DNA of 64,000 bases from an uncultured Kiloniellaceae bacterium (GTDB taxonomy: Bacteria; Pseudomonadota; Alphaproteobacteria; Kiloniellales; Kiloniellaceae). Under the pieces are notes generated by a model. That model did no database searches and was not told the DNA's origin. It saw only the letters and a list, made by a program, of their open reading frames with translations. Location of the stretch: positions 496,001 through 560,000 of the forward strand of contig CANLSF010000003.1 of assembly GCA_947493695.1 (NCBI GenBank). The letters are read 5' to 3'. Every line of letters starts with the position of its first letter. The stretch's first letter is position 1. The translations under genes were made by a program, and so were the position numbers. This document shows, piece by piece, positions 1 to 64,000 of this stretch.

Positions 1-421
1 GCTTGATGGTCCTGAAGGCGTACCACCCCTCGGCATTTGTCGCACAGCGTCCGCCCCCGAAGAAATTAGGGTCGAGGGGTGCGTCATGCTGATCCGCCGC
101 ATGAACATAGCGCCCAGCGGCATTGGCCTGCCAGACTTCGATCAGCGTATCGGGTACAGGCCGCCCGTCTTCATCCAAAACCTGTCCCGTCACGATGATG
201 CGTTCACCTAGAGGCTCACCCGTGCCTGCGCCATTTTTTGTGAGATCTGCATCCAGTGGTCCAACGCTCTCCTGCCCGTAAACCGGGCCGGTGATCTCGG
301 ACAGCGATTGCGTCAACGGAATCAGAGGTTTGGTCGGGCTGCGCAGCGCGGTCGACTTGTAGTCCGGGCTGAGGTAGGCCGGATGACTGCTCCAGTCTCG
401 TGGTTTGAAGACGTCGGCCAT
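1..421 (-). CDS. pcaH: Protocatechuate 3,4-dioxygenase beta subunit, 3' end cut by window
   Basis: This is the N-terminal 140 residues of the beta subunit of protocatechuate 3,4-dioxygenase, the intradiol ring-cleaving enzyme that turns protocatechuate into 3-carboxy-cis,cis-muconate in the cytoplasm. Reading the minus strand from the ATG at 421, the protein contains the family segments GQVLDEDGRPVP, IEVWQANAAGRY and DPNFFGGGR followed by GWYAFRTIK. The Fe(III) ligands lie further on and are outside the window. It starts two bases after the pcaC stop, giving the order pcaD-pcaC-pcaH typical of alphaproteobacterial pca operons; pcaG would be expected next. The beta assignment rests on the IEVWQANAAGRY and D-N-F-GGGR pattern; I am confident. 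Confidence 0.93.
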   Translation of the reverse strand, partial: MADVFKPRDWSSHPAYLSPDYKSTALRSPTKPLIPLTQSLSEITGPVYGQESVGPLDADLTKNGAGTGEPLGERIIVTGQVLDEDGRPVPDTLIEVWQANAAGRYVHAADQHDAPLDPNFFGGGRCATNAEGWYAFRTIK

Positions 422-423
422 CG

Positions 424-825
424 CTACGACTTTCCCTCGGCGGCCTTCTCAGCCGCGATTTCTTCGAAAGCGGCCTTCGCCATCTTGATCGCCGTATTGG
501 CGGGCGGCGCGCCCGCATAGACAGCGACCTGCAGCAAAACCTCCTTGATGTCTTCAGGAGTCGCGCCGGTGTTGCGGGTTGCGCGCAGATGCAACGCCAA
601 TTCTTCATGATGGCCGAGCGCGGCCAGCAAACCGATCGTCACCATGCTGCGTTCGCGCGGTGTGATCCCGTTGCGCGACCAGACGGACCCCCAGGGCCCC
701 TCTGTGATGTAGCGCTGGAAATCCTCGTCAAAGGGCGTCTTTCTGGCCTCTGCCCCATCGACATAGCGGTCGCCGAGCGTCGCGCGCCGCGTCTTCATAC
801 CCCGGTCATAGCGGTCTTCAGACAA
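424..825 (-). CDS. pcaC: 4-carboxymuconolactone decarboxylase
   Basis: PcaC decarboxylates 4-carboxymuconolactone to 3-oxoadipate enol-lactone in the protocatechuate branch of the beta-ketoadipate pathway. The protein is about 133 residues, normal for the single-domain family, and shows the AhpD-like core ITPRERSMVTIGLLAALG, HEELALHLRATRNTGATPED and EVLLQVAVYAGAPPAN. I place the start at the TTG at 825 because AGGAG lies 8 bases upstream and homologues begin just before EDRYDRGMKTRR. An ATG at 870 is possible but would add 15 residues lying inside pcaD. With the TTG start the gene overlaps the end of pcaD by 8 bases, which fits translational coupling. Confidence 0.93.
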   Translation of the reverse strand: MSEDRYDRGMKTRRATLGDRYVDGAEARKTPFDEDFQRYITEGPWGSVWSRNGITPRERSMVTIGLLAALGHHEELALHLRATRNTGATPEDIKEVLLQVAVYAGAPPANTAIKMAKAAFEEIAAEKAAEGKS

Positions 826-1612
826 GTGCCGTCTCCTGGAAAAAGCTGCTGACAAGCTCTGCGAGCTCATCGGGTTTCTCGATACAGGGAAGATGCCCGG
901 CCCCCGCGATGACCTCGCAACGCGCGCCCGGGATCAATCCTGCCAGCGTGCGCACCAGCTCCGGCGGTGTGGAGCCATCCTCATCGCCAACAACACAGAG
1001 TGTCGGCACAGAAATCGCCTGCGCCGCGTCCGTCATATCGGAATCCCGGATTGCAGCAGAGGTTCCGATATAACCCTCAAGCGGTGTCCGCACGAGCATG
1101 TTGCGCCAACCGGTCAGTTCATCCGGTCGATTGCCGCGCAAATCATTGGAGAACCAGCGCTGCAGGATCGTCTCCGCCAGCGCTTCCAGTCCGCCGGCGC
1201 GCGCTTGCGCAATGCGGTCATTCCACATTTCCGGTGGACCGATCTTGTGTGCGGTGTCGCAAAGGATCAAACCCCGGACCAGCTCGGGCCGGGCTGCCGA
1301 CAGACCCTGCGCGATGATGCCGCCGACAGACAGCCCGCAGATAATCGCCGATTGAACGCCGATGTGATCCAGCAAACCGGCAAGGTCGCCCACATGATCA
1401 TCCATCTTGTAGGGAGCGTCCGGCGCCTCGCTTAAACCATGGCCGCGTTTATCGTAGAGAACGACCCGGAAGGGCGCGCCGATCCGCTCCAGCAGACCGC
1501 TCCAGATTCTGAAGTCCGTGCCGAGAGAATTGGAAAAGACCAGTACAGGCGCATTCTCGGGGCCCCTGACCGCATAGTGCAAAACAACCCCGTTGATCTT
1601 CGCAAACTGCAT
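818..1612 (-). CDS. pcaD: 3-oxoadipate enol-lactonase
   Basis: PcaD hydrolyses 3-oxoadipate enol-lactone to 3-oxoadipate. It is a 264-residue alpha/beta hydrolase with the nucleophile elbow GLSVGG (Ser95), an oxyanion-region SNSLGTDFRIW near residue 30, DKRGHGLS near 55-61 and a C-terminal GAGHLPCIEKPDE that supplies the catalytic His. It is the first gene of the leftward pcaDCH operon and lies 171 bases from the divergent pcaQ. The intergenic region carries an inverted repeat that is the likely PcaQ binding site, so expression probably depends on PcaQ and a pathway intermediate. There is no signal peptide, so the enzyme is cytoplasmic. Confidence 0.94.
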   Translation of the reverse strand: MQFAKINGVVLHYAVRGPENAPVLVFSNSLGTDFRIWSGLLERIGAPFRVVLYDKRGHGLSEAPDAPYKMDDHVGDLAGLLDHIGVQSAIICGLSVGGIIAQGLSAARPELVRGLILCDTAHKIGPPEMWNDRIAQARAGGLEALAETILQRWFSNDLRGNRPDELTGWRNMLVRTPLEGYIGTSAAIRDSDMTDAAQAISVPTLCVVGDEDGSTPPELVRTLAGLIPGARCEVIAGAGHLPCIEKPDELAELVSSFFQETALV

Positions 1613-1703
1613 GCGCGCTTTTCCTTCCCGCCTTTTGTTTCCGGACCAAAAGTCTTCGCCGGCAACTTTCGATTTTCTCGTTGTGGCAAGATTGCCCTCT
1701 CGA

Positions 1704-1747
1704 TTTGGTTATGTAAATTTACAATTCAGGTCCAATGAATAACCAAA
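1704..1747. promoter_or_regulatory. Inverted repeat in pcaD-pcaQ intergenic region, probable PcaQ operator
   Basis: TTTGGTTAT (1704-1712) and ATAACCAAA (1739-1747) form a perfect 9-base inverted repeat separated by 26 bases. The same half-sites with the same 26-base gap occur again at 2721-2764. The ATAACC/GGTTAT core resembles the motif reported for rhizobial PcaQ. It sits between the divergent pcaQ and pcaDCH genes, the usual place for a LysR-type operator. Binding by PcaQ is inferred. Confidence 0.65.
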
Positions 1748-1783
1748 AAGATATACTGTAATGCCGAACCCTCCATTCGCCTC

Positions 1784-2713
1784 ATGATCGACCGTCGTAT
1801 TAAGTTCCGCCACCTGCAGTGCTTTCTGGAAGTCGCTCGGCAAAAAAGCGTAGTGAAGGCCGCAGACGCGCTTTCCATTACCCAACCAGCCGTGTCGAAA
1901 ACCCTGCGCGAGCTTGAGGACATTCTGGCCGTGCAGCTTTTTGACCGCAGCAAACGCGGTATATCGGTCACCCGCTTCGGTGAGGTTTTCCTGCGTTACG
2001 CCGGGGCCAGCGTCACTGCCCTGCGACAGGGGGTCGACAGCATCGCCCAGGCACGCGCCAAGGGCGGCTTCGCAATCACCCTCGGCGTGCTGCCGACTGT
2101 GGCCGCGCGTATCATGCCTACAGCCGTACAGAGCTTCAAAAAAGATGGCGTCGAAACCATCGTGCGGATCATTACGGGGGACAACGACCTGCTGCTATCA
2201 CGCCTTCGCGTGGGTGAGTTGGACCTCGTGGTCGGGAGGCTCGGTGAACCGGACCTGATGACAGGGCTCTCCTTTGAGCATCTCTATTCCGAGCATATTT
2301 CCTTCCTTGTCCGACCCGGACATCCCCTGCTCTCCGACCGCCCCTTCGATCTTGTGCGTATGCTCGACTATCCGGTTCTGATGCCGACCGAGGATTCCAT
2401 CATCCGCCCCTACGTCGACCGCTTTCTCATCGCGAACGGCATCGGCACACCTGCGGATCAGATCGAGACCATTTCGATGGCTTTCGGCCGCAGTTATACC
2501 CGCATCACCGACGCCGTCTGGATTATCTCGAACGGGGTTGCCGCCAACGATGTCGAGGACGGCGTTCTCGTGGAACTGCCGGTGGACACGCGCGACACAC
2601 TGGGACCGGTGGGCCTGACCACACGGGCCGATACACCTCCGGGCCTGGCCACGCAGATGATCATGCAAGCAGTGCGGGATGTGAGCGAGCGCCGGATTGA
2701 AGGCGGAGCTTAA
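1784..2713 (+). CDS. pcaQ: LysR-family activator of the pca genes
   Basis: This is a 309-residue LysR-type regulator with the winged helix at the N terminus (RHLQCFLEVARQKSVVKAADAL followed by TQPAVSKTLRELE) and a periplasmic-binding-protein-like effector domain. The N terminus MIDRRIKFRHLQ, the divergent position beside pcaDCH and the family pattern match PcaQ, the alphaproteobacterial activator of protocatechuate genes that responds to beta-carboxymuconate or related intermediates. It is followed on the same strand by TRAP transporter genes and pobA, with a second copy of the inverted repeat between, suggesting that it also controls uptake and 4-hydroxybenzoate hydroxylation. The start at ATG 1784 fits homologues. 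A different LysR paralogue is possible but unlikely. Confidence 0.85.
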   Translation: MIDRRIKFRHLQCFLEVARQKSVVKAADALSITQPAVSKTLRELEDILAVQLFDRSKRGISVTRFGEVFLRYAGASVTALRQGVDSIAQARAKGGFAITLGVLPTVAARIMPTAVQSFKKDGVETIVRIITGDNDLLLSRLRVGELDLVVGRLGEPDLMTGLSFEHLYSEHISFLVRPGHPLLSDRPFDLVRMLDYPVLMPTEDSIIRPYVDRFLIANGIGTPADQIETISMAFGRSYTRITDAVWIISNGVAANDVEDGVLVELPVDTRDTLGPVGLTTRADTPPGLATQMIMQAVRDVSERRIEGGA

Positions 2714-2720
2714 AAGACGA

Positions 2721-2764
2721 TTTGGTTATGATTGTGCCCAAAAATTTCATTTCCCATAACCAAA
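2721..2764. promoter_or_regulatory. Second copy of the spaced inverted repeat, upstream of TRAP-pobA
   Basis: TTTGGTTAT (2721-2729) and ATAACCAAA (2756-2764) repeat the half-sites at 1704-1747 with an identical 26-base spacer but unrelated spacer sequence. The element begins 8 bases after the pcaQ stop and ends 94 bases before the TRAP binding-protein gene. Identical geometry in two promoters implies one regulator, most simply PcaQ, acting on both operons. Confidence 0.62.
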
Positions 2765-2858
2765 TTGATCGTCCAGACTGCGCCAATCAAAGGCATAAAT
2801 AACGATAAAAATACGGCACAGGTGCGCGAATGAGCGCCGAAATGACAGGGAGAAAGCC

Positions 2859-3908
2859 ATGAAAACCCTACAGGGTCTCTTTACCGGGCTGCTGACAGCC
2901 GCGGCACTCACAGCAACCGGAGTTGCGACACCGGGTTTTGCGGCTGAGGAAACCATCACAATCCATCATTTCATCAGCCCGAAGGCGCCGGCACACAAAT
3001 CTTTCATCGAGCCCTGGGCGCGGCGTGTGGAGGAACAGTCCAACGGGCGGATCGAAGTGAAGATCTTCCCCTCCATGTCCCTGGGCGGCAAGCCACCTGA
3101 ACTTTACCGGCAAGTGCGCGACGGCGCCGCCGATATGGTCTGGACGGTGATCGGCTATACACCGGGTGTCTTCCCGCGCTCCGAGGTTTTCGAACTACCG
3201 ACTGTGCACCAGGGCAGCGCACGCGCCACCAATCTGGCGATTCAGGAAAATTTCGCGCTGCTGGCCGAGGACTTTAAGGATCTCAAGCCGATCCTGGTCC
3301 ATGCCCACGCCGGCAACGCTTTGCACCTGCGTGAGACCGCGGTTCGCTCGGTCGCTGACGTGAAGGACCTGAAGTTGCGCACACCCTCCCGGACCGGCGC
3401 CTGGATGATCGAATCCTGGAATGCGGAGCCTGTCGGCATGCCCCTGCCCGCACTGCCGCAGGCACTCTCCAAAGGCGCAGTCGACGGAGCACTGGTACCC
3501 TTCGAGGTCGTGTTGCCTTTCAAGCTTCAAGAGCTGACAAAGTACTCTGTCGAGGGTGACACCGGTGGACGTTTCGGCACTGCCGTCTTCCTCTTCGCTA
3601 TGAACAAGGACCGCTACAACGCACTGCCCGACGACCTTAAGGCCGTAATCGATGCCAATTCCGGCAGCGCGCTGGCGGACGAGATCGGCACGCTCTGGGA
3701 CGGTATCGAAGCGCCCGGGAAAGCCGCGCAGGAAAAGTCCGGCGGCGAAGTGATCAAGCTGGATGCCGCCACGCTGGCAGGTTTCGACAAACTGGGTGAA
3801 GGCGTCGTGGCGCGCTGGGTCGAAGACGCCGGCAAGAAGGGTCTGGACGGACAGGCTCTGGTCGACGCCGCCCGGGCCTCGGTCGCCAAGCATTCGGCGA
3901 CGAAGTAA
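2859..3908 (+). CDS. TRAP transporter solute-binding protein (DctP family), aromatic acid candidate
   Basis: This is a periplasmic extracytoplasmic receptor of a tripartite ATP-independent transporter, 349 residues, with a signal peptide ending near GFAAEE (residue 29). DctP-family features include FPSMSLGGKPPELYRQVRDGAADMVW and the helix with the conserved arginine LKLRTPSRTGAWMIE; that Arg normally contacts the substrate carboxylate. It opens an apparent operon with DctQ and DctM partners and pobA. The neighbourhood (pobA, pcaQ, pca genes) suggests 4-hydroxybenzoate, protocatechuate or a similar aromatic acid as ligand; this is inferred from context only. Transcription probably starts at the promoter with the inverted repeat at 2721-2764. 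Confidence 0.9.
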   Translation: MKTLQGLFTGLLTAAALTATGVATPGFAAEETITIHHFISPKAPAHKSFIEPWARRVEEQSNGRIEVKIFPSMSLGGKPPELYRQVRDGAADMVWTVIGYTPGVFPRSEVFELPTVHQGSARATNLAIQENFALLAEDFKDLKPILVHAHAGNALHLRETAVRSVADVKDLKLRTPSRTGAWMIESWNAEPVGMPLPALPQALSKGAVDGALVPFEVVLPFKLQELTKYSVEGDTGGRFGTAVFLFAMNKDRYNALPDDLKAVIDANSGSALADEIGTLWDGIEAPGKAAQEKSGGEVIKLDAATLAGFDKLGEGVVARWVEDAGKKGLDGQALVDAARASVAKHSATK

Positions 3909-4039
3909 GAACGCAGAATCGCACCGGGGCGGAGATGATCCCTATCGTCTCCGCCTGACCTCACGATCGCCCCGCTGACTTCATCGCTGACCCTGCCGTT
4001 TGGCTATGGCTCAAATCACGACGAGAGAGAAACACACGC

Positions 4040-4537
4040 GTGCCTGCCCTGATGGAAAAGCTTGCGGTTGCCTGGGCGCTTTTGGGCGGTGTGCTGCTGA
4101 TCGCCATCGTTCTGGTGACAGCCACCAATGTCGGTGCCTTCACGCTTGACCGCCTGGCCGGTCTTTTCGGCGGCGCTGTCTCGGGTCTGCCCGGTTATGA
4201 GGACTTCGTCCGCCTCGCGATCAGCGCCGCCGTTCCGATGTTCTTTCCCTATTGTCAGCTCAAGCGCGGCCACGTCGCAGTCGATATTTTTGTCAGCCAC
4301 TTCTCCGCGCAGCTGCGCCGTGGACTAGACCGTTTCTCTCTGCTTGTCATTGCTGCAATGGCGCTCTTTCTGACCTACTGGCTGATCCTGGGCATGAACG
4401 AAACCCGCGCCGATGGCGCGCTCTCAAGGGTATTGGGCTGGCCGGAGTGGCCCTTCTACCTGCCCGGCATCATCTCCCTCGCGCTCTGGGCACTGATTGC
4501 AGTCGCACAGTTCTTCAAGGCCGAAGAACATGTCTGA
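4040..4537 (+). CDS. TRAP transporter small permease subunit (DctQ family)
   Basis: This is the four-helix small membrane subunit of the TRAP transporter, 165 residues, with hydrophobic segments near 8-28, 55-75, 95-118 and 135-155 and the family segment FPYCQLKRGHVAVDIF. It partners the large permease that follows and the binding protein that precedes it. The start shown is a GTG at 4040; an ATG at 4052 (MEKLAVAW) is an alternative, and a purine-rich GAGAGAGAAA stretch lies upstream of both. The stop overlaps the next gene by 8 bases, indicating coupled translation. The 131-base gap from the binding-protein gene contains no clear terminator. Confidence 0.86.
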   Translation: MPALMEKLAVAWALLGGVLLIAIVLVTATNVGAFTLDRLAGLFGGAVSGLPGYEDFVRLAISAAVPMFFPYCQLKRGHVAVDIFVSHFSAQLRRGLDRFSLLVIAAMALFLTYWLILGMNETRADGALSRVLGWPEWPFYLPGIISLALWALIAVAQFFKAEEHV

Positions 4538-5948
4538 GCTTGAGCTCATCGGTCTCGCCGGACTGGCGCTGCTCTTCGTCCTGCTGGCCCTGCGCATTCC
4601 TGTCGGCCTGGCCATGATTGCCGTCGGTATCGGCGGCAACTACGCGCTCAGCATCGCCGCACCTTACCTGCGCTTCGAACCCTACCTGAAACAGTTCAAA
4701 ACCCTGCTCTGGAACGGTCTGGCGAATTACGAACTCTCCGTCGTGCCGCTTTTTGTCCTGATGGGTTACCTCGCTTCGCAGACCCAGCTCAGCCGCGATC
4801 TCTTTCAGGGTCTCAACGCGCTGGTCGGTCGACTGCGTGGTGGCGTGGCCATGGCGGCGGTTTGCGCCTGCGCCGGGTTTGGCGCGGTCTGCGGTTCTTC
4901 GCTGGCCACCGCCTCCACAATGGGCCGGGTCGCCCTGCCGGAACTGCGTCGCATGCGCTACGACCCTAAACTGGCCACCGGCACCCTGGCGGCCGGCGGC
5001 ACACTGGGCATCCTGATCCCGCCCTCGATCGCACTGGTGATCTACGCCATCATCGTCGAAGCCTCAGTCATTCAGATGTTCCAGGCCGCGATGCTGCCTG
5101 GGCTTCTGGCCGTCGCGTTCTTTATCGCCGTGATCGCCTTTCAGGTTCGCCTGAACCCCAAACTCGCTCCGCTTGCCGCCCCCATGGAAGACGGCGCGCG
5201 CAGACAGGCCCTCTTTCGCCTGATCCCGGTTCTGGTAATTTTCGGCTCAATCATTCTGGGGCTGGGCATGGGCCTCTTCACGCCGACGCCTGCCGCCGCC
5301 GTCGGTGTTTTCGCCATCCTGGCCTACGGTTTGCTGCGGCGTTTTCAGGCTAAGAACACCAATGGTCGCGGGTCGCAAAGCAGTGGCCTGACCTTCATCG
5401 GCCTTCGCGAAGCTCTGCTGCAAACCGCCGTCACCAGCGGCATGATCTACTTCATCCTGTTCGGTGCCGAAGTCCTGAAGGGCTTTTTCACCCGCGCCGG
5501 TCTGCCGACCGCCATGGCAGGTTGGGCCGGAACCAGCGGCCTCGATCCCTGGATCATCCTGATCATCATGCTGGTGATCCTGATCCTGCTCGGCTGTTTC
5601 ATGGATTCGCTGGCCATGATCCTGGTGGTGGTCCCTTTCATCTGGCCGGTGCTGATCGACCTGAACGGCGGCGATTACACCACCGCCGCGACGGCCGCCT
5701 ACGGCCTGGATACGGAAGAGCTGAAGATCTGGTTCGGCATCCTGGCACTGGTGGTGGTGGAGCTCGGCCTGATCACGCCACCGGTGGGCCTGAATGTTTT
5801 CATTATCTCGTCCCTCGCCGAAAACGTCGGTATGCGCGCGGTCTTTCGGGGCGTCATGCCGTTCTTTTCGGCGGAGATTCTTCGCGTGGCGCTCTTGCTG
5901 AGCCTGCCCGCGCTCACCCTCTTCATGCCGCGACTCTTGTCGGGCTGA
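4530..5948 (+). CDS. TRAP transporter large permease subunit (DctM family)
   Basis: This is the 472-residue DctM-type permease that forms the sodium-driven transport channel. It is almost entirely hydrophobic, with about 11-13 membrane segments; characteristic stretches are GFGAVCGSSLATASTMGRVALPELRRMRY and LAAGGTLGILIPPSIALVIYA near the middle of the first half, and LGCFMDSLAMILVVVPF and LGLITPPVGLNVFII in the second. I chose the ATG at 4530 (MSELELIGLAG), which overlaps the DctQ stop by 8 bases; the reading frame opens 11 codons earlier but that part lies inside dctQ. pobA starts 27 bases downstream, so the transporter and hydroxylase are probably one transcript. Confidence 0.9.
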   Translation: MSELELIGLAGLALLFVLLALRIPVGLAMIAVGIGGNYALSIAAPYLRFEPYLKQFKTLLWNGLANYELSVVPLFVLMGYLASQTQLSRDLFQGLNALVGRLRGGVAMAAVCACAGFGAVCGSSLATASTMGRVALPELRRMRYDPKLATGTLAAGGTLGILIPPSIALVIYAIIVEASVIQMFQAAMLPGLLAVAFFIAVIAFQVRLNPKLAPLAAPMEDGARRQALFRLIPVLVIFGSIILGLGMGLFTPTPAAAVGVFAILAYGLLRRFQAKNTNGRGSQSSGLTFIGLREALLQTAVTSGMIYFILFGAEVLKGFFTRAGLPTAMAGWAGTSGLDPWIILIIMLVILILLGCFMDSLAMILVVVPFIWPVLIDLNGGDYTTAATAAYGLDTEELKIWFGILALVVVELGLITPPVGLNVFIISSLAENVGMRAVFRGVMPFFSAEILRVALLLSLPALTLFMPRLLSG

Positions 5949-8050
<2,102 letters not shown>

Positions 8051-8154
8051 TATTACCGCATATTTTATTCAAGATACTTATTCAAATCGAAATATACACA
8101 TATGAATTAGAAAAAATAAATACTAGAGGAACAGCCCCTCATAATGGAGACATC

Positions 8155-9258
8155 ATGCCCCAGCCTACATTGTTCGATCGCGCAACCCTGGGAAATCTGG
8201 AGACCGAAAACCGGCTTGTGGTCGCCCCCATGACCCGGATCAGCGGCACCCCTGAAGGCGAAGTCGGCCCTTTGATGACAGACTACTACGCAGCCTACGG
8301 GCGTGGCGGTTTCGGCAGTATTATCACCGAAGGCGTCTACACCGACAGAGCCTACAGCCAGGGTTACAGAAACCAACCCGGAATGGTGGACCGGCAGCAG
8401 ACCCAAAGCTGGAGACACCTGATCGAACGTGTTCAGGAAACCGGGACCAAGGTCATCGTCCAGTTGATGCACGCCGGCGCCCTCTCCCAGTTCAACCGAT
8501 TCGAAGCGAGTACCGCCGGCCCCTCGGCCATTGCCCCCAAAGGCAGACAGATGGACATCTACTACGGCGCGGGTGACTATCAGGTTCCGCGAGAAATGAG
8601 CCCATCCGATATCGAGACCGCCATCCGCGGCTTCGCCGACACGGCGAAGCGGGCACAGGATGCAGGCGCAGACGGTGTCGAAGTGCACGGCGCCAACGGC
8701 TATCTGCTCGATCAGTTTCTCACCGACTACACCAACAAGCGCCAGGACCACTATGGCGGCGGTGCATCGAACCGCGTCAAGCTGACCTGCGAAATCATCG
8801 AACGCGTGCGCGAGGCGGTTGCCGCGGGCTTCACGCTCGGTATCCGTATCTCGCAGGCCAAGGTGAACGACTACACCCATAAATGGGCAGGTGGCACCGA
8901 GGACGCGCGCAGTATCTTTTCGCCGCTCGCGGCTGCCGGTGCCACCTACATCCATACGACCGAACACTCAGCCGATAAACCTGCATTCGAAACCGGCCCT
9001 ACACTCGCCGCACTCGCACGTAACATCTCCGGCCTTCCTGTCATCGCCAACGGCGCCTTGGAAGACCCGGCACGTGCCCTGTCGCTGCTGCAACAAGGCG
9101 ATGCCGATTTTATCGCACTCGGCAGGGGCGCACTTGGGGCACCCGACTGGCCGGAACGTGTGCGCAGGAAAGAAACTTTCCCTGCCTTTGACCCCGGCCT
9201 TCTGACACCCCTCGCAAACCTGGAAACAGGAGCAAGGTTCCAGCCACCCGCCGCATAA
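8155..9258 (+). CDS. Old yellow enzyme family NADH:flavin oxidoreductase
   Basis: This is a 367-residue single-domain FMN-dependent ene-reductase of the old yellow enzyme family (NemA/OPR-like), a TIM barrel that reduces activated C=C bonds or nitro compounds with NAD(P)H. Visible family features are NRLVVAPMTRISG near residue 22, VQLMHAGALSQ near 105, the active-site HGANGYLLDQFL with the His-x-x-Asn-like pair, and the phosphate-binding end LPVIANGALEDP with DFIALGRGALGAPDWP. It has no iron-sulfur or second flavin domain, unlike the larger relative at 57942-60017. A divergent LysR gene lies upstream and probably regulates it. The physiological substrate cannot be told from sequence. Confidence 0.9.
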   Translation: MPQPTLFDRATLGNLETENRLVVAPMTRISGTPEGEVGPLMTDYYAAYGRGGFGSIITEGVYTDRAYSQGYRNQPGMVDRQQTQSWRHLIERVQETGTKVIVQLMHAGALSQFNRFEASTAGPSAIAPKGRQMDIYYGAGDYQVPREMSPSDIETAIRGFADTAKRAQDAGADGVEVHGANGYLLDQFLTDYTNKRQDHYGGGASNRVKLTCEIIERVREAVAAGFTLGIRISQAKVNDYTHKWAGGTEDARSIFSPLAAAGATYIHTTEHSADKPAFETGPTLAALARNISGLPVIANGALEDPARALSLLQQGDADFIALGRGALGAPDWPERVRRKETFPAFDPGLLTPLANLETGARFQPPAA

Positions 9259-9282
9259 ACTTTACGAGTCAAAAGCCTGAAG

Positions 9283-9342
9283 CAGACCGGGTTCAGATAA
9301 AATCATCAATGGCGATATTATCCTTCCTGTGAACCCGGTCTG
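9283..9342. other. Perfect 13-base inverted repeat downstream of the old yellow enzyme gene
   Basis: CAGACCGGGTTCA (9283-9295) and TGAACCCGGTCTG (9330-9342) are exact reverse complements separated by 34 bases. The element begins 25 bases after the flavoenzyme stop. There is no run of T on either side, so a simple intrinsic terminator is doubtful; it may be an mRNA 3' structure or a protein-binding site. Confidence 0.45.
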
Positions 9343-9387
9343 AGCCATCGGTTAATCACCCCGCCTTTGGAGACGGACCGGTTTCGA

Positions 9388-9579
9388 TCATTCCGGTTCG
9401 TCTTCAATCGCGGCCGGATCGAATGGTAGATCGGCGAGTTGATCCAGTGACATTTTCTGAAGGTCGGGATGAGAAAGCGGGTCCCGCCACCAATGCGGAC
9501 ACCTTCCGGATAGATGCTTTCTTTTGCAGAAAGCTTCCTCAAACAGGTCGATTGCGAGGAAAATTATTCTATTTAGCAT
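9388..9579 (-). CDS. Small conserved-type protein, possibly DUF1127-related
   Basis: This is a 63-residue reading frame divergent from the GcvA-like LysR gene, 70 bases away. Its C-terminal half WWRDPLSHPDLQKMSLDQLADLPFDP looks like a real conserved segment: HP-L--M---ELADLPF motifs occur in small alphaproteobacterial proteins related to DUF1127/YjiS, some of which bind RNA. The N-terminal half (MLNRIIFLAIDLFEEAFCKRKHLSGRCP) is hydrophobic then basic. The codon choice is plausible but I see no convincing ribosome-binding site. An overlapping frame at 9318-9542 looks like a shadow. I infer a gene mainly from the motif and the divergent LysR partner. Confidence 0.45.
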   Translation of the reverse strand: MLNRIIFLAIDLFEEAFCKRKHLSGRCPHWWRDPLSHPDLQKMSLDQLADLPFDPAAIEDEPE

Positions 9580-9649
9580 ACCTGCAAGATATGGATGCAG
9601 ACCATTGGTTAATATCTATTCTTTCTGCTGTGTGATATAGTACTGCTAT

Positions 9650-10558
9650 ATGAGAAACCTGAATCGTATCAATCTTGGCGGCTTGCGCGCGATCGAGGCG
9701 GTGAGCCGTCTCGGCTCCCTGCGGGCGGCAGCGGAGGAGCTGGGTGTGACCCCCGGCGCGATCAGCCAGCAGATTCAAAAAACCGAGCAGCAACTCGGGC
9801 GTTGTCTCTTCGAACGTCTGCCGAAAGGCCTGACCCTGACCCCACACGGCGAAATCGTCGCACGCCACCTGACCAGCGGCTTGAGCGAGCTCTCCGCGGC
9901 CGTCAATCTGGCCGAGCGCGACCGTGAAGACAGCTTGACCGTATCAGTTGCGCCGATCTTCGCCGGCAAATGGCTGGTCTGGCGCCTGAAGGCCTTCAAC
10001 GAAAAGCATCCCGACATCCGCATTCGTGTCGACGCGACCATCGCCTTGGTTGCCCCCTTGCTCTCGGACGTGGACCTTTGTATCCGGGTTGGTGACGGCA
10101 ACTGGCCCGATGTCAGCGCCGAGAAGCTGCTCGAACAGCGGGTCTTTCCGGTCTGCAGCCCCGCACTGGCCGCAGGGATCAAATCACCCGAAGATCTTGC
10201 AAAGCTGCCGATCATCCGTGATGCCGGACAGGTCTACAGCTGGAACGTCTGGCTCACGCCCAACGGCAGCGACGAACGTATTCTGGGCGAAGGTCCAACC
10301 TTCTCCGACGGCTCGCTCTGTCTGGATGCCGCCATCGCAGGACAGGGTGTCTTCCTTGCATGGGAGATTCTTGCCGCCGATGCGCTCAGGGCCGGGCGCG
10401 TGGTGGCGCCCCTGCCAGGTCGTTTCCCCACCGGCCTATCCCATTGGCTTGTGGTCAGCCGCCATCTGCAGAAGTCGCGCTCGGTGAAGCTCTTCGAGAA
10501 ATGGCTGCGGACCGAACTGGAGTTCTCCCTGAAGTCAACAGACCTTCCTGCTAAATGA
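9650..10558 (+). CDS. LysR-family transcriptional regulator (GcvA type)
   Basis: This is a 302-residue LysR regulator of the GcvA subgroup, recognised by INLGGLRAIEAVSRLGSLRAAAEELGVTPGAISQQI in the winged helix, FERLPKGLTLTPHG at the wing and effector-domain phrases SVAPIFAGKWLVWRLKAFNEKHPDIRIRVDA and DVDLCIRVGDGNWP. GcvA-type proteins control varied metabolic genes in alphaproteobacteria. No metabolic gene is directly linked: the next gene downstream is an ECF sigma factor after 286 bases, and upstream lies only the small divergent frame at 9388-9579. The target is unknown; autoregulation or control of the small gene is possible. Confidence 0.87.
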   Translation: MRNLNRINLGGLRAIEAVSRLGSLRAAAEELGVTPGAISQQIQKTEQQLGRCLFERLPKGLTLTPHGEIVARHLTSGLSELSAAVNLAERDREDSLTVSVAPIFAGKWLVWRLKAFNEKHPDIRIRVDATIALVAPLLSDVDLCIRVGDGNWPDVSAEKLLEQRVFPVCSPALAAGIKSPEDLAKLPIIRDAGQVYSWNVWLTPNGSDERILGEGPTFSDGSLCLDAAIAGQGVFLAWEILAADALRAGRVVAPLPGRFPTGLSHWLVVSRHLQKSRSVKLFEKWLRTELEFSLKSTDLPAK

Positions 10559-10844
10559 CCCATCAGACTGGGCGTTGATCCCGCGTTTCAAGTGCGCGCC
10601 AATAATCATTTGCGTATAGCCCTATAGAAATTTCGGCAATTCCCCCCGGACGCTTGGGCCCCTAAGTTTTTCACAACAACGGCGTTTCTCTCGTCTCATC
10701 CCGCAGGCTCGAACCAGGGCTTGCGGTCACACCAACCGGCTGACCGCGATCAACTGGAAGACGGCAAAACCTTGCTTACTTCCTCACGACCGCACAAGCG
10801 TATTGGAGAGCCGCGGTTCCTCACGATCCGCCGCCAAATGACCG

Positions 10845-11453
10845 ATGAAACCTGAACACAAAAGCATCGAATTCCCCACACCTGTTTCCCCACAGACATC
10901 CAGCGCTCAAACCCCAACTTCAACGCCTGCGACCTCAAACAAGGACCTGGTAAAGACCGGCCTGCCCGCGCTCCTCCCCCGGCTTTGGCGTTTCGCCATG
11001 GCACTCTCGCACAGTGACGAAACCGCCGGCGAGCTGGTGCAGAAAACCTGCCTGCGCGCGCTGCAACGCAGCTGCCAGTTCCAACCCGGCACCCGCCTCG
11101 ATCGCTGGACCTTCTCCATCATGGCGTCCCTCTGGAAAAACGAGCTGCGCGCCGAACGCATCCGCCGTGGCGGCGGTTTCGTCGAGGCCGAAGAGGTGCT
11201 GACGAGCGATACCCGCGAGAAACTGGAAACCCGGATCTTCCTGAATCAGGTCCTCAGCTGCCTGCCCGAGGCTCAACGCACGACGGTCCTACTGGTTTAT
11301 GTGGAAGGCCTGACCTACGCCGAAGCCGCCACGACGCTCTCTGTGCCACTGGGTACGGTTATGAGCCGCCTTGCCAACGCCCGGCTGAAGCTGGCGGACA
11401 TGAAACGTGCGGGTGAACGGCAGCGCGTGGGCTCCATGCGCAGAGCCGACTAA
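10845..11453 (+). CDS. ECF-type RNA polymerase sigma factor
   Basis: This is a 202-residue sigma-70 family protein with only regions 2 and 4. Region 2 is PRLWRFAMALSHSDETAGELVQKTCLRALQRSCQFQPGTRLDRWTFSIMASLWKNELR (about 44-102) and region 4 is LPEAQRTTVLLVYVEGLTYAEAATTLSVPLGTVMSRLANARLKL (about 145-188). The first 40 residues are rich in Ser, Thr and Pro and have no known role. No anti-sigma factor gene is adjacent; the only linked gene is a small predicted secreted protein 107 bases downstream. It could be regulated by an unlinked anti-sigma factor or transcriptionally. Start at ATG 10845. Confidence 0.87.
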   Translation: MKPEHKSIEFPTPVSPQTSSAQTPTSTPATSNKDLVKTGLPALLPRLWRFAMALSHSDETAGELVQKTCLRALQRSCQFQPGTRLDRWTFSIMASLWKNELRAERIRRGGGFVEAEEVLTSDTREKLETRIFLNQVLSCLPEAQRTTVLLVYVEGLTYAEAATTLSVPLGTVMSRLANARLKLADMKRAGERQRVGSMRRAD

Positions 11454-11560
11454 AGCTCCAGCGGAGAATTGCCCGAAAACAGACCCCGCGAAAAGGTCAA
11501 TTGGCGGGCGTGAAGGAAGAAGGCAGGATAGCGATATCCGGAAGCGCCAGAGCCAAAGCC

Positions 11561-11836
11561 ATGAAATTCCTTCTCCTGATCTTTTTTCTCCTTCCCGGCA
11601 CCACGCTGTGGGCGGAGGAAACCAAACCATCACTCTCCGAAACAGCCTCAGAAGCAGTCAACCCACCGACGGAGCTCAAGCAGAGCCTTCTGGACCTCTG
11701 CCCGGACGACATGCCACCGGCCTGCGCCTGCGTAACGCGCGGCAAGGGCATTCGTGTCATGCCCGCCATCGAAGCCTACAAAAACCGGGAAGAAATCCTG
11801 CTCGTCGGGCCGCGAACCCGGGTCACGAAACCCTAG
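11561..11836 (+). CDS. Small predicted secreted protein downstream of ECF sigma factor
   Basis: I do not recognise this 91-residue protein. The frame opens at 11501, but I prefer the ATG at 11561 because it gives a clean signal peptide (MKFLLLIFFLLPGTTLWAEE, cleavage after about residue 18). The mature part is short and acidic, with LDLCPDDMPPACACVTRGKG holding three Cys within ten residues. This could form a disulfide or bind a metal. It is transcribed in the same direction as the sigma factor, 107 bases away, and might be its target or partner. Ribosome-binding sequence is weak. The function is unknown. Confidence 0.5.
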   Translation: MKFLLLIFFLLPGTTLWAEETKPSLSETASEAVNPPTELKQSLLDLCPDDMPPACACVTRGKGIRVMPAIEAYKNREEILLVGPRTRVTKP

Positions 11837-11924
11837 ACTGGCAACGCCCTGTTCCCCTGGGTCTATGCAGCGGACTCTCATCAACGAAACGTCACCGGTG
11901 CGATGCTTGTTTTGGACTGCGGGT

Positions 11925-12392
11925 TTAGGCGCTGCTGGCCGGGGCGGCAACAATGACCAGGCGAATGATATCGCCCTTTTCGTCGCAGAAGGGGAAACAG
12001 CCGCGGTAGATCGTGATGAATTCGCGCTCCTTCAGCGGCACTTCACTGACGTGAAACGAGGGCTGGCGGGCTTCGGCAACGGCATTCAGATCCTGTTGGC
12101 GCCGTGCGAGATCCTTGTCACTCAGGCTCGCCGAAAGCGTCTTGCCCGTCAAATTTGCGCCAAAGACCTTCTTTACGCTCTCACCCATCAGGCGCACCAC
12201 ATGCCCCTCCAGAGTCGGACTCTGCCGCTCAAGTACAATCATCCACTCCAACACACCGGGCACCACCATAGGGTCAAAATCCGACCAGAGAGGTGCCTGA
12301 GGACAGACAACACGGGACATCTGAAAAAAATAATCCGCCATAATAAAAATCGGACTTTTTTCTTCTACTTCAGATAGTTTTATTCTCCGCAT
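11925..12392 (-). CDS. PAS-domain protein (PAS_5 type)
   Basis: This is a 155-residue protein of the stand-alone PAS_5 kind common in Rhodospirillales. It has the characteristic WSDFDPMVVPGVLEWMIVLERQSPTLEGHVVRLMGESVKKVFGANLTGKTLSASLSD, where an Asp-Pro-hydrophobic entry leads to an R-x-x-G-E----GANLTG core. No output domain is fused, so it may sense a ligand or bind a partner. The start is uncertain: ATG 12392 gives an N-terminal extension, whereas ATG 12341 (MADYFFQMSRVV) fits the family better. It is convergent with the small secreted-protein gene and has no obvious operon partner. Confidence 0.72.
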   Translation of the reverse strand: MRRIKLSEVEEKSPIFIMADYFFQMSRVVCPQAPLWSDFDPMVVPGVLEWMIVLERQSPTLEGHVVRLMGESVKKVFGANLTGKTLSASLSDKDLARRQQDLNAVAEARQPSFHVSEVPLKEREFITIYRGCFPFCDEKGDIIRLVIVAAPASSA

Positions 12393-12617
12393 CGCAATTA
12401 TCTTTAAGTGTGCAACAGTATAAGTAGAAATACCTTGCCCGAAGAATATAGTAAAAGGGTAAAAATTTCAATCAAACGCCCCAGGGAGTCTTCACGCAGA
12501 AACCCGCCCACGCTGAATCATCCCTGACGACTATGGCCGGGTGAAGCGATTGAAGGCACTACAGGCTGGTTGACGGAAGCAGTAGAGAAAAAGCCGGGCG
12601 CACGCGTTTGCGGGCCG

Positions 12618-13232
12618 TCACGTCTTCTTCATTATTCCCTCGGTGATCTTCGTTTTAGTCCCGACATCCGCCATCACCGCGACTGAACATGGGGCCCGCA
12701 TTCCCCTCTCTTGCCCCAGTTGTCCCGCTGCGTACGAGCGTTTGATTTCAAGATTTGCCATCAAGGGGTGACCAGAATCCAGCCAGCCAGCGACGGGACA
12801 GGCATTCGGTTTAAAGAGATCGACATGGGGATAAGGAAACGCACCGCCCTGATGAATGAGGTGCGCCGTAGCTCCGAGCCCTCCCGACGCAGATTGCACC
12901 GAATCATACTGGTATATGAGGCAATCAGTATTCATCAATCCTCGGAGAGTTTGGCGCAGGTTTCCACCGCTGCGCAATTCTTGCTCGGCTTTTCTGCGCC
13001 ACTCCCTGATATGGCCGATCAGGAGCATGCTGATGATGTTCGCCCCCTCACGAATCTCATGAAAGTATCCCCCGATATCCTGAACCTGATCAAGCGTTGT
13101 GGGCATCGTCAAATGAGCACCGAGCAGCTGCCCGTCATCAAGCACGACTGTGAAACCAAGGCAACTTTGCAGATTGGGAAACCAGATCTCCCGGTTCCGA
13201 CCTGCCTCGTCTTCGTTCAGGGCTATTGCCAT
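12618..13232 (-). CDS. Hypothetical protein, weak CheD-like hint
   Basis: I do not recognise this 204-residue protein with confidence. A GGAG seven bases before ATG 13232 supports translation. The segment LQSCLGFTVVLDDGQLLGAHLTMPTT (about residues 22-47) recalls the Cys and His environment of CheD and cytotoxic-necrotizing-factor-like deamidases, in which a Cys thiolate is followed by an AHL/AHF motif. A later YQYDSVQSASGGLGATAHLI segment contains the only other notable His. There is no signal peptide and no membrane segment. It neither overlaps nor closely adjoins hldA upstream (139-base gap). The deamidase idea is weak inference only. Confidence 0.6.
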   Translation of the reverse strand: MAIALNEDEAGRNREIWFPNLQSCLGFTVVLDDGQLLGAHLTMPTTLDQVQDIGGYFHEIREGANIISMLLIGHIREWRRKAEQELRSGGNLRQTLRGLMNTDCLIYQYDSVQSASGGLGATAHLIHQGGAFPYPHVDLFKPNACPVAGWLDSGHPLMANLEIKRSYAAGQLGQERGMRAPCSVAVMADVGTKTKITEGIMKKT

Positions 13233-13371
13233 AGCTTGTTCTCCAAGCTTTTACCCGGTAGATGAATTTCGAGATTCTTACGGCCTGCGGCAAGGGCGTA
13301 ACAGATGCCGTAGCGAACGCAAGTATAGCGGTTTCAGCTCGGAACGGACAGCGCACACGCCCTTGCTTCAA

Positions 13372-14382
13372 TCAAGCCACCCCGTCCGCGAAATACCCCA
13401 GCGCGTGCCGGATTTCGTCCACGGTCACCGGCTGCACACCGACTTTCTCGCAGATGACACCGCCAGCTAGATTGGCTAGGGTAACGGCCTCCTGCAGCGA
13501 GGCACCGGCGGCCATCGCAGAGGCCAACACACTCACCACCGTATCACCGGCCCCCGCAGCGTCATGGACGAAGCGGATCATGGCGGGCAGCATGCCGAAA
13601 TTGCCAGCACGGTCAAGCAGAGCGACACCATCCTTGCTCAGGGTCAACACCACGTTTTCGCAACGCAGCCGTTCCTGCAGTTCGCGACAGCAGGCCTCAA
13701 CATCTCCGGCTGTAGGTCCGACCGTCCGGCCCAACGCAGCGGAGGCTTCGCGCAGATTAGGTTTGAAGACGGTGACACCCTGATACGCAAAGAAATTGTC
13801 GAGCTTCGGATCGACCAACGTGATCACACCCTGCTCCCGCGCCGCAGCAACAATCTCACCAATCAGCTCAGGCCCCAGTACGCCCTTGTCGTAATCCTCG
13901 AGGATCACCGCATCGGTCTGTGCGAGATTCGCCATCAGATCCGCCAACATTCGTTCCCGCAGGGCGTCATCGATCTGCGCCCGCGTCTCAAAATCCGCCC
14001 GTGCGATCTGCCGGCCATCGGCAATCCAGCGCTGTTTGACGGTAGTCTTGCGCTCCGGATCCATGACCACGAACTGTTCGCTCTCTCCGCTGTCACCCAG
14101 AATACGCAAAAAACGATGCCCGCCATCGTCCCGCCCGACCACGCTGTAGAGCGAAGCCCCCTCCCCCAACGCAAAGAGATTGTTCGCCACATTCGCCGCG
14201 CCGCCGAGGTGATAACTCTCGCTCTCCGCATCCAGAATGGGGATGGGTGCTTCCGCGGAGAGACGCTCGGCGCGGCCGTAGACGTAGTGGTCCAGGATGA
14301 CGTCGCCGACGATGGCGAAGCGGCGGTTGCCTATGCAGTCGAGGATGGTGGAGAGGGCGGATTGGGAAAGTGGAAAGTTCAT
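13372..14382 (-). CDS. hldA: D-glycero-beta-D-manno-heptose-7-phosphate kinase
   Basis: This is a 336-residue PfkB-family sugar kinase matching the kinase half of HldE (RfaE1), which phosphorylates heptose-7-phosphate at C1 in the synthesis of ADP-heptose for lipopolysaccharide. Diagnostic parts are GDVILDHYVYGRAERLSAEAPIPIL near residue 27, the substrate loop HLGGAANVANNL near 58-69, VDPKLDNFFAYQGVTVFKPNLRE, and the anion-hole/catalytic motif DAAGAGDTVVSVLASAMAAG. The nucleotidyltransferase domain of HldE is absent, so a separate hldC is expected elsewhere. It is monocistronic here; the region upstream is the AT-rich island. Confidence 0.9.
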   Translation of the reverse strand: MNFPLSQSALSTILDCIGNRRFAIVGDVILDHYVYGRAERLSAEAPIPILDAESESYHLGGAANVANNLFALGEGASLYSVVGRDDGGHRFLRILGDSGESEQFVVMDPERKTTVKQRWIADGRQIARADFETRAQIDDALRERMLADLMANLAQTDAVILEDYDKGVLGPELIGEIVAAAREQGVITLVDPKLDNFFAYQGVTVFKPNLREASAALGRTVGPTAGDVEACCRELQERLRCENVVLTLSKDGVALLDRAGNFGMLPAMIRFVHDAAGAGDTVVSVLASAMAAGASLQEAVTLANLAGGVICEKVGVQPVTVDEIRHALGYFADGVA

Positions 14383-14769
14383 AGCGAAGCATCGTATTTA
14401 ACGAGCGGCCTTACTGCAAATCATCGGCTGTGAGCAGCGTTGCATAAAAACCATGCGAACGAAAAAAAAACTGACACCAAAAACGATAGACCATTCTTGA
14501 GTGCAGTCAATTAGGACACCCCAAAGACTCAACGCAAAACAGCTATGCCACTCAAAAGGCTCCAAGGCGAGCAAATTCAAAACTCAACAGCGTAACCACA
14601 ACTTAAACGCTTTCAAAATTTATTTTAGCAATTTTTTGTTGATTTTTGCTTACTTTTAACGTAATTTAATAGTGTTTATACAACCACTTTTAATAAGAAT
14701 CATCCAATTACGAACACACAACAATTGCAACGCGATATCATGAATTCTCGTTAAAAAATGGAGGGACCA
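14383..14769. other. AT-rich intergenic region at the left edge of a low-GC island
   Basis: These 387 bases have no credible gene. Base composition falls sharply from about 14390 onward, with A/T-rich runs such as the stretch near 14455-14475 and 14615-14680. A possible promoter lies at 14639-14667 (see separate entry). No inverted repeat, tRNA fragment or integrase-like sequence marks the boundary. A short frame at 14398-14580 on the minus strand has no supporting features. Confidence 0.6.
14639..14667 (+). promoter_or_regulatory. Candidate sigma-70 promoter for the low-GC genes
   Basis: TTGATT (14639-14644) and TAATTT (14662-14667) are separated by 17 bases and precede the gene at 14770 by about 100 bases. 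In such AT-rich DNA chance matches are common, so support is weak. Confidence 0.28.
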
Positions 14770-15285
14770 ATGACGCATTTTAGTGATTTTCGAGAACAAA
14801 CGAATATTTTTAAGCATTCGAGATTAATTGAAAGTTCCTATTTACGAGCAGAGTCACGTGGAATTGTAATTCAATCTGCTGTTATTGACGGGTTTCAAAC
14901 AACTCCTGCTTCAAAGTATCACTTGGGCGTAGACGTCGCTTTATTGCAGTATCAATGCAAGAAACTCGATGTTCCGGACGGGCTCTATAAACTGAATGTT
15001 CACTCCTTACACCCGATAAAGACAACAGGCACACATGAAGCCATCAGCACTCTTACCAATGCTGAGGAAGAAGTAATCCATGAATGTCCACATATTTTTG
15101 ATGTAACATCAGTCGATCTACCGGGCTCCAATGAAGAAATGGAAGTGGCCACTCAAGTAAATAGCTTCGTCGACACCTTTGAAGATCATACTTTTAGTAG
15201 CCATGAATACTGGACCATAAACTATTGTTGTAAAAATGGCACTTGCGGAACTTGTATCGGCTCCGCCTGCCCAGTTCAAAAATAG
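14770..15285 (+). CDS. Unknown low-GC gene with Cys-rich C-terminal tail
   Basis: I do not recognise this 171-residue soluble protein. The start is ATG 14770 because GGAGGG lies at 14760-14765; the ATG at 14758 is part of that ribosome-binding region. The body is neutral to acidic and has no signal peptide. The last 17 residues contain five Cys, spaced CC-x4-C-x2-C-x4-C, in CCKNGTCGTCIGSACP, interspersed with Gly and Thr, as in small metal-binding or post-translationally modified peptides. AT-rich codon use differs sharply from neighbouring operons, which suggests horizontal acquisition. The lipoprotein gene that follows has the same composition and direction and could be a partner. Confidence 0.72.
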   Translation: MTHFSDFREQTNIFKHSRLIESSYLRAESRGIVIQSAVIDGFQTTPASKYHLGVDVALLQYQCKKLDVPDGLYKLNVHSLHPIKTTGTHEAISTLTNAEEEVIHECPHIFDVTSVDLPGSNEEMEVATQVNSFVDTFEDHTFSSHEYWTINYCCKNGTCGTCIGSACPVQK

Positions 15286-15405
15286 TGTAGAGAAAATACC
15301 TTTTTCCAGCGCTTAACCGCTGACACTCGCACATCAAATAAGGTGTGGATCAAAATGTTTAGAATATTCTTTCGTGAATTTAATCGCCCTCGAACAGTCG
15401 AAGTA

Positions 15406-16368
15406 ATGAAAAATAAATCTGTCCTTTTTTGTTTTTATCTTATTGCGCTCGCTTCTTGCTCTTCTGTGCCAGAATCGTCAATACCTGGAGAAAATCCGAA
15501 GTCGATATCACTTGAACCAATACCATTAACAACGATACTGTCCGCGCTTCAATGCCAAGTTGAAAAGGGCGTAAACCAAGTAGAAAGTATGAAAAAAAAT
15601 TATCAAATGGGAGATCCTAGAAGAACCGGTTTTAAATTATTATCTGGTACTGCAACATTCACTGGTAAAACAACAATCTCCGGAACAGATGAGGGCGATG
15701 CCTCTATTGTCATACCAGTAGGAATTAGTGAAATTACACCAAACGTTGGAGGAAAATTGACAAACACAGCCACAGAAGAAATTACAAGAAAATTTGGCAT
15801 TACAACAAAGAAAAGATTTGGGGACGTTTGCGCCAAGACGGAAGAAAAAGGTATTGATGTCGGTGAGTTCTTCTCAAAAAGAATTGTTGCATCCTATCGA
15901 GATATTGTTGATTTAAACTATAAAAATGTTAGATCTGGGGAAAGAGACTCCGAAAATAATGAAACCTCTGAAGATCAAACTGTACTTTATGGACCTGTTC
16001 TAAGCGACACCGAACTCACACTTAAGGCGAGTTTTAGTGTTCAGAGAGTTTTTGACGCGGGAATAAGCTCAGACATTCTATTTAGTTCAACTAGTTCCTC
16101 ATCACCTACGTTATCACCTGCAGTAGCTTTTGTTAACGATCAAAAAGGGGAGTACTCAATAACATTGAATTTCCCAATGTCCTCAGCTGACACTGGTGAC
16201 AACCGAAGATTTTATCAGTGCTATCAACCTTTTGACATCACCTATTGCTTAGAATCGCCTTACGTTGAACAAAGGCATAGAAAGTTTTTCCCCCCATCTG
16301 TCGTGGATGCGGAGGCTGCGCCTGCTCCATTACTTCGACCTCAACTGCGAGAATTTGACATACAATGA
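15406..16368 (+). CDS. Predicted lipoprotein of unknown function, low GC
   Basis: This 320-residue protein starts at ATG 15406, giving a lipoprotein signal MKNKSVLFCFYLIALASCSSVP with lipobox LASC and Cys18 as the lipidation site. Earlier in-frame starts (15343, 15355) would bury the signal. The mature part begins with Pro/Ser-rich sequence, then ILSALQCQVEKGVNQVESM and the segment TGKTTISGTDEGDASIVIPVGISEITPNVGG, which faintly resembles lipoproteins that co-occur with trypsin-like proteases; I would not rely on this. Later are a Ser/Thr-rich stretch (LFSSTSSSSPTLSP) and four Cys. It shares AT-rich composition and orientation with the gene before it, 120 bases away. Confidence 0.7.
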   Translation: MKNKSVLFCFYLIALASCSSVPESSIPGENPKSISLEPIPLTTILSALQCQVEKGVNQVESMKKNYQMGDPRRTGFKLLSGTATFTGKTTISGTDEGDASIVIPVGISEITPNVGGKLTNTATEEITRKFGITTKKRFGDVCAKTEEKGIDVGEFFSKRIVASYRDIVDLNYKNVRSGERDSENNETSEDQTVLYGPVLSDTELTLKASFSVQRVFDAGISSDILFSSTSSSSPTLSPAVAFVNDQKGEYSITLNFPMSSADTGDNRRFYQCYQPFDITYCLESPYVEQRHRKFFPPSVVDAEAAPAPLLRPQLREFDIQ

Positions 16369-16496
16369 TGTTCATGAGCCAATTACTCGAATTTTAGAAA
16401 TCAGTTGGTGTCACACAAGCTTGTTACTTTTGATGCGTTAGTTGGGATACAGCTTTTCAAGGTCTTTACAGCGTATCGTTATTCGGATTTCAACCA

Positions 16497-17285
16497 TCAC
16501 AAAATCTGCCCCAAAAACTCCTGCGTCCGGGGATCCTTCGCCTCGCTGAAAAACGTCGCCGGCGGCCCGTGCTCGACAATCACGCCCCTATCGGTGAAAT
16601 AAATATGATCCGCCACTTCCCGCGCAAAGCCCATCTCGTGCGTCACCAGCATGCAGGTCATGCCGTCCTGGGCCAATTCCTTGATGGTGACCAAGACCTC
16701 CTTGACCGTCTCGGGATCGAGCGCCGCCGTCACCTCGTCGAACAGCATGATGTCCGGGTTCATGGCCAGTGAGCGGGCGATGGCGACGCGTTGTTGCTGG
16801 CCGCCGGAGAGTTCACCGGGGTAGCTGTCTTCCTTGCCTTCCAGGCGGACTTTTTTGATCAGCTTGCGGGCCCGCTCCTCGACCTCCGCCTTGTCCTGTT
16901 TCAGGACCTGGACCGGGGCCATCATGACGTTCTGGATCGCGGTCTTGTGGGGAAAGAGGTTGTACTGCTGGAAAACCATGCCGACCTTTTTGCGCAGGGC
17001 CAGCTTATCCAGATGGGCGTCGTGGACCTCCTGCCCTTCCACCTGGATCGAGCCCGAGTCAATCGGGTTCAGGGCATTGATGCAGCGGATCAGCGTCGAC
17101 TTGCCGGAGCCCGAAGGGCCGATGATGCAGATCACCTCGCCCTTCATCACGTTGAAAGTGATGCCCTTGAGGACCTCCAGATCGCCGAAGGATTTGCGGA
17201 CTTCATTCAAGGCCACGATGGGTTGTTCCGGGGTCCAGCCGCCCCCGGACGGTAGAGTTGCGGCTGCAACGTTGCTGTCAGACAT
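16497..17285 (-). CDS. Polar amino acid ABC transporter ATP-binding protein
   Basis: This is a 262-residue ATPase of the GlnQ/HisP/AapP class. Walker A is GPSGSGKST (56-64), the Q-loop lies in VGMVFQQYNLFPH, the signature is LSGGQQQR and Walker B is IMLFDEVTAALDP, with the switch His in VTHEMGFAREVADH. A 20-residue N-terminal extension precedes the fold. It is the last gene of the leftward order binding protein, permease, permease, ATPase, with an 11-base gap to the permease upstream. Substrate is a polar or modified amino acid; the divergent dehydrogenase-aminotransferase-BKACE operon points to the compound that these enzymes degrade. Confidence 0.93.
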   Translation of the reverse strand: MSDSNVAAATLPSGGGWTPEQPIVALNEVRKSFGDLEVLKGITFNVMKGEVICIIGPSGSGKSTLIRCINALNPIDSGSIQVEGQEVHDAHLDKLALRKKVGMVFQQYNLFPHKTAIQNVMMAPVQVLKQDKAEVEERARKLIKKVRLEGKEDSYPGELSGGQQQRVAIARSLAMNPDIMLFDEVTAALDPETVKEVLVTIKELAQDGMTCMLVTHEMGFAREVADHIYFTDRGVIVEHGPPATFFSEAKDPRTQEFLGQIL

Positions 17286-17296
17286 AACGTCGGTTC

Positions 17297-18208
17297 CTAA
17301 AATTTAACCGCGAACTTGCGCTCCAGCCGGATGGTCAGGCGCGCAATCGGGTAGCAGTAGACGAAAAAGATCACCAGCACGAAGCTGTAGAAGGGGATCA
17401 GCAGCTCAGGGTGATTGTCCTCGGCCTCAATGGCCTGGCGGGTCAGGTTCAGGACCTCATCGACCCCCAGGATCGAGACGATGGGCGTGGCCATGGTCAG
17501 GATCGCGTACCAGTTCATCCAGGGCGGGATCATGCGCTTGATGCATTGCGGCAGGATGATCTCGAAGAGCGTCTGACGGCGTGAGAAAGCCAGACACTCC
17601 GCCGCTTCCCATTGGGCCGTCGGCACAGAGTTCACGGCGCCGCGCACGATTTCGGAGATGTTCGCCATAATCGGCAGCGCGAGGCCGATGACCGCCTTCA
17701 TCCAGTCCGGTACCGGGATGATCAGGCTACCGATCTGGATCTCGAACGGGAAGGACAGCATCACGATGAAAAGCAGCACCAGCCAGGGCGAGTTGCGGAA
17801 GACCTGAGTGATGAACCAGCAGGGTTTGGCAATGAGTGGATTGGGTGAAATCTGTCCAAGCCCCAGCAGCACACCAAAGATCGTCCCCACCAGCATGGTC
17901 AGGAAGCTGATCAGAATGGTCAGCGCAAAACCGGTCGTCACCAGATAGGGAATCCAGCGCAGCAAAGCCTCGAAGGCCTGCATCGGGGTAAAGCCGCCGC
18001 CCTGCGCGAAGGCGGAGAGCGGCCAGAGGGCCGCCGCGAAGACCAACGCAAAAACCGCCCAGACCGGCACCCCGGCGAGCCAGCGACTGAAACCCAGCTC
18101 GCCCGGTGCGCTATAGGTGGATTTGAAGGAATGCAACACCGGCAGATCGGTCTTGGCGGTGGCGCTCACACCCGGGATGGAAGGACGGCGGAAGGAAGCT
18201 CTGCGCAT
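17297..18208 (-). CDS. Polar amino acid ABC transporter permease
   Basis: This is a roughly 303-residue inner-membrane permease of the HisM/GlnP family. It has an N-terminal cytoplasmic segment, an extra helix (GVPVWAVFALVFAAALWPLSAFA) and then the usual five-helix core with the EAA-type loop ECLAFSRRQTLFEIILPQCIKRMIPPWMN that contacts the ATPase. ATG 18208 is the best start: GGAGG precedes it, and its ATG directly follows the stop of the upstream permease (TGA-T-ATG). An ATG 12 bases earlier lies inside that gene. The two permeases probably form a heterodimer. Confidence 0.91.
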   Translation of the reverse strand: MRRASFRRPSIPGVSATAKTDLPVLHSFKSTYSAPGELGFSRWLAGVPVWAVFALVFAAALWPLSAFAQGGGFTPMQAFEALLRWIPYLVTTGFALTILISFLTMLVGTIFGVLLGLGQISPNPLIAKPCWFITQVFRNSPWLVLLFIVMLSFPFEIQIGSLIIPVPDWMKAVIGLALPIMANISEIVRGAVNSVPTAQWEAAECLAFSRRQTLFEIILPQCIKRMIPPWMNWYAILTMATPIVSILGVDEVLNLTRQAIEAEDNHPELLIPFYSFVLVIFFVYCYPIARLTIRLERKFAVKF

Positions 18209-18209
18209 A

Positions 18210-18869
18210 TCAGCCTCCATACCCGGGGATGCGCATGGCGCGTTCCCAGTTGTTCATGCCCACGACCACCACACCGACCAGCGCCAGATAGGCGAAGAAG
18301 AGGAAGGTCATCATGGGGTACTGCGCCGAAGGATAGTCGTTCCAGATGGTCACCGACTGGTAAAGCAGTTCGGGCACCGCAATGACGAAGGCCTGAGTCG
18401 TGGTCTTGACCAGGTTGACCAGGTTGTTGTTGAGCGCGGGAATGGACACCCGCAGCGCCAGGGGGAAGACGATGTGGCCGTAGATCTGCAGGCGCGTGTA
18501 GCCAAGCGATTCCGCGGCTTCCTGGGTGGATTTCGGCACGGCTTCGACCCCGGCGCGGAAGATCTCCACATTGAACGCACCGGCGAAGAAGGAGAGCGAA
18601 ATGATCGCCCAGCCCACGTTGCTGATGATAGGAATCTCAAGCCAGCCGTCGGGTGAATAGGTCGGCGTGAACTGACCCAGCGCGAAGTAGAAGAACAGCA
18701 GCTGCACGAAGGGCGGCGTATTGCGGAAAAACTGGATGTAGCCCGCGACGATCGCGCGCAGCACCGCGCTCTTTGCGCCCTGCATGCCGGCACCGACCAC
18801 GCCGATGACCAGAGAGAAGAGCACGCAGACGACCGACAGCTGGATCGTCATCCACAACCCGCCCATCAC
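18210..18869 (-). CDS. Polar amino acid ABC transporter permease, probably longer at the N terminus
   Basis: This is the second GlnP/HisM-type permease, with the core beginning MGGLWMTIQLSVVCVLFSLVIGVVG and the ATPase-contact loop EAAESLGYTRLQIYGHIVFPLALRVSIPALNNNLVNL. The first ordinary start is GTG 18869, giving 219 residues. However the frame stays open upstream to a stop at 18974-18972, and the 31 codons before 18869 encode a plausible permease N terminus (IEAIQEFFREVAANNPTWNF, then FFYEATQWNKV). That stretch has no ATG, GTG or TTG, but an ATC at 18962 sits six bases after AGGGG. The true start may therefore be a rare ATC. The substrate is shared with the neighbouring transporter genes. 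Confidence 0.85.
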   Translation of the reverse strand: MMGGLWMTIQLSVVCVLFSLVIGVVGAGMQGAKSAVLRAIVAGYIQFFRNTPPFVQLLFFYFALGQFTPTYSPDGWLEIPIISNVGWAIISLSFFAGAFNVEIFRAGVEAVPKSTQEAAESLGYTRLQIYGHIVFPLALRVSIPALNNNLVNLVKTTTQAFVIAVPELLYQSVTIWNDYPSAQYPMMTFLFFAYLALVGVVVVGMNNWERAMRIPGYGG

Positions 18870-18971
18870 CTTGTTCCACTGAGTCGCCTCGTAGAAGAAG
18901 ATGAAATTCCAGGTCGGATTGTTGGCGGCTACTTCTCGAAAAAATTCCTGTATCGCTTCGATGATTACCCC

Positions 18972-19147
18972 CTAAAAAGCGGTATTTTGGCCGATCTCTG
19001 CGTCAAGGCCTTCTCTGTGATCCTCACGTAGCTTAACTACGCTCCGGTTCTCGAGAAAACCTTTCCTGCAGCTCGTCTCAAACTCCCTCTTTTTTTTACA
19101 CCGAACTTTGTACCCACCGTTGACCAGTGGCGCATTATTATAACAAA
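18972..19147. other. Gap between binding-protein and permease genes, repeat-like segment
   Basis: This 176-base stretch contains CGTAG-CTTAA-CTACG (an inverted repeat near 19027-19041) and a run of eight T after CCCTC near 19088. On the minus strand the frame reads a peptide ending FLENRSVVKLREDHREGLDAE, similar in feel to translated copies of short dispersed repeats that I recall from alphaproteobacterial genomes. I see no second copy in this window. It is better viewed as a repeat candidate than a gene. Confidence 0.35.
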
Positions 19148-19178
19148 CGGGAGCGGCTATTTTCCTAGGCCGCTCCCG
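19148..19178 (-). terminator. Stem-loop after the binding-protein gene
   Basis: CGGGAGCGGC (19148-19157) pairs with GCCGCTCCCG (19169-19178) around an 11-base loop. On the minus strand the stem is followed by TTTGTTATAATA. It lies 18 bases beyond the binding-protein stop. It may terminate most transcripts or stabilise the binding-protein mRNA, so that the receptor is made in excess over the permeases. Confidence 0.8.
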
Positions 19179-19196
19179 TCCGGAAAACACAAAGAC

Positions 19197-20027
19197 TTAC
19201 TTGATCCAGTCGGCGAAGCGCTCTTTCTGGCTCTGCAGGTAAGCTGTCGGCTGAATGCCCCACTTTTTCTCGAGCTCAACCAGTGCGCCGCTGCGGTGCC
19301 AGTTGTACTGCATGCCGGACATGAACTGACCAAAGACACAGTTCTGCTCGGCCTTCGGTACGGCCAGGCCCCAGGGGTTGTCGTCTTCGGTCTTCAGGGG
19401 CATTTCAAAGGAGTCCCAGTTGCCAGAAGAAAGATCGGCAACGATGGAGCTGTCATCATAAACAAAAGCAATGCACTTCTTATCGCGCAGAGCCTGCTTG
19501 GCTTCGGCGTTGCCACCAAAAGCAACGACCTTGGCGCCGTAACGCTCTTCAACGATCTTGTTGTAGAAAGCGCCCTGCTTACCGCAGACCGGACGGTCGC
19601 GCAGCTGTTCCCAGTCCGCGAACTTCAGGGCCTTGGGCGCCAGGATATTGGTGCCCGAGGTGTAGTAGTTCGGACCGACGATGCCGACGATCTCGCGGCG
19701 GTCCGGACGGTCGGACATGGTCGCGATCATCAGGTCGATCTTGCCCTGCTCCAGGAACTGCATGCGGTTCGAGGACTGCACGGCGACCGTCTCCAGCTCG
19801 ACGCCCATGGCATCGGCAACGGACTGGGCCATGTCGATTTCCATGCCGACCAGCTTGCCGCTTTCGTCGCGAAAGCCCCAGGGCTTGTAGTCGGCCTTGA
19901 CGCCGACCACCAGCTTGCCGCGGGACATGACCTTGTTCCAGACGTCGTTGGTGCATTGCGCCGCAAAGGCGCTGGTCGCGGTCAGCGTCATGGCTGTCGC
20001 ACTCAGTAGGCTAATGACTTTTCTCAT
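19197..20027 (-). CDS. Polar amino acid ABC transporter substrate-binding protein
   Basis: This 276-residue periplasmic receptor belongs to the bacterial extracellular solute-binding family 3. A signal peptide (MRKVISLLSATAMTLTATSAFAAQ) is cleaved near residue 23. Family hallmarks are GKLVVGVKADYKPWGFRDESGKLVGMEIDMAQSVADAMGVELETV (about 35-80) and the ligand Arg/Asp region in DLMIATMSDRPDRREIVG. Two Cys pairs may form disulfides (AAQCTND with PVCGKQG, KKCIAF with QNCVFG). It is the first gene of the transporter operon and is followed by a strong stem-loop. The ligand is not deducible; the facing operon suggests an N-methylated or beta-amino acid. Confidence 0.92.
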   Translation of the reverse strand: MRKVISLLSATAMTLTATSAFAAQCTNDVWNKVMSRGKLVVGVKADYKPWGFRDESGKLVGMEIDMAQSVADAMGVELETVAVQSSNRMQFLEQGKIDLMIATMSDRPDRREIVGIVGPNYYTSGTNILAPKALKFADWEQLRDRPVCGKQGAFYNKIVEERYGAKVVAFGGNAEAKQALRDKKCIAFVYDDSSIVADLSSGNWDSFEMPLKTEDDNPWGLAVPKAEQNCVFGQFMSGMQYNWHRSGALVELEKKWGIQPTAYLQSQKERFADWIK

Positions 20028-20215
20028 AGAGTTCTCCTGTCTCTTCGATTGATGTTTTTTCTTTTCTTACGTCCGGTCGTTTTTGACGAAGTGAATGGTT
20101 CGTCCAACCGGTTCTTTCATTTCTGTCCAAAGTTACTCTGCACTGCCGCGCCGTTTTAGGATAGACCCGAAACGCAGACCTAACCTGCGGACACGTCACT
20201 TAAGGATGGCCCGCT

Positions 20216-21112
20216 TTACGACCTTACAGAGCTCGCTTCCTTCTCCTCGTCCCAGTATTCACCATATGCATGGCGCGCCGCTTCAATGGTTTCGATCTTG
20301 GTGAGCGTCTCTGGCCCGGCGCGCTTCAGCATGGTGCTCAGCAAACCCTCGACAACGGTGATCTGCGCTGCGATCGAGGGAAAATAGTGCGGAGAATCCG
20401 CGGGCGCCACCAAAGCCACATCGGCGATCCTGGCCAGCGGTGCAGAGCGACGGTCGGTGACGGCAACGACCTTCACGCCCGCCGCCAGAGCGTCCTGACA
20501 GGCAACCATCGTCGCGCGCGAATAGGGTTCGGAGGAAAAGGCGATAACCGCATCTTCCGAAGTCAAATCGTAAAGGGAATTGGCGATACTGCCGCCCTGG
20601 GTCCGCAGCAGGGACCAGTTGGGAAACGCCATGCTGGCGACGTAGTGTGCGTAGATCGCCAGCGAAAAACCGCTCATCATCCCGACCACCTGCACCGTTC
20701 GGGCTGAGATCAGAAGGTCCGCGGCCTGGGCCAGGTTATCCTGATAGCCGGAGGCCAGAAAGCTGTCGATATTGCCGACAACTGCGTCAGCCTGCGCCCG
20801 CATCGCCTCTTTTCGGTTACCTGCATCCGCCTTCAGCGCGCGCGCCCGACCGGCGAAACTTGCGCCCGGGTCATGCCTGCCTGTCACCATCGCCCGGTAG
20901 CTGTGCCGGAAGGTTTCGTAATCTTCGCACTGAATCGCGCGGGCCAGGCGGGACAGCGTCGCCGGGGCCACCCCTGCCCGCTCGGCCAGGGTTCGCATTG
21001 AGTAAAGCGCGACGTCATCGGGATGATCCAGAACATAGCGGGCCGCAATTTTCAACCGAGGCCCAAGGCGCTCATAAACCGCATCAAGGCGCGTATGCAT
21101 GTCGATCCCCAT
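20216..21112 (-). CDS. MurR/RpiR-family transcriptional regulator
   Basis: This is a 298-residue RpiR-type regulator: an N-terminal helix-turn-helix (LDHPDDVALYSMRTLAERAGVAPATLSRLARAI, about 27-60) and a C-terminal SIS sugar-isomerase-like domain (QVVGMMSGFSLAIYAHYVASMAFPNW and VIAFSSEPYSRATMVACQDALAAGVKVVAVTDRRSAPLARIADV). SIS domains bind phosphosugars in many relatives, but several RpiR proteins govern amine or amino acid catabolism. It is divergent from the dehydrogenase-aminotransferase-BKACE operon; repeated TGAAAC half-sites lie between. The start may be ATG 21112 or ATG 21100, the latter having GGGG seven bases upstream. Confidence 0.9.
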   Translation of the reverse strand: MGIDMHTRLDAVYERLGPRLKIAARYVLDHPDDVALYSMRTLAERAGVAPATLSRLARAIQCEDYETFRHSYRAMVTGRHDPGASFAGRARALKADAGNRKEAMRAQADAVVGNIDSFLASGYQDNLAQAADLLISARTVQVVGMMSGFSLAIYAHYVASMAFPNWSLLRTQGGSIANSLYDLTSEDAVIAFSSEPYSRATMVACQDALAAGVKVVAVTDRRSAPLARIADVALVAPADSPHYFPSIAAQITVVEGLLSTMLKRAGPETLTKIETIEAARHAYGEYWDEEKEASSVRS

Positions 21113-21139
21113 TTCGCGACAATAACCACTTGACGCGAC

Positions 21140-21197
21140 TGTTTCAATAACAATTACTACTGAAACAAATGATCCACACCATGAAACAGTTCGAAAC
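21140..21197. promoter_or_regulatory. Cluster of TGAAAC half-sites, probable RpiR operator
   Basis: TGTTTCA (21140-21146) and TGAAACA (21161-21167) form an inverted repeat with a 14-base spacer; direct TGAAAC (21182-21187) and GAAAC (21193-21197) follow. The cluster is within the 97 bases between the divergent regulator and dehydrogenase genes, so control by the adjacent RpiR protein is the simplest reading. Confidence 0.5.
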
Positions 21198-21209
21198 CGA
21201 CCAAGATAT

Positions 21210-23675
21210 ATGAGCAGGCTCTCTTCAGATCATGTACTTTCAGCTACCGCCTCCGTCGTGATCATCGGCGGCGGGATCATGGGCTGCTCGACAGCCTATC
21301 ACCTTGCAAAGCTTGGCGTAAAAGACGTTGTCCTGCTTGAACGCAAGCAACTCACCTGCGGAACAACCTGGCATTCCGCCGCCCAGGTCCGGCAGTTGCG
21401 CTCGACCCGCAATCTCACAGAGATGATCAAGGATTCCGTATCGCTCTACAGCAGCCTGGAAGCTGAAACAGGTCAGTCCACCGGCTGGTATCAGACCGGC
21501 TCCCTTTCCATCGCGACCAACCCGGACCGCCTGACCCACATCAGGCGACAGGCCGCACTGGCGCGGCTTTACGACGTGCCGGTCGAAGAGCTGTCGGCAA
21601 CTGAAGTCAAAGGCTTCTGGCCGCTGGCGCGGACGGACGATGTCATTGGTGCAATTTATTCCCCCAGCGATGGGCGGGTAAACCCCTCGGACCTTTGCGC
21701 CGCCCTGATCAAGTCCGCCAAGGCGGCAGGCGTGAAGGTCTTCGAAGACACGGCTGTGACAGGTTTTTCCAAAGATGGAAACAAGATCACCGGCGTCGAT
21801 ACTGAGCACGGTCGCATCGCATGCGAAACAGCGGTCATTTGCAGTGGTCTCTGGAGCAATAAAATTGCCAGACTTGCGGGTGCGACCATCCCGGTTCAGG
21901 CCTGCGAACACTTTTATCTCCTGACCAAGCCGATCGAAGGCATCACGGGCCACCTCCCCACCCTCAGCGATCACGACGGTCATCTCTATATTCGTGATGA
22001 TGTCGGCGGTCTTCTGGTCGGTTGTTTCGAGCCCATGGGAAAAGCAATCCGTCTTGAGGATTTGCCAAAGGATTTCGCCTTCGATTTGCTGGGCGAGGAC
22101 TGGGATCATTTCGAACCCATGATGCTGACCGGCCTCCATCGCATACCCGTTCTTGAGGAAGCCCAGGTACGAACCCTTCTAAACGGTCCTGAGAGCTTCA
22201 CCCCCGACGGCAGCTTCCTGCTCGGCCCGGCGCCCGAAGTGGATGGACTCTATCTGGGTTGCGGAATGAATTCGGTCGGCGTGGCAACTGGCGGCGGGGC
22301 GGGCAAAGCGCTGGCATCCTGGATCACTGAGGGCGAGGCGCCGATGGATCTCGATGAAACGCACCCCGCCCGCTTCCATGCAAGTGAGTCCAAAGCATCG
22401 GCTTTATTTGCGCGCGCGCCTGAGGTTCTGGGCGAACACTACGCAATCTCCTATCCCGGACGGGAGCACGCGACAGCGCGGAATCTCCGCCACACTGCGA
22501 CACATGATCGTCTGGTTAGCTCGGGCGCCAAATTCGGTCAGCGCTTCGGCTGGGAGCGCCCGCTTTATTTTGATCCGGACAACAGCGCCAGTGTCGAGCT
22601 GACCTTTGGCCGCCCAGGCTGGTTTGACGTTGTGGCCGAGGAATGCCGCGCCAGCCATGAGGCTGTCGCAGTCTTCGAGCAATCGAGTTTCGGGAAGATT
22701 CTCGTCAAAGGACCTGATGCGGTAACCTTCCTGCAACGCGTTTGCGCCAACGATATGTCACGCGCCCCGGGCCGGGCTATCTATACGGCCATGCTGAACC
22801 GCAAGGGTGGCATCGAGAGCGACCTGACCGCCTTGCGGATTGCACGCGATGAATATCTGCTGATGCCCGGCACCAACCGGATCCGGCGCGATCTCGCCTG
22901 GCTCCGACGCGCACGGCGAACGGATGAAGATCTGACTATGACCGATGTCACCGAAGACTTTTCGATCCTCGGTGTTATGGGTCCGAAGAGCCGCGACCTC
23001 CTGCAATCGCTCAGCGGCGCAAACCTGTCCAACGCGGCCTTTCCCTTCTTCACGCATAAGCTCCTTACAATTGGCGGCGCGACCGTCCGAGCGGTCCGCC
23101 TGTCATATGTCGGTGAGCTGGGTTGGGAGCTGATTGTACCGAATGACTCTGTGCTTGCTGTCTTGGATAACTTGATGACGACAGGCGAAAAGTACGGCAT
23201 CCGACTGGCCGGCGCCCATGCCCAAACCGCGCTGCGGATCGAAAAACAGTTTCTTGCAATCGGGCACGACATCGGGCCGGACACAACACCTCTGGACGCT
23301 GGCCTTGGTTTTGCGGTGAAGTTGAACACGGACATCGACTTTATGGGGCGCAACGCCTTGTTGAAGCAAAGACAGAAGGGCCCGAATTCGCGCCTGGTCA
23401 CACTGCTGCCAAAGCAGATTGATGCCTGGCCCATCGGTCATGAACCGGTTCTTTGCGAAGGTAGTCACATCGGACAGGTTACTTCAGCCGCCTACGGCTT
23501 TCGGATCCAACGTCCGCTTGCCCTTGCCTTCATTGCCTGTGAATTCGCACTGGAGGGCCGCGAAGTGCAGATTGATATTGCAGGAACCCGCATTGCTGCG
23601 ACAGTCTCTCTGCAGGCGGCTTTCGATCCGACCGGTGAACGCATGAAAAGCATTCCGACACCCGCTGCAACCTGA
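21210..23675 (+). CDS. FAD-dependent dimethylglycine/sarcosine dehydrogenase-like protein with GcvT domain
   Basis: This 821-residue enzyme has the two-part layout of dimethylglycine and sarcosine dehydrogenases. The N-terminal half is a DAO-type flavoprotein with GGGIMG (20-25) and CGTTWHSAAQVR, whose His55 is in the position that carries covalent FAD in dimethylglycine dehydrogenase. The C-terminal half, from about residue 440, is a folate-binding aminomethyltransferase (GcvT) fold with FEQSSFGKILVKGPDAVTFLQRVCANDM and YVGELGWELIVPNDSVLAVLDNL. It would oxidatively demethylate an N-methylated amino acid and pass the carbon to tetrahydrofolate. It is the first gene of an operon with an aminotransferase and BKACE. 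The precise substrate is unknown. Confidence 0.88.
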   Translation: MSRLSSDHVLSATASVVIIGGGIMGCSTAYHLAKLGVKDVVLLERKQLTCGTTWHSAAQVRQLRSTRNLTEMIKDSVSLYSSLEAETGQSTGWYQTGSLSIATNPDRLTHIRRQAALARLYDVPVEELSATEVKGFWPLARTDDVIGAIYSPSDGRVNPSDLCAALIKSAKAAGVKVFEDTAVTGFSKDGNKITGVDTEHGRIACETAVICSGLWSNKIARLAGATIPVQACEHFYLLTKPIEGITGHLPTLSDHDGHLYIRDDVGGLLVGCFEPMGKAIRLEDLPKDFAFDLLGEDWDHFEPMMLTGLHRIPVLEEAQVRTLLNGPESFTPDGSFLLGPAPEVDGLYLGCGMNSVGVATGGGAGKALASWITEGEAPMDLDETHPARFHASESKASALFARAPEVLGEHYAISYPGREHATARNLRHTATHDRLVSSGAKFGQRFGWERPLYFDPDNSASVELTFGRPGWFDVVAEECRASHEAVAVFEQSSFGKILVKGPDAVTFLQRVCANDMSRAPGRAIYTAMLNRKGGIESDLTALRIARDEYLLMPGTNRIRRDLAWLRRARRTDEDLTMTDVTEDFSILGVMGPKSRDLLQSLSGANLSNAAFPFFTHKLLTIGGATVRAVRLSYVGELGWELIVPNDSVLAVLDNLMTTGEKYGIRLAGAHAQTALRIEKQFLAIGHDIGPDTTPLDAGLGFAVKLNTDIDFMGRNALLKQRQKGPNSRLVTLLPKQIDAWPIGHEPVLCEGSHIGQVTSAAYGFRIQRPLALAFIACEFALEGREVQIDIAGTRIAATVSLQAAFDPTGERMKSIPTPAAT

Positions 23676-23695
23676 CCTCAGGAAAGCAAATTCTC

Positions 23696-25033
23696 ATGAG
23701 CCACGTATTTCCCCGTCACACCAAAGCGAAACTCCCGCTCGTCTCCCATGGGGATGGCGCCTACATCATCGACAGCAATGGCAAGCAATACCTCGATGCC
23801 TGCGGCGGAGCGGCTGTCTCCTGCCTCGGCCACTCGGACCCTGCCGTCACCGATGCGGTCCGCACACAGATGGACTCCATCGCCTTCGCGCACACCGGAT
23901 TCTTCACCTCGCCACCTGCCGAAGCGCTCGCGGAAAAACTGATCGAACTCGCCCCCGGTGACCTCGACCGGGTATACTTCGTCTCCGGCGGTTCCGAGGC
24001 GGTCGAGGCTTCGCTGAAACTGGCTCGGCAGTACTTCGTCGAGATCGGCCAGCCACAGCGCAAGCACATCATCGCCCGTTGGCAGTCCTACCACGGCAAT
24101 ACTCTGGGCGCGCTGGCCGCCGGCGGAAACCGCTGGCGCCGCGCACAGTTTGAGCCGTTGCTGGTCGAGATGGCCCACATCGATCCCTGCTTTACCTATC
24201 GCGGCCAAGCGGAAGGTGAGAACGAGTTCGACTACGGCCAGCGGGTCGCCAATCAATTGGAAAATGAGATCCAGCGCCTGGGTGAAGACAGCGTCGCTGC
24301 CTTTGTCGCCGAACCGGTCGTCGGGGCAACACTGGGCGCAGTCACTGCGGTCGAAGGTTACTTCAAACGCATCCGCGAGATATGCGATCGATACGGCGTG
24401 CTGCTGATCCTGGACGAAGTCATGTGCGGCATGGGACGCACGGGCACACTCTTTGCCTGCGATCATGACGGCATCGCGCCGGATATTCTCTGCATCGCAA
24501 AGGGCCTGGGTGCAGGCTATCAGCCGATCGGCGCCATGCTTTGCACACGCGGCATCTACGAAACCATCGAGCAGGGCTCGGGTCTCTTCCAACACGGCCA
24601 TACCTATATCGGCCACCCCACCGCCTGTGCCGCCGGTGGCGCCGTTTTAAAACGTCTGGTCGACGATGGCCTGGTTGATCGGGTCACTCCCCTTGGCCAG
24701 GGCCTGCACGAACGTTTGGAGGCGCGTTTCGGTCAGCATCCGCACATTGGCGACATCCGAGGCCGTGGTCTCTTCCGCGGGCTTGAGCTGGTAAAAGATC
24801 GCGAGACGAAGACACCTTTCGATCCGGCACTGAAACTCCACGCCAGGTTCAAGCAAGCGGCTATGGATGAGGGGCTGATGTGTTATCCGATGGGTGGCAC
24901 GCTGGATGGCCAGCGCGGTGATCACGTCTTGCTTGCGCCCCCCTTCATCCTGGAGGATACGCAGCTTGACGAAATCACGGACAAACTCGAACGTGCCCTT
25001 ACCAGCGTAATGAAACAGGCCAATGCCGCATGA
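23696..25033 (+). CDS. Class III PLP-dependent aminotransferase
   Basis: This 445-residue fold-type I aminotransferase is of the omega-amino acid class. Features are SGGSEAVEASLKLARQY (PLP phosphate site, about 97-113), SYHGNTLGAL near 131, LILDEVMCGMGRTG with Asp240, and IAKGLGAGYQPIGAM with the PLP Lys269. Such enzymes deaminate beta-, gamma- or omega-amino acids. It begins 20 bases after the dehydrogenase stop, and its stop overlaps the BKACE start by four bases (ATGA). Together the order suggests demethylation, then transamination to a beta-keto acid, then cleavage by the following enzyme; the substrate is inferred, not seen. Confidence 0.92.
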   Translation: MSHVFPRHTKAKLPLVSHGDGAYIIDSNGKQYLDACGGAAVSCLGHSDPAVTDAVRTQMDSIAFAHTGFFTSPPAEALAEKLIELAPGDLDRVYFVSGGSEAVEASLKLARQYFVEIGQPQRKHIIARWQSYHGNTLGALAAGGNRWRRAQFEPLLVEMAHIDPCFTYRGQAEGENEFDYGQRVANQLENEIQRLGEDSVAAFVAEPVVGATLGAVTAVEGYFKRIREICDRYGVLLILDEVMCGMGRTGTLFACDHDGIAPDILCIAKGLGAGYQPIGAMLCTRGIYETIEQGSGLFQHGHTYIGHPTACAAGGAVLKRLVDDGLVDRVTPLGQGLHERLEARFGQHPHIGDIRGRGLFRGLELVKDRETKTPFDPALKLHARFKQAAMDEGLMCYPMGGTLDGQRGDHVLLAPPFILEDTQLDEITDKLERALTSVMKQANAA

Positions 25034-25884
25034 CCTCTCCCGCGACAATCATGGTGGCGCCCAACGGCGCGCGAAAAACCAAGAGTGACCATCCAGGGGT
25101 CCCGGTGACCATCTCCGAGACCGCCCGTACCGCCGCAGACTGCATGGATGCCGGAGCCACTGCCATCCATGCTCACATTCGAGATGCAGACGGCAAACAT
25201 ATTCTCGACGCGGCGCTCTACCGGGAACTGCTCGACGCTATTGCCCGGGAGTGCGGTAACAACATCTTCGCCCAGGTCACCACAGAAGCCGTTGGCATCT
25301 ATCAGCCGGAAGAACAGATGGCGGTCATGCGCGAACTCCGGCCGCGCGGCTTCAGCGCCGCCCTCAAGGAACTGATCGCAAGCCCTGAGCAAGAGAGCGT
25401 GGCGGCAGCCTTCTATACTTGGGCTCTAAAGGAAGAAATCGCGGTACAACACATCCTGTACGAAGCAGAGGAACTCCATCGCTTCGCCGACCTGGTCCGC
25501 CGTGAAGTCATTCCCGGCGATCACCACGCGGTACTCTTTGTCCTTGGTCGCTACGCCAAAAACCTGGAGAGTAATGTTGAGGACCTGCTGCCCTTTATAG
25601 ATGCGCTCAATGCCTCTGGCCTAAAGGCGAACAGCGCGTGGATGGTCTGCGGCTTCGGACACAGCGAAACCGCGTCCCTGACGGCAGCCATGGCGCTGGG
25701 CGGTCACGCGCGGGTCGGGTTCGAGAACAGCCTTTGGTATGCGAACGGCGAGCTGGCAGAGTCAAACGCCGCGCGGGTTCAGGTGATTGCCTCGATAGCA
25801 GAACACCTGGGACGTGACGGTCAGACAGTTGAACAGACCGGCGGGGTGTTGGGGGCGACGAGCCTCTCCCCATCTTCTGGCTAG
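25030..25884 (+). CDS. Beta-keto acid cleavage enzyme (BKACE, DUF849 family)
   Basis: This is a 284-residue TIM-barrel protein of the BKACE family, which uses Zn2+ and acetyl-CoA to cleave a beta-keto acid into acetoacetate and a CoA thioester. The metal-binding HAHIRD (His47, His49) and the N-terminal APNGARKTKSDHPGVPVT, a hallmark stretch, are present, as is the C-terminal GGHARVGFENSLWYANGELAESNAARV. The ATGA overlap with the aminotransferase indicates coupled synthesis. Family members differ in substrate (keto-aminohexanoate, dehydrocarnitine, beta-ketoglutarate and others). An upstream aminotransferase that can make a beta-keto acid fits well. It has the family's usual length. Confidence 0.92.
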   Translation: MTSPATIMVAPNGARKTKSDHPGVPVTISETARTAADCMDAGATAIHAHIRDADGKHILDAALYRELLDAIARECGNNIFAQVTTEAVGIYQPEEQMAVMRELRPRGFSAALKELIASPEQESVAAAFYTWALKEEIAVQHILYEAEELHRFADLVRREVIPGDHHAVLFVLGRYAKNLESNVEDLLPFIDALNASGLKANSAWMVCGFGHSETASLTAAMALGGHARVGFENSLWYANGELAESNAARVQVIASIAEHLGRDGQTVEQTGGVLGATSLSPSSG

Positions 25885-26018
25885 GCTGAACATGACGGAT
25901 CGGTACTCAGCAGGCTTCATAGCTTCGAAATGGAGGCTGATCCGGGCTACCGAAAAGCTCGCATTCTCCAGTCATCGCCGATGCCCACGGAAGTTTTGAT
26001 CGCCTTTAACCGAAGAAC

Positions 26019-26285
26019 TCACAAACCTTCGGCAATCTGACGCTCGTATTCCTCAGCATCGAACCAGCCGAGCGATGATTTAATCTTGAGGTTTTCATCA
26101 AGCTCCCACTCTTCCCAACCACCGACCTTCACGTGATTCTTGGTCTCGGCGTGATGTCCCTCAAGGGTCCAGAGGAAAATCGCGTGACCTCCCGCCCAGC
26201 GGGTGCCGTCGTAGGTGACTATGAGATCGGGAAACTCAGTGTAAAACCCTGCCGCCCACACATCCGATTTACTTCCAGCCTGCAA
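26019..26285 (-). pseudogene. N-terminally truncated NTF2/SnoaL-like protein remnant
   Basis: The 88-residue frame encodes the C-terminal two-thirds of a SnoaL/NTF2-like cone-shaped domain: GFYTEFPDLIVTYDGTRWAGGHAIFLWTLEGHHAETKNHVKVGGWEEWELDENLKIKSS. Complete members have about 45 more residues. The frame begins at a poor TTG start at 26285, an in-frame stop lies shortly upstream, and a different frame opens at an ATG near 26320 with MKAPIERYRL, suggesting a frameshift or small deletion. It stands alone between the BKACE and GNAT genes. An intact short protein using the TTG cannot be excluded. Confidence 0.45.
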
Positions 26286-26500
26286 TGATCTATCAAGCGG
26301 TATCGTTCAATCGGAGCTTTCATGTCCTGCTGATATCAGGTGTCGAACGACACCTCGGGTGCCAGACGGCATCCCTCTCAAGTCGAATAGAAGCAGTTGC
26401 CAGCATGTTTGTGCCGCAACCCTATTCCCTTGTCTTATCCTAGAAAGATAGAACGCCAGCGGTATTACCGTTGCGCGAAGCATGAAAGACATGCCGGACA

Positions 26501-26929
26501 ATGATCAGAAGATTCGTAAAAGAAGATACCTACGCCGTGGTGGCGACATGGCGCAGCGCAAGCGCCCTCGCCCATCCTTTTTTAACTCAGGCCTTTATCG
26601 ACCGGGAAGCCGAGAACGTGCGGAACGTATACCTCGCCCTTGCCGAAACCTGGGTGACTGAAATCGATGGCGAGGTCGTCGGCTTCATCGCCCTGATTGA
26701 GGATGTCGTCGGCGGATTGTTTCTCGACCCGGCCTATCACGGCAAAGGCTACGGCAGAGCCATGCTCGATAAAGCCGTCGCCGAGAGAGGGGCATTACAG
26801 GTCGAAGTCTTCAAGGAGAATGGCTCAGCGCGCAGATTCTATGCGGCTTATGGCTTCCAAGGCTCAGAGGAGTTCACCCATGAGCTCTCCGGACAACGCA
26901 CCATCCGCATGACCTTTACACCGTCATAA
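26501..26929 (+). CDS. GNAT-family N-acetyltransferase
   Basis: This 142-residue protein has the Gcn5-related acetyltransferase fold, with the acetyl-CoA motif VVGGLFLDPAYHGKGYGRAMLDKAV (about 67-91; the R/Q-x-x-G-x-G/A core is HGKGYGRA) and ALQVEVFKENGSARRFYAAYGFQ for motif B. It resembles YjaB-type small-molecule or protein acetyltransferases. The substrate is unknown. It is monocistronic and ends before a bidirectional stem-loop shared with the convergent gamma-glutamyltransferase gene. Start at ATG 26501. Confidence 0.88.
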   Translation: MIRRFVKEDTYAVVATWRSASALAHPFLTQAFIDREAENVRNVYLALAETWVTEIDGEVVGFIALIEDVVGGLFLDPAYHGKGYGRAMLDKAVAERGALQVEVFKENGSARRFYAAYGFQGSEEFTHELSGQRTIRMTFTPS

Positions 26930-26939
26930 ACAGACTGGA

Positions 26940-26968
26940 GGGGCGCTTTCACACTTGGTGAACGCCCC
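26940..26968. terminator. Bidirectional stem-loop terminator between convergent genes
   Basis: GGGGCG (26940-26945) pairs with CGCCCC (26963-26968), and inside it TTCAC pairs with GTGAA around ACTTG. It lies 11 bases after the GNAT stop and 18 bases before the end of the convergent gene, and has a short TT tract on the plus side. Confidence 0.75.
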
Positions 26969-26985
26969 TTCTACTGACCGCAACC

Positions 26986-28578
26986 CTAAAAGCCGCGCGC
27001 CTGTCCATCGCTGCGTGGATCGGCAGCGCCTTCGATCAAACCGTCTGGATGATGCACCAGCGCCCCCGCATGGCCCATGATTTCCTCGAACGCACCGACC
27101 ACTTCGATATCGTGCCCCGCCGTCTTCAGCTGTTCGATCACCTCCGGATTGAACCGGTCCTCGAAACGCACATTGGTGTGTTCGGATCCCCAGGTGCGTC
27201 CCAGCAGCCAGCGTGGCGCAGTGACCGCTTCCTGCAGGTCCTGCCCCATGAGCACATGGCGGGCGAAGAGCATGGCCTGCGTTTGTGGCTGCCCCTCACC
27301 GCCCATGGTGCCATAAGCCATGGTCCGTCCATCCGAGAGTTGCGCCAACGCCGGTTGAATGGTGTGGAACGGCCGGCGCTCGGGCAGCAGATGGTTGTGG
27401 TGCGCGCGGTCGAGACTGAAACTTGTGCCGCGGTTCTGCCAGACAATACCGCTTTCCGGCAACACAACTCCTGACCCGAATTCCCAGTAAGTGCTTTGGA
27501 TAAAGGAGACCGCACGCCCTTCCCGATCTATGGCGCCCAGCCAGACTGTATCGCCTGCATTGGCCGGTGCGGGCCAGGCCATAGCCTGACCCGGGTCGAT
27601 ATCGGCCGCCGCCTTCTCCAAAACCTCCGGCGTCAGGAAAGAGGCCGGGTCGACCGTCATGTAATCCGGGTCGGTCACGTGACGGTCCCGAACCAGGAAG
27701 GCGCGCTTGGTCGCTTCCAAGAGCCCGTGGATAAATTGAAAACTGCCCGGATCGCCCAGATCCAGATGCTGGACAATTCCCAGTAGCATGAGTGACGCCA
27801 GTCCCTGTGTCGGCGGCGGCATGTTGAAAACGCGATGTCCGGCGACCTCGACTGACAGAGGATCGACGCGACGGGCCCTGAAGCCCTCCAGATCGCAAAG
27901 ACGCAGAGGGCTCCCGACCGCCTCCAGATCCTTAGCGAGACTGCGGGCCAGATCACCGCGATAGAAACTCTCGATGCCCTCATTGGCCAGAACCTGGATA
28001 GTCTCCGCCAGACGGCTCTGAAGAAACCTCTCTCCCACTCGCGGCACACGGCCATCGGGACAATAGGTCTCGTTAAACCCGGGCGAGTTTTTCATCTCGG
28101 GCATTTTGGCGGCGGTATTGGCCGCCTGTGTTTCGGTTACCGCAATGCCCTCACGGGCGAAGGCAATGGCGTCCTCAAGCAAACGGGGCAACAAGAGACG
28201 CCCATCCCAGGCCCCCTTGGAGACCGAGAGTGCAGCCTCCCAACCCGAAGGTGCGCCTGCGACAGTCAGGGCCGCAAGCGGGCCGCGCCCCGGAATGGCA
28301 TCCAGCCCCTGCTCCTTGTAAAAATTGATCGATGCCATTCCGGCTGCGCCACCGCAGGCGTCGATGCCAACAGGCGCCTCACCGGGCTCATGGATCAACC
28401 AGAAATTATCACCCCCCAGAGAATTCATGTGCGGATAAACCACCGCGATAGACGCCGCGGCGGCGATCATCGCTTCGATAGCGTTTCCGCCCTCCGCCAA
28501 CACGCGTTGCCCGGCCTGGGCAGCAAGATGATGGGGAGCGACAACCATGCCGCCATAAGCTCTCGTGGTGTGAAGCAT
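26986..28578 (-). CDS. Gamma-glutamyltransferase-like Ntn hydrolase, no signal peptide
   Basis: This 530-residue protein belongs to the gamma-glutamyltranspeptidase family, whose precursor cuts itself to expose an N-terminal Thr on the small subunit. The large-subunit start GGMVVAPHHLAAQAGQRVLAEGGNAIEAMIAAAASIAVVYPHMNSLGGDNFWLI is typical, and the likely nucleophile is Thr344 in NAGDTVWLGAID (family TTH-S). There is no export signal, so it is probably cytoplasmic. This and the unusual DTVWLG junction argue for a substrate other than periplasmic glutathione, such as a gamma-glutamylated amine. I chose ATG 28578; the frame opens at a TTG 24 bases upstream. Confidence 0.85.
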   Translation of the reverse strand: MLHTTRAYGGMVVAPHHLAAQAGQRVLAEGGNAIEAMIAAAASIAVVYPHMNSLGGDNFWLIHEPGEAPVGIDACGGAAGMASINFYKEQGLDAIPGRGPLAALTVAGAPSGWEAALSVSKGAWDGRLLLPRLLEDAIAFAREGIAVTETQAANTAAKMPEMKNSPGFNETYCPDGRVPRVGERFLQSRLAETIQVLANEGIESFYRGDLARSLAKDLEAVGSPLRLCDLEGFRARRVDPLSVEVAGHRVFNMPPPTQGLASLMLLGIVQHLDLGDPGSFQFIHGLLEATKRAFLVRDRHVTDPDYMTVDPASFLTPEVLEKAAADIDPGQAMAWPAPANAGDTVWLGAIDREGRAVSFIQSTYWEFGSGVVLPESGIVWQNRGTSFSLDRAHHNHLLPERRPFHTIQPALAQLSDGRTMAYGTMGGEGQPQTQAMLFARHVLMGQDLQEAVTAPRWLLGRTWGSEHTNVRFEDRFNPEVIEQLKTAGHDIEVVGAFEEIMGHAGALVHHPDGLIEGAADPRSDGQARGF

Positions 28579-29020
28579 CGTCTCGCCCGTTTCAACTTTC
28601 AAAAAACTGCAGCTACGCAGACCCGAATCCTAACCGACATAGTCTATCGAGCGGCCCAGGCTCAAGGCCAGTCAATTGACCCGACGACGTGAGGCGGCTT
28701 GGCAGACTTTCCGCACCGCAACAGACCAAGCTCGCACAAATCGCTCGTAAGCGTATGTGTCGTGACATCAGAGAGCCATAACCCTCACCATCCATGGGTT
28801 TTGCGAAGCCTGTTGCGCCGCACCCTATTTCACGGCGACTTCGTGACGCGCTGCAGCACAAAAACATCGGCCGTCAGAAGCTTAAACCGGTGTCAAAATA
28901 AGCTATGTCAGTCAGTTAACAGCGTAAACCAGGGTAATTCCGCTCATTTCTCTCAAAAGGCGAGTTCAACACAGATTCAGCGGCGCACCCCGAACTCTGC
29001 CCTTCGCTCAAGTCACGCCT

Positions 29021-29032
29021 GTGGTATACCAC
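29021..29032. promoter_or_regulatory. Distal GTGGTATACCAC palindrome, GntR operator candidate
   Basis: A perfect 12-base palindrome. Its 10-base core recurs at 29142-29151. The core has the GT-N-AC pattern with flanking symmetry used by FadR-type GntR regulators, and such a regulator starts 208 bases downstream. Confidence 0.5.
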
Positions 29033-29117
29033 ATATCAAGGCCAGATTTTGGTCGCAAATGCATTGAAAAAGCTAAATTTTAAGAAAAAACCTGCGGAAT
29101 TTCTCATAATTTTGCCG

Positions 29118-29152
29118 TTGACGGTTAAAACGGTCAGTGTATGGTATACCAC
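29118..29152 (+). promoter_or_regulatory. Promoter candidate overlapping proximal TGGTATACCA operator
   Basis: TTGACG (29118-29123) and TATGGT (29140-29145), 16 bases apart, resemble a sigma-70 promoter. The -10 element overlaps the palindrome TGGTATACCA at 29142-29151. Binding there would block transcription, and the distal copy 121 bases upstream could support looping. Confidence 0.4.
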
Positions 29153-29239
29153 GAAATCGGCCGAATACGGATTTGTTGAGAAGGAATTTTCTCTGCCAAA
29201 TCCATTCGAAGCCGGTCACAGGGAGGCATAACTTCGTTC

Positions 29240-29956
29240 ATGTCGATTAGCGCCAAACTAAAACCTATAGCTGTGAGCTTCACACTGAAGGATCATATCT
29301 ATGAGGTCTTGCGCGACGCCATTATGGACATGAACATCTATGCCGAAGGGGCCGACCTCCGGCTCGACGAACGGCAGGTTGCCGAACAACTTGGCATCTC
29401 ACGTACACCGGTCCGCGAAGCGCTTGCGAAGCTTGAGCAGGAAGGCTTTGTGGAGATCCAGCCCCGCAAGGGGGTCTTCGTGCGGCGCAAGTCTCTTCAT
29501 GAAGTCCTGGAAATGATCGTGGTCTGGGCCGCTCTGGAAAGCATGGCCGCAAGACTGGCGACCGAGAACGCAAGCAACGCGGAGCTTGCTTCGCTTCGTA
29601 AACTGGGTGCCAAACACAGCCAGGATACGGCGCGCGCGGATATTGCCGAATACTCGGAAGCCAACATCAAGTTTCATCAGCGCATTCTCGAACTCTCGCA
29701 GTGCTCCATGCTCAAAAGTCTGGCGGACGGACTGTTTCAGCATATGTACGCCGTTCGCCGCAGGGCCATGGGCGAAGGTGACCGCGCCAATCGCTCGGTT
29801 GTCGATCACATGAGCATTATCGAAGCCCTGGAAAGCCGGGACGGTGAACTCGCCGCACGCATGGTTCGCGAGCACACAATGGCACTGCATGATCACGTCC
29901 GGCGCACCTGGACGAAACTCGAAAATCTATCCGGAACAAAAGAGAGCAGCAGCTAA
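29240..29956 (+). CDS. GntR-family (FadR/FCD) regulator of the oxalate locus
   Basis: This 238-residue regulator has an N-terminal GntR winged helix (LKDHIYEVLRDAIMDMNIYAEGADLRLDERQVAEQLGISRTPVREALAKLEQEGFVEIQPRKGVFV, residues about 16-78) and an all-helical FCD ligand domain, where the expected metal- or ligand-binding His residues occur in NIKFHQRILELSQ and VDHMSIIEALESRDGELAARMVREH. It is the first gene of the oxalate operon, 35 bases before oxc, and probably binds the TGGTATACCA sites upstream. The effector may be oxalate, oxalyl-CoA or formyl-CoA, which is inferred from the neighbours. Confidence 0.9.
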   Translation: MSISAKLKPIAVSFTLKDHIYEVLRDAIMDMNIYAEGADLRLDERQVAEQLGISRTPVREALAKLEQEGFVEIQPRKGVFVRRKSLHEVLEMIVVWAALESMAARLATENASNAELASLRKLGAKHSQDTARADIAEYSEANIKFHQRILELSQCSMLKSLADGLFQHMYAVRRRAMGEGDRANRSVVDHMSIIEALESRDGELAARMVREHTMALHDHVRRTWTKLENLSGTKESSS

Positions 29957-29990
29957 CTGTCCCGCACTCTAGCCGCCTCTCTAAGTAGCA

Positions 29991-31796
29991 ATGAATTTGG
30001 AAAACAATATGAACACATCGACCGCAGCAGACATTGGAACAGAGACTGAAACAGAACGCGAGCTGACCGATGGCTTTCATCTGCTGATCGATGCCCTGAA
30101 GCTGAACGATCTGAATACAGTTTACGGCGTGCCGGGCATTCCCATCACTGACCTGGGGCGGATGATGCAGGAAGAAGGGATGCGCGTGCTCTCCTTCCGT
30201 CACGAGCAGAATGCGGGTAACGCAGCGGCTATTGCCGGGTTTTTGACAAAGAAACCGGGTGTCTGTCTGACTGTGTCCGCGCCGGGCTTTCTTAACGGTC
30301 TGACCGCCCTGGCGCATGCCTCGACAAACTGCTGGCCGATGATCCTGATCTCCGGTTCGTCCGAGCGTGAGGTGGTTGACCTGATGCAGGGCGATTATGA
30401 GGAGATGGATCAGCTCGCGATTGCCAAGCCACTCTGTAAAGCTGCCTACCGTGTGCTGCATGCCGAAGACATCGGCATTGCCGTTGCCCGTGCTATTCGC
30501 GCTGCCGTCTCCGGCCGTCCCGGTGGTGTTTATCTCGATATTCCGGGCGCATTGCTCGGGCAAACCATGGACGCGATCGAAGGCGCCAAGTCTTTGGTCA
30601 AAGTCATCGACCCGGCCCCGGCGCAGATCCCCGCCCCTGCCGCGATCGAACGCGCTCTGGACGTGATCAAAGGCGCGAAAAAGCCGCTGATCGTTCTGGG
30701 TAAAGGCGCCGCCTACGCGCAGGCCGATGAGGTCGTGAAGAATTTCGTCGAAAAGAGCGGCATTCCCTATTTGCCCATGAGCATGGCGAAAGGTTTGCTG
30801 CCCGACAATCACCCGCAATCCGCCGGTGCCGCGCGCTCCTTGGTGCTGAAAGAATCTGATGTGGTCATCATGGTCGGCGCACGGCTGAACTGGCTGCTGT
30901 CCCACGGCAAGGGTAAAAGCTGGGGCGCGCCGCATTCGACCAAATTCGTACATATCGACATTGAGCCGAAAGAAATGGACTCCAACGTCGAGATCGTCGC
31001 GCCGGTCGTCGGCGACATCGAATCCTGTCTCTCCGCTTTGAGTGAAGGGATGGGCAGTAACTGGAGCGCGCCACCGCAGGAGTGGACCGACGCGGTGCGT
31101 GAAAAACGCGACGCCAACGTCACACGGATGGCGCCGACTCTGCAGAACAACGCCTCACCGATGAACTACGCCGGTGCACTCGGGGCCTTGAAACGGATCA
31201 TCGAAAAACGCCCCGATGCCATCCTGGTCAATGAAGGCGCCAACACCCTCGATTTCGCCCGTTCCATCATTGACATGTACAAGCCGCGCAAGCGTCTCGA
31301 CGTCGGCACCTGGGGCGTCATGGGTGTCGGTATGGGCAGTGCAATTGCAGCAGCGGTAGAGACCGGTCTTCCGGTGCTGGCGGTCGAAGGAGACAGCGCC
31401 TTCGGCTTCTCCGGCATGGAGATCGAAACCATCTGCCGCTACAAGCTTCCGGTCTGCATCGTTGTCTTCAACAACAACGGCATCTATCGGGGCACCGACC
31501 AGAATCGCTCGGGCGGTGAAGATCCGGCCCCGACCGTATTCGTGGAAGACAGCCGCTACGACATGATGATGCAGGCCTTCGGCGGTGAAGGCCGCCATGT
31601 GACCGATCCCGATGCTCTGACCCGCGCGGTGAACGAAGCGATGGACTCTGGTAAACCAACGCTGATCAATGCCGTGATCGATCCTGCCGCCGGCAAGGAA
31701 AGCGGAAATATCGGCAGCCTCAATCCGACCTCTGTGGTATCCAAGCGGACGAACCCTGAGGTTCTTGAAATTCTTAAGCAAAAGGCAGCTCAATGA
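29991..31796 (+). CDS. oxc: Oxalyl-CoA decarboxylase
   Basis: Oxc is a thiamine diphosphate enzyme that decarboxylates oxalyl-CoA to formyl-CoA. The protein is 601 residues from ATG 29991; ATG 30009 ([10 protein letters not shown]) is equally plausible. Features are the catalytic Glu in [17 protein letters not shown] (Glu72), the central ADP-binding domain and the ThDP motif [34 protein letters not shown]. The Arg/Ser-rich C terminus common in the family contains [12 protein letters not shown]. Its stop overlaps the frc start (ATGA), consistent with one transcript and the two-step cycle in which Frc supplies oxalyl-CoA and Oxc regenerates formyl-CoA. Confidence 0.95.
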
Positions 31797-33067
31797 AAGC
31801 CCTCGAAGGAATCAAAATTCTCGATTTCACACATGTGCAGTCCGGTCCGACCTGCACGCAGTTGCTGGCATGGTTTGGCGCGGATGTCATCAAGGTCGAA
31901 CGCCCCGGCGTTGGCGATGCGACACGTAAACAGCTCGTCGATGTCCCCGGCGCGGACAGCCTCTATTTCACAATGCTGAACCACAACAAACGTTCGATCG
32001 AACTGAATTCCAAGAACGAAACAGGCAAGGAAGTCCTGACCCGTTTGATCGAGCAGTGCGATGTGCTGGTGGAGAACTTCGCCCCGGGTGCCCTGGACCG
32101 CATGGGCTTCGGTTGGGAGCGGATTCAAGAAATCAATCCCCGCCTCATCATGGCTTCGATCAAGGGCTTCGGTCCCGGCAAATATCAGGACTGTAAGGTC
32201 TACGAGAATGTCGCCCAGTGCGCTGGCGGCTCGGCCTCCACAACCGGCTTCCTCGATGGCCCGCCACTCGTAACCGGTGCGCAGATCGGCGACTCCGGTA
32301 CCGGTCTTCATCTCTGCCTTGGCATCGTCACCGCGCTTTTCCAGCGGGAAAAGACCGGCCGTGGGCAGAAGGTCACCACTGCGATGCAGGACGCCGTACT
32401 GAACCTCGCCCGGGTCAAGCTGCGCGATCAGCAGCGTCTCGACGCCGGTCCGCTGACAGAATACTCCCAGTTCGGCGAAGGCATTCCATTCGGTGAAGCG
32501 ACCCCGCGCGCCGGCAACGATTCCGGTGGCGGCCAGCCAGGCCGAATCCTCAAGTGCAAGGGATGGGAGACCGACCCCAATGCTTACACCTATTTCATCT
32601 GTCAGGCCGCGATCTGGGGCAAGATCTGTGATGTGATCGGCGAACCGCACTGGAAGACTAAAGAAGGTTACGCCACACCGCCCGAGCGCCTCGACAAGCT
32701 CAACGAGATTTTCGAGCGTATCGAGCAGTGGACCATGACCAAGACGAAATTCGAAGTCATGGACACCTGTAACCCGCACGACATTCCGGTCGGTCCGATC
32801 CTTTCCATGAAGGAAATTGCCGAGGACGAAGGGCTCTATGCCACGGGCACCATGGTCAAGGTCGATCACCCGGAGCGCGGCGAGTATCTGAGCGTAGGCT
32901 GCCCGATCAAGCTCTCGGACAGCGATGTCACCGTCGAACGCTCACCGCTGCTTGGCGAGCACACGAAGGAAATACTGTCCGACGTGCTTGGGTACAGCGG
33001 CGACGACCTCGAGCGTGTCATCGGTTCAGGTGCAGTCGGCGAAGTTCGCGCCGACGCAGCGGAATAG
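31793..33067 (+). CDS. frc: Formyl-CoA:oxalate CoA-transferase
   Basis: Frc is a class III CoA-transferase that moves CoA from formyl-CoA to oxalate. It is 424 residues. Asp167 in [14 protein letters not shown] corresponds to catalytic Asp169 of the Oxalobacter enzyme, and the family phrases [30 protein letters not shown] and [21 protein letters not shown] are present; the glycine loop GGGQPG gates the active site. It overlaps oxc by four bases. A compact hairpin lies in the 48-base gap before the next gene. Together with Oxc it allows use of oxalate as a carbon and energy source. Confidence 0.95.
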
Positions 33068-33082
33068 TCCTGTCGGTTTTAC

Positions 33083-33100
33083 GGCGCACTGAAGTGCGCC
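33083..33100 (+). other. Intra-operon hairpin between frc and the formyltransferase gene
   Basis: GGCGCAC (33083-33089) and GTGCGCC (33094-33100) close a TGAA tetraloop. There is no T run, so it may be an RNA processing or stability element that sets the ratio of upstream to downstream products, or a weak attenuator. Confidence 0.5.
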
Positions 33101-33115
33101 TTGTGGAGTAGTTAA

Positions 33116-34030
33116 ATGCGTATTGTTGTTCACGGTCAGCAGGCTTTCGGCAAAGCTGTCCTCGAGAAACTCCTGGAACGCGGCGAAAACGTTGTCGCCG
33201 TCTGCTCCGCCCCCACCAAGGAAGGTCGGCCGGAAGATCCCCTGGTCGAATTCGCTCGTGAAAAAGGCCTGCCCGTCCATCAGCCGGCCTCCTGGAAGAC
33301 ACCTGAAGCCCTGGAGCTGATGAAGTCCTTCAACGCGGACGTCTGCATGATGGCCTACGTTCTGTTGTTCGTTCCCGAGGCGGTGCGCGACGCTCCGAAA
33401 TTCGGAACGTTTCAGTACCACCCTTCCCTTTGCCCGCTGCATCGCGGCCCCAGCTCGATCAACTGGCCGATCGCCATGGGCAAAACCCAGACAGGTCTCA
33501 CCATCTTCTGGCCTGATGATGGCCTGGATGAAGGCCCGATCCTGATGCAGAAAAGCTGCGAAATCGGTCCCGATGAAACCCTGGGCGACGTGTATTTCAA
33601 AAAGCTTTTCCCCATGGGCGTAGACGCAATGATCGAAAGCCTCGATCTGGTCAAGGCCGGGATTATCATCAAGCATGATCAAAGGCTTGACGACGGGTCT
33701 TATGAAAGCTGGTTCAAGAAGGACGCGGCCCAGATCGACTGGGCGAAGCCGGTGGCGGAGGTTTACAACACCATCCGGGCCGCAAACCCCGCGCCCGGTG
33801 CCTGGACCACCATGAACGGCCAGGAAATTCAGATCTATGACAGCGCCCGCGTTGAGGGCTCTGGAACGGCCGGAAGTGTCGTGTCCGTTTCAGATGATGG
33901 CGTAACCGTGCAAGCCGACGGCGGACGCATCCTGTTAAAACGCGTGCGTCCCAAAGGCGGAGACAAACAGCCGGCGGCGGAATGGGCCGCGGCGTCCGGC
34001 CTGTCCGCTGGTGATCAATTCGGTTCTTAA
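33116..34030 (+). CDS. Formyltransferase-fold protein like the hydrolase domain of 10-formyl-THF dehydrogenase
   Basis: This 304-residue stand-alone protein has a formyltransferase fold with a C-terminal Fmt-type beta barrel. It resembles the N-terminal domain of ALDH1L1 more than methionyl-tRNA formyltransferase: [19 protein letters not shown] and [18 protein letters not shown] match that domain closely, and His102 and Asp138 correspond to the catalytic His106 and Asp142 of rat ALDH1L1. The Asn of the Fmt active site is replaced by Gln100. Between frc and formate-THF ligase, it may release formate from 10-formyl-THF or, more speculatively, move formyl groups between formyl-CoA and THF. The aldehyde dehydrogenase and carrier domains are absent. 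Confidence 0.85.
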
Positions 34031-34047
34031 GAAGCAGGTTCAAACTC

Positions 34048-35724
34048 ATGGGTTACAAGACAGATATCGAAATCGCACGTGAAGCCAGCAAACGGCCAAT
34101 TCAGGAAATTGGTGCAAAGCTCGGCATATCGGCGGAAGATTTGGTTCCCTACGGCCACGACAAGGCCAAGGTTTCCGCAAAATTTATCGCAGCACAGTCC
34201 GACAAGAAGAACGGGAAGCTCATTCTCGTAACGGCCATCAACCCGACCCCGGCGGGTGAAGGCAAAACCACCACGACCGTCGGTCTTGGCGATGGCCTCA
34301 ACGCCATCGGCAAGAAAGCGGCGATCTGCATTCGCGAAGCTTCGCTGGGTCCCTGCTTCGGCATGAAGGGCGGCGCTGCTGGTGGCGGTTACGCCCAGGT
34401 CGTTCCTATGGAAGACATGAACCTGCACTTCACAGGTGACTTCCACGCAATCACGTCAGCACATAACCTGCTGTCGGCCATGATCGACAACCACATCTAC
34501 TGGGGCAATTCGCTGGAAATCGACCTGCGCCGGGTGGTCTGGCGCCGGGTTATGGACATGAATGATCGTGCGCTGCGCGACATCGTGACTTCGCTGGGCG
34601 GTGTGGCCAACGGCTTCCCCCGTCAGGCCGGTTTCGACATCACCGTTGCCTCGGAAGTCATGGCGATCCTTTGCCTTTCCAAGGATCTGGAAGATCTGCA
34701 GAAACGTCTGGGCGACATCATCGTTGCCTATCGCCGCGACCGGACACCGGTTTACTGCCGCGACATCAAAGCCGATGGTGCGATGACCGTCCTGCTGAAA
34801 GACGCGATGCAGCCGAACCTGGTTCAGACACTGGAAAACAATCCGGCCTTTGTCCACGGCGGTCCTTTCGCCAATATCGCCCACGGCTGTAACTCGGTCG
34901 TCGCCACCACCACTGCGCTGAAGATCGCCGACTACGTCGTGACGGAAGCCGGTTTCGGTGCGGATCTGGGCGCCGAGAAGTTCATGGACATCAAGTGCCG
35001 CCATGCCGGTCTCGCGCCCGACGCCGTGGTCATTGTGGCAACCGTCCGCGCCATGAAGATGAACGGCGGGGTCAAGAAAGACGACCTGGGCAGCGAAAAC
35101 GTAGCCGCCGTGAAAGAGGGCTGCGCCAATCTCGGACGTCACATCGAAAACGTGAAGGGCTTCGGGGTTCCGGCTGTCGTCGCCATCAACCACTTCGTGA
35201 CCGACACGGACGCCGAAGTCGAGGCCATCAAGGAATTCGTCTCCGGCATGGGTTCGGAAGCCATCCTCTGCAAGCACTGGGCCGACGGTTCCAAAGGCAT
35301 TGAAGCCCTGGCAACACGCGTGTCCGAGATCGCAGAAAGCGGTGAGGCTCAGTTCAAAACGCTCTATCCGAACGAAATGGGCCTCTTCGAGAAGATCGAG
35401 ACCGTCGCGAAGAAGATCTATCGTGCGGAAGAAGTCGTCATGGACAAGAAAACCCGCGATCAGCTCAAGCAGTGGGAAGATGCCGGTTACGGCCACCTGC
35501 CCGTCTGCATGGCGAAGACCCAGTACTCCTTCACGACAGATCCCAACCTGCGGGGCGCGCCGACCGGTCACTCTATCCCGGTCCGCGAAGTTCGTCTCTC
35601 GGCCGGTGCCGGCTTCATTGTCGCCATCTGCGGCGAGATCATGACCATGCCGGGTCTGCCACGGGTTCCCTCGTCCGAGTCCATCATGCTCAACGACCAG
35701 GGCCAGATCGAGGGTCTGTTCTAA
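34048..35724 (+). CDS. fhs: Formate--tetrahydrofolate ligase
   Basis: This 558-residue ATP-dependent ligase makes 10-formyl-THF from formate and THF. The P-loop is TPAGEGKTT (67-75), with the folate and substrate regions [40 protein letters not shown] and the C-terminal [28 protein letters not shown]. It lies 17 bases after the formyltransferase-like gene. In the oxalate locus it would capture formate from formyl-CoA for serine-cycle assimilation or biosynthesis; the same reaction in reverse could recover ATP. Length and motifs are normal. Confidence 0.96.
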
Positions 35725-35755
35725 CCGAAAGAGGCACTTCAGAAATGAGGGAAGT

Positions 35756-36610
35756 ATGATCCGCAAAATTATCCTACCGGTGCGTGGCGATGGAAAAGGC
35801 AATAACGTTTTTGCCCATGCTGCCGCTCTTGCACACCGGTTTGAGGCTCAGGTGGTCGTCACACATTGTCGGCCCAGGCCAGCGGACATGCTTCCCTTCG
35901 GAGTTCCGATTCCGGGCATTCTTAAAGATCAGCTGGTTCGGCAGGCTGTCGAACTGGCCGATCAGGAAGAAGGTGTCCTTAAAACAGAGTTTACCCAGCT
36001 GGCCGGGAACTTGGGCCTGAAGGTGCTGGAAAAACCCAATGGCAGTGGCGCCTGCGCCTCCTGGATTGAAGAAGCCGGTCGTCAGGTCGACGTAATCAAG
36101 CACCATGGGCGTCTCGCTGACCTCATTGCGGTCGCGCAGCCTGATGTTGACCGAAATCTGGGTGCAAACACCCTAAAATCTGCATTATTCCACACAGGAC
36201 GCCCCGTCCTGATGTGCCCACCCAAGAAAAATCCGCCGAAGACCCTGGGTGAGAAGATCACCATCGCCTGGAACGGCTCGACAGAGGCCGCGCGCGCAGT
36301 CGCTCTGACCGGCGGCATCATCGAAAAAGCCTCGGAAGTGACGATCCTCTCGGCCGGAACCGAAGTTCACGGCGCCAGTTCGAGCGACCTGGAGGAATAC
36401 CTCTCACATCGCGGTATTACGGCAAAAGTCGACAGATTCCAGGCCAAAATGAAGGTGGGTGAGGAACTTTTGGCCAGAACACAGGCCTGCGGCGCCGATT
36501 TGATGATTATGGGCGCGTACGGCGACAGTCACGAGCGTGAAACAGTATTTGGGGGTAACACTCAAGTGATTGTCGACAAAGCTGAAATACCCGTTATTCT
36601 GGTACACTAA
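35756..36610 (+). CDS. Universal stress protein, tandem UspA domains
   Basis: This 284-residue protein contains two UspA-like folds, residues about 1-145 and 165-284. The second domain has the ATP-binding pattern IMGAYGDSHERETVFGGNTQVIVDKAEIPVILVH (G-x2-G-x9-G-S/T type, with GGNT). The first lacks an intact glycine loop. It follows the fhs gene by 31 bases and precedes the TTT transporter by 126, so it seems to be part of the oxalate operon; a role in energy or acid stress during growth on oxalate would be inference. Start at ATG 35756, downstream of GAGGGAAGT. Confidence 0.88.
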   Translation: MIRKIILPVRGDGKGNNVFAHAAALAHRFEAQVVVTHCRPRPADMLPFGVPIPGILKDQLVRQAVELADQEEGVLKTEFTQLAGNLGLKVLEKPNGSGACASWIEEAGRQVDVIKHHGRLADLIAVAQPDVDRNLGANTLKSALFHTGRPVLMCPPKKNPPKTLGEKITIAWNGSTEAARAVALTGGIIEKASEVTILSAGTEVHGASSSDLEEYLSHRGITAKVDRFQAKMKVGEELLARTQACGADLMIMGAYGDSHERETVFGGNTQVIVDKAEIPVILVH

Positions 36611-36736
36611 GAAATTGAATATATGCAGGCGAACAGAAACAAAGGAGACAACAGGGGATAACTGATAGTTCAGTTTAGGACCACGTTGCGTGACGCTTTC
36701 ACGCCGAACAGCAATAAAATTGCATGGGAGTAAGAA

Positions 36737-37714
36737 ATGACTATCGCAAAGAAAATGATTGTGAGCTTTGTCGGAGCGACCGCTTTGGCCGCAACGGCGT
36801 TTTCTGGTATTGCAAGTGCCTTCGAACCCAACAAACCAGTCGATTTCGTCATTATGGCTGGTAAAGGTGGCGGCGCCGACAAAATGGCCCGCCTGATGCA
36901 ATCTATTATCGAAAAAGAAAACCTGGCACCGCGTCCGCTGGTACCAGTCAACAAGTCCGGTGGTTCCGGCGCTGAAGCTCTCGTTGCAATGAAGGGGGCA
37001 AATGATCCGAACCACACCATCATGGTGACCCTGAACTCTTTCTTCACCACCCCTCTGCGTCAGCCTGGTCTTGAGGTTGATATCATGGAGTTCGCGCCGG
37101 TCGGCCGCATGGCGGAAGACACCTTCCTTTTGTGGGTTCACAAGGATGAAGGCATCACGAGCTTCGAGCAGTACCTGAAGGTTGCCGCGGAACGCGGTTC
37201 CGGCTGGGTCATGGGTGGCACCGGTAAAAACTCTGAAGACAACATCATCACCGACTTCCTGAACAACAACTACAACCTCTCCATGAAGTACATCCCGTAC
37301 AAGGGCGGTGGCGAAGTTGCGAAGCAGGTTGCCGGTAAGCAGTTGAATTCTTCGGTGAACAATCCTTCCGAGGCGCTGGGCTTCTTCGAATCCGGTGATC
37401 TCATTCCTCTCGTTGCCTTCACGGACGAGCGCCTGCCCATGTTCCCGGACGTTCCAACCTTGAAAGAGCTTGGCGGCGATTTTTCCTACTTCATGCAACG
37501 GGCCGTTGTCGGCGCACCCGGCATGTCGTCGGAGGCACAGGCTTACTATCAGGGCCTCTTCCAGAAGGTTTACGATTCCGCCGACTGGCAGGAGTACAAG
37601 TCATCTAAATCGCTCATGGGCGATTTCATGAATGGCGATGACCTGAAAGCCTACTGGGTGACACAGCGTGACCGTCACCAGAAGATCTTGAAGGCGTCCG
37701 GCGCGATTAAGTAA
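36737..37714 (+). CDS. TTT-family transporter periplasmic binding protein (TctC)
   Basis: This is a 325-residue extracytoplasmic receptor of the tripartite tricarboxylate transporter type, with a signal peptide ending about FSGIASAFEP (residue 29). TctC features are the N-terminal KPVDFVIMAGKGGGADKMARLMQ, the VVPVNKSGGSGAEAL-like carboxylate loop (PVNKSGGSGAEALV) and KYIPYKGGGEVAKQVAGKQLNSSVNNPSEAL. It begins the tctCBA set after the universal stress gene. Given the genes upstream, oxalate or formate-related dicarboxylate is the likely ligand, but TctC specificity cannot be read from sequence. Confidence 0.91.
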   Translation: MTIAKKMIVSFVGATALAATAFSGIASAFEPNKPVDFVIMAGKGGGADKMARLMQSIIEKENLAPRPLVPVNKSGGSGAEALVAMKGANDPNHTIMVTLNSFFTTPLRQPGLEVDIMEFAPVGRMAEDTFLLWVHKDEGITSFEQYLKVAAERGSGWVMGGTGKNSEDNIITDFLNNNYNLSMKYIPYKGGGEVAKQVAGKQLNSSVNNPSEALGFFESGDLIPLVAFTDERLPMFPDVPTLKELGGDFSYFMQRAVVGAPGMSSEAQAYYQGLFQKVYDSADWQEYKSSKSLMGDFMNGDDLKAYWVTQRDRHQKILKASGAIK

Positions 37715-37776
37715 CCGCTCCGGCGATAAAAACTAAAAAAAATCGACAGAGAGAAAATTGGGAGAGTTCTGAAGAC

Positions 37777-38307
37777 ATGCGTAGAGCGGAAATTGTCACT
37801 GCGGTGATCCTCGGAATTCTCTCAATCTATCTCATGTGGAAAAGCGGCGCTCCCCCGGCCTGGGATCCGAGCGTGCCACGTTTCGCGAACATCGGCCTGA
37901 TCGAAGGTGAAGGCCCGGGTAGTGGTTTCTGGCCCTTCTGGCTCTCCGCCATCATGCTCGGTTGCAGCATATGGATCGGGATCAACTGGGCGCGCAAAAC
38001 CTCCCCCCCCTCGGTTTCCAAAGAACCCTTTCTCGATCAATACGGCAAAAAAATGCTCCTGTTGGTGGGTGGCGGATTGTTCGGCTTCCTCGCACTGGTT
38101 CACGTCGTCGGTTTCTACGGGGCGATATTTGCCTTTCTGATCTATTACCTTCGTTTTCTCGGACGTCATTCGATCAAACAAACCCTGACCATCGCCATCT
38201 GCGTTCCAGTCGTCAGCTTCTTTTTCTTCGACATAGCGATGCGGATCGTTCTGCCAAAGGGATACCTCGAGCCGTTGTTTATCCCTCTTTACGACTTGTT
38301 TCTCTGA
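37777..38307 (+). CDS. TTT-family transporter small permease (TctB)
   Basis: This 176-residue membrane protein has four hydrophobic segments (about 6-22, 55-72, 92-125 with a turn, 132-152) and the family phrase GEGPGSGFWPFWLSAIMLGCSIWIG. It is the small subunit that pairs with the large TctA permease. The gene follows tctC by 62 bases and precedes tctA by 57. The C terminus ends in a helix and LEPLFIPLYDLFL. There is no sign of damage. Confidence 0.88.
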   Translation: MRRAEIVTAVILGILSIYLMWKSGAPPAWDPSVPRFANIGLIEGEGPGSGFWPFWLSAIMLGCSIWIGINWARKTSPPSVSKEPFLDQYGKKMLLLVGGGLFGFLALVHVVGFYGAIFAFLIYYLRFLGRHSIKQTLTIAICVPVVSFFFFDIAMRIVLPKGYLEPLFIPLYDLFL

Positions 38308-38364
38308 CCGGCGGTCAGATACGGCAGCTCTTCACACATACAGAAATTCTCGGCAGGAAGAAAA

Positions 38365-39897
38365 ATGGATGTAGTCTACGCCCTTTTGAATGGCATTTTG
38401 ATCGCACTCGAACCGATCAATCTGGGCCTGGCGATTATCGGTGTGATTGTTGGACTCTTCGTCGGCGCCATGCCCGGTCTGGGATCGGTGAACGGTGTGG
38501 CCATCCTCCTGCCCTTCACCTTTGTAATTCAAAACTTCACTGGCGGCGCGACCTCGCCGATGATCTTCCTGGCGGCAATCTACTACGGCGCCATGTACGG
38601 CGGCGCGATATCATCGATTACACTGGGTATTCCCGGCGCCTCCACAGCCGTTGCAACCACCTTTGACGGGCGTCCTCTAGCGCTGTCGGGCAAAGCGCAT
38701 CTGGCGCTGGTCACAGCGGCCCTTGCGTCCTTTGTCGGTGGCACGGTTTCCACGCTCTTCTTCACCGGTTTTGCACCGATCCTGGCGTCCGTTGCGCTGT
38801 CTTTCGGCGATCCTGAAATCTTCGCGCTGATGCTGTTGGCCTTTGCAACCTTCGTCGGCCTCGGTGGCGACGATATTCCCAAGACGATCTTCTCGATCTG
38901 TATCGGTCTGGTCTTGGCCACCGTCGGATTTGATATCGTCTCAGGCGAACCCCGGCTGATCTTCTTCGAAATCACCGGCTTCACCCACGGCATCCGCTTC
39001 CTGGTCCTGGCCATCGGTGTCTACGGCATCGGCGAGATGATCTGGACGATCAACACCTCGCGTTACGGCAACACCATGACGACCGTTGATCTGCGTGCCA
39101 GCAAGATCTGGGAAGCGATCAAAGAGTTCCGCCACGCCTGGCGCGGTACCGCCATCGGCTCCTCTCTCGGTTTCTTCGTGGGCATCCTGCCCGCCGCGGG
39201 CGCGACGCCTGGCTCCCTGATGTCTTACGGCGTTGCCAAGATCACCTCGAACAAGCCCGAAGAGTTCGGCAAAGGCTCTGTTGATGGGGTTGCGGCACCG
39301 GAAGCCGCCAACAACTCGGCCTCCACCGGCGCCATGCTGCCGATGATGACCCTGGGCATCCCCGGCTCACCCACGACAGCCGTCCTGCTTGCGGGCATGG
39401 TCATCTGGGGTCTGCAGCCGGGCCCGCTGCTCTTCACCAACCAGCCTGACTTTGTCTGGCCGCTAATCGGGTCTTTCTACATCTCGAACTTTGTCGCCGT
39501 CGCAATCAACATCGCGTTCATCCCGATTTTCCTCTGGATGCTGCGGATGCCCTTCACCATCCTTGCGCCGCTGATCTTCGTCCTTTCCCTGGTCGGCACC
39601 TTCGCGGCCTATCAGAATATGTTCGATGTCTGGCTGATGGTGATTGTCGGTGTGGCCGCCTTCTTCCTGCGGATTCTCGACTATCCGGTCGCACCGGCGG
39701 TCCTGGCCATCGTGCTTGGTCCGATTGCCGAACCGAAGCTGCGTCAGTCACTCCTCTTCTCCGATGGCGATTTCAGCATCTTCTTCACGCGTCCAATTGC
39801 CGGCCCGATCACGGTCATCGCCCTTATTCTGATCTTCCTGCCGCTGTTCAAGTACATCCGTGACCGGCTGCGGGCCTCGAAAGCAGGAGCAGCCTGA
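38365..39897 (+). CDS. TTT-family transporter large permease (TctA)
   Basis: This 510-residue polytopic permease has about 11-12 membrane helices and both signature repeats of TctA: AMPGLGSVNGVAILLPFTF with YYGAMYGGAISSITLGIPGASTAVATTFDG in the first half, and GILPAAGATPGSLMSYGVAKI with GVAAPEAANNSASTGAMLPMMTLGIPGSPTTAVLLAGM in the second. It probably couples uptake to the sodium or proton gradient. It ends the oxalate locus; a GC-rich stem-loop lies 25 bases after the stop. Confidence 0.92.
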   Translation: MDVVYALLNGILIALEPINLGLAIIGVIVGLFVGAMPGLGSVNGVAILLPFTFVIQNFTGGATSPMIFLAAIYYGAMYGGAISSITLGIPGASTAVATTFDGRPLALSGKAHLALVTAALASFVGGTVSTLFFTGFAPILASVALSFGDPEIFALMLLAFATFVGLGGDDIPKTIFSICIGLVLATVGFDIVSGEPRLIFFEITGFTHGIRFLVLAIGVYGIGEMIWTINTSRYGNTMTTVDLRASKIWEAIKEFRHAWRGTAIGSSLGFFVGILPAAGATPGSLMSYGVAKITSNKPEEFGKGSVDGVAAPEAANNSASTGAMLPMMTLGIPGSPTTAVLLAGMVIWGLQPGPLLFTNQPDFVWPLIGSFYISNFVAVAINIAFIPIFLWMLRMPFTILAPLIFVLSLVGTFAAYQNMFDVWLMVIVGVAAFFLRILDYPVAPAVLAIVLGPIAEPKLRQSLLFSDGDFSIFFTRPIAGPITVIALILIFLPLFKYIRDRLRASKAGAA

Positions 39898-39921
39898 CGT
39901 CTGAAACCTCAGATAGAGATG

Positions 39922-39940
39922 CCGGGGCCTGGAGCCCCGG
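39922..39940 (+). terminator. GC-rich hairpin after tctA
   Basis: CCGGGGC (39922-39928) and GCCCCGG (39934-39940) around CTGGA. There is no T run, so termination may be partial; a second small hairpin CTCGGA/CCGAG-like pairing follows. It separates the oxalate locus from the kinase-like gene. Confidence 0.5.
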
Positions 39941-39968
39941 TATAGCCTCGGAGATTCCGAGCGAACTG

Positions 39969-41711
39969 ATGCCTCTGGTCACGCTGTACCGGCCGGAGAA
40001 TTCAACAGTGGATTTAAAGCAGGCAAAAGAGGCCGCGGAGTTCTGCGGCCTCAAAACAGCGGATCTGATCTCCTTGCGTGTCGAACGCCTGGTGGTTCAT
40101 GAGCTGCTGATCCGGGTCACAGCCGACCTCTCGGTCCCTGACGGCCCGAACTACGAAGATCTCGGCATCAGTTTGCGCACGATGGTGGCAACCATCCTCG
40201 AACGCCATATCGAGCCCCACATGAAGGAAGTCAGCGCAGCTTTTGATGAAAGCCGCTCAATTGCATCGGCGTTTATTCAAAGTGAACTTTCAGAACGGCT
40301 TTTCCCGTCTGCGCCTCCCTCGCCCACACAGGAAGCACCGCCTTCTTTTTTTGCAAGACTCTTCGGGAGCGGCCCAAAAATACGAGACAGGAAAGCAAGC
40401 CCCTCCCAGACGCACCAATCAGACACTGCACGGGAACTTGCCGCCGTGGCAAACTGGCAGGGTCGCCTTTCAAGCTGCGAGGATCCTTTGGAGCGCGCCT
40501 GTCTCAATGCTCTGGTCAAATTGATCGGCAGTATCCTCGGGCACCGCGGACGGCTTATCGGAGATCAGGAGACCATCGCTAGGCTCACGACCAATCTGGT
40601 CTGCAACGGCTATGGCAGTATGCAGGTCGGCCATTCCATCGAACCGCTCATCCTGCAGGGCGTGGAAGCAGAGAACTACCGGCTCCTTCCCGCCCAGGCA
40701 AAGCCGGTGGTGATGAACGTTAAGGGTGCCTCTGCCTCGGGTAAGAGCACCATTCGTCCACAGCAACGAAGACTGGCCGGACGGATCGGCATACCATGGG
40801 AAGACTTTGCCCTGATCAGTCCCGATTACTGGCGCAAGTTCCTGCTGGACTATGATTCGCTCGGTGCGCAGAAGAAGTACGCGGCGATGCTGACCGGTCA
40901 GGAACTGGAGATGATCGATAAAAAGCTCGATCGCTACATGGCCGATAAAGCCGCGAGGGGCAAGATGTCCCACCTGCTGATCGATCGCTTCCGGTTCGAC
41001 AGCTTCACCCTGGAGCCGGACCGCACCTCCGACAGCAAGCTCCTGACGCGCTTCGGTGATATGATCTACATGTTCTTCATGATCACGCCACCAAGCGAGA
41101 CGGTGGAGCGGGCCTGGAAGCGCGGTCTGACAACAGGGCGTTACAAGGCGGTCGACGACCTGCTTTACCACAACGTCGAAGCTTACACCGGCATTCCCAA
41201 CCTTTTCTTTTCCTGGGTACTGTCTACTAAGAAGCGCGTGCACTTCGAATTTCTGGACAACGATGTCCCGGAGGGCGAACTGCCGCGCACCGCCGCCTTC
41301 GGCTGGAACAGGACCATGACGGTTCTGGATATCAAGTCCATGATCAACATAGACCGCTACCGCAAGGTCAACATTGAAGCCCGTGATCCGGACGGGATCT
41401 TCGATCCCAAGGACATGGCGTTAAAAGACAACATCAGCTTTATCAAACGCTGCGCAAAGCTGATTCCTGAGATAAACCTGGCGGACCACGACAGCGGTTA
41501 TGTTTATGCCCGATTGGACCACGGCAGGATGTCCTGGTGCGACCGCCCCTATATCGACAAGTTACCCGCAGATTCCGGCGTCAAAGACAGTCTGGAAGCA
41601 TTCGGCTTTCTCAAGGACGAAGACCAGGAAAACGACACCCACGAGCCCTTGGACCTGGATCACGAAAAGAACTACACCCTGGGCCGATGGAACGGCCTGC
41701 AAGCCGACTGA
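39969..41711 (+). CDS. Unknown 580-residue P-loop kinase-like protein
   Basis: I do not recognise this family by name. Residues 1-110 form a compact N-terminal part, 110-155 a Pro/Ser-rich linker, and from about 155 a large C-terminal region with Walker A GASASGKST (253-261), an acidic SPDYW site (284-288), a Walker B-like SHLLIDRFRFDSF (334-346) and an Arg-rich lid TPPSETVERAWKRGLTTGRYKAVDDLL (373-399). This layout resembles P-loop kinases such as zeta toxins and is unlike AAA ATPases. The frame stays open upstream to 39864; a CTG at 39894 follows AGGAG, so the N terminus could be 25 residues longer. No antitoxin-like gene is adjacent. Confidence 0.75.
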   Translation: MPLVTLYRPENSTVDLKQAKEAAEFCGLKTADLISLRVERLVVHELLIRVTADLSVPDGPNYEDLGISLRTMVATILERHIEPHMKEVSAAFDESRSIASAFIQSELSERLFPSAPPSPTQEAPPSFFARLFGSGPKIRDRKASPSQTHQSDTARELAAVANWQGRLSSCEDPLERACLNALVKLIGSILGHRGRLIGDQETIARLTTNLVCNGYGSMQVGHSIEPLILQGVEAENYRLLPAQAKPVVMNVKGASASGKSTIRPQQRRLAGRIGIPWEDFALISPDYWRKFLLDYDSLGAQKKYAAMLTGQELEMIDKKLDRYMADKAARGKMSHLLIDRFRFDSFTLEPDRTSDSKLLTRFGDMIYMFFMITPPSETVERAWKRGLTTGRYKAVDDLLYHNVEAYTGIPNLFFSWVLSTKKRVHFEFLDNDVPEGELPRTAAFGWNRTMTVLDIKSMINIDRYRKVNIEARDPDGIFDPKDMALKDNISFIKRCAKLIPEINLADHDSGYVYARLDHGRMSWCDRPYIDKLPADSGVKDSLEAFGFLKDEDQENDTHEPLDLDHEKNYTLGRWNGLQAD

Positions 41712-41757
41712 GCAAAGGCTAGCTTACACGTCAATTTCCGGGTGCTATAGGTAAGGC

Positions 41758-42648
41758 ATGGTCAAAGCACTCCCCCCGTTGAACGCGGTTAGAGCCTTCG
41801 AGGTCGCCGCGCGGCATCTCAACTTCTCCCGTGCCGCCGGAGAACTCGGCGTGACGCCCGGTGCCATCAGCAAGCAGGTGCTGGCACTTGAGGATTTTAT
41901 CGGTGCTCGGCTGTTTGAACGCCTGCCCGACGGCTTGACACTGACCCTCGAAGGACGCGAACTCAGGGAGTCCATCTCGCCGGCCTTCGAAATGCTGAAT
42001 GGTGCATTCCAGCGGTTTTCGCGTCGTCCGCCCAGGACAAACGTTGTCCGGCTCGCAACCGTCGCCTCCTTCGCATCGCAATTCCTGGTGCCGCGCCTGG
42101 ATGCCCTTAAAGAGAGCCTGCCCGAGGTTGAACTGGAAATCCTGACGTCCGATCGTGTCGCCGATCTCGCCCGCGAGGAAATAGATCTGAGCATCCGCTT
42201 CGGAGCCGGTGATTGGGATGGACTGGTGTCCAGCGAGTTGGTCGCGGGTGTGCTGGTTCCAGTCTGCGCTTCCTCGCTCACGACACAAATCGCCGACGGA
42301 GAAGCCTCACCGAACCTGGCGCAGACACGGCTTATCCAGGTCTTTTCCAACAGCGAGTGGCGCAATTGGCAGGAAGCATCCGGAGCCGTCCTTCCCGCCG
42401 CCGAACGACCCTTCGTCATGGAGCATTTCCTTGTCGCCCTTCAGGCGGTGATTGCGGGTCAGGGCGTCGCGCTCCTGCCCGAAATTATCGTGCGGGAATC
42501 ACTCGCCAGCGGCCAACTGAGCCAGTTTTCAAGACCTATCGATTGGCATCAGACCTTTCATCTCGCCCACCTGCCGAACGCCGAACGTCGACCGAGAGTA
42601 CGGAGCGTTATCGAATGGCTCCAGGTCGAAATACTCAAATCAGGCTGA
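41758..42648 (+). CDS. LysR-family transcriptional regulator (GcvA type)
   Basis: This 296-residue LysR regulator is of the GcvA subgroup: LPPLNAVRAFEVAARHLNFSRAAGELGVTPGAISKQVLALEDFIGARLFERLPDGLTLTLEG is diagnostic. The effector domain is slightly divergent (VVRLATVASFASQFLVPRLDALKESLPEVELEILTSDR). It follows the P-loop kinase-like gene by 46 bases in the same direction and precedes the Rid gene by 182 bases, so it could be co-transcribed with the kinase gene. The effector is unknown. An AGGTAAGG sequence precedes the ATG at 41758. Confidence 0.87.
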   Translation: MVKALPPLNAVRAFEVAARHLNFSRAAGELGVTPGAISKQVLALEDFIGARLFERLPDGLTLTLEGRELRESISPAFEMLNGAFQRFSRRPPRTNVVRLATVASFASQFLVPRLDALKESLPEVELEILTSDRVADLAREEIDLSIRFGAGDWDGLVSSELVAGVLVPVCASSLTTQIADGEASPNLAQTRLIQVFSNSEWRNWQEASGAVLPAAERPFVMEHFLVALQAVIAGQGVALLPEIIVRESLASGQLSQFSRPIDWHQTFHLAHLPNAERRPRVRSVIEWLQVEILKSG

Positions 42649-42830
42649 CGTGCCCAACTATCAAAAGTCCTCTTAACAATTTGATTTAACACAGTAATAG
42701 GACATCGCAGCAGAGCATCTTGAGAGGCAATCGCTTTTTTCTCAAAGCATCTTGTCGGAAAGCTCGCTACCGCCCGCTTCAGCACCATGCCAATTTCCTG
42801 CAGTACAGAATTGACCTAGCAGGAACAGTC

Positions 42831-43226
42831 ATGAACACCTCGATCAGGCACGACCCCTACCCTGTCAGAAAACCTTTTCACGGTATTTACGCCCACGGCG
42901 TGGAAACCCGTGCGGGCTCGAGAATTATGCATGTCTCCGGTCAGGTAGGCGCCAGCCCGGAGGGCGATCTGCCGCCCGACTTTACCAGTCAGTGCCGTCA
43001 GGCGCTCGTGAACCTCCAGAGCGTTCTTCAGGTCGCCGACATGGAGTTGGGCGATATCGTGAAGCTCGGCTTTTTTCTGGTTCGGCGCGAGGACATGGAC
43101 GCTCTGGTCGAGGTGCGCAAAGAGATGCTTTACGGCGTCCGCCCGGCCATCACGACGGTCTTCGTCGCGGGCCTGGTGTCACCTGATTGGCTCGTAGAAG
43201 TTGAAGCTGTCGCCTGCGCCGCGTGA
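42831..43226 (+). CDS. Rid-family protein (YjgF/YER057c/UK114), non-RidA subgroup
   Basis: This 131-residue protein has the Rid trimer fold: GIYAHGVETRAGSRIMHVSGQVGASPEGDLPPDFTSQCRQALVNLQSVLQVADMELGDIVKLGFFLVRREDMDAL and VRPAITTVFVAGLVSPDWLVEVEAVA. True RidA enamine/imine deaminases carry an Arg in the PARS motif; here it is PAIT, so it belongs to another subgroup with an unassigned reaction. The start is ATG 42831, preceded by AGGAACAG; the frame opens earlier at 42720 but that part is unlike the family. A long terminator-like stem-loop lies 126 bases downstream. Confidence 0.88.
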   Translation: MNTSIRHDPYPVRKPFHGIYAHGVETRAGSRIMHVSGQVGASPEGDLPPDFTSQCRQALVNLQSVLQVADMELGDIVKLGFFLVRREDMDALVEVRKEMLYGVRPAITTVFVAGLVSPDWLVEVEAVACAA

Positions 43227-43352
43227 TCTCAGGGCTGGTCGACCTTGATCTATGGCCTCGCCCAAAAACCTCCATCAAGCCCACATCGTCTGCCTGTCAG
43301 GTAATCCCGCCATCCGGAACACGCTCATGTCTGCGTGGGTGGGATCACCGAC

Positions 43353-43388
43353 GCATTCCGACCGGTTTATTTCAGCCGGTCGGAATGC
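43353..43388. terminator. 13-bp stem-loop between convergent Rid and aquaporin genes
   Basis: GCATTCCGACCGG (43353-43365) and CCGGTCGGAATGC (43376-43388) pair perfectly around a 10-base loop, and CTTTT follows on the plus side. It lies 25 bases before the 3' end of the leftward aquaporin gene, so it can serve both directions. Confidence 0.82.
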
Positions 43389-43412
43389 ATGCTTTTAGCC
43401 TTGAAAACAAAT

Positions 43413-44099
43413 TCAGGCTTCAGCCGCCAGTAACTTACTGCGGAATGCGATACCAGCGACCGCTGCGCCAACGCAGGGTGCGACGATGAAGAGCCAGAGC
43501 TGCGACAGCGCCTGCCCGCCGACAAAGACTGCCGGCCCAAGGCTTCTGGCAGGGTTCACGGACACGCCGGTCACCTGGATACCAACAATGTGAATGACAA
43601 CCAGAGTCAAGCCGATTGCGAGACCCGCGAGCATGGCTGGCGCGCCGTTCTGGGTCGACCCAAGGATCACCACCACGAACAGGAAAGTGGCCACCACCTC
43701 GAACACCAGAGCCGACATCATCCCGTATTCACCGAGATAGCCTGCACCCCAGCCGTTCTGACCCAGCCCGGAGGTCCCCAGGTCATGTCCCGCCAGCTTA
43801 CCGCTGACGATCAGGTAGAGCACGCCCGCCCCGGCAATACCGCCGAGACACTGGGCGATGACATATGTCACAAAATCGCCGGTAGACATCCTACCTGCAA
43901 TCAGGACACCCAGGCTTACTGCAGGATTGATGTGACAACCCGACAGCGGCCCGATCCCATATGCCATGGCGACCAGCGCCAGGCCGAACGCAAAACTGAT
44001 CCCCAGCCCGCCAACAAAGTCACCGGCAATGACGGCTGATCCACACCCAAACAAAACCAGGGTGAAAGTTCCGATAAATTCAGCACAAGCTTTATTCAT
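43413..44099 (-). CDS. aqpZ: Aquaporin Z
   Basis: This 228-residue major intrinsic protein has six membrane helices and two NPA boxes, HINPAVSLG (58-60) and GVSVNPARSLGPA (182-184), with the Arg185 of the selectivity filter. The narrow-pore pattern, including His170 in VVIHIVGIQVTG, indicates a water channel of the AqpZ type and not a glycerol facilitator. It is leftward and single, with its promoter somewhere in the 474-base intergenic region shared with the divergent RNA helicase gene. Confidence 0.95.
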   Translation of the reverse strand: MNKACAEFIGTFTLVLFGCGSAVIAGDFVGGLGISFAFGLALVAMAYGIGPLSGCHINPAVSLGVLIAGRMSTGDFVTYVIAQCLGGIAGAGVLYLIVSGKLAGHDLGTSGLGQNGWGAGYLGEYGMMSALVFEVVATFLFVVVILGSTQNGAPAMLAGLAIGLTLVVIHIVGIQVTGVSVNPARSLGPAVFVGGQALSQLWLFIVAPCVGAAVAGIAFRSKLLAAEA

Positions 44100-44573
44100 G
44101 TTTAAGCCCCTCTCTTAATGCAGGGATTCGTCAAAAAAATTTCCCCCAAGACGAACCCCGTTCCGCCGATCAACGATATAGTCCAATCCTTCCTGGCGGG
44201 AACAGCCGGGAAGGCGAAATCGCCCTCTAACTCTATGGTTTAGAGGTCATTTCACAGCTCTCACCGACTCGGTGAAAGCCGATGCAACTCTCTTACCGCA
44301 GGCAGTTAACCATTGATATTAGTGAAATATCTCATGCGATAAGGCTTGACATCAGGGTCAAAAAGCATCATTTCCCCGTCTCTCGCTGCTCGTTGTCCTC
44401 TCTCGGCTCCGTTGGCGGCTCTACAAAAAACAAAAATGTTTCCGCCGTGCCTCTGCACGTGCTTCGGCTTCGGCCAAAGTAACGTCCTGACGCCCTGCTA
44501 CGGGTTACACCGCGGAATGCTCAGCTCCTTTGCCTGAAAAAGGGGCTGTAACGTCTGCGGAAGGACAAAGACG
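44100..44573. other. Intergenic region between aqpZ and RNA helicase gene, likely long leader
   Basis: No gene is evident in 474 bases. A hairpin CCTCTAA/TTAGAGG occurs at 44224-44246. TTGACA at 44346-44351 may be a -35 element for the helicase, but no good -10 follows at the usual distance. The 200 bases before the helicase start contain GGCGG...CCGCC pairing around an A-rich loop (about 44413-44445) and many short C/T and G-rich blocks, consistent with a structured 5' leader as is common for cold-inducible helicases. Confidence 0.5.
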
Positions 44574-45986
44574 ATGGCATCTTTCGATACGCTCGGCCTG
44601 AGCGCCGATCTCCTGCGCGTGGTTGAAGCCCAGGGCTTCACTGCACCGACTGCAATCCAGGCTAAATCTATCCCCATGCTGCTTGAGGGCCGCGACCTTA
44701 AAGGTGTCGCGCAGACCGGCGGCGGCAAGACGGCCGCATTTGTTCTGCCGCTTCTGCACAAGCTTGCCGAAGAAAAGCAGGCGACCAAGCCCGGTATGGC
44801 AAATGCCCTGATCCTGGCGCCGACCCGTGAGCTCGCCAACCAGATCGGCGAATGCATCCGTCAATTCAGCAAAGGTCAGCGCCTGTTCCACACAGTTCTC
44901 TTCGGCGGTTCGCCTTTCTTCCCGCAGATGAAGGCCCTGCAGCGCGGCGTTCACATCGTTGTGGCCACGCCAGGTCGGATGATGGATCACATCCGCCGCG
45001 GCAATCTGAAGCTCGACGACGTTCAGACCTTCATCCTGGATGAAGCCGACCGGATGCTCGACATGGGCTTCATCGACGAGGTGAAACAGGTTGCCGCCAG
45101 CCTGCCGAAAGAGCATCAGACCGTCATGTTCTCAGCGACCATGAACAGCGGTATCCGCGCCCTGGCCGACAAACTTCTGAACGATCCGGTTCAGGTTGAA
45201 GCCGCCAAGGAAAGCACCGTTGCCGCAACCATCGATCATCGCGTGCTTTGTGTCGATTACCGCAACAAGAAGGACCTGCTGCTTCATCTTCTGAAAAACG
45301 AAGAACTCAAGCGCGTTCTTATCTTCACCCGCACCAAGGCCATGGCCGACAAGCTCTCCGACGAACTGCGGGACTGCGGTCGCCGGGTTGACGCCATTCA
45401 TGGTGATCGGGAACAGCGAATCCGTCAGAAGGTCCTGCAGAAGTTCCGTAAGGGCTTCATCGACGTGCTGGTTGCCACCGACGTTGCCGCCCGTGGCATT
45501 GACGTGCCTGACATCACGCATGTGATCAACTACGACATGCCGCTCGAAGCCGAAAGCTACGTCCACCGCATCGGCCGGACCGGTCGTGCCGGTGTCAAGG
45601 GTACCGCCCTGTCGCTCTGCGAGACCAAGGAAGGTAACCTGCTGCGCAATGTCGAGCGCGCGATCCGCCAACCGGTTCCGATCGAGAAGGATCATCCCTT
45701 CCACGCTGAACTCTCCGGTAGCCGCAATGCCGGTCCGAAGCGCAACGGCAAGAAATTCGGCAAGCCCTTCGCCGGCAAAGGCCGCAAGCCTTTCCAGAAG
45801 GACGGCTTCAAACCCGCCAGTGCTGACGGCGCGCCTCGCAAGGGCGGTAAAAAGCCTTTCGCAAAGACTGCGGGCAAATACCGCGGCGACGGCGCTCAGA
45901 AGCAGGAGCACGCCAACGACGGTCAGAACTTCCGCAAGTTCAAAGAAGGCGGCTACAAGGGCTCCAAGCGCAGACGCGCAGCTTAA
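44574..45986 (+). CDS. DEAD-box ATP-dependent RNA helicase (RhlE-like)
   Basis: This 470-residue helicase has all core motifs in order: Q motif GFTAPTAIQAKSIP (21-34), Walker A AQTGGGKT (46-53), PTRELANQ, TPGR, LDEADRMLDMGF, SAT, then in the second domain IFTRTKAMADKL, VATDVAARGIDVPD and HRIGRTGRAG. The last 85 residues are a basic, Gly/Lys/Arg-rich tail (KRNGKKFGKPFAGKGRKPF and similar), as in RhlE proteins that act in ribosome assembly and RNA decay. The ATG follows AAGGACAAAGACG. A strong terminator lies 29 bases downstream. Confidence 0.93.
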   Translation: MASFDTLGLSADLLRVVEAQGFTAPTAIQAKSIPMLLEGRDLKGVAQTGGGKTAAFVLPLLHKLAEEKQATKPGMANALILAPTRELANQIGECIRQFSKGQRLFHTVLFGGSPFFPQMKALQRGVHIVVATPGRMMDHIRRGNLKLDDVQTFILDEADRMLDMGFIDEVKQVAASLPKEHQTVMFSATMNSGIRALADKLLNDPVQVEAAKESTVAATIDHRVLCVDYRNKKDLLLHLLKNEELKRVLIFTRTKAMADKLSDELRDCGRRVDAIHGDREQRIRQKVLQKFRKGFIDVLVATDVAARGIDVPDITHVINYDMPLEAESYVHRIGRTGRAGVKGTALSLCETKEGNLLRNVERAIRQPVPIEKDHPFHAELSGSRNAGPKRNGKKFGKPFAGKGRKPFQKDGFKPASADGAPRKGGKKPFAKTAGKYRGDGAQKQEHANDGQNFRKFKEGGYKGSKRRRAA

Positions 45987-46014
45987 GGCCTCGTTCCAAA
46001 AAAATCGGCTCTTT

Positions 46015-46060
46015 ACGGCCCTGACGCGGAGAGCATCTGCGTCAGGGCCGTCGTGTTTTA
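46015..46060 (+). terminator. Intrinsic terminator after helicase gene
   Basis: ACGGCCCTGACGC (46015-46027) pairs with GCGTCAGGGCCGT (46039-46051), an 11-base loop, followed by CGTGTTTTA. On the other strand it lies just beyond the stop of the convergent methyltransferase gene. Confidence 0.88.
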
Positions 46061-46063
46061 GGC

Positions 46064-46735
46064 CTACGCTGTCTGCGGCGATCCAGCTTCAGTGAAATCA
46101 GCAGCCAATTCCGCTTCGCCGGTAAAGTGCGCGCCGAGGTGCCAGAGATGCAGCGGAAAATGTTCATGCTGCAGATTTCGAACCTTAAATCCCGCCGCCT
46201 CGATTAACTGCTTGGGACAGCGATTGAGATTGCAGCCACCTGCGAGTTGTCCCCACAGGCCGTTGAAGCGATTCTGTATCCGACTGCAAAAGGGTCGGAT
46301 TGAACGCCCGTGCTCGCAGAACAGCAGGCGCCCGTTCGATTTCAAGACGCGCTTTATCTCCTTCAACGCGCAGACCGGTGAGGGAATGGTGCAGAAAGCA
46401 TAAGTGACGACGACCGTATCAATACTGCCGCTCTCCAGCGGCAGGCACTCGCCCCGAGCAGGCAACAAATCAACTTTAAGCTCCTGCCCCGCCAGCTTAC
46501 GCCGCGCAAGCGACAACATGGTCTCGTCGGGGTCGATAGCAGCCAGACGTTCGACACGCGCCGCATCGTAGTAGGGAAGATTCAAACCCGAGCCGAATCC
46601 GATCTCGGCAACGGCACCAGACGCTTGCGGTACAATCCGCTGTCTCATTTTGGAAAAAGCACCAAGCGAGCACCCTGCATGCACGATATAGGGCGAGACC
46701 ATTCGGTCGTACGCCGTTGCGCAGGAAAAACACAT
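46064..46735 (-). CDS. Class I SAM-dependent methyltransferase (METTL7/UbiE-like)
   Basis: This 223-residue enzyme has the Rossmann methyltransferase motifs AEIGFGSGLNLPYYD (motif I, about 43-57), AAIDPDETMLSLARRK (motif II), ARGECLPLESGSIDTVVVTYAFCTIPSPVCALKEIKRVLKSNGRLLFCEHG. This pattern fits small thiol- or lipid-directed methyltransferases of the METTL7/phospholipid type; the substrate is unknown. The start ATG 46735 has GGAG nine bases upstream. A later ATG 46702 (MVSPYIVHAG) matches homologues slightly better. It is convergent with the helicase gene. Confidence 0.87.
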   Translation of the reverse strand: MCFSCATAYDRMVSPYIVHAGCSLGAFSKMRQRIVPQASGAVAEIGFGSGLNLPYYDAARVERLAAIDPDETMLSLARRKLAGQELKVDLLPARGECLPLESGSIDTVVVTYAFCTIPSPVCALKEIKRVLKSNGRLLFCEHGRSIRPFCSRIQNRFNGLWGQLAGGCNLNRCPKQLIEAAGFKVRNLQHEHFPLHLWHLGAHFTGEAELAADFTEAGSPQTA

Positions 46736-46947
46736 CTCTATGACTCCACTTCTGATCCGCTTAGACTGTGTCAGCGGGTGTTACGTTCCTTTGAGGAGAT
46801 GCATTCGAAGGCCAATCCGAGGCAGCGTTTGCAAAACAGAATGCCTCCGGATAGGTCAAAGACTGCCGATGAACGCGACTTGCGCTAAGCTCTCCTGACG
46901 TGGGAATAAACCTTTGCTGTCCCCTGACCGTCCTCTGAGGAGCAACA

Positions 46948-48549
46948 TTGAAAATTGAGCTGCAAGTCCTTGGATTTCCGCAACTCTTTCTGGAGGCGCG
47001 AAAAATCGATCTCGCCCTGCGGAAGGGGGTCGCACTGCTGGTTTACATGGCGGAGACAAGCACCCCGGTCAGCCGCGATGTTCTAGGCACCCTTCTCTGG
47101 CCCGATGCCGATCAAATCAGCGCCCGGGCCCGACTGCGCCGAACCCTTTATAAGGTCCGCTCAGCATTCGGTGCGGATATCATCGAAGCGGATCGGGAAA
47201 GTCTCAGATTTTCCGCCTCCGTTACGATCAGCCTTGATGCCCGCAGCTTCGAAGCGGCTTGTAACAGCAACGACTTCGGAGACGCTGTTCGGCTCTATCG
47301 TGACGACTATCTCTCAGGGTTTGCGTTGGATGACTCGGTGGAATTCGATGACTGGGCATTCTATCGGCGCGAAGCCCTGCGCAGCCGGCTGATCAATGCG
47401 CTGGAGCGGCTTGTGGAGCAGAAGCTTGACCAAGGTAACTGCCGAGACGCCGTTACCGCAGCAACACGTCTTGTCGGCCTCGACCCGCTCAGCGAATCTG
47501 CGCAGCGACACCTGATCAAGGCACAGCTTCTCTCCGGCGACCGCGCGGCGGCAGAACGGCAATATGCGAGCTGTGCGAGTCTCTTACGCGATGAACTTGA
47601 TGTCGAACCTGCGCCGGAAACCACTCAGCTTCTGAGCGACACACCAGTGCCTCCAGCCGCCGCCGGATCACACTTCCAGACATCTCGGACCTGTTACGCC
47701 AAAAGCGGCGATTTGCATATCGCCTATCAAACAATCGGCAGAGGTTCATTGGATATCCTGTTGGTGCCGGGATTTGTCTCCCACGTGGAGCGGGTCTGGG
47801 AGGATTCGCGTTGCCGGAAATTTCTGACCGCGCTCTCAGGGATCGGGCGCCTTATCCTCTTTGACCGCCGGGGGGTCGGCCTCTCGGACCGGGTTGGCGC
47901 GATCCCAAGCGTCGAAGCCACGGCCGAGGACCTCCTGTCGGTCATGAATGCGGCGGGAAGCAAACGGGCGCTCCTGATCGGCGCGTCGGAAGGCGGCCCC
48001 GGATGTATTCAGTTCGCGGTCAATCACCCGGATCGTCTGGCCGGACTTGTCCTTTATGGCTCGCTCGCGAAGGGAAGTCGCGAAAAAGGCTACCCCTTTG
48101 CCATGAGCCGACGGCAGTATGATGCCTGGCTTGAACGGCTCATTCGCGAATGGGGTGGTCCGGCGGAACTCGCGTTCTTTGCGCCGAGCTTTGTCGGCGA
48201 CCGGCAGGCTGAAAACTGGTGGGCGAGCCTCTTGCGCAGCGCCTCCAGCCCCGGCGCGATCAAAGGCGTGCTCGAAGCCTTGCGCGATATCGACGTCCGC
48301 GGGATTTTACCGGATATCGCAACACCGACCCTGGTCATCCATCGTCGCGGCGACCGTGCCGTGCGCAGCGAAGCAGGCCGCTATCTCGCACAAGGCATAC
48401 CCGGCGCACGCTTTGTGGAACTCGACGGCAACGACCACTGGTTCTGGGCAGGAGATCAGGAACAACTGCTCAATGAAATTCGGGACTTTGCAAGCGGGTT
48501 GGTAAAAAACCCGTCAGAAACCGGGACAATCAGAAGGCACGAGAAGTGA
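46948..48549 (+). CDS. SARP/BTAD-type regulator fused to an alpha/beta hydrolase
   Basis: This 533-residue protein joins two unrelated modules. Residues 1-100 are a winged-helix resembling the AfsR/SARP DNA-binding domain (LRKGVALLVYMAETSTPVSRDVLGTLLWPD, then RARLRRTLYKVRSAFG), 100-230 a bacterial transcriptional activation domain of TPR-like helices, and 245-525 an alpha/beta hydrolase with Ser347 in GASEGG and a C-terminal GNDHWFW supplying the His. The hydrolase may sense a ligand or remain active. The TTG start at 46948 follows GAGGAG. It overlaps the following GST gene by one base (TGATG). Similar hydrolase-sensor fusions occur with adenylate cyclases. Confidence 0.87.
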   Translation: MKIELQVLGFPQLFLEARKIDLALRKGVALLVYMAETSTPVSRDVLGTLLWPDADQISARARLRRTLYKVRSAFGADIIEADRESLRFSASVTISLDARSFEAACNSNDFGDAVRLYRDDYLSGFALDDSVEFDDWAFYRREALRSRLINALERLVEQKLDQGNCRDAVTAATRLVGLDPLSESAQRHLIKAQLLSGDRAAAERQYASCASLLRDELDVEPAPETTQLLSDTPVPPAAAGSHFQTSRTCYAKSGDLHIAYQTIGRGSLDILLVPGFVSHVERVWEDSRCRKFLTALSGIGRLILFDRRGVGLSDRVGAIPSVEATAEDLLSVMNAAGSKRALLIGASEGGPGCIQFAVNHPDRLAGLVLYGSLAKGSREKGYPFAMSRRQYDAWLERLIREWGGPAELAFFAPSFVGDRQAENWWASLLRSASSPGAIKGVLEALRDIDVRGILPDIATPTLVIHRRGDRAVRSEAGRYLAQGIPGARFVELDGNDHWFWAGDQEQLLNEIRDFASGLVKNPSETGTIRRHEK

Positions 48550-49301
48550 TGACGCAGACAAGACCGAAACTCATCTCCTTCGCGATCTCGCACTATTGCG
48601 AGAAAGCCCGCTGGGCGCTCGACTGGTACGGCATCGACTACACGGAGGAATTCTGGCCGATCGGACCACACATGAAAATGAGCCGCCAACTCGGTGTACC
48701 GAACAGCACGGTTCCGATCCTCATGCTTGGCAGCGAAGTGCTGCAGGGCAGTCAGGAGATCCTCGACTGGGCGTATCTGAACAGGACTGACTCGGCAAAA
48801 AGCCTCGAAGACAAGCAGCACAATGCGGAAATCCGTGAGATCGAGGACCGGGCGGATGATATGATAGGCGTCGAAGTCAGACGCCTGCTTTACGCCCAGA
48901 CACTCACCCGGCATCCGGACATTATCCTCGAGCTCCTCTACGGTAATCTGGATAAGGAGGTAAAATCTGTGGGTCACAAGCTTTGGCCCAGAATTCAGAG
49001 CGCTATGATACAAACCCTGGACGCCGCACCTGATGTCGTTCCTGACTCTCGTGCGAAGCTTGATGCTCAGCTCGACTGGCTTGATCGCAGGCTCGAAGGC
49101 GGCAGGCGCTATCTGGTGGGCGATCACCTGACGCGTGCGGATCTCGCTGTTGCGAGCCTTCTGGCCCCCTTTGCCCAGCTCTCGCGGGAGCGTATGTATC
49201 AAGCGGTCAAGGTACCGGCTGAGATAGAGGAAGAATTCGCCCGCATCGAGGAGCGCCCCTGCATGCAGTGGGTCGCGGAAACCTATCGGAACTTTCGATA
49301 A
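48549..49301 (+). CDS. Glutathione S-transferase family protein
   Basis: This is a 250-residue protein with an N-terminal thioredoxin-like domain (KLISFAISHYCEKARWALDWYGIDYTEEFWPIGPHMKMSRQLGVPNSTVPILMLGSEVLQGSQEILDWA, residues 8-75; a Cys in SHYCEKARW and the cis-Pro in STVPIL) and a C-terminal helical domain with GDHLTRADLAVASLLAPFA. The Cys at the active position points to an omega/beta-like class that can reduce disulfides or glutathionyl adducts. Its ATG overlaps the regulator's stop codon, so the two proteins are made together. The substrate is unknown. Confidence 0.88.
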   Translation: MTQTRPKLISFAISHYCEKARWALDWYGIDYTEEFWPIGPHMKMSRQLGVPNSTVPILMLGSEVLQGSQEILDWAYLNRTDSAKSLEDKQHNAEIREIEDRADDMIGVEVRRLLYAQTLTRHPDIILELLYGNLDKEVKSVGHKLWPRIQSAMIQTLDAAPDVVPDSRAKLDAQLDWLDRRLEGGRRYLVGDHLTRADLAVASLLAPFAQLSRERMYQAVKVPAEIEEEFARIEERPCMQWVAETYRNFR

Positions 49302-49304
49302 GCG

Positions 49305-50636
49305 TCAGTTGGGAAGTGGTGCGCGTTCGTAAACCCGTTGTCCCGCCACATAGGTCGCCTCGATTGCCCGGTCGTCGGCCAGGACCATCTGAATGAACAG
49401 CGCTTCGGTGAGATCCTTGGCGTGCTCCATGCGTTGGGTGATCATAGGCGTGGACTTCAGGTCGATCACCGTGAGGTCGGCTTCGAAACCGGGAGCGAGA
49501 TTTCCGATCTTGTCATCCAGGTATAAGGACTTCGCGCCGCCGAGGGTCGCCAGATAGTAGGCCTGTATCGGATGCAGGCTGAAAGACTGCAGCTGCGCGA
49601 TTTCATAAGCGGCCCGCAAGGTCGCGAAGATGGAAAGACTGGTTCCGCCACCGATATCTGTGGCCAAGCCAACCCTCAGAGGCTTCTCTCGCTGCTGCGA
49701 AGCCTTGAGATCGAAGAGGCCGCTGCCGATGAAGAGGTTTGACGTTGGGCAGTGCGCCACTGCGCTACCGGACTCAGCGATCACCGCCTTCTCCCGCTCC
49801 GACAGATAAATGCCGTGCCCCAGAATGCTGCGTGGCCCAAGCAGGCCGTATTTCTCGTAGACTCCGAGATAGTCGCTGCAGTCCGGAAAGAGCTCGGCGA
49901 CCCACGCCAGTTCCTGCCGGTTCTCCGACACATGGGTCTGCATATAGACGCCCTCAGTGTCCTGCCAGAGCGCACCTGCGGCCTCGAGTTGGGCTGCAGT
50001 ACTGGTGGGTGCGAAACGCGGTGTCAGGCCGTAGAGCGCCCTGCCCTTGCCGTGCCATCGCTCAATCAAGGCTTTTGAGTCGTCGTACGCAGACTGGGCT
50101 GTGTCGGTGAGGAAGTCCGGGGCATTCCGGTCCATCATCACCTTGCCGGCGATCACCCGCAAATTCCTTGGCGCACAGGCCTCGAAGAAAGCATCGACCG
50201 ATTCCGGATGAACGGTGCAGTAGACTGCGGAAGTTGTGATGCCGTTGCGCAGGCTTTCGTCGAGAAAAAGCTGCGCGACCTTTAAAGCATAATCCCGGTC
50301 ATGAAATTTGCCTTCCGCCGGAAAGGTATATTCGTTCAGCCACTCGATCAGCTGCGCCCCATAGGAGGCGATCACCTCCATCTGCGGATAATGCACATGC
50401 GTATCGACAAAGCCCGCCATGATCAGTCTGCCGGGATAGTGATGGACTTCCACATCTGCCCCCAAACCCGCCATGAGATCGTCTGCCGGACCGACCGCCT
50501 GGATGACACCATCCTCAATGCTTACGAGACCATCTGACCAGAAGCGGTGCGCACTTTCCGTTCCCGTCAGAAAAGGATCGGCCGTGAACTGAAGCACCTG
50601 CCCCCTGATTGCGCATTTCGCGTGCTTCTCCAGCAT
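49305..50636 (-). CDS. guaD: Guanine deaminase
   Basis: This 443-residue amidohydrolase matches guanine deaminase, which converts guanine to xanthine and ammonia. Zinc-site motifs are GFVDTHVHYPQ, THVSENRQE, GHGIYLSE and TDIGGGTS, and the specific purine-pocket sequence LTPRFAPTSTAAQLEAAG is present, as are SSCN-like HCPTSNLFIGSG residues. I use ATG 50636; an in-frame TTG lies six bases upstream. It is convergent with the GST gene (3-base gap) and divergent from the nickel superoxide dismutase locus, with which it shares the upstream region. Confidence 0.94.
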   Translation of the reverse strand: MLEKHAKCAIRGQVLQFTADPFLTGTESAHRFWSDGLVSIEDGVIQAVGPADDLMAGLGADVEVHHYPGRLIMAGFVDTHVHYPQMEVIASYGAQLIEWLNEYTFPAEGKFHDRDYALKVAQLFLDESLRNGITTSAVYCTVHPESVDAFFEACAPRNLRVIAGKVMMDRNAPDFLTDTAQSAYDDSKALIERWHGKGRALYGLTPRFAPTSTAAQLEAAGALWQDTEGVYMQTHVSENRQELAWVAELFPDCSDYLGVYEKYGLLGPRSILGHGIYLSEREKAVIAESGSAVAHCPTSNLFIGSGLFDLKASQQREKPLRVGLATDIGGGTSLSIFATLRAAYEIAQLQSFSLHPIQAYYLATLGGAKSLYLDDKIGNLAPGFEADLTVIDLKSTPMITQRMEHAKDLTEALFIQMVLADDRAIEATYVAGQRVYERAPLPN

Positions 50637-50778
50637 AACCAACCTTTATTCCCCGGCGTCTTGCGACGCCCGATCGCACTCAAATCATGAATGCCGAGTT
50701 CATGCCGAATCCGCTGACGCTTCAAGCGCTTTGTTGACAATACCTCCAACGCAATTCAATTCATCGCCTCGACTCTAA

Positions 50779-50797
50779 TTGCAATTAATTCTCATTC
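50779..50797. promoter_or_regulatory. Fur-type iron box upstream of the nickel superoxide dismutase locus
   Basis: TTGCAATTAATTCTCATTC (50779-50797), with AT-rich flanks, resembles the alphaproteobacterial Fur motif (TGCAAAT-ATTCTCATT type). It lies 49 bases before the TPR gene and about 140 bases from the divergent guaD start. Iron-repressed nickel superoxide dismutase would make sense when iron for FeSOD is scarce. Confidence 0.5.
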
Positions 50798-50845
50798 TTA
50801 TTATAACAATCGAAGATACACTTATGAACGTGGGCCTCTAAGACC

Positions 50846-51355
50846 ATGGCTGAGAAACTCGATAGCAATGTGGCCGACTCACACAAAGTCGCAGACGGCG
50901 ATGAGTTCCGCTGGAAACAACTGACACAGCAGGGCAATCAGGCCTTTAACGACGGCGAGCACGAGCTGGCATCGGATGTCTACGCCAAAGCCCTCGCGGA
51001 GGCCTTGAGGCTCCTTGATCGTGCTTTACAGGGGTTGGATATCGAAGCGGTACCGATCCTGGTGATCTCATACCACAACGCAGCGGAAAACTGGCAAGCG
51101 CTCGGGCAAGCCGACAAGACTGTCCAGCATTACAGGGCGGCCTATGATCGCATCCTCGACATCGCTGAATCGGAAAGCGCGCCGCTGCCAGCTCGCGCGG
51201 CTTGTGTACGAAATCTCTCCCATGCCATGAGCCCGCTGATCTCAACGCTTACCGAAACCGGCGGATCGGAACAGACAATCGCACAATTGGTAACACGGGC
51301 GCGTCGCGCTGCCCTGGACCTCCCCGATCCTTCGCCGGAGCAGACCCGGCATTGA
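50846..51355 (+). CDS. TPR-like helical protein upstream of sodN (DUF2753-like)
   Basis: This 169-residue soluble protein is mostly helical. WKQLTQQGNQAFNDGEHELASDVYAKALAEALRLL (about 24-58) and YHNAAENWQALGQADKTVQHYRAAYDRILDIAE (about 76-108) look like two tetratricopeptide units, and the family is probably DUF2753. It is the first gene of an apparent operon with sodN (24 bases downstream) and sodX. Related proteins near iron-regulated genes are known, but no role is established. It could be an assembly or nickel-delivery helper for the superoxide dismutase, which is inference. The start ATG 50846 has no strong ribosome-binding site. Confidence 0.72.
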   Translation: MAEKLDSNVADSHKVADGDEFRWKQLTQQGNQAFNDGEHELASDVYAKALAEALRLLDRALQGLDIEAVPILVISYHNAAENWQALGQADKTVQHYRAAYDRILDIAESESAPLPARAACVRNLSHAMSPLISTLTETGGSEQTIAQLVTRARRAALDLPDPSPEQTRH

Positions 51356-51379
51356 CCACTCTTAAACCTGAGGTGAAAA

Positions 51380-51880
51380 ATGATTCATAACCTGTTGAAA
51401 AATATAAACGAAAAAACGGCGTTTCGCGAAGCTTCGGCGCACTGCGACATCCCCTGCAAAATCTATGACCCGGCCACCACAATCATTGCAGCGCTAACCG
51501 TCGTGCGTATGGACGATATCATCGCAGAGTGGAAAGAGAACCGGCCCGAAGACGACGCCGAGTACATCGCGACCCTCAGCCGCGCGGTCGCGCAAAAGGA
51601 AGAGCACGCGGAACAGGTGAAGCACGATGTTCGGGTGATCTGGGGCGATTACATCAAAGCGCCTCAGCTGGAAGCACACCCGGGACTCCACGAACTTGTG
51701 CATTCGATTATGCTTCAGGGCAGCGCCTGCAAGCAGAAGTCCAATCGTGAGGACGCCGTGAAGCTGGTCGAGCTGGTCAATCAGTTTGCCGAGATTTTCT
51801 GGCAGACCAAGAATGTCAAAACCAAACGAGCTGTCTGCCCCTACCCGCCCGCGCTCGAAGTTGTTTACACAGACCTCTAG
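51380..51880 (+). CDS. sodN: Nickel superoxide dismutase precursor
   Basis: SodN dismutates superoxide with a nickel centre held by the N-terminal hook of the mature enzyme. The precursor is 166 residues: a 20-residue leader (MIHNLLKNINEKTAFREASA) followed by HCDIPCKIYDP, where the amine and imidazole of His21, Cys22 and Cys26 bind nickel; the usual hook is HCDLPCGVYDP. The rest is a four-helix bundle with DDIIAEWKENRPEDDAEYIATLSRAVAQKEEHAEQVKHDVRVIWGDY. The leader must be removed before nickel can bind, and the protease gene sodX follows nine bases downstream. Upstream is a TPR protein gene and a Fur-like box. Confidence 0.95.
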   Translation: MIHNLLKNINEKTAFREASAHCDIPCKIYDPATTIIAALTVVRMDDIIAEWKENRPEDDAEYIATLSRAVAQKEEHAEQVKHDVRVIWGDYIKAPQLEAHPGLHELVHSIMLQGSACKQKSNREDAVKLVELVNQFAEIFWQTKNVKTKRAVCPYPPALEVVYTDL

Positions 51881-51889
51881 GGCGTTGCG

Positions 51890-52219
51890 ATGATACTGGA
51901 GGTTTTGCGCATCTCAGGCGTCAGTATGGCGCCGACGCTTTCGGATGGCGACTTTATCCTTGCCCTTTCCGATGACGTCTGTGCGCGACCTCCAGCCATC
52001 GGCTCCGTCGTTGTTCTGAGGCATGCCGAACTGGGTGTTCTGGTCAAACGAGTCCTCAAAACCGAAGAGTCCGGCAAGATCGCCGTCGGCGGAGACAACC
52101 CCATGAGCAGCAGCAGCGAGAGTCTCGGAACCTTCGCAAGCGACCAGATCATTGGACGAGCGTTTCTGCGAATTCCAAAAAATGGTTTTCCCCGCTTGAT
52201 CGGCAGCAAGGCGGCGTAA
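51890..52219 (+). CDS. sodX: Nickel superoxide dismutase maturation protease
   Basis: This 109-residue protein is a short S26 (signal-peptidase-like) serine protease of the SodX family. RISGVSMAPTLSDGDF holds the catalytic Ser12 and LGVLVKRVLK the Lys53; GGDNP near residues 67-71 is the conserved end of the fold. It has no membrane anchor, in keeping with cytoplasmic removal of the SodN leader. It begins nine bases after sodN, without its own promoter visible. The stop lies 23 bases from the end of the convergent ABC-F gene. The assignment is firm because of the family motif and linkage. Confidence 0.93.
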   Translation: MILEVLRISGVSMAPTLSDGDFILALSDDVCARPPAIGSVVVLRHAELGVLVKRVLKTEESGKIAVGGDNPMSSSSESLGTFASDQIIGRAFLRIPKNGFPRLIGSKAA

Positions 52220-52242
52220 CGGCGGACCTCTAAGCGTTAAGT

Positions 52243-53844
52243 CTAGAGCACGATATCCAGATCGATCCGCCGCTCAACCCCAATTGCCGTTAGAAAGCTC
52301 TCGGAATGGGAAACCACGAGCAAAGCACCATCATAATCGCGCAATGCCTCTTCCAGCGCCGCAAGGGACTCAAAATCCAGGTGATTGTCCGGTTCGTCCA
52401 ACAGCAGCAGTGACGGCCCGGTCTCGCCGCCAAAGATCGCAGCCAGCGCCACTTTCAAGCGCTCGCCACCACTGAGTACCTCGGTCGGTAGCAAGGCGCG
52501 GTCACCCCGTAAACGCAGCTGAGCCAGCCGCGTTCTGGCGTTGGACTGCGAAAGGTCAGGTTCAAGTGCCTGAAGGTTTTCCAGCGCGGTCTGCTTGGCG
52601 TTCAGGAAGCTCAGATGCTGATCAAGCAACGCCCACTTCTGTGCTCGAAACCAAACTTCGCCGGATTGGGGTTCGACCGAGCCGTCGATAAGGCGCATCA
52701 TGGTTGACTTGCCGGCGCCGTTCGAGCCCACCAGCGCAACCCGCTCACCGGCAGCGACCTGAAACGACAGGCCCTTTCGCAATGCCGCTCCGCCGTAAGC
52801 AAGCGCAACGTTGCGCAGGGCAAGCAGCACGCCCTGTGCCGCCGCCGGGACGGGGAGCGTGACGCGCAAGGGATCGACGCGCTCAACAGCGGCACGCGCT
52901 GCGTCTGCAGCCGCCTGAGCCCCTTCCCTGCGGTTCTCCTCAATCCGTGTCAGCCTGGAAACAGAGGCCTCCGCCCGGGCTTTTGCGGCATCGAGCAGCA
53001 TCTTACTCTGACTTCCCGTACCACGTTGCTTTCGTCCATAAGCGTCCCGCTGCGCCTGACGCTCTTTTCTGGCCTGCGCCCCCCGACGCTCACTTGCCCG
53101 GGCAGCTTCAGCAGACGCAAGCGTTTGCCGCGCAGATGAAATTTCTGTTTCTTTTTGAATGCGGTAGAGTTCGTAGTTCCCACCATAACTTACCAAGCCA
53201 AGAGTGGAGAGCTCAAGGATCTCTTCAACAGAGCCCAGCAGCTCCCGATCATGGGTGACGATCAAAACACCGCCGCCCCAAAGGGACAAACGCTCCGCCA
53301 ACCACTGCCGCCCGGCCCGGTCCATATGATTAGTCGGCTCATCCAGGATCAGAAACTCGGGCGCTTGCAGCTCCAGCGCCAGGAGTGCAAGCCGCGTGCG
53401 CTCTCCACCACTGAAACGTTCGACCGCCTCGGACAGGTCTGCAGATAACCCAAAGTCCTGGAGCGACGCACACAGATCCTCCCTGAGAGTCCATCCCTCG
53501 CCGACCGTCTCGAAGTCGGCGGGGTCCACGCCGCCCGCCTCGATACGCGCCAGGGCACTGAGCCGCGCGGTCGCACCAAGCATGTCGGCCACAGTTCCCT
53601 GCATGCGATCCGCCGCATCCTGCGGCATAAAGCCAAGCGTAGAATGCCACTCGACGTGACCGCTACTGGGTTGCCTGCGCCCGGCCAGGATCTGCGCCAG
53701 CACTGACTTGCCGGTGCCGTTGCGCCCCACCAGACCGTATCGCAACGTACCAAGTGCAATCTTCAGGTCCTCGAAAAGAACCCTGCCATCATCAAAATGA
53801 AAGGATAGAGACTCTGCGGTAATTGCAGCGGAAAACTGGGCCAT
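52243..53844 (-). CDS. ABC-F family ATPase
   Basis: This 533-residue soluble protein has two ABC nucleotide-binding domains joined by a charged linker and no membrane segments. The first domain has GRNGTGKSVL, FSGGERTRLALLALEL and LDEPTNHMD; the second GSNGAGKST, LSGGERLKVALAAIF and LDEPDNHLD. The linker between is Ala/Arg/Glu-rich and helical (ASERRGAQARKERQAQRDAYGRKQRG). ABC-F proteins act on the ribosome in translation control or antibiotic protection. The DEPDNHLD in domain two is a slight departure from DEPTNHLD. ATG 53844 is preceded by GGGAG; an upstream GTG is weaker. Confidence 0.92.
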   Translation of the reverse strand: MAQFSAAITAESLSFHFDDGRVLFEDLKIALGTLRYGLVGRNGTGKSVLAQILAGRRQPSSGHVEWHSTLGFMPQDAADRMQGTVADMLGATARLSALARIEAGGVDPADFETVGEGWTLREDLCASLQDFGLSADLSEAVERFSGGERTRLALLALELQAPEFLILDEPTNHMDRAGRQWLAERLSLWGGGVLIVTHDRELLGSVEEILELSTLGLVSYGGNYELYRIQKETEISSARQTLASAEAARASERRGAQARKERQAQRDAYGRKQRGTGSQSKMLLDAAKARAEASVSRLTRIEENRREGAQAAADAARAAVERVDPLRVTLPVPAAAQGVLLALRNVALAYGGAALRKGLSFQVAAGERVALVGSNGAGKSTMMRLIDGSVEPQSGEVWFRAQKWALLDQHLSFLNAKQTALENLQALEPDLSQSNARTRLAQLRLRGDRALLPTEVLSGGERLKVALAAIFGGETGPSLLLLDEPDNHLDFESLAALEEALRDYDGALLVVSHSESFLTAIGVERRIDLDIVL

Positions 53845-54019
53845 AAAACGGCTCCCATCACGATACAGCTCTGCCCGCGCCACTTGTGCGAACAGCGGAT
53901 TGCTAGATGGAAAGCGTTTGTTTCATGTTCCCGATCACTTTGAATTCCGCTTAATCTTATGCGATCAAGCTCTTGATAAATCAAATATAAATCTGTGCTA
54001 CGCAATCTTCAAGATCGAA

Positions 54020-54985
54020 TTAGCGCAGACTGCTCTTGCCGTAATGTCGCTCGATGCGCGACTGGATCAGCTCGAAGACCATGGAGATCATCCAGTAGAC
54101 AATCGCGGCAGTGATCAGCATTTCAAGGTGTTTGAATTCCGAGCGGCCCTGGGTGCGCGCAAGGAACATCAGCTCCCAGACTCCCATCACGGAAACCAGA
54201 GACGAGTCCTTGAGCATGGCAATGAACTGATTACCGGTCGGCGGAATCACGACCTTGATGGCCTGAGGCAAGATGATCTTACGCATGATAACACTGTCGC
54301 GCAGACCGAGCGCCCGCCCTGCTTCCCGCTGCCCGGCTGGAATCGCCTCGATGCCCGCGCGGAAAATTTCGGCCATATAGGCACCGTAGCAAAGCGAGAG
54401 CGCCGCGATGCCCGCCGGAACCGCATCCACGATGAAGCCCATCTGCGGCAGTCCGAGATAAATCAGATAAACCTGGAGCAACAACGGCGTGCCGCGGAAG
54501 AAGGAAATATAGAAAGTCGAAATACCGTAACCGATGCCGCTCTTCGAGAGCTTTGCCAAAGCACCAACCAGTGCAATCCCGAAGGAGATCACGATGGCCG
54601 CCATCGAGATGTAGATGGTCGTAAAGGCGCCCTGTGTGATCAGAAACGGCAGACGTGACCATATAAAGTCGTAACTGAGGCCAAAGGAGTTAAAAAACGC
54701 CAGGGCGAGAAAGAGCAGCTCGCACCAGACGATCCCCACCTGCCACTTGAACGGCAGGTAACGCAGGCCCTCCAGATTGGCAACAATGATCAGCGAGAGA
54801 ACCAGCGCGGCCGCAATGCGGACGTGCCAGCCGGCCTCGGCAGCAGGCGCGATCAGGTCACCGAAAAAACCGCCGCCGACATTCGCGGTCGCAAGGACAA
54901 TGAAGGCAGCTGCGAAAATAAGCGCGGGGCGCTGGAACGTGGAAAAATCCACGTGTGCCGGCGCCCCGTCATTTTTAGAAGACAC
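54020..54985 (-). CDS. Amino acid ABC transporter permease in the dioxygenase operon
   Basis: This 321-residue permease has an N-terminal membrane portion of three or four helices (PALIFAAAFIVLATANVGGG, AAALVLSLIIVAN, VWCELLFLALAFFNS) not found in short GlnP proteins, then a standard HisM/GlnP core with ITQGAFTTIYISMAAIVISFGIALVGALAK and the ATPase-contact loop EAGRALGLRDSVIMRKIILPQAIKVVIPPTGNQFIAMLKDSSLVSVMG. It is the third gene of the leftward dioxygenase-binding protein-permease set, 12 bases after the binding protein. No ATPase gene is linked, so a shared or distant ATPase must be used. Confidence 0.9.
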   Translation of the reverse strand: MSSKNDGAPAHVDFSTFQRPALIFAAAFIVLATANVGGGFFGDLIAPAAEAGWHVRIAAALVLSLIIVANLEGLRYLPFKWQVGIVWCELLFLALAFFNSFGLSYDFIWSRLPFLITQGAFTTIYISMAAIVISFGIALVGALAKLSKSGIGYGISTFYISFFRGTPLLLQVYLIYLGLPQMGFIVDAVPAGIAALSLCYGAYMAEIFRAGIEAIPAGQREAGRALGLRDSVIMRKIILPQAIKVVIPPTGNQFIAMLKDSSLVSVMGVWELMFLARTQGRSEFKHLEMLITAAIVYWMISMVFELIQSRIERHYGKSSLR

Positions 54986-54997
54986 GCGATATGCCGA

Positions 54998-55837
54998 TTA
55001 CTTGGCGGATGAGAAGTCGGTGCCGTACCACTTAATCGATAGCGCCCGCAGGGTTCCGTCGTCGTGCATTGCCTGTACGATTTCAGCAACCTTTGCCGAA
55101 AACTCCGGATCGCCCTTATCAACGGCAACTGCAAGTGGCTCGTAAAAGGCTGCGTCTCCGATAACTTTCACCGGATAGCCGCTCTTGATCGCCTCGTCGA
55201 TGGTCGGACGCGCGCTCAGAAGTCCGTCGAGACGGGCGCCATCACCCAGGCGCAGATCGTCGAGCACATTGACATCGGTTTCGTAGGTGCGGATTTCACC
55301 TGCGGTGACGTCATAGCTGAACTCCGGTGTCCCTTCGGCGTCGATCACCAGATTCTTGTTCAGATAGGCTTCGTAGGTGCAACCACCGCAGACACCGATC
55401 TTTTTACCATTCAGGTCCGCTTTCGACGCAGCAGGGGAATCCTTATGCACCGCAAAGGCAGCCGGCGTGTAGTAGTAGACCGCCGGGAAATCGAGCACCT
55501 TGGCGCGCGCCGTGGTCGGTGTCATGGAACCCACGGAAATATCCCAGCGGCCACCCCAGTTTCCAGCAGTGATGATTTCCCAGGCCGGAGTGACGATCTT
55601 CAGCTCCGCGCCCATGCGCTTGGCGATTTCCCGTGCCACGCCGACATCAAATCCGTCCATCTCGTTTTGGTCATTCAGGAAGGACTGTGGCGGATACTCG
55701 GGATCAGACGACAGCGTCAGTGTCTTGCTGCTCATCACCCGGTCCAAAGTCTCGCCGGCCATCGCAGCCGGTGACCAGGGAGCCGTGATCGCGGCTGCCA
55801 GCAGCACCGCTGCACCTGTTTGAATGAAGTGTTTCAT
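54998..55837 (-). CDS. Amino acid ABC transporter substrate-binding protein in the dioxygenase operon
   Basis: This is a 279-residue family 3 periplasmic receptor with a signal peptide (MKHFIQTGAAVLLAAAITAPWSPAAMAGE, cleaved near 27). Binding-site landmarks are LTLSSDPEYPPQSFLNDQNEMDGFDVGVAREIAKRMGAELKIVTPAWEIITAGNWGGRWDISVGSMTPTTARAKVLDF, in which the second half holds the substrate-contact SMTPT-R pattern. Two Cys (VCGGCTYEA) are adjacent and could form a disulfide. It is between the dioxygenase and permease genes. The ligand may be trimethyllysine or a related methylated cationic amino acid, inferred from the neighbouring enzyme. Confidence 0.91.
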   Translation of the reverse strand: MKHFIQTGAAVLLAAAITAPWSPAAMAGETLDRVMSSKTLTLSSDPEYPPQSFLNDQNEMDGFDVGVAREIAKRMGAELKIVTPAWEIITAGNWGGRWDISVGSMTPTTARAKVLDFPAVYYYTPAAFAVHKDSPAASKADLNGKKIGVCGGCTYEAYLNKNLVIDAEGTPEFSYDVTAGEIRTYETDVNVLDDLRLGDGARLDGLLSARPTIDEAIKSGYPVKVIGDAAFYEPLAVAVDKGDPEFSAKVAEIVQAMHDDGTLRALSIKWYGTDFSSAK

Positions 55838-55906
55838 CTTGCTCTTTCCCTGTTGTTGACGCGGCTATTTATCTGCCGCTGTAAACCAAGCGCTGCGCGT
55901 CTCTGG

Positions 55907-57058
55907 TTAGCTTCCCGCCTCCGCCGTGACGGTGCGCAGCGCACTCTCGAAATCTTCGTGATTGTGGTAGCAGCCACAAAACACTCTCTTGCCACTATAT
56001 CCCATTCGTCCGTGAAGCAGCCGCCAGTTATCAAAAACCAAAGCCATGCCCGGACGCAAGGGAATGGTGAGCCAGTTCGACCGATCAATGATCCGTGTGT
56101 GAAAATCACGGTAAGCCGCGTAGAAAGCGGTCATCCGCTCAGGCGGCAGGCTGAAGGGCGCCCGGTCGTAATTGTTGAAACTGACCTGCCTCAGTGTGCC
56201 ATCAGCCTGTGTGAGAAGCGCAGGGCGTTCGGCGCGCAGATGAACACCGGGTTCGATGTAACGCCCCGGTATCGTAACCGACTGCAAGGTTTGAAAATGC
56301 TCTGGCGCATCCCGACGCATCTCCTCCGCAAGCGCGAAACCATCCACCAGGATCGATTCGCCTCCCTTGCCGTCAAATTCCCGGCAGACAAACGACTGCA
56401 GGCCGGGCGCATCGTGGCTGTAGGTTCCGTCCGTGTGGGGTTCCAGGTACTGCTTGCTATAGGCCGTGTCATCATGATCCTGGATTTCCGCGGAAAGGGT
56501 CCAGAGGCCTCCAAAAATCGTCGTTCGGACATAACCGATCCGAGTGAGGAAAGCTTCAGTCGCCGCATCGTCCGTCGGCACGCCTTCAACAACGGCAAAC
56601 CCCTGCGCGTGAACCCGCTCCAGGCAGGCACGCAGGCCCTCTTTGCTGCTCAGCACCTCGTCATGCGCGAGCGGGGCCGGCAGTTCGAGCGGATCACGCC
56701 CAGACCAGAAACGCCGGGAGACCAGAGGAGCAAGATCCGCTTCCGACGGTACCAGGCCGGCCATTCCTGCCAGAAAGTCCGCTGAATACCGGCTCGGTGT
56801 ACTGCTGTTCTGCCAGGCGATTTCAACTGCCGCGCCCTCATCGAGAAGCTTACTCTCCAACGCCCGGATATCGTTTGAAATCTCGAATGTATCGACCCGC
56901 CGCTGCAGCGTGTCCGGGTCCAGACTGGCCTCGTCCTGTCCGTGATCGCGCAGCCAGAACCAGGGAAACAGCGTTTCCTGCCCGTCACCCCAGTGAAGCG
57001 ACAGCCCCTCGTCCCTGGGTTCGATATTGGCCAAACGCATCTCAGATTGTCCCGCCAA
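55907..57058 (-). CDS. Fe(II)/2-oxoglutarate dioxygenase, trimethyllysine-dioxygenase-like
   Basis: This 383-residue TauD/TfdA-fold enzyme resembles trimethyllysine dioxygenase more than gamma-butyrobetaine dioxygenase. It has an N-terminal GBBH-like domain (WGDGQETLFPWFWLRDHG), but without its zinc-binding Cys cluster. The Fe ligands are His208 and Asp210 in EPHTDGTY and His349 in FDNWRLLHGR; Arg358 in KRVFCGCY likely binds 2-oxoglutarate. HTDGTY, VDGFALAEEM and R-FCGCY are the diagnostic likenesses. It is first in an operon with an ABC binding protein and permease, divergent from TetR. Start is TTG 57058 with GGAG upstream, or ATG 57040. Confidence 0.82.
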   Translation of the reverse strand: MAGQSEMRLANIEPRDEGLSLHWGDGQETLFPWFWLRDHGQDEASLDPDTLQRRVDTFEISNDIRALESKLLDEGAAVEIAWQNSSTPSRYSADFLAGMAGLVPSEADLAPLVSRRFWSGRDPLELPAPLAHDEVLSSKEGLRACLERVHAQGFAVVEGVPTDDAATEAFLTRIGYVRTTIFGGLWTLSAEIQDHDDTAYSKQYLEPHTDGTYSHDAPGLQSFVCREFDGKGGESILVDGFALAEEMRRDAPEHFQTLQSVTIPGRYIEPGVHLRAERPALLTQADGTLRQVSFNNYDRAPFSLPPERMTAFYAAYRDFHTRIIDRSNWLTIPLRPGMALVFDNWRLLHGRMGYSGKRVFCGCYHNHEDFESALRTVTAEAGS

Positions 57059-57299
57059 GCAATGTCTCCGTGAAAACTCGGGTCACGCGCAAATGCTGCC
57101 GCGCCCTCACTAAATCCTGCCTTTACGCTTCATACTACCGCATTTATCGGCTATTTATGCAAATGTATAATTAGAAATACCGTTTGTCACCTGTACCGCT
57201 TCATGCAGTGTAGGCACAATAAAAGCGCTACGGACTGTGAGGCCTTTGTGACAAGAGAATTCCTGAATTTATCGGCCCGGGACATCCCGGAGGGAACCT

Positions 57300-57935
57300 A
57301 TGCCCAGACGTAGCTTCCAGCATGCCCCCGAAGGCGTGCGCCGCCAGGATCTGATCAACGCCACCCTCGACTGCATCGCCGAGCACAGTCTGCAGGGTGC
57401 CACGGTGCGGCAGATCGCTCTGCGCGCAGGCGTCACTGCCGGACTGATCCGCTATTATTTTCCGGGAAAGGACGAACTGGTCCACGCGGCCTACCGCGAA
57501 ACCATGAGCCGCATGACAGGGTTGGCCAAATCCTTGGCAGACGACTACGCCCGCGAGTACACAGCCACGCCGCGTCAGCATCTGGAGTTCTTCGTAAAGG
57601 CCAGCCTCAGTCCACCTGTCGTGGATGCGCGCACGCTTTCGCTTTGGGCAAATTTCGTCAGCCTCATTCACGTGGACCCTGAAATGGCCGAGATCCATAA
57701 GGAGAGTTATCTGGCCTTCCGCAACGAGGTCGAAAGGCTGATCGCCGCGGTCCTGGATCATGAGGGCAGGCCCGCACCCAAGAGTGAGCTCGCCAGGTCC
57801 GCCATCGCGATCAATGCCATCATCGACGGCCTCTGGCTGGAGGGCTGTCTGGCCGGCGAGATTTTTGGCGAGAACGATCTGGTCGCCATCGGTATCAATG
57901 CTGTCAACGCAGTTCTCAAACCGACAGAAGGTTGA
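57300..57935 (+). CDS. TetR-family regulator (BetI-like)
   Basis: This 211-residue regulator has an N-terminal TetR helix-turn-helix (RRQDLINATLDCIAEHSLQGATVRQIALRAGVTAGLIRYYFPGKDELVHAAY, about 14-65) and a BetI-like C-terminal domain (FVSLIHVDPEMAEIHKESYLAFRNEVERLIAAVLDHEGR and AIAINAIIDGLWLEGCLAGE). BetI controls choline and betaine genes, so a quaternary or methylated amine effector would be a natural idea. It is 241 bases from the divergent dioxygenase operon and ends six bases before the trimethylamine-dehydrogenase-like gene, suggesting that it controls both directions. Start at ATG 57300. Confidence 0.9.
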   Translation: MPRRSFQHAPEGVRRQDLINATLDCIAEHSLQGATVRQIALRAGVTAGLIRYYFPGKDELVHAAYRETMSRMTGLAKSLADDYAREYTATPRQHLEFFVKASLSPPVVDARTLSLWANFVSLIHVDPEMAEIHKESYLAFRNEVERLIAAVLDHEGRPAPKSELARSAIAINAIIDGLWLEGCLAGEIFGENDLVAIGINAVNAVLKPTEG

Positions 57936-57941
57936 ACCACC

Positions 57942-60017
57942 GTGTCCGTGAAGTCACCTTATGATCTGCTCTTCGAACCCGTAAGGATCGGACCGGTTAC
58001 GGCCCCCAACCGCTTCTATCAAGTGCCGCACTGCAACGGCTTCGGTCACCTGCGGCCCAGGGGACTGGCCGCCATGCGCGGGATCAAGGCCGAAGGCGGC
58101 TGGGGTGTGGTCTGCACCGAGGAAGTCGAGATCCATCCCACGTCGGAAATCTCGCCCGCGGTTGAAGGCCGGATCTGGGATGACCAGGACATTCCCGCCC
58201 ACCGTCTGGTGACGGATGCCATCCACGCGCACGGGTCCCTGGCCGGGATTGAACTGGTGCACAACGGCCTGCATGCGCCGAACCGTATCAGCCGCCTGCC
58301 CCCTATGGCGCCCAGTGCTGCGCCCGTGGACAGTTCTGATCCCATCCAGGCCAGGGCTATGGATCTCACCGACATCCGGAACTTTCGCCGCTGGCACCGC
58401 CACGCCGCCCTGCGCGCCAAAGCGGCAGGCTACGACATCGTCTATGCCTACGCCGGTCACAACATGGCGACGCTTATGCATTTTATGCAGCCGCGTCATA
58501 ATCAGCGCAGTGACGAATACGGTGGATCACTGGAAAACCGGATCCGTCTGACCCGCGAGGTTATCTCCGAAATCAAGGATGCGGTCGGCGACAGCTGCGC
58601 GGTAGCGTTCCGCTTCGCTGTGGATGAGCTGCTGGGCGAAGAGGGTCTGTCCGTAGACGGAGAGGCCCGTGACATCGTCGGCCTGCTCGCGGAGCTACCT
58701 GATCTCTGGGATGTGAATATCAGCGGCTGGTCAAACGATTCCGCAACCGCGCGCTTCGAGCCCAACGAGGGTTATCAGGAAAGCTATACTGCCTTCGTCA
58801 AATCCATGACCAGCAAACCGGTGGTCGGCGTTGGGCGCTTCACCTCGCCGGACGCCATGGTCTCGCAGATCCGTCGCGGCGCTCTGGATCTGATCGGTGC
58901 CGCCCGCCCTTCGATAGCTGATCCTTTTCTGCCTTCGAAAATCCGCGATGACCGGATCGAGGCAATCCGCGAATGTATCGGCTGCAATATCTGCGTCAGT
59001 GGCGACAATCTCAACGTTCCAATCCGCTGCACCCAGAACCCGACCATGGGCGAGGAATGGCGGCGCGGCTGGCATCCCGAGAAAATCGGACCGAGCGTTT
59101 CCGACGAGGCTGTTCTTGTAGTTGGTGGTGGCCCCGCCGGGCTGGAGTGCGCATTGCAACTCGGAAAGCGCGGCTATCGCGTTACCCTGGCGGAGGGTTC
59201 GTCGGCATTGGGCGGGCGCTCCCTGCGCGAGAGTCGATTGCCCGGTCTGAAAAGTTACGCGCGGGTCAAGGACTACCGCGAAGGGCTGCTGAAATCCATG
59301 GCGGGGGTTGAGATCTATCTGGAGAGCCCGCTCGATGCCGACGCCATCCGGGAGTTTGGCTTTCCTCATGTCTTTCTGGCCACCGGCGCCACCTGGCGAC
59401 GCGACGGCACCGGGCGGCAAAACCACCGCCCGCTTGCGGGCCTCAATCATCTCCCGATCTTCACACCCGACGATATCATGGCGGGCAACTTGCCGAATGC
59501 TGGCAAAGTCACGGTCTTCGACGACGATCACTATTACCTGGCCGGTGTAATCGCCGAAAAGCTGGTCGAGGCCGATTGCGATGTGACGCTTGTCACCCCG
59601 GCCCAGACGGTTTCCGCTTGGACCGACTTTACTCTGGAGCAGGACAAGATCATCACCCGACTGCTGGAAAAGAATGTGGAGCTGACCGTCCGGCGGAACA
59701 TTTCTGAGATTCTGCCCGGTGGCCTTCGCCTGGCCTGCACGCACAGCAACCACACAGAAGAACGTGCGGCGGATGCACTGGTTTTGGTCACGGCGCGCGA
59801 TGCAAATGACGCTCTGCATCGTTCTTTGAGTACTCAGCCGGAACAGCTATCGGAAGCAGGCATCCAGAGCCTGCAGTCCATCGGCGATTGCCTCGCGCCC
59901 GGTACGATCGCCAATGCCGTCTACCTGGGTCACCTGGCCGCGCAAAACTTCCAGGGCGATGACTGGGACGCAGCGCTCTTTCGACGGGAAATGACCGCCC
60001 TCTCTCGAGAAGCCTGA
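57942..60017 (+). CDS. Trimethylamine-dehydrogenase-family flavoprotein with altered substrate bowl
   Basis: This 691-residue protein has the full layout of trimethylamine/dimethylamine dehydrogenases: an FMN TIM barrel, a 4Fe-4S site (Cys344, 347, 350, 362 in CIGCNIC to RCTQN), and an FAD/ADP-binding C-terminal region (VVGGGPAGLECALQLGKRGY). Cys31 matches the Cys that binds FMN covalently in TMADH, and Tyr169, His172 and Asp265 match its catalytic residues. In the bowl that holds the amine, Trp262 is kept, but Tyr60 is Glu61 and Trp355 has no counterpart. The substrate is therefore probably a different methylated amine. GTG start at 57942, six bases after TetR. Confidence 0.88.
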   Translation: MSVKSPYDLLFEPVRIGPVTAPNRFYQVPHCNGFGHLRPRGLAAMRGIKAEGGWGVVCTEEVEIHPTSEISPAVEGRIWDDQDIPAHRLVTDAIHAHGSLAGIELVHNGLHAPNRISRLPPMAPSAAPVDSSDPIQARAMDLTDIRNFRRWHRHAALRAKAAGYDIVYAYAGHNMATLMHFMQPRHNQRSDEYGGSLENRIRLTREVISEIKDAVGDSCAVAFRFAVDELLGEEGLSVDGEARDIVGLLAELPDLWDVNISGWSNDSATARFEPNEGYQESYTAFVKSMTSKPVVGVGRFTSPDAMVSQIRRGALDLIGAARPSIADPFLPSKIRDDRIEAIRECIGCNICVSGDNLNVPIRCTQNPTMGEEWRRGWHPEKIGPSVSDEAVLVVGGGPAGLECALQLGKRGYRVTLAEGSSALGGRSLRESRLPGLKSYARVKDYREGLLKSMAGVEIYLESPLDADAIREFGFPHVFLATGATWRRDGTGRQNHRPLAGLNHLPIFTPDDIMAGNLPNAGKVTVFDDDHYYLAGVIAEKLVEADCDVTLVTPAQTVSAWTDFTLEQDKIITRLLEKNVELTVRRNISEILPGGLRLACTHSNHTEERAADALVLVTARDANDALHRSLSTQPEQLSEAGIQSLQSIGDCLAPGTIANAVYLGHLAAQNFQGDDWDAALFRREMTALSREA

Positions 60018-60190
60018 GCTTTCGGCTTCAGGAAATGGCGACTTTGTCGCATAAACCGGCTATAAGCATTATACGCTTTCCAACGATTATGCTATCCAGA
60101 GCTGAGTCGTTATTCGCCATTTCAGCGAAAATTATTACATGTCCGCTCCGCACTTGCGTTAGAGCAGACTGAGGGGACCATCGCTTCGCC

Positions 60191-61081
60191 ATGACGAACT
60201 GGGATGATTACCGTTATTTTCTGGCCGTCGCCGAGGAAGGCAGCGTTTCGGGTGCCGCCCGCAAGCTCGAAACCACCCAACCAACCGTTGGACGACGGAT
60301 CGCAGAGCTGGAAAAGCGCCTCAACGCCAAGCTCTTTCAACGCAGCCACAACGGCTACCTGTTGACCGAGCTGGGCGAATTGGTGCGTGACCGCGTCAAG
60401 GTGATCAGCGGCGAATCTCAATGGATTGAACATAAGGTCAGCTACATCGACAAATCGCCGGTTGGTCGTGTGGTACTCTCCACCACCGAAGACATCGGCT
60501 ATTTCTGGCTCTCGAACCTGCTGGGTAACTTCCATGCCGAGCATCCCGAGATCGATCTGGATCTGATCATCGGCTACCACGCCGTCGACATCATCAACGG
60601 CGAGGCGGATATCGCGCTTCGGGTCGGCGATCCGCGCTCGCAGGATCTGGTAGGACGCTGTCTCGGCCAAGTCCGCTTCGGCCTCTATGCCTCGCCGGAA
60701 TATCTCGCTCGCAATCCGGAACCCAAATGCATTGAGGATCTTTCCAACCACAACATCATCGAGTCCGTGCGGCAGATGAACAACTTTCCGCAGACTGCCT
60801 GGTTGCGGGAAAACAGCGACGGCGCCCGGGTCTCCTTCACCTGCGACAACATCATGGTTGAGCTCTCAGCAGTCGAGGCCGGTCTGGGCATCGTCGCCCT
60901 GCCCGTCTACATGATCTCCAACACCACGAACGTGCAACAGATCCTGAAGGACGACTTCGACCTTGCGCTTGATCTCTGGCTGCTCACGCATCGCGATCTC
61001 ATCAAGATCCCGCGCATCCGGGCCGTTATCGACTTCCTCACCGAACATGTCCATGACCGACTGATTCCCGAGCGATCTTGA
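60191..61081 (+). CDS. LysR-family transcriptional regulator
   Basis: This 296-residue LysR protein has the winged helix MTNWDDYRYFLAVAEEGSVSGAARKLETTQPTVGRRIAELEKRLNAKLFQRSHNGYLLTELGE and an effector domain (VVLSTTEDIGYFWLSNLLGNFHAEHPEIDLDLIIGYHAVDIINGEADIALRVGDP). It follows the TMADH-like gene by 173 bases in the same direction and is convergent with the LysE gene (20 bases). It could regulate the amine locus or the exporter; neither relation is visible. Start at ATG 60191, with GAGGGG 14 bases upstream. Confidence 0.86.
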   Translation: MTNWDDYRYFLAVAEEGSVSGAARKLETTQPTVGRRIAELEKRLNAKLFQRSHNGYLLTELGELVRDRVKVISGESQWIEHKVSYIDKSPVGRVVLSTTEDIGYFWLSNLLGNFHAEHPEIDLDLIIGYHAVDIINGEADIALRVGDPRSQDLVGRCLGQVRFGLYASPEYLARNPEPKCIEDLSNHNIIESVRQMNNFPQTAWLRENSDGARVSFTCDNIMVELSAVEAGLGIVALPVYMISNTTNVQQILKDDFDLALDLWLLTHRDLIKIPRIRAVIDFLTEHVHDRLIPERS

Positions 61082-61101
61082 AGACCGCCCTGCCGGTCGC
61101 A

Positions 61102-61695
61102 TTAGACCTGCCGCTGAAGGAGCAGATACAGCGCGACAAGAACCAGTGCTCCGCCCATCACAAGGTTGAAGAGCTTCAGGCTTCTGGGTGTACGAAAGAT
61201 CAGATGGATTCTCTCACCGATGACGGCCCAGCAACCAATCCCGAAGTAACAGATGACAAAGTAAATCGTCACGAAGAGCACCAAACGGGAATGAGCGCCG
61301 ACGAGATCGAAAGCCGACACACCGGCGATACAGGCCGCCCAGGCCTTGGGGTTCAACCATTGCAGCAGAAAGCCCTGCGAAAAGCGCGGTATGGACTCGC
61401 GGCAAATTTCAAGCTTCGGATCTGATGTCGCGATCTTGAATCCCATGTAGCAAATCAATGCTGTACCGCCATAGGCCAGAATATCCAGAAAGAGGCCATA
61501 CTCCACCGCGACGCTGCCCAGGCCCATCCCGATCAGAAACAGCAGCAGGGTAAAACCAATCGTCGCACCTGAAACAAAGGGTACTGCGTTTCTCAAGCCA
61601 TGATTGGCGCCCGTCGACAGGGTAATCAGATTCACAGGTCCCGGCGAAATTGACATAGAGAGTGAAAACAAACACATAGCAACAATACTGGACAT
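61102..61695 (-). CDS. LysE/RhtB-family amino acid exporter
   Basis: This 197-residue inner-membrane protein is of the LysE/RhtB family, with six hydrophobic segments. MSSIVAMCLFSLSMSISPGPVNLITLSTGANHGLRNAVPFVSGATIGFTLLL is the classic N terminus (S-PGP motif at about 17-20), and PRFSQGFLLQWLNPKAWAACIAGVSAF holds the conserved NPKAW. It probably exports a basic or neutral amino acid. ATG 61695 is preceded by GGAGG; an in-frame ATG 33 bases upstream is less likely. A LysR gene diverges 92 bases away and is the probable regulator. Confidence 0.91.
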   Translation of the reverse strand: MSSIVAMCLFSLSMSISPGPVNLITLSTGANHGLRNAVPFVSGATIGFTLLLFLIGMGLGSVAVEYGLFLDILAYGGTALICYMGFKIATSDPKLEICRESIPRFSQGFLLQWLNPKAWAACIAGVSAFDLVGAHSRLVLFVTIYFVICYFGIGCWAVIGERIHLIFRTPRSLKLFNLVMGGALVLVALYLLLQRQV

Positions 61696-61786
61696 AACGC
61701 CTCCAAATTTCTGCGGAAGACTAGCCATGCTTTGAGTTCGATACTATCTTGTCTAATTGATATTCATTGTTCGATTGAATGCGATA

Positions 61787-62671
61787 ATGATTGATGACCT
61801 GCGCGCCATTGCCATCTTTGCCGAATCAATCCGGCAGGGCTCCTTTCGGAGCGCCGCAAGGAAACTCGAGCTCTCCCCCTCCGTGGTCAGCTATCACATA
61901 TCGGAGTTGGAAAAACGTGTCGGCACGGCATTGATCTATCGCTCGACCCGCAAGCTATCCCTGACACACGAGGGCCAGCGGCTCTACGGTCATGCACTCA
62001 ATATGCTGATGTCTGCCGAACAGGGGCTGTCGGAGGTCTTTTCAAGTGGCGAGGACCTTCGTGGCAAGCTGACCATTGCGGCGACCTCCGCACTGATGCG
62101 TTCGCCACTCAACGATCAGATCGCCGCCTTTCACAAGCTCCACCCCAAGCTCGAGCTGAACATTTCCTATTCCGACATCAAGCAGGACCTGATCGCAGGC
62201 GGCATCGATCTCGCGGTGCGCGCCGGGCAGATGGAAGACAGTTCCCTGAAGACCCGACGCATCGGCCAGATCCGCCGTAAACTTGTCTGCGCACCTTCCT
62301 ATCTGAAGGAAAGAACACCGCCTGTGCGGCCAAAGGACCTGGAAGGCTGGAACTGGATCAGGCTTGAGATGATGCCCGGCTTCAGAACACTCCAAAAATC
62401 CGGGCGATCAGCAGTACAGTTGCGTCAGTCCGGCAGCATCTGCGTCGACAGCGCCGAAGCCATGACACAACTCTGCCTGCAGGGCTTGGGACTGGCCACG
62501 CCGCCGGACTACCTCGTCGAGCGGGAAATCGCCGCTGGGGCCCTCACCGTCATTCTTCCCGACTGGAGCGTCGAGCCCATGCCGCTCCATGCGGTCTGGC
62601 CCGATAACGTCGCCGCCAACAACAACACCAAAGCCCTGGTCGAGCACTTGGCACGTTTCGCGTGTAATTGA
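61787..62671 (+). CDS. LysR-family transcriptional regulator divergent from LysE exporter
   Basis: This 294-residue LysR regulator begins at ATG 61787 (MIDDLRAIAIFAESIRQGSFRSAARKLELSPSVVSYHISELEKRVGTALIYRSTRKLSLTHEG); an in-frame TTG 30 bases upstream is unlikely. The recognition part SPSVVSYHI differs from the commoner TPSAVS pattern. The effector domain has the CrgA-like shape (LTIAATSALMRSPLNDQIAAFHKLHPKLELNISYSDIKQDLIAGGIDLAVRAG). It is divergent from the LysE exporter, as in lysG-lysE pairs where the regulator senses the exported amino acid, though the protein is not close to LysG. A small hairpin follows the stop. Confidence 0.86.
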   Translation: MIDDLRAIAIFAESIRQGSFRSAARKLELSPSVVSYHISELEKRVGTALIYRSTRKLSLTHEGQRLYGHALNMLMSAEQGLSEVFSSGEDLRGKLTIAATSALMRSPLNDQIAAFHKLHPKLELNISYSDIKQDLIAGGIDLAVRAGQMEDSSLKTRRIGQIRRKLVCAPSYLKERTPPVRPKDLEGWNWIRLEMMPGFRTLQKSGRSAVQLRQSGSICVDSAEAMTQLCLQGLGLATPPDYLVEREIAAGALTVILPDWSVEPMPLHAVWPDNVAANNNTKALVEHLARFACN

Positions 62672-62676
62672 TCAAG

Positions 62677-62696
62677 CGCATTCGAAAAGGAATGCG
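62677..62696 (+). terminator. Small stem-loop after the LysR gene
   Basis: CGCATTC (62677-62683) and GAATGCG (62690-62696) pair around GAAAAG, starting six bases after the stop. There is no T run, so termination is only possible, not shown. Confidence 0.35.
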
Positions 62697-62960
62697 GAAC
62701 ACTATATCCAGCGCGCAACACACTCGGATGGAGCAAAGAACACCAAGTCTCGAAACACAAATTATATATTATTGTTTTATTTAATAATTTTTATCCTTAG
62801 TCAGTTCAAGACCACATAAAATCAAGTACTCCGGAGATACCGAAATAGAATCTCAAGAGCTTTCCTCTTGACCCTTTTCTCCAAATAAGGGAAAAGGCGT
62901 CCGAGGATTATATTGATGATGACTATTAACTTCCCCTTCGCGCCCGTACACACCCGATTC

Positions 62961-63100
62961 CATGCCGCGGTGTCTGAAGGCTATGGCTCAGACGTGTGCC
63001 CCAGGCATGCGGCTGGTAGCCTGTGCGAGTTGAGATTGATGTAACCTCATTTCACGTACAGCTATTCGAAGCCGCTTCCGTCCCGAAGCGGCTTTTTTTG
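62961..63100 (+). ncRNA. Candidate structured leader or small RNA upstream of RNA ligase
   Basis: I see an ordered set of possible helices: CATGCC (62961-62966) with GGCATG (63004-63009), enclosing GTCTGA (62972-62977) with TCAGAC (62988-62993); then GGCT/AGCC (63011-63021); then TGAG/CTCA near 63031-63049; then the terminator. GCGGCT (63009-63014) can instead pair with AGCCGC (63070-63075) of the terminator's 5' arm, which would make an antiterminator. The terminator lies directly before the ribosome-binding site of the ligase gene, so the RNA could be an attenuating leader or a small RNA with its own end. It matches no family that I can name. Confidence 0.4.
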
Positions 63101-63105
63101 TTTTT
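63069..63105 (+). terminator. Strong intrinsic terminator directly before the RNA ligase gene
   Basis: AAGCCGCTTC (63069-63078) and GAAGCGGCTT (63085-63094) pair around a 6-base loop and are followed by a run of T's with one G, ending at 63105. The GGAG ribosome-binding site of the ligase begins at 63106. It can end an upstream transcript or act as an attenuator. Confidence 0.9.
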
Positions 63106-63115
63106 GGAGTGTGTC

Positions 63116-64000
63116 ATGCAGCTTCCTATCGAGCATATCGACGATGTCCTACCTCATATCCCGAACAATGTCGGGATCGTCGTCTCTGAGCGTCCGGACG
63201 TCCGGATCATCGACTACGTCTTCACCACCGATGCAACCTTCGCCACCCCCATGGCGCGGGAATGCCGGGGTTTGAAGTTTGCGCTTGATGGCTCGATCCT
63301 CGCACGGCCGCTCCACAAGTTCTTCAATATCGGTGAGCAACAGAGTGCGGCGGACATCGACTGGACGCAGCCCCATGTGGTTCTGGACAAGCTGGATGGC
63401 TCTATGGTTCACCCCTGCTTCCTGAGCGAGCGGCTAACCTTCATGACCCGTATGGGGGAAAGCGGTCAGGCCAAGGCGGCACTGGACCATGCCGATGAGG
63501 CTGTCCTGCGGCTCAGCCGGGATCTGCTCCTGGAAGGAATGACGCCCGTTTTCGAGTTCACTTCGCCCGATCACCGGGTTGTTCTTGCGTATCCGGAGAC
63601 CTCCCTTACACTGATTGCTGTTCGGGAGACGGTAAGTGGAACCTACCTGAGTCATGCGGAGCTTGCACGGCTGGCCGAGCGATACTGCGTTCCCCTGGTC
63701 GCCCAGCTCGGCAGAGTCGAGGATGCCATGGCATTCATCGCGCGAGGCCGTAGTCTCACCGATGTCGAGGGTTACGTCATCGCCTTTGAGGATGGCCATC
63801 GGGTTAAGCTCAAGGCCGACGCTTATGTCCTGCGGCACAGGGCCCTTGCCGGTGTATCCAAGGAACGCAACCTGCTGGAGTGGATCGTCAAGGATGCCAT
63901 CGACGATGTCCTCCCCTTGCTGTCGGACGATATCGCACAGCAGGTGGCCGCATACCGGAATCAGGTCTACCAGGCTTTGGACCGGCATGTCGCAGCACTT
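63116..64000 (+). CDS. T4 Rnl1-type RNA ligase, 3' end beyond window
   Basis: The first 295 codons of an ATP-dependent RNA ligase are present from ATG 63116, six bases after GGAG. Nucleotidyltransferase motifs are in order: ECRGLKF (50-56), motif I KLDGS with Lys92 as the AMP-accepting residue, motif III FEFTSP (146-151), motif IV EGYVIAF (218-224) and motif V VKLKADAYVLRH (230-241). This pattern is that of T4 Rnl1-like ligases, which seal 5'-phosphate and 3'-hydroxyl RNA ends, often after tRNA damage. The C-terminal domain lies outside. Base composition is like the host. A strong terminator lies immediately upstream; end-healing partners may follow downstream. Confidence 0.85.
   Translation, partial: MQLPIEHIDDVLPHIPNNVGIVVSERPDVRIIDYVFTTDATFATPMARECRGLKFALDGSILARPLHKFFNIGEQQSAADIDWTQPHVVLDKLDGSMVHPCFLSERLTFMTRMGESGQAKAALDHADEAVLRLSRDLLLEGMTPVFEFTSPDHRVVLAYPETSLTLIAVRETVSGTYLSHAELARLAERYCVPLVAQLGRVEDAMAFIARGRSLTDVEGYVIAFEDGHRVKLKADAYVLRHRALAGVSKERNLLEWIVKDAIDDVLPLLSDDIAQQVAAYRNQVYQALDRHVAAL

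Follow-up and report, generated by a model that had tools for sequence, protein, structure and literature searches.

Background

In the leader of vmlR from Bacillus subtilis, an upstream open reading frame (uORF) is combined with an intrinsic terminator and an antiterminator, and a stalled ribosome switches the gene on (PMC9226507, available part). Attenuation depending on a uORF was also described for the duf1127 leader of Sinorhizobium meliloti, where it is proposed to monitor translation; according to the available part of that report, no functional intrinsic terminator is present and termination is thought to be Rho-dependent (PMC12218461). With respect to RNA repair, expression of the rsr-yrlBA-rtcBA operon, whose CARF-domain regulator RtcR binds tRNA fragments, answers damaged tRNA, which shows that damage of this kind can be coupled to repair genes via a route other than the one considered here (PMC7790460, available part). 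In case of the Pnkp1-Rnl-Hen1 system, ligase and Pnkp1 are encoded in one operon and assemble with Hen1 into a heterohexamer (PMC4411300, available part). In the literature, as far as covered, no attenuator was described for an RNA ligase gene. An expression switch of Rnl1-type ligases on bacterial chromosomes would tell what they respond to.

The window (i.e., the whole stretch of DNA analysed, 64,000 nucleotides from an uncultured Kiloniellaceae bacterium; contig CANLSF010000003.1, positions 496,001 to 560,000) ends within a gene for a T4 Rnl1-type RNA ligase. We propose, with a probability of about 0.65, that this stand-alone chromosomal ligase gene is controlled in cis by a transcription attenuator that is read by the ribosome, an early ribosome stall admitting RNA polymerase to the gene. 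The cis-attenuator part of this proposal, taken alone, is very probably correct.

The proposed arrangement resembles vmlR in its uORF, intrinsic terminator and antiterminator as well as in a stall turning the gene on, whereas vmlR encodes an ABCF antibiotic-resistance factor behind a predicted three-codon uORF, as compared to an ORF of 25–46 codons in front of an RNA ligase (PMC9226507, available part). Attenuation depending on a uORF in an alphaproteobacterium would be shared with duf1127, which differs in the gene concerned and, as far as the available text states, in having no functional intrinsic terminator (PMC12218461). A bacterial RNA ligase answering damaged tRNA, shown for rtcBA/RtcR and only deduced here, would be common to both cases; unlike the present locus, the former employs an RtcB ligase and a regulator protein, and the available part of the report mentions no leader ORF (PMC7790460). 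Pnkp1-Rnl-Hen1 likewise represents bacterial RNA repair with a ligase, but no partner gene adjoins the ligase gene studied here (PMC4411300, available part). If stalls or cleaved tRNAs trigger the attenuator, RNA repair would be wired to the ribosome, unlike the RtcR route, and the conserved leader makes a reporter test direct.

Identity of the RNA ligase

The ligase is matched by PF09511 (RNA_lig_T4_1) with an E-value of 4.6e-21 (76.1 bits; gathering score 28.3) and by T4 Rnl1 chains in the PDB with an E-value of 5.6e-34, confirming the sequence-only reading in its assignment of a T4 Rnl1-type ligase to a bacterial chromosome. As read from the ten rows of alignment A3, the catalytic motifs are intact: residues K92-D94-G95, E147, E218 and K231/K233, aligned to 2c5u, are invariant and represent the ligase motifs I (KxDG), III, IV and V of T4 Rnl1. 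The Rnl1 C-terminal domain PF20819 scored 26.7 bits (cut-off 27), and the C-terminal part of the predicted structure of relative L040 is all-helical. The best matches of this model (mean pLDDT 90.7) are 2c5u, 5tt6 and 9do4, i.e., T4 Rnl1 occupies the top three places, with TM values of 0.55–0.57 and an rmsd of 13–14.5, the latter being taken to reflect differing domain angles. TIGR02308 (T4 RnlA equivalog) yielded 142.5 bits, which is below the equivalog cut-off of 242.25 and indicates a distinct branch within the T4 Rnl1 family. The motif residues are shared with T4 RNA ligase 1 (Rnl1; PF09511, TIGR02308), and the helical C-terminal region and fold predicted for L040 resemble it, whereas the present ligase is chromosomal and stand-alone, has a putative attenuator of its own and is not adjoined by a polynucleotide kinase-phosphatase (PNKP) gene.

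The window's genome contains a single match to the ligase family and a single match to the leader. When the ligase alone was searched against the PADLOC models, only LeoA was retrieved (E 0.032), and none of the known anti-phage defence systems was matched.

Organization of the leader

The features of the leader and the ligase gene are compiled in Table 1. The upstream RNA between positions 62961 and 63105 has a minimum free energy (MFE) of -60.2 kcal/mol, as compared to a mean of -43.3 for shuffled sequences (z -4.45), and none of 200 shuffles was equally stable. The earlier description of a structured, terminator-ended RNA 5' of the ligase gene, with a T-run that touches the ribosome-binding site (RBS), is therewith borne out. 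Its extent was given as about 140 bases of pairing segments; the leader, however, begins before position 62961 and the short ORF had been missed, so that most of these segments fall within or just past a reading frame.

Table 1. Coordinates of the predicted leader elements and of the ligase gene in the window
Feature	Position	Strand	Basis or remark
Promoter-like element, -35 TTGACC and weak -10-like GAAAAG, 17-base spacing	62868..62896	+	Consensus scan; putative
Shine-Dalgarno GAGG of leader ORF	62903..62906	+	Sequence
Leader ORF of 42 codons with stop TAA and two possible ATGs	62916..63044	+	Equivalent ORF in 13/13 measured loci
Hairpin 1, within leader ORF, sequesters GCGGCT	62961..63015	+	MFE fold
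Putative antiterminator 5' strand (late leader ORF codons), core GCGGCT 63009-63014	63003..63028	+	Duplex with 63054-63080
Putative antiterminator 3' strand, overlaps terminator 5' arm (8/11 arm bases paired)	63054..63080	+	Duplex prediction
Intrinsic terminator, 11-bp stem 63068-63078 / 63085-63095, T-runs 63093-63099 and 63101-63105	63068..63105	+	Sequence, fold
Ligase RBS GGAG, abuts T-run	63106..63109	+	Sequence
T4 Rnl1-type RNA ligase, 374 aa, start ATG 63116	63116..64000	+	Ends about 240 bases past window end

A TTGACA, TTGACC or TTGATC box is located 48–55 bases 5' of the leader start in eight of the 13 leaders compared. The GAGG of the window recurs 9 bases 5' of the leader ORF start in L040, L042 and L043; a clear Shine-Dalgarno sequence for the leader ORF was not found in four leaders (L046, L047, L049 and L050). 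Since in L046, L047 and L049 a -10-like hexamer is present 12 bases 5' of the leader ATG, these three may be leaderless.

The sequence-only reading had likened the locus to rtcBA with an adjacent Y or tRNA-like RNA. This comparison is not upheld: the ligase is of the Rnl1 type, no tRNA was found in the window, no Rfam family came near its gathering score between positions 62600 and 63300 (best 24.9 vs 49), and the next three genes are unrelated.

Conservation of the layout

Of the initial 12 loci (the window genome and 11 loci from one scan of genome contigs), 11 have the succession of short ORF, terminator and ligase RBS, the exception being L048. Two further loci, L087 (close to L044) and L089 (a new group), matched a layout rule that had been fixed beforehand, with leader stops at -74 and -73 and terminators in place; these two terminators were judged by eye, while the other 11 were measured. 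By eye, L088 (same group as L089) has a similar leader, and it stands outside the 13 measured loci.

All 13 loci (the window and 12 relatives, seven sequence groups) possess a leader ORF of 25–46 codons, the stop of which lies 23–29 bases ahead of the terminator 5' arm. The end of this stop precedes the likely ligase start by 71–79 bases in ten loci and by 64–67 bases in the three Aurantimonadaceae loci L046, L047 and L049 (-64, -65 and -67), where a GTG/TTG located 12 bases before the first aligned codon was taken as the likely start. Shuffled upstream DNA gave a comparable ORF in 2.5–7.2 % (11 sequences), with a stop range that was chosen after seeing the data. In the orientation of the ligase gene, the survey covered upstream regions other than those of distant bacterial matches (such as L006-L009, L057, L065-L067, L069, L075, L085 and L086). 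Of the 29 viral loci, the upstream DNA of five was inspected by eye, and no terminator adjoining the ligase start was recognized.

A terminator-like hairpin 5' of a start codon is not rare: by a loose test, the window and L040-L050 contain 166 ORFs with a minimum length of 120 amino acids, and 27 of these have one. This would agree with the hairpin merely ending an upstream transcript, the ligase having its own promoter and the ORF being present by chance. However, the T-run touches the ligase RBS, so that a promoter could not be accommodated in between. Moreover, seven of the 27 also had a leader ORF and all seven were ligase genes, the combined layout being found with none of the 157 non-ligase ORFs of this control, and it recurs in 13/13 measured loci; this explanation is therefore highly improbable. 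Not captured by this control were the ligases of the window (open end), of L042 and L043 (where a longer antisense ORF had been retained) and of L046 (its start puts the ORF out of range).

At the level of sequence, the comparison shows the ORF, the stop-to-terminator spacing, the closeness of terminator and RBS, and a single ligase clade (see below). By contrast, RNA and peptide sequence of the leader vary from group to group. Selection on the leader peptide was considered and rejected, since its substitutions display no third-position excess: first, second and third codon positions account for 6, 9 and 9 changes between window and L040 (ligase: 30, 19 and 128), and for 11, 14 and 13 as well as 13, 13 and 6 in further comparisons. 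Translation of the leader is accordingly inferred from frame and geometry. Stops in the other frames were uninformative, as both alternative frames are free of stops in four of 11 leaders. Frame and spacing are kept while the peptide is not, as is expected for an attenuator.

These observations also bear on the possibility that a gene for a small RNA or a small protein, independent of the ligase and ended by a terminator of its own, is located 5' of it by chance, its product possibly serving as ligase substrate or guide. The stable fold (z -4.45) and the 3' end set by the terminator would suit such a gene, but all groups have the element in the same geometry with respect to the ligase without conserving its RNA or peptide sequence, which disfavours a separate structured RNA. 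Considering furthermore the differing neighbours among the groups, the single copy in the genome and the lack of an Rfam match near gathering score, this possibility is very unlikely. Of the RNA substrate or sensor that had been suspected at this position, the conserved element stands and is probably a sensor, whereas a separate substrate is not supported.

Leader peptides and amino-acid specificity

Classical attenuators of the trp/his type are amino-acid-specific. The architecture of the present leader is the same, which would be compatible with induction of the ligase when one particular aminoacyl-tRNA is short. In the leaders of the seven representatives, 15 Asn are observed vs 7.1 expected, and GNRN is common to the three Aurantimonadaceae leaders. 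Asn and Ala are above and Trp is below expectation in overall composition. Such specificity is nevertheless unlikely, because 11–18 different amino acids are present per leader, long runs of a single codon are missing and the peptides differ by group. With different leader peptides and no codon strongly concentrated, the leader is more likely to sense stalling in general than the supply of one amino acid.

Predicted antiterminator pairing and folding models

The window duplex formed by the two putative antiterminator strands (Table 1) has a predicted energy of -27.1 kcal/mol (z -3.45, p 0.003), and corresponding duplexes pair 6–9 bases of the terminator arm in 13/13 loci. Fisher's combined p for seven group representatives is 0.0006, 0.006 or 0.008 for three choices of representatives that have three members in common; taken alone, L050 (p 0.53), L045 (0.28) and L044 (0.25) are weak. 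When the arm alone was tested, pairing cores such as GCGGCT (window), TCCCCGG (L044), TCCAGG (L045), GGCTTG (L047), CCAGG (L050) and CTGGGC (L089) were obtained. Four groups (L044/L087, L045, L050 and L089) have the start of the longest complementary run 19–21 bases 5' of the stop end. When arms were swapped among groups, the own arm was best or tied best in three of seven rows, the window not being among these. Within clades, covariation, which had been proposed earlier as a check, is scant, with both sides changed in only 2/49 and 1/33 pairs of the consensus folds of two clades. Overall, the antiterminator pairing is supported, but more weakly than the comparison of ORF, spacing and terminator.

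Equilibrium folding as a function of ribosome position predicts a terminator probability of at least 0.8 throughout in seven of 11 sequences, including the window. In case of L049, the terminator drops to 0–0.3 with the ribosome at codons 4–13 and is retained (0.9) once the ribosome has reached codon 16; a switch is seen at three early codons in L046 and at five in L047, and L045 remains near 0.6 at every ribosome position but one. Folds calculated before the 3' arm exists display an early-stall switch in L046 and L047 and no clear one in the window. Placing the ribosome on the stop codon in these folds clearly reduces the pairing of the terminator arm with upstream sequence in only one of 11 sequences (L044) and increases it in L046 and L047, i.e., this model does not support masking by the terminating ribosome.

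The latter result would fit a Rho-assisted or initiation-monitoring attenuator of the S. meliloti DUF1127 type, in which C-rich early codons become accessible to a factor through leader translation and are masked when initiation is poor, the ligase answering a general ribosome shortage rather than stalling within the ORF. The uORF-then-gene layout in an alphaproteobacterium and the C-rich early codons of the window leader (CTTCCCCTTCGCGCCC) are in line with such a device. However, the sole candidate intrinsic terminator of the duf1127 leader was mutated without effect according to the available part of the report (PMC12218461), whereas 13/13 loci have one here. This type of control thus retains some, albeit small, probability.

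Proposed mechanism

According to the preferred reading, i.e., a ribosome-read attenuator relieved by early stalling, transcription would begin shortly 5' of the leader ORF. During free translation of this ORF, the terminator would fold and RNA polymerase would halt before the ligase gene; in this off-state, the antiterminator strand may be covered by a late ribosome, held by hairpin 1 or kept away by another factor. An earlier stall would leave the antiterminator strand free to pair with the terminator 5' arm, allowing read-through into the ligase gene. The stall as such would constitute the signal and may reflect damage to RNAs of the translation apparatus (cleaved tRNA and possibly also rRNA), the breaks then being sealed by the ligase.

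That RNA damage is the natural cause of stalling is tentatively suggested from the nature of the gene product. One may speculate further on a self-contained damage circuit with the ribosome as detector, in which tRNAs broken by ribotoxins or phage-triggered nucleases would stall ribosomes on a many-codon leader and thereby switch on the resealing ligase, requiring neither a regulator protein nor a dedicated RNA sensor; this extension is conceivable, though doubtful. In view of the stand-alone ligase gene, the broken RNAs may have 3'-OH and 5'-phosphate termini, for which no healing enzyme would be needed. Breaks of this kind are typical of PIN-domain toxins.

Genomic neighbourhood

Based on Pfam, the ligase gene of the window's genome is preceded by a LysR gene and followed by two genes for GNAT acetyltransferases and one for a DUF900 hydrolase, contrary to the expectation that partners of the ligase lie past the window end; the end-healing partner PNKP was not found among the adjoining genes. 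A PNKP gene (HAD_PNKP and AAA_33, Pfam) is present 5' of the ligase in L048, which has no leader element, and a PNKP-like gene was recognized by reading directly 5' of the ligase in the bacterial contigs L071 and L082, both without a leader attenuator. A prophage with T4-like neighbours, which had been named as a refuting case, accordingly does not apply, as PNKP is missing beside the ligase and PNKP-ligase cassettes occur in three relatives without a leader. Neighbours vary among the groups looked at (by eye and Pfam), e.g., a peptidase S49 gene is located 3' of the ligase in L044.

In L046 (Jiella), the attenuator-ligase unit is located between ruvA and ruvB (Pfam). In L049, ruvA precedes the unit (Pfam), and a RuvB-like motif follows it in L047 and L049.

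Distribution and evolution

Ligase matches are rare: the single-protein search retrieved 7/385 genomes of the class, and alignment A3 retrieved 4/61 of the order, 4/398 of the phylum and 2/17 in the family of G148. Further A3 matches amount to 9/111 in a Methylobacterium-like genus and 8/347 in its family, and to 5/151, 4/240 and 6/254 among relatives of other carriers, all these counts including repeats as well as distant or partial matches. No ligase match was obtained in G335, which belongs to the same genus as the window. None of 7 plasmid records and none of 1631 phage records reached 60 % identity.

In the ligase tree, a single clade (100/99) unites the 12 leader-bearing rows with six Methylobacterium-like rows and is separate from the viral and PNKP-linked ligases that were included. 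The tree comprises 39 of 41 rows (L029 and L031 being too short), among them 16 of 29 viral loci, L045, L064, L068, L082, L089, duplicates and distant matches being left out; the structure alignment comprises seven of the 29 viral loci. Within the leader clade, Aurantimonadaceae, which have the leader, branch first, so that the leader is probably ancestral.

Three of the six Methylobacterium-like loci, L060, L061 and L062, have an ORF of 28–34 codons ending with IRT-stop, the TGA of which overlaps the ligase start (ATGA or GTGA), and have no terminator; perhaps translational coupling takes the place of the attenuator. In the MFE folds of L060 and L062, the start region of the short ORF pairs with the ligase start (by eye), while L061 differs. 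The short ORF of L070 ends 37 bases before the ligase, and neither arrangement was seen by eye in L055 and L063.

L072, L073 and L074 represent a separate, divergent Rnl1-like group in one genus, with a long tree branch. Ligase genes that are interrupted by in-frame stops or have a split reading frame are found in L045 (558-1667), in L068 and L064 (G877) and in L082, which suggests decay or assembly error. The contig of L042 is titled Anaerolineae, yet its place equals G808 (genus of G148) and its ligase is 90 % identical to that of L043 (974/1080 bases); it is probably mislabelled.
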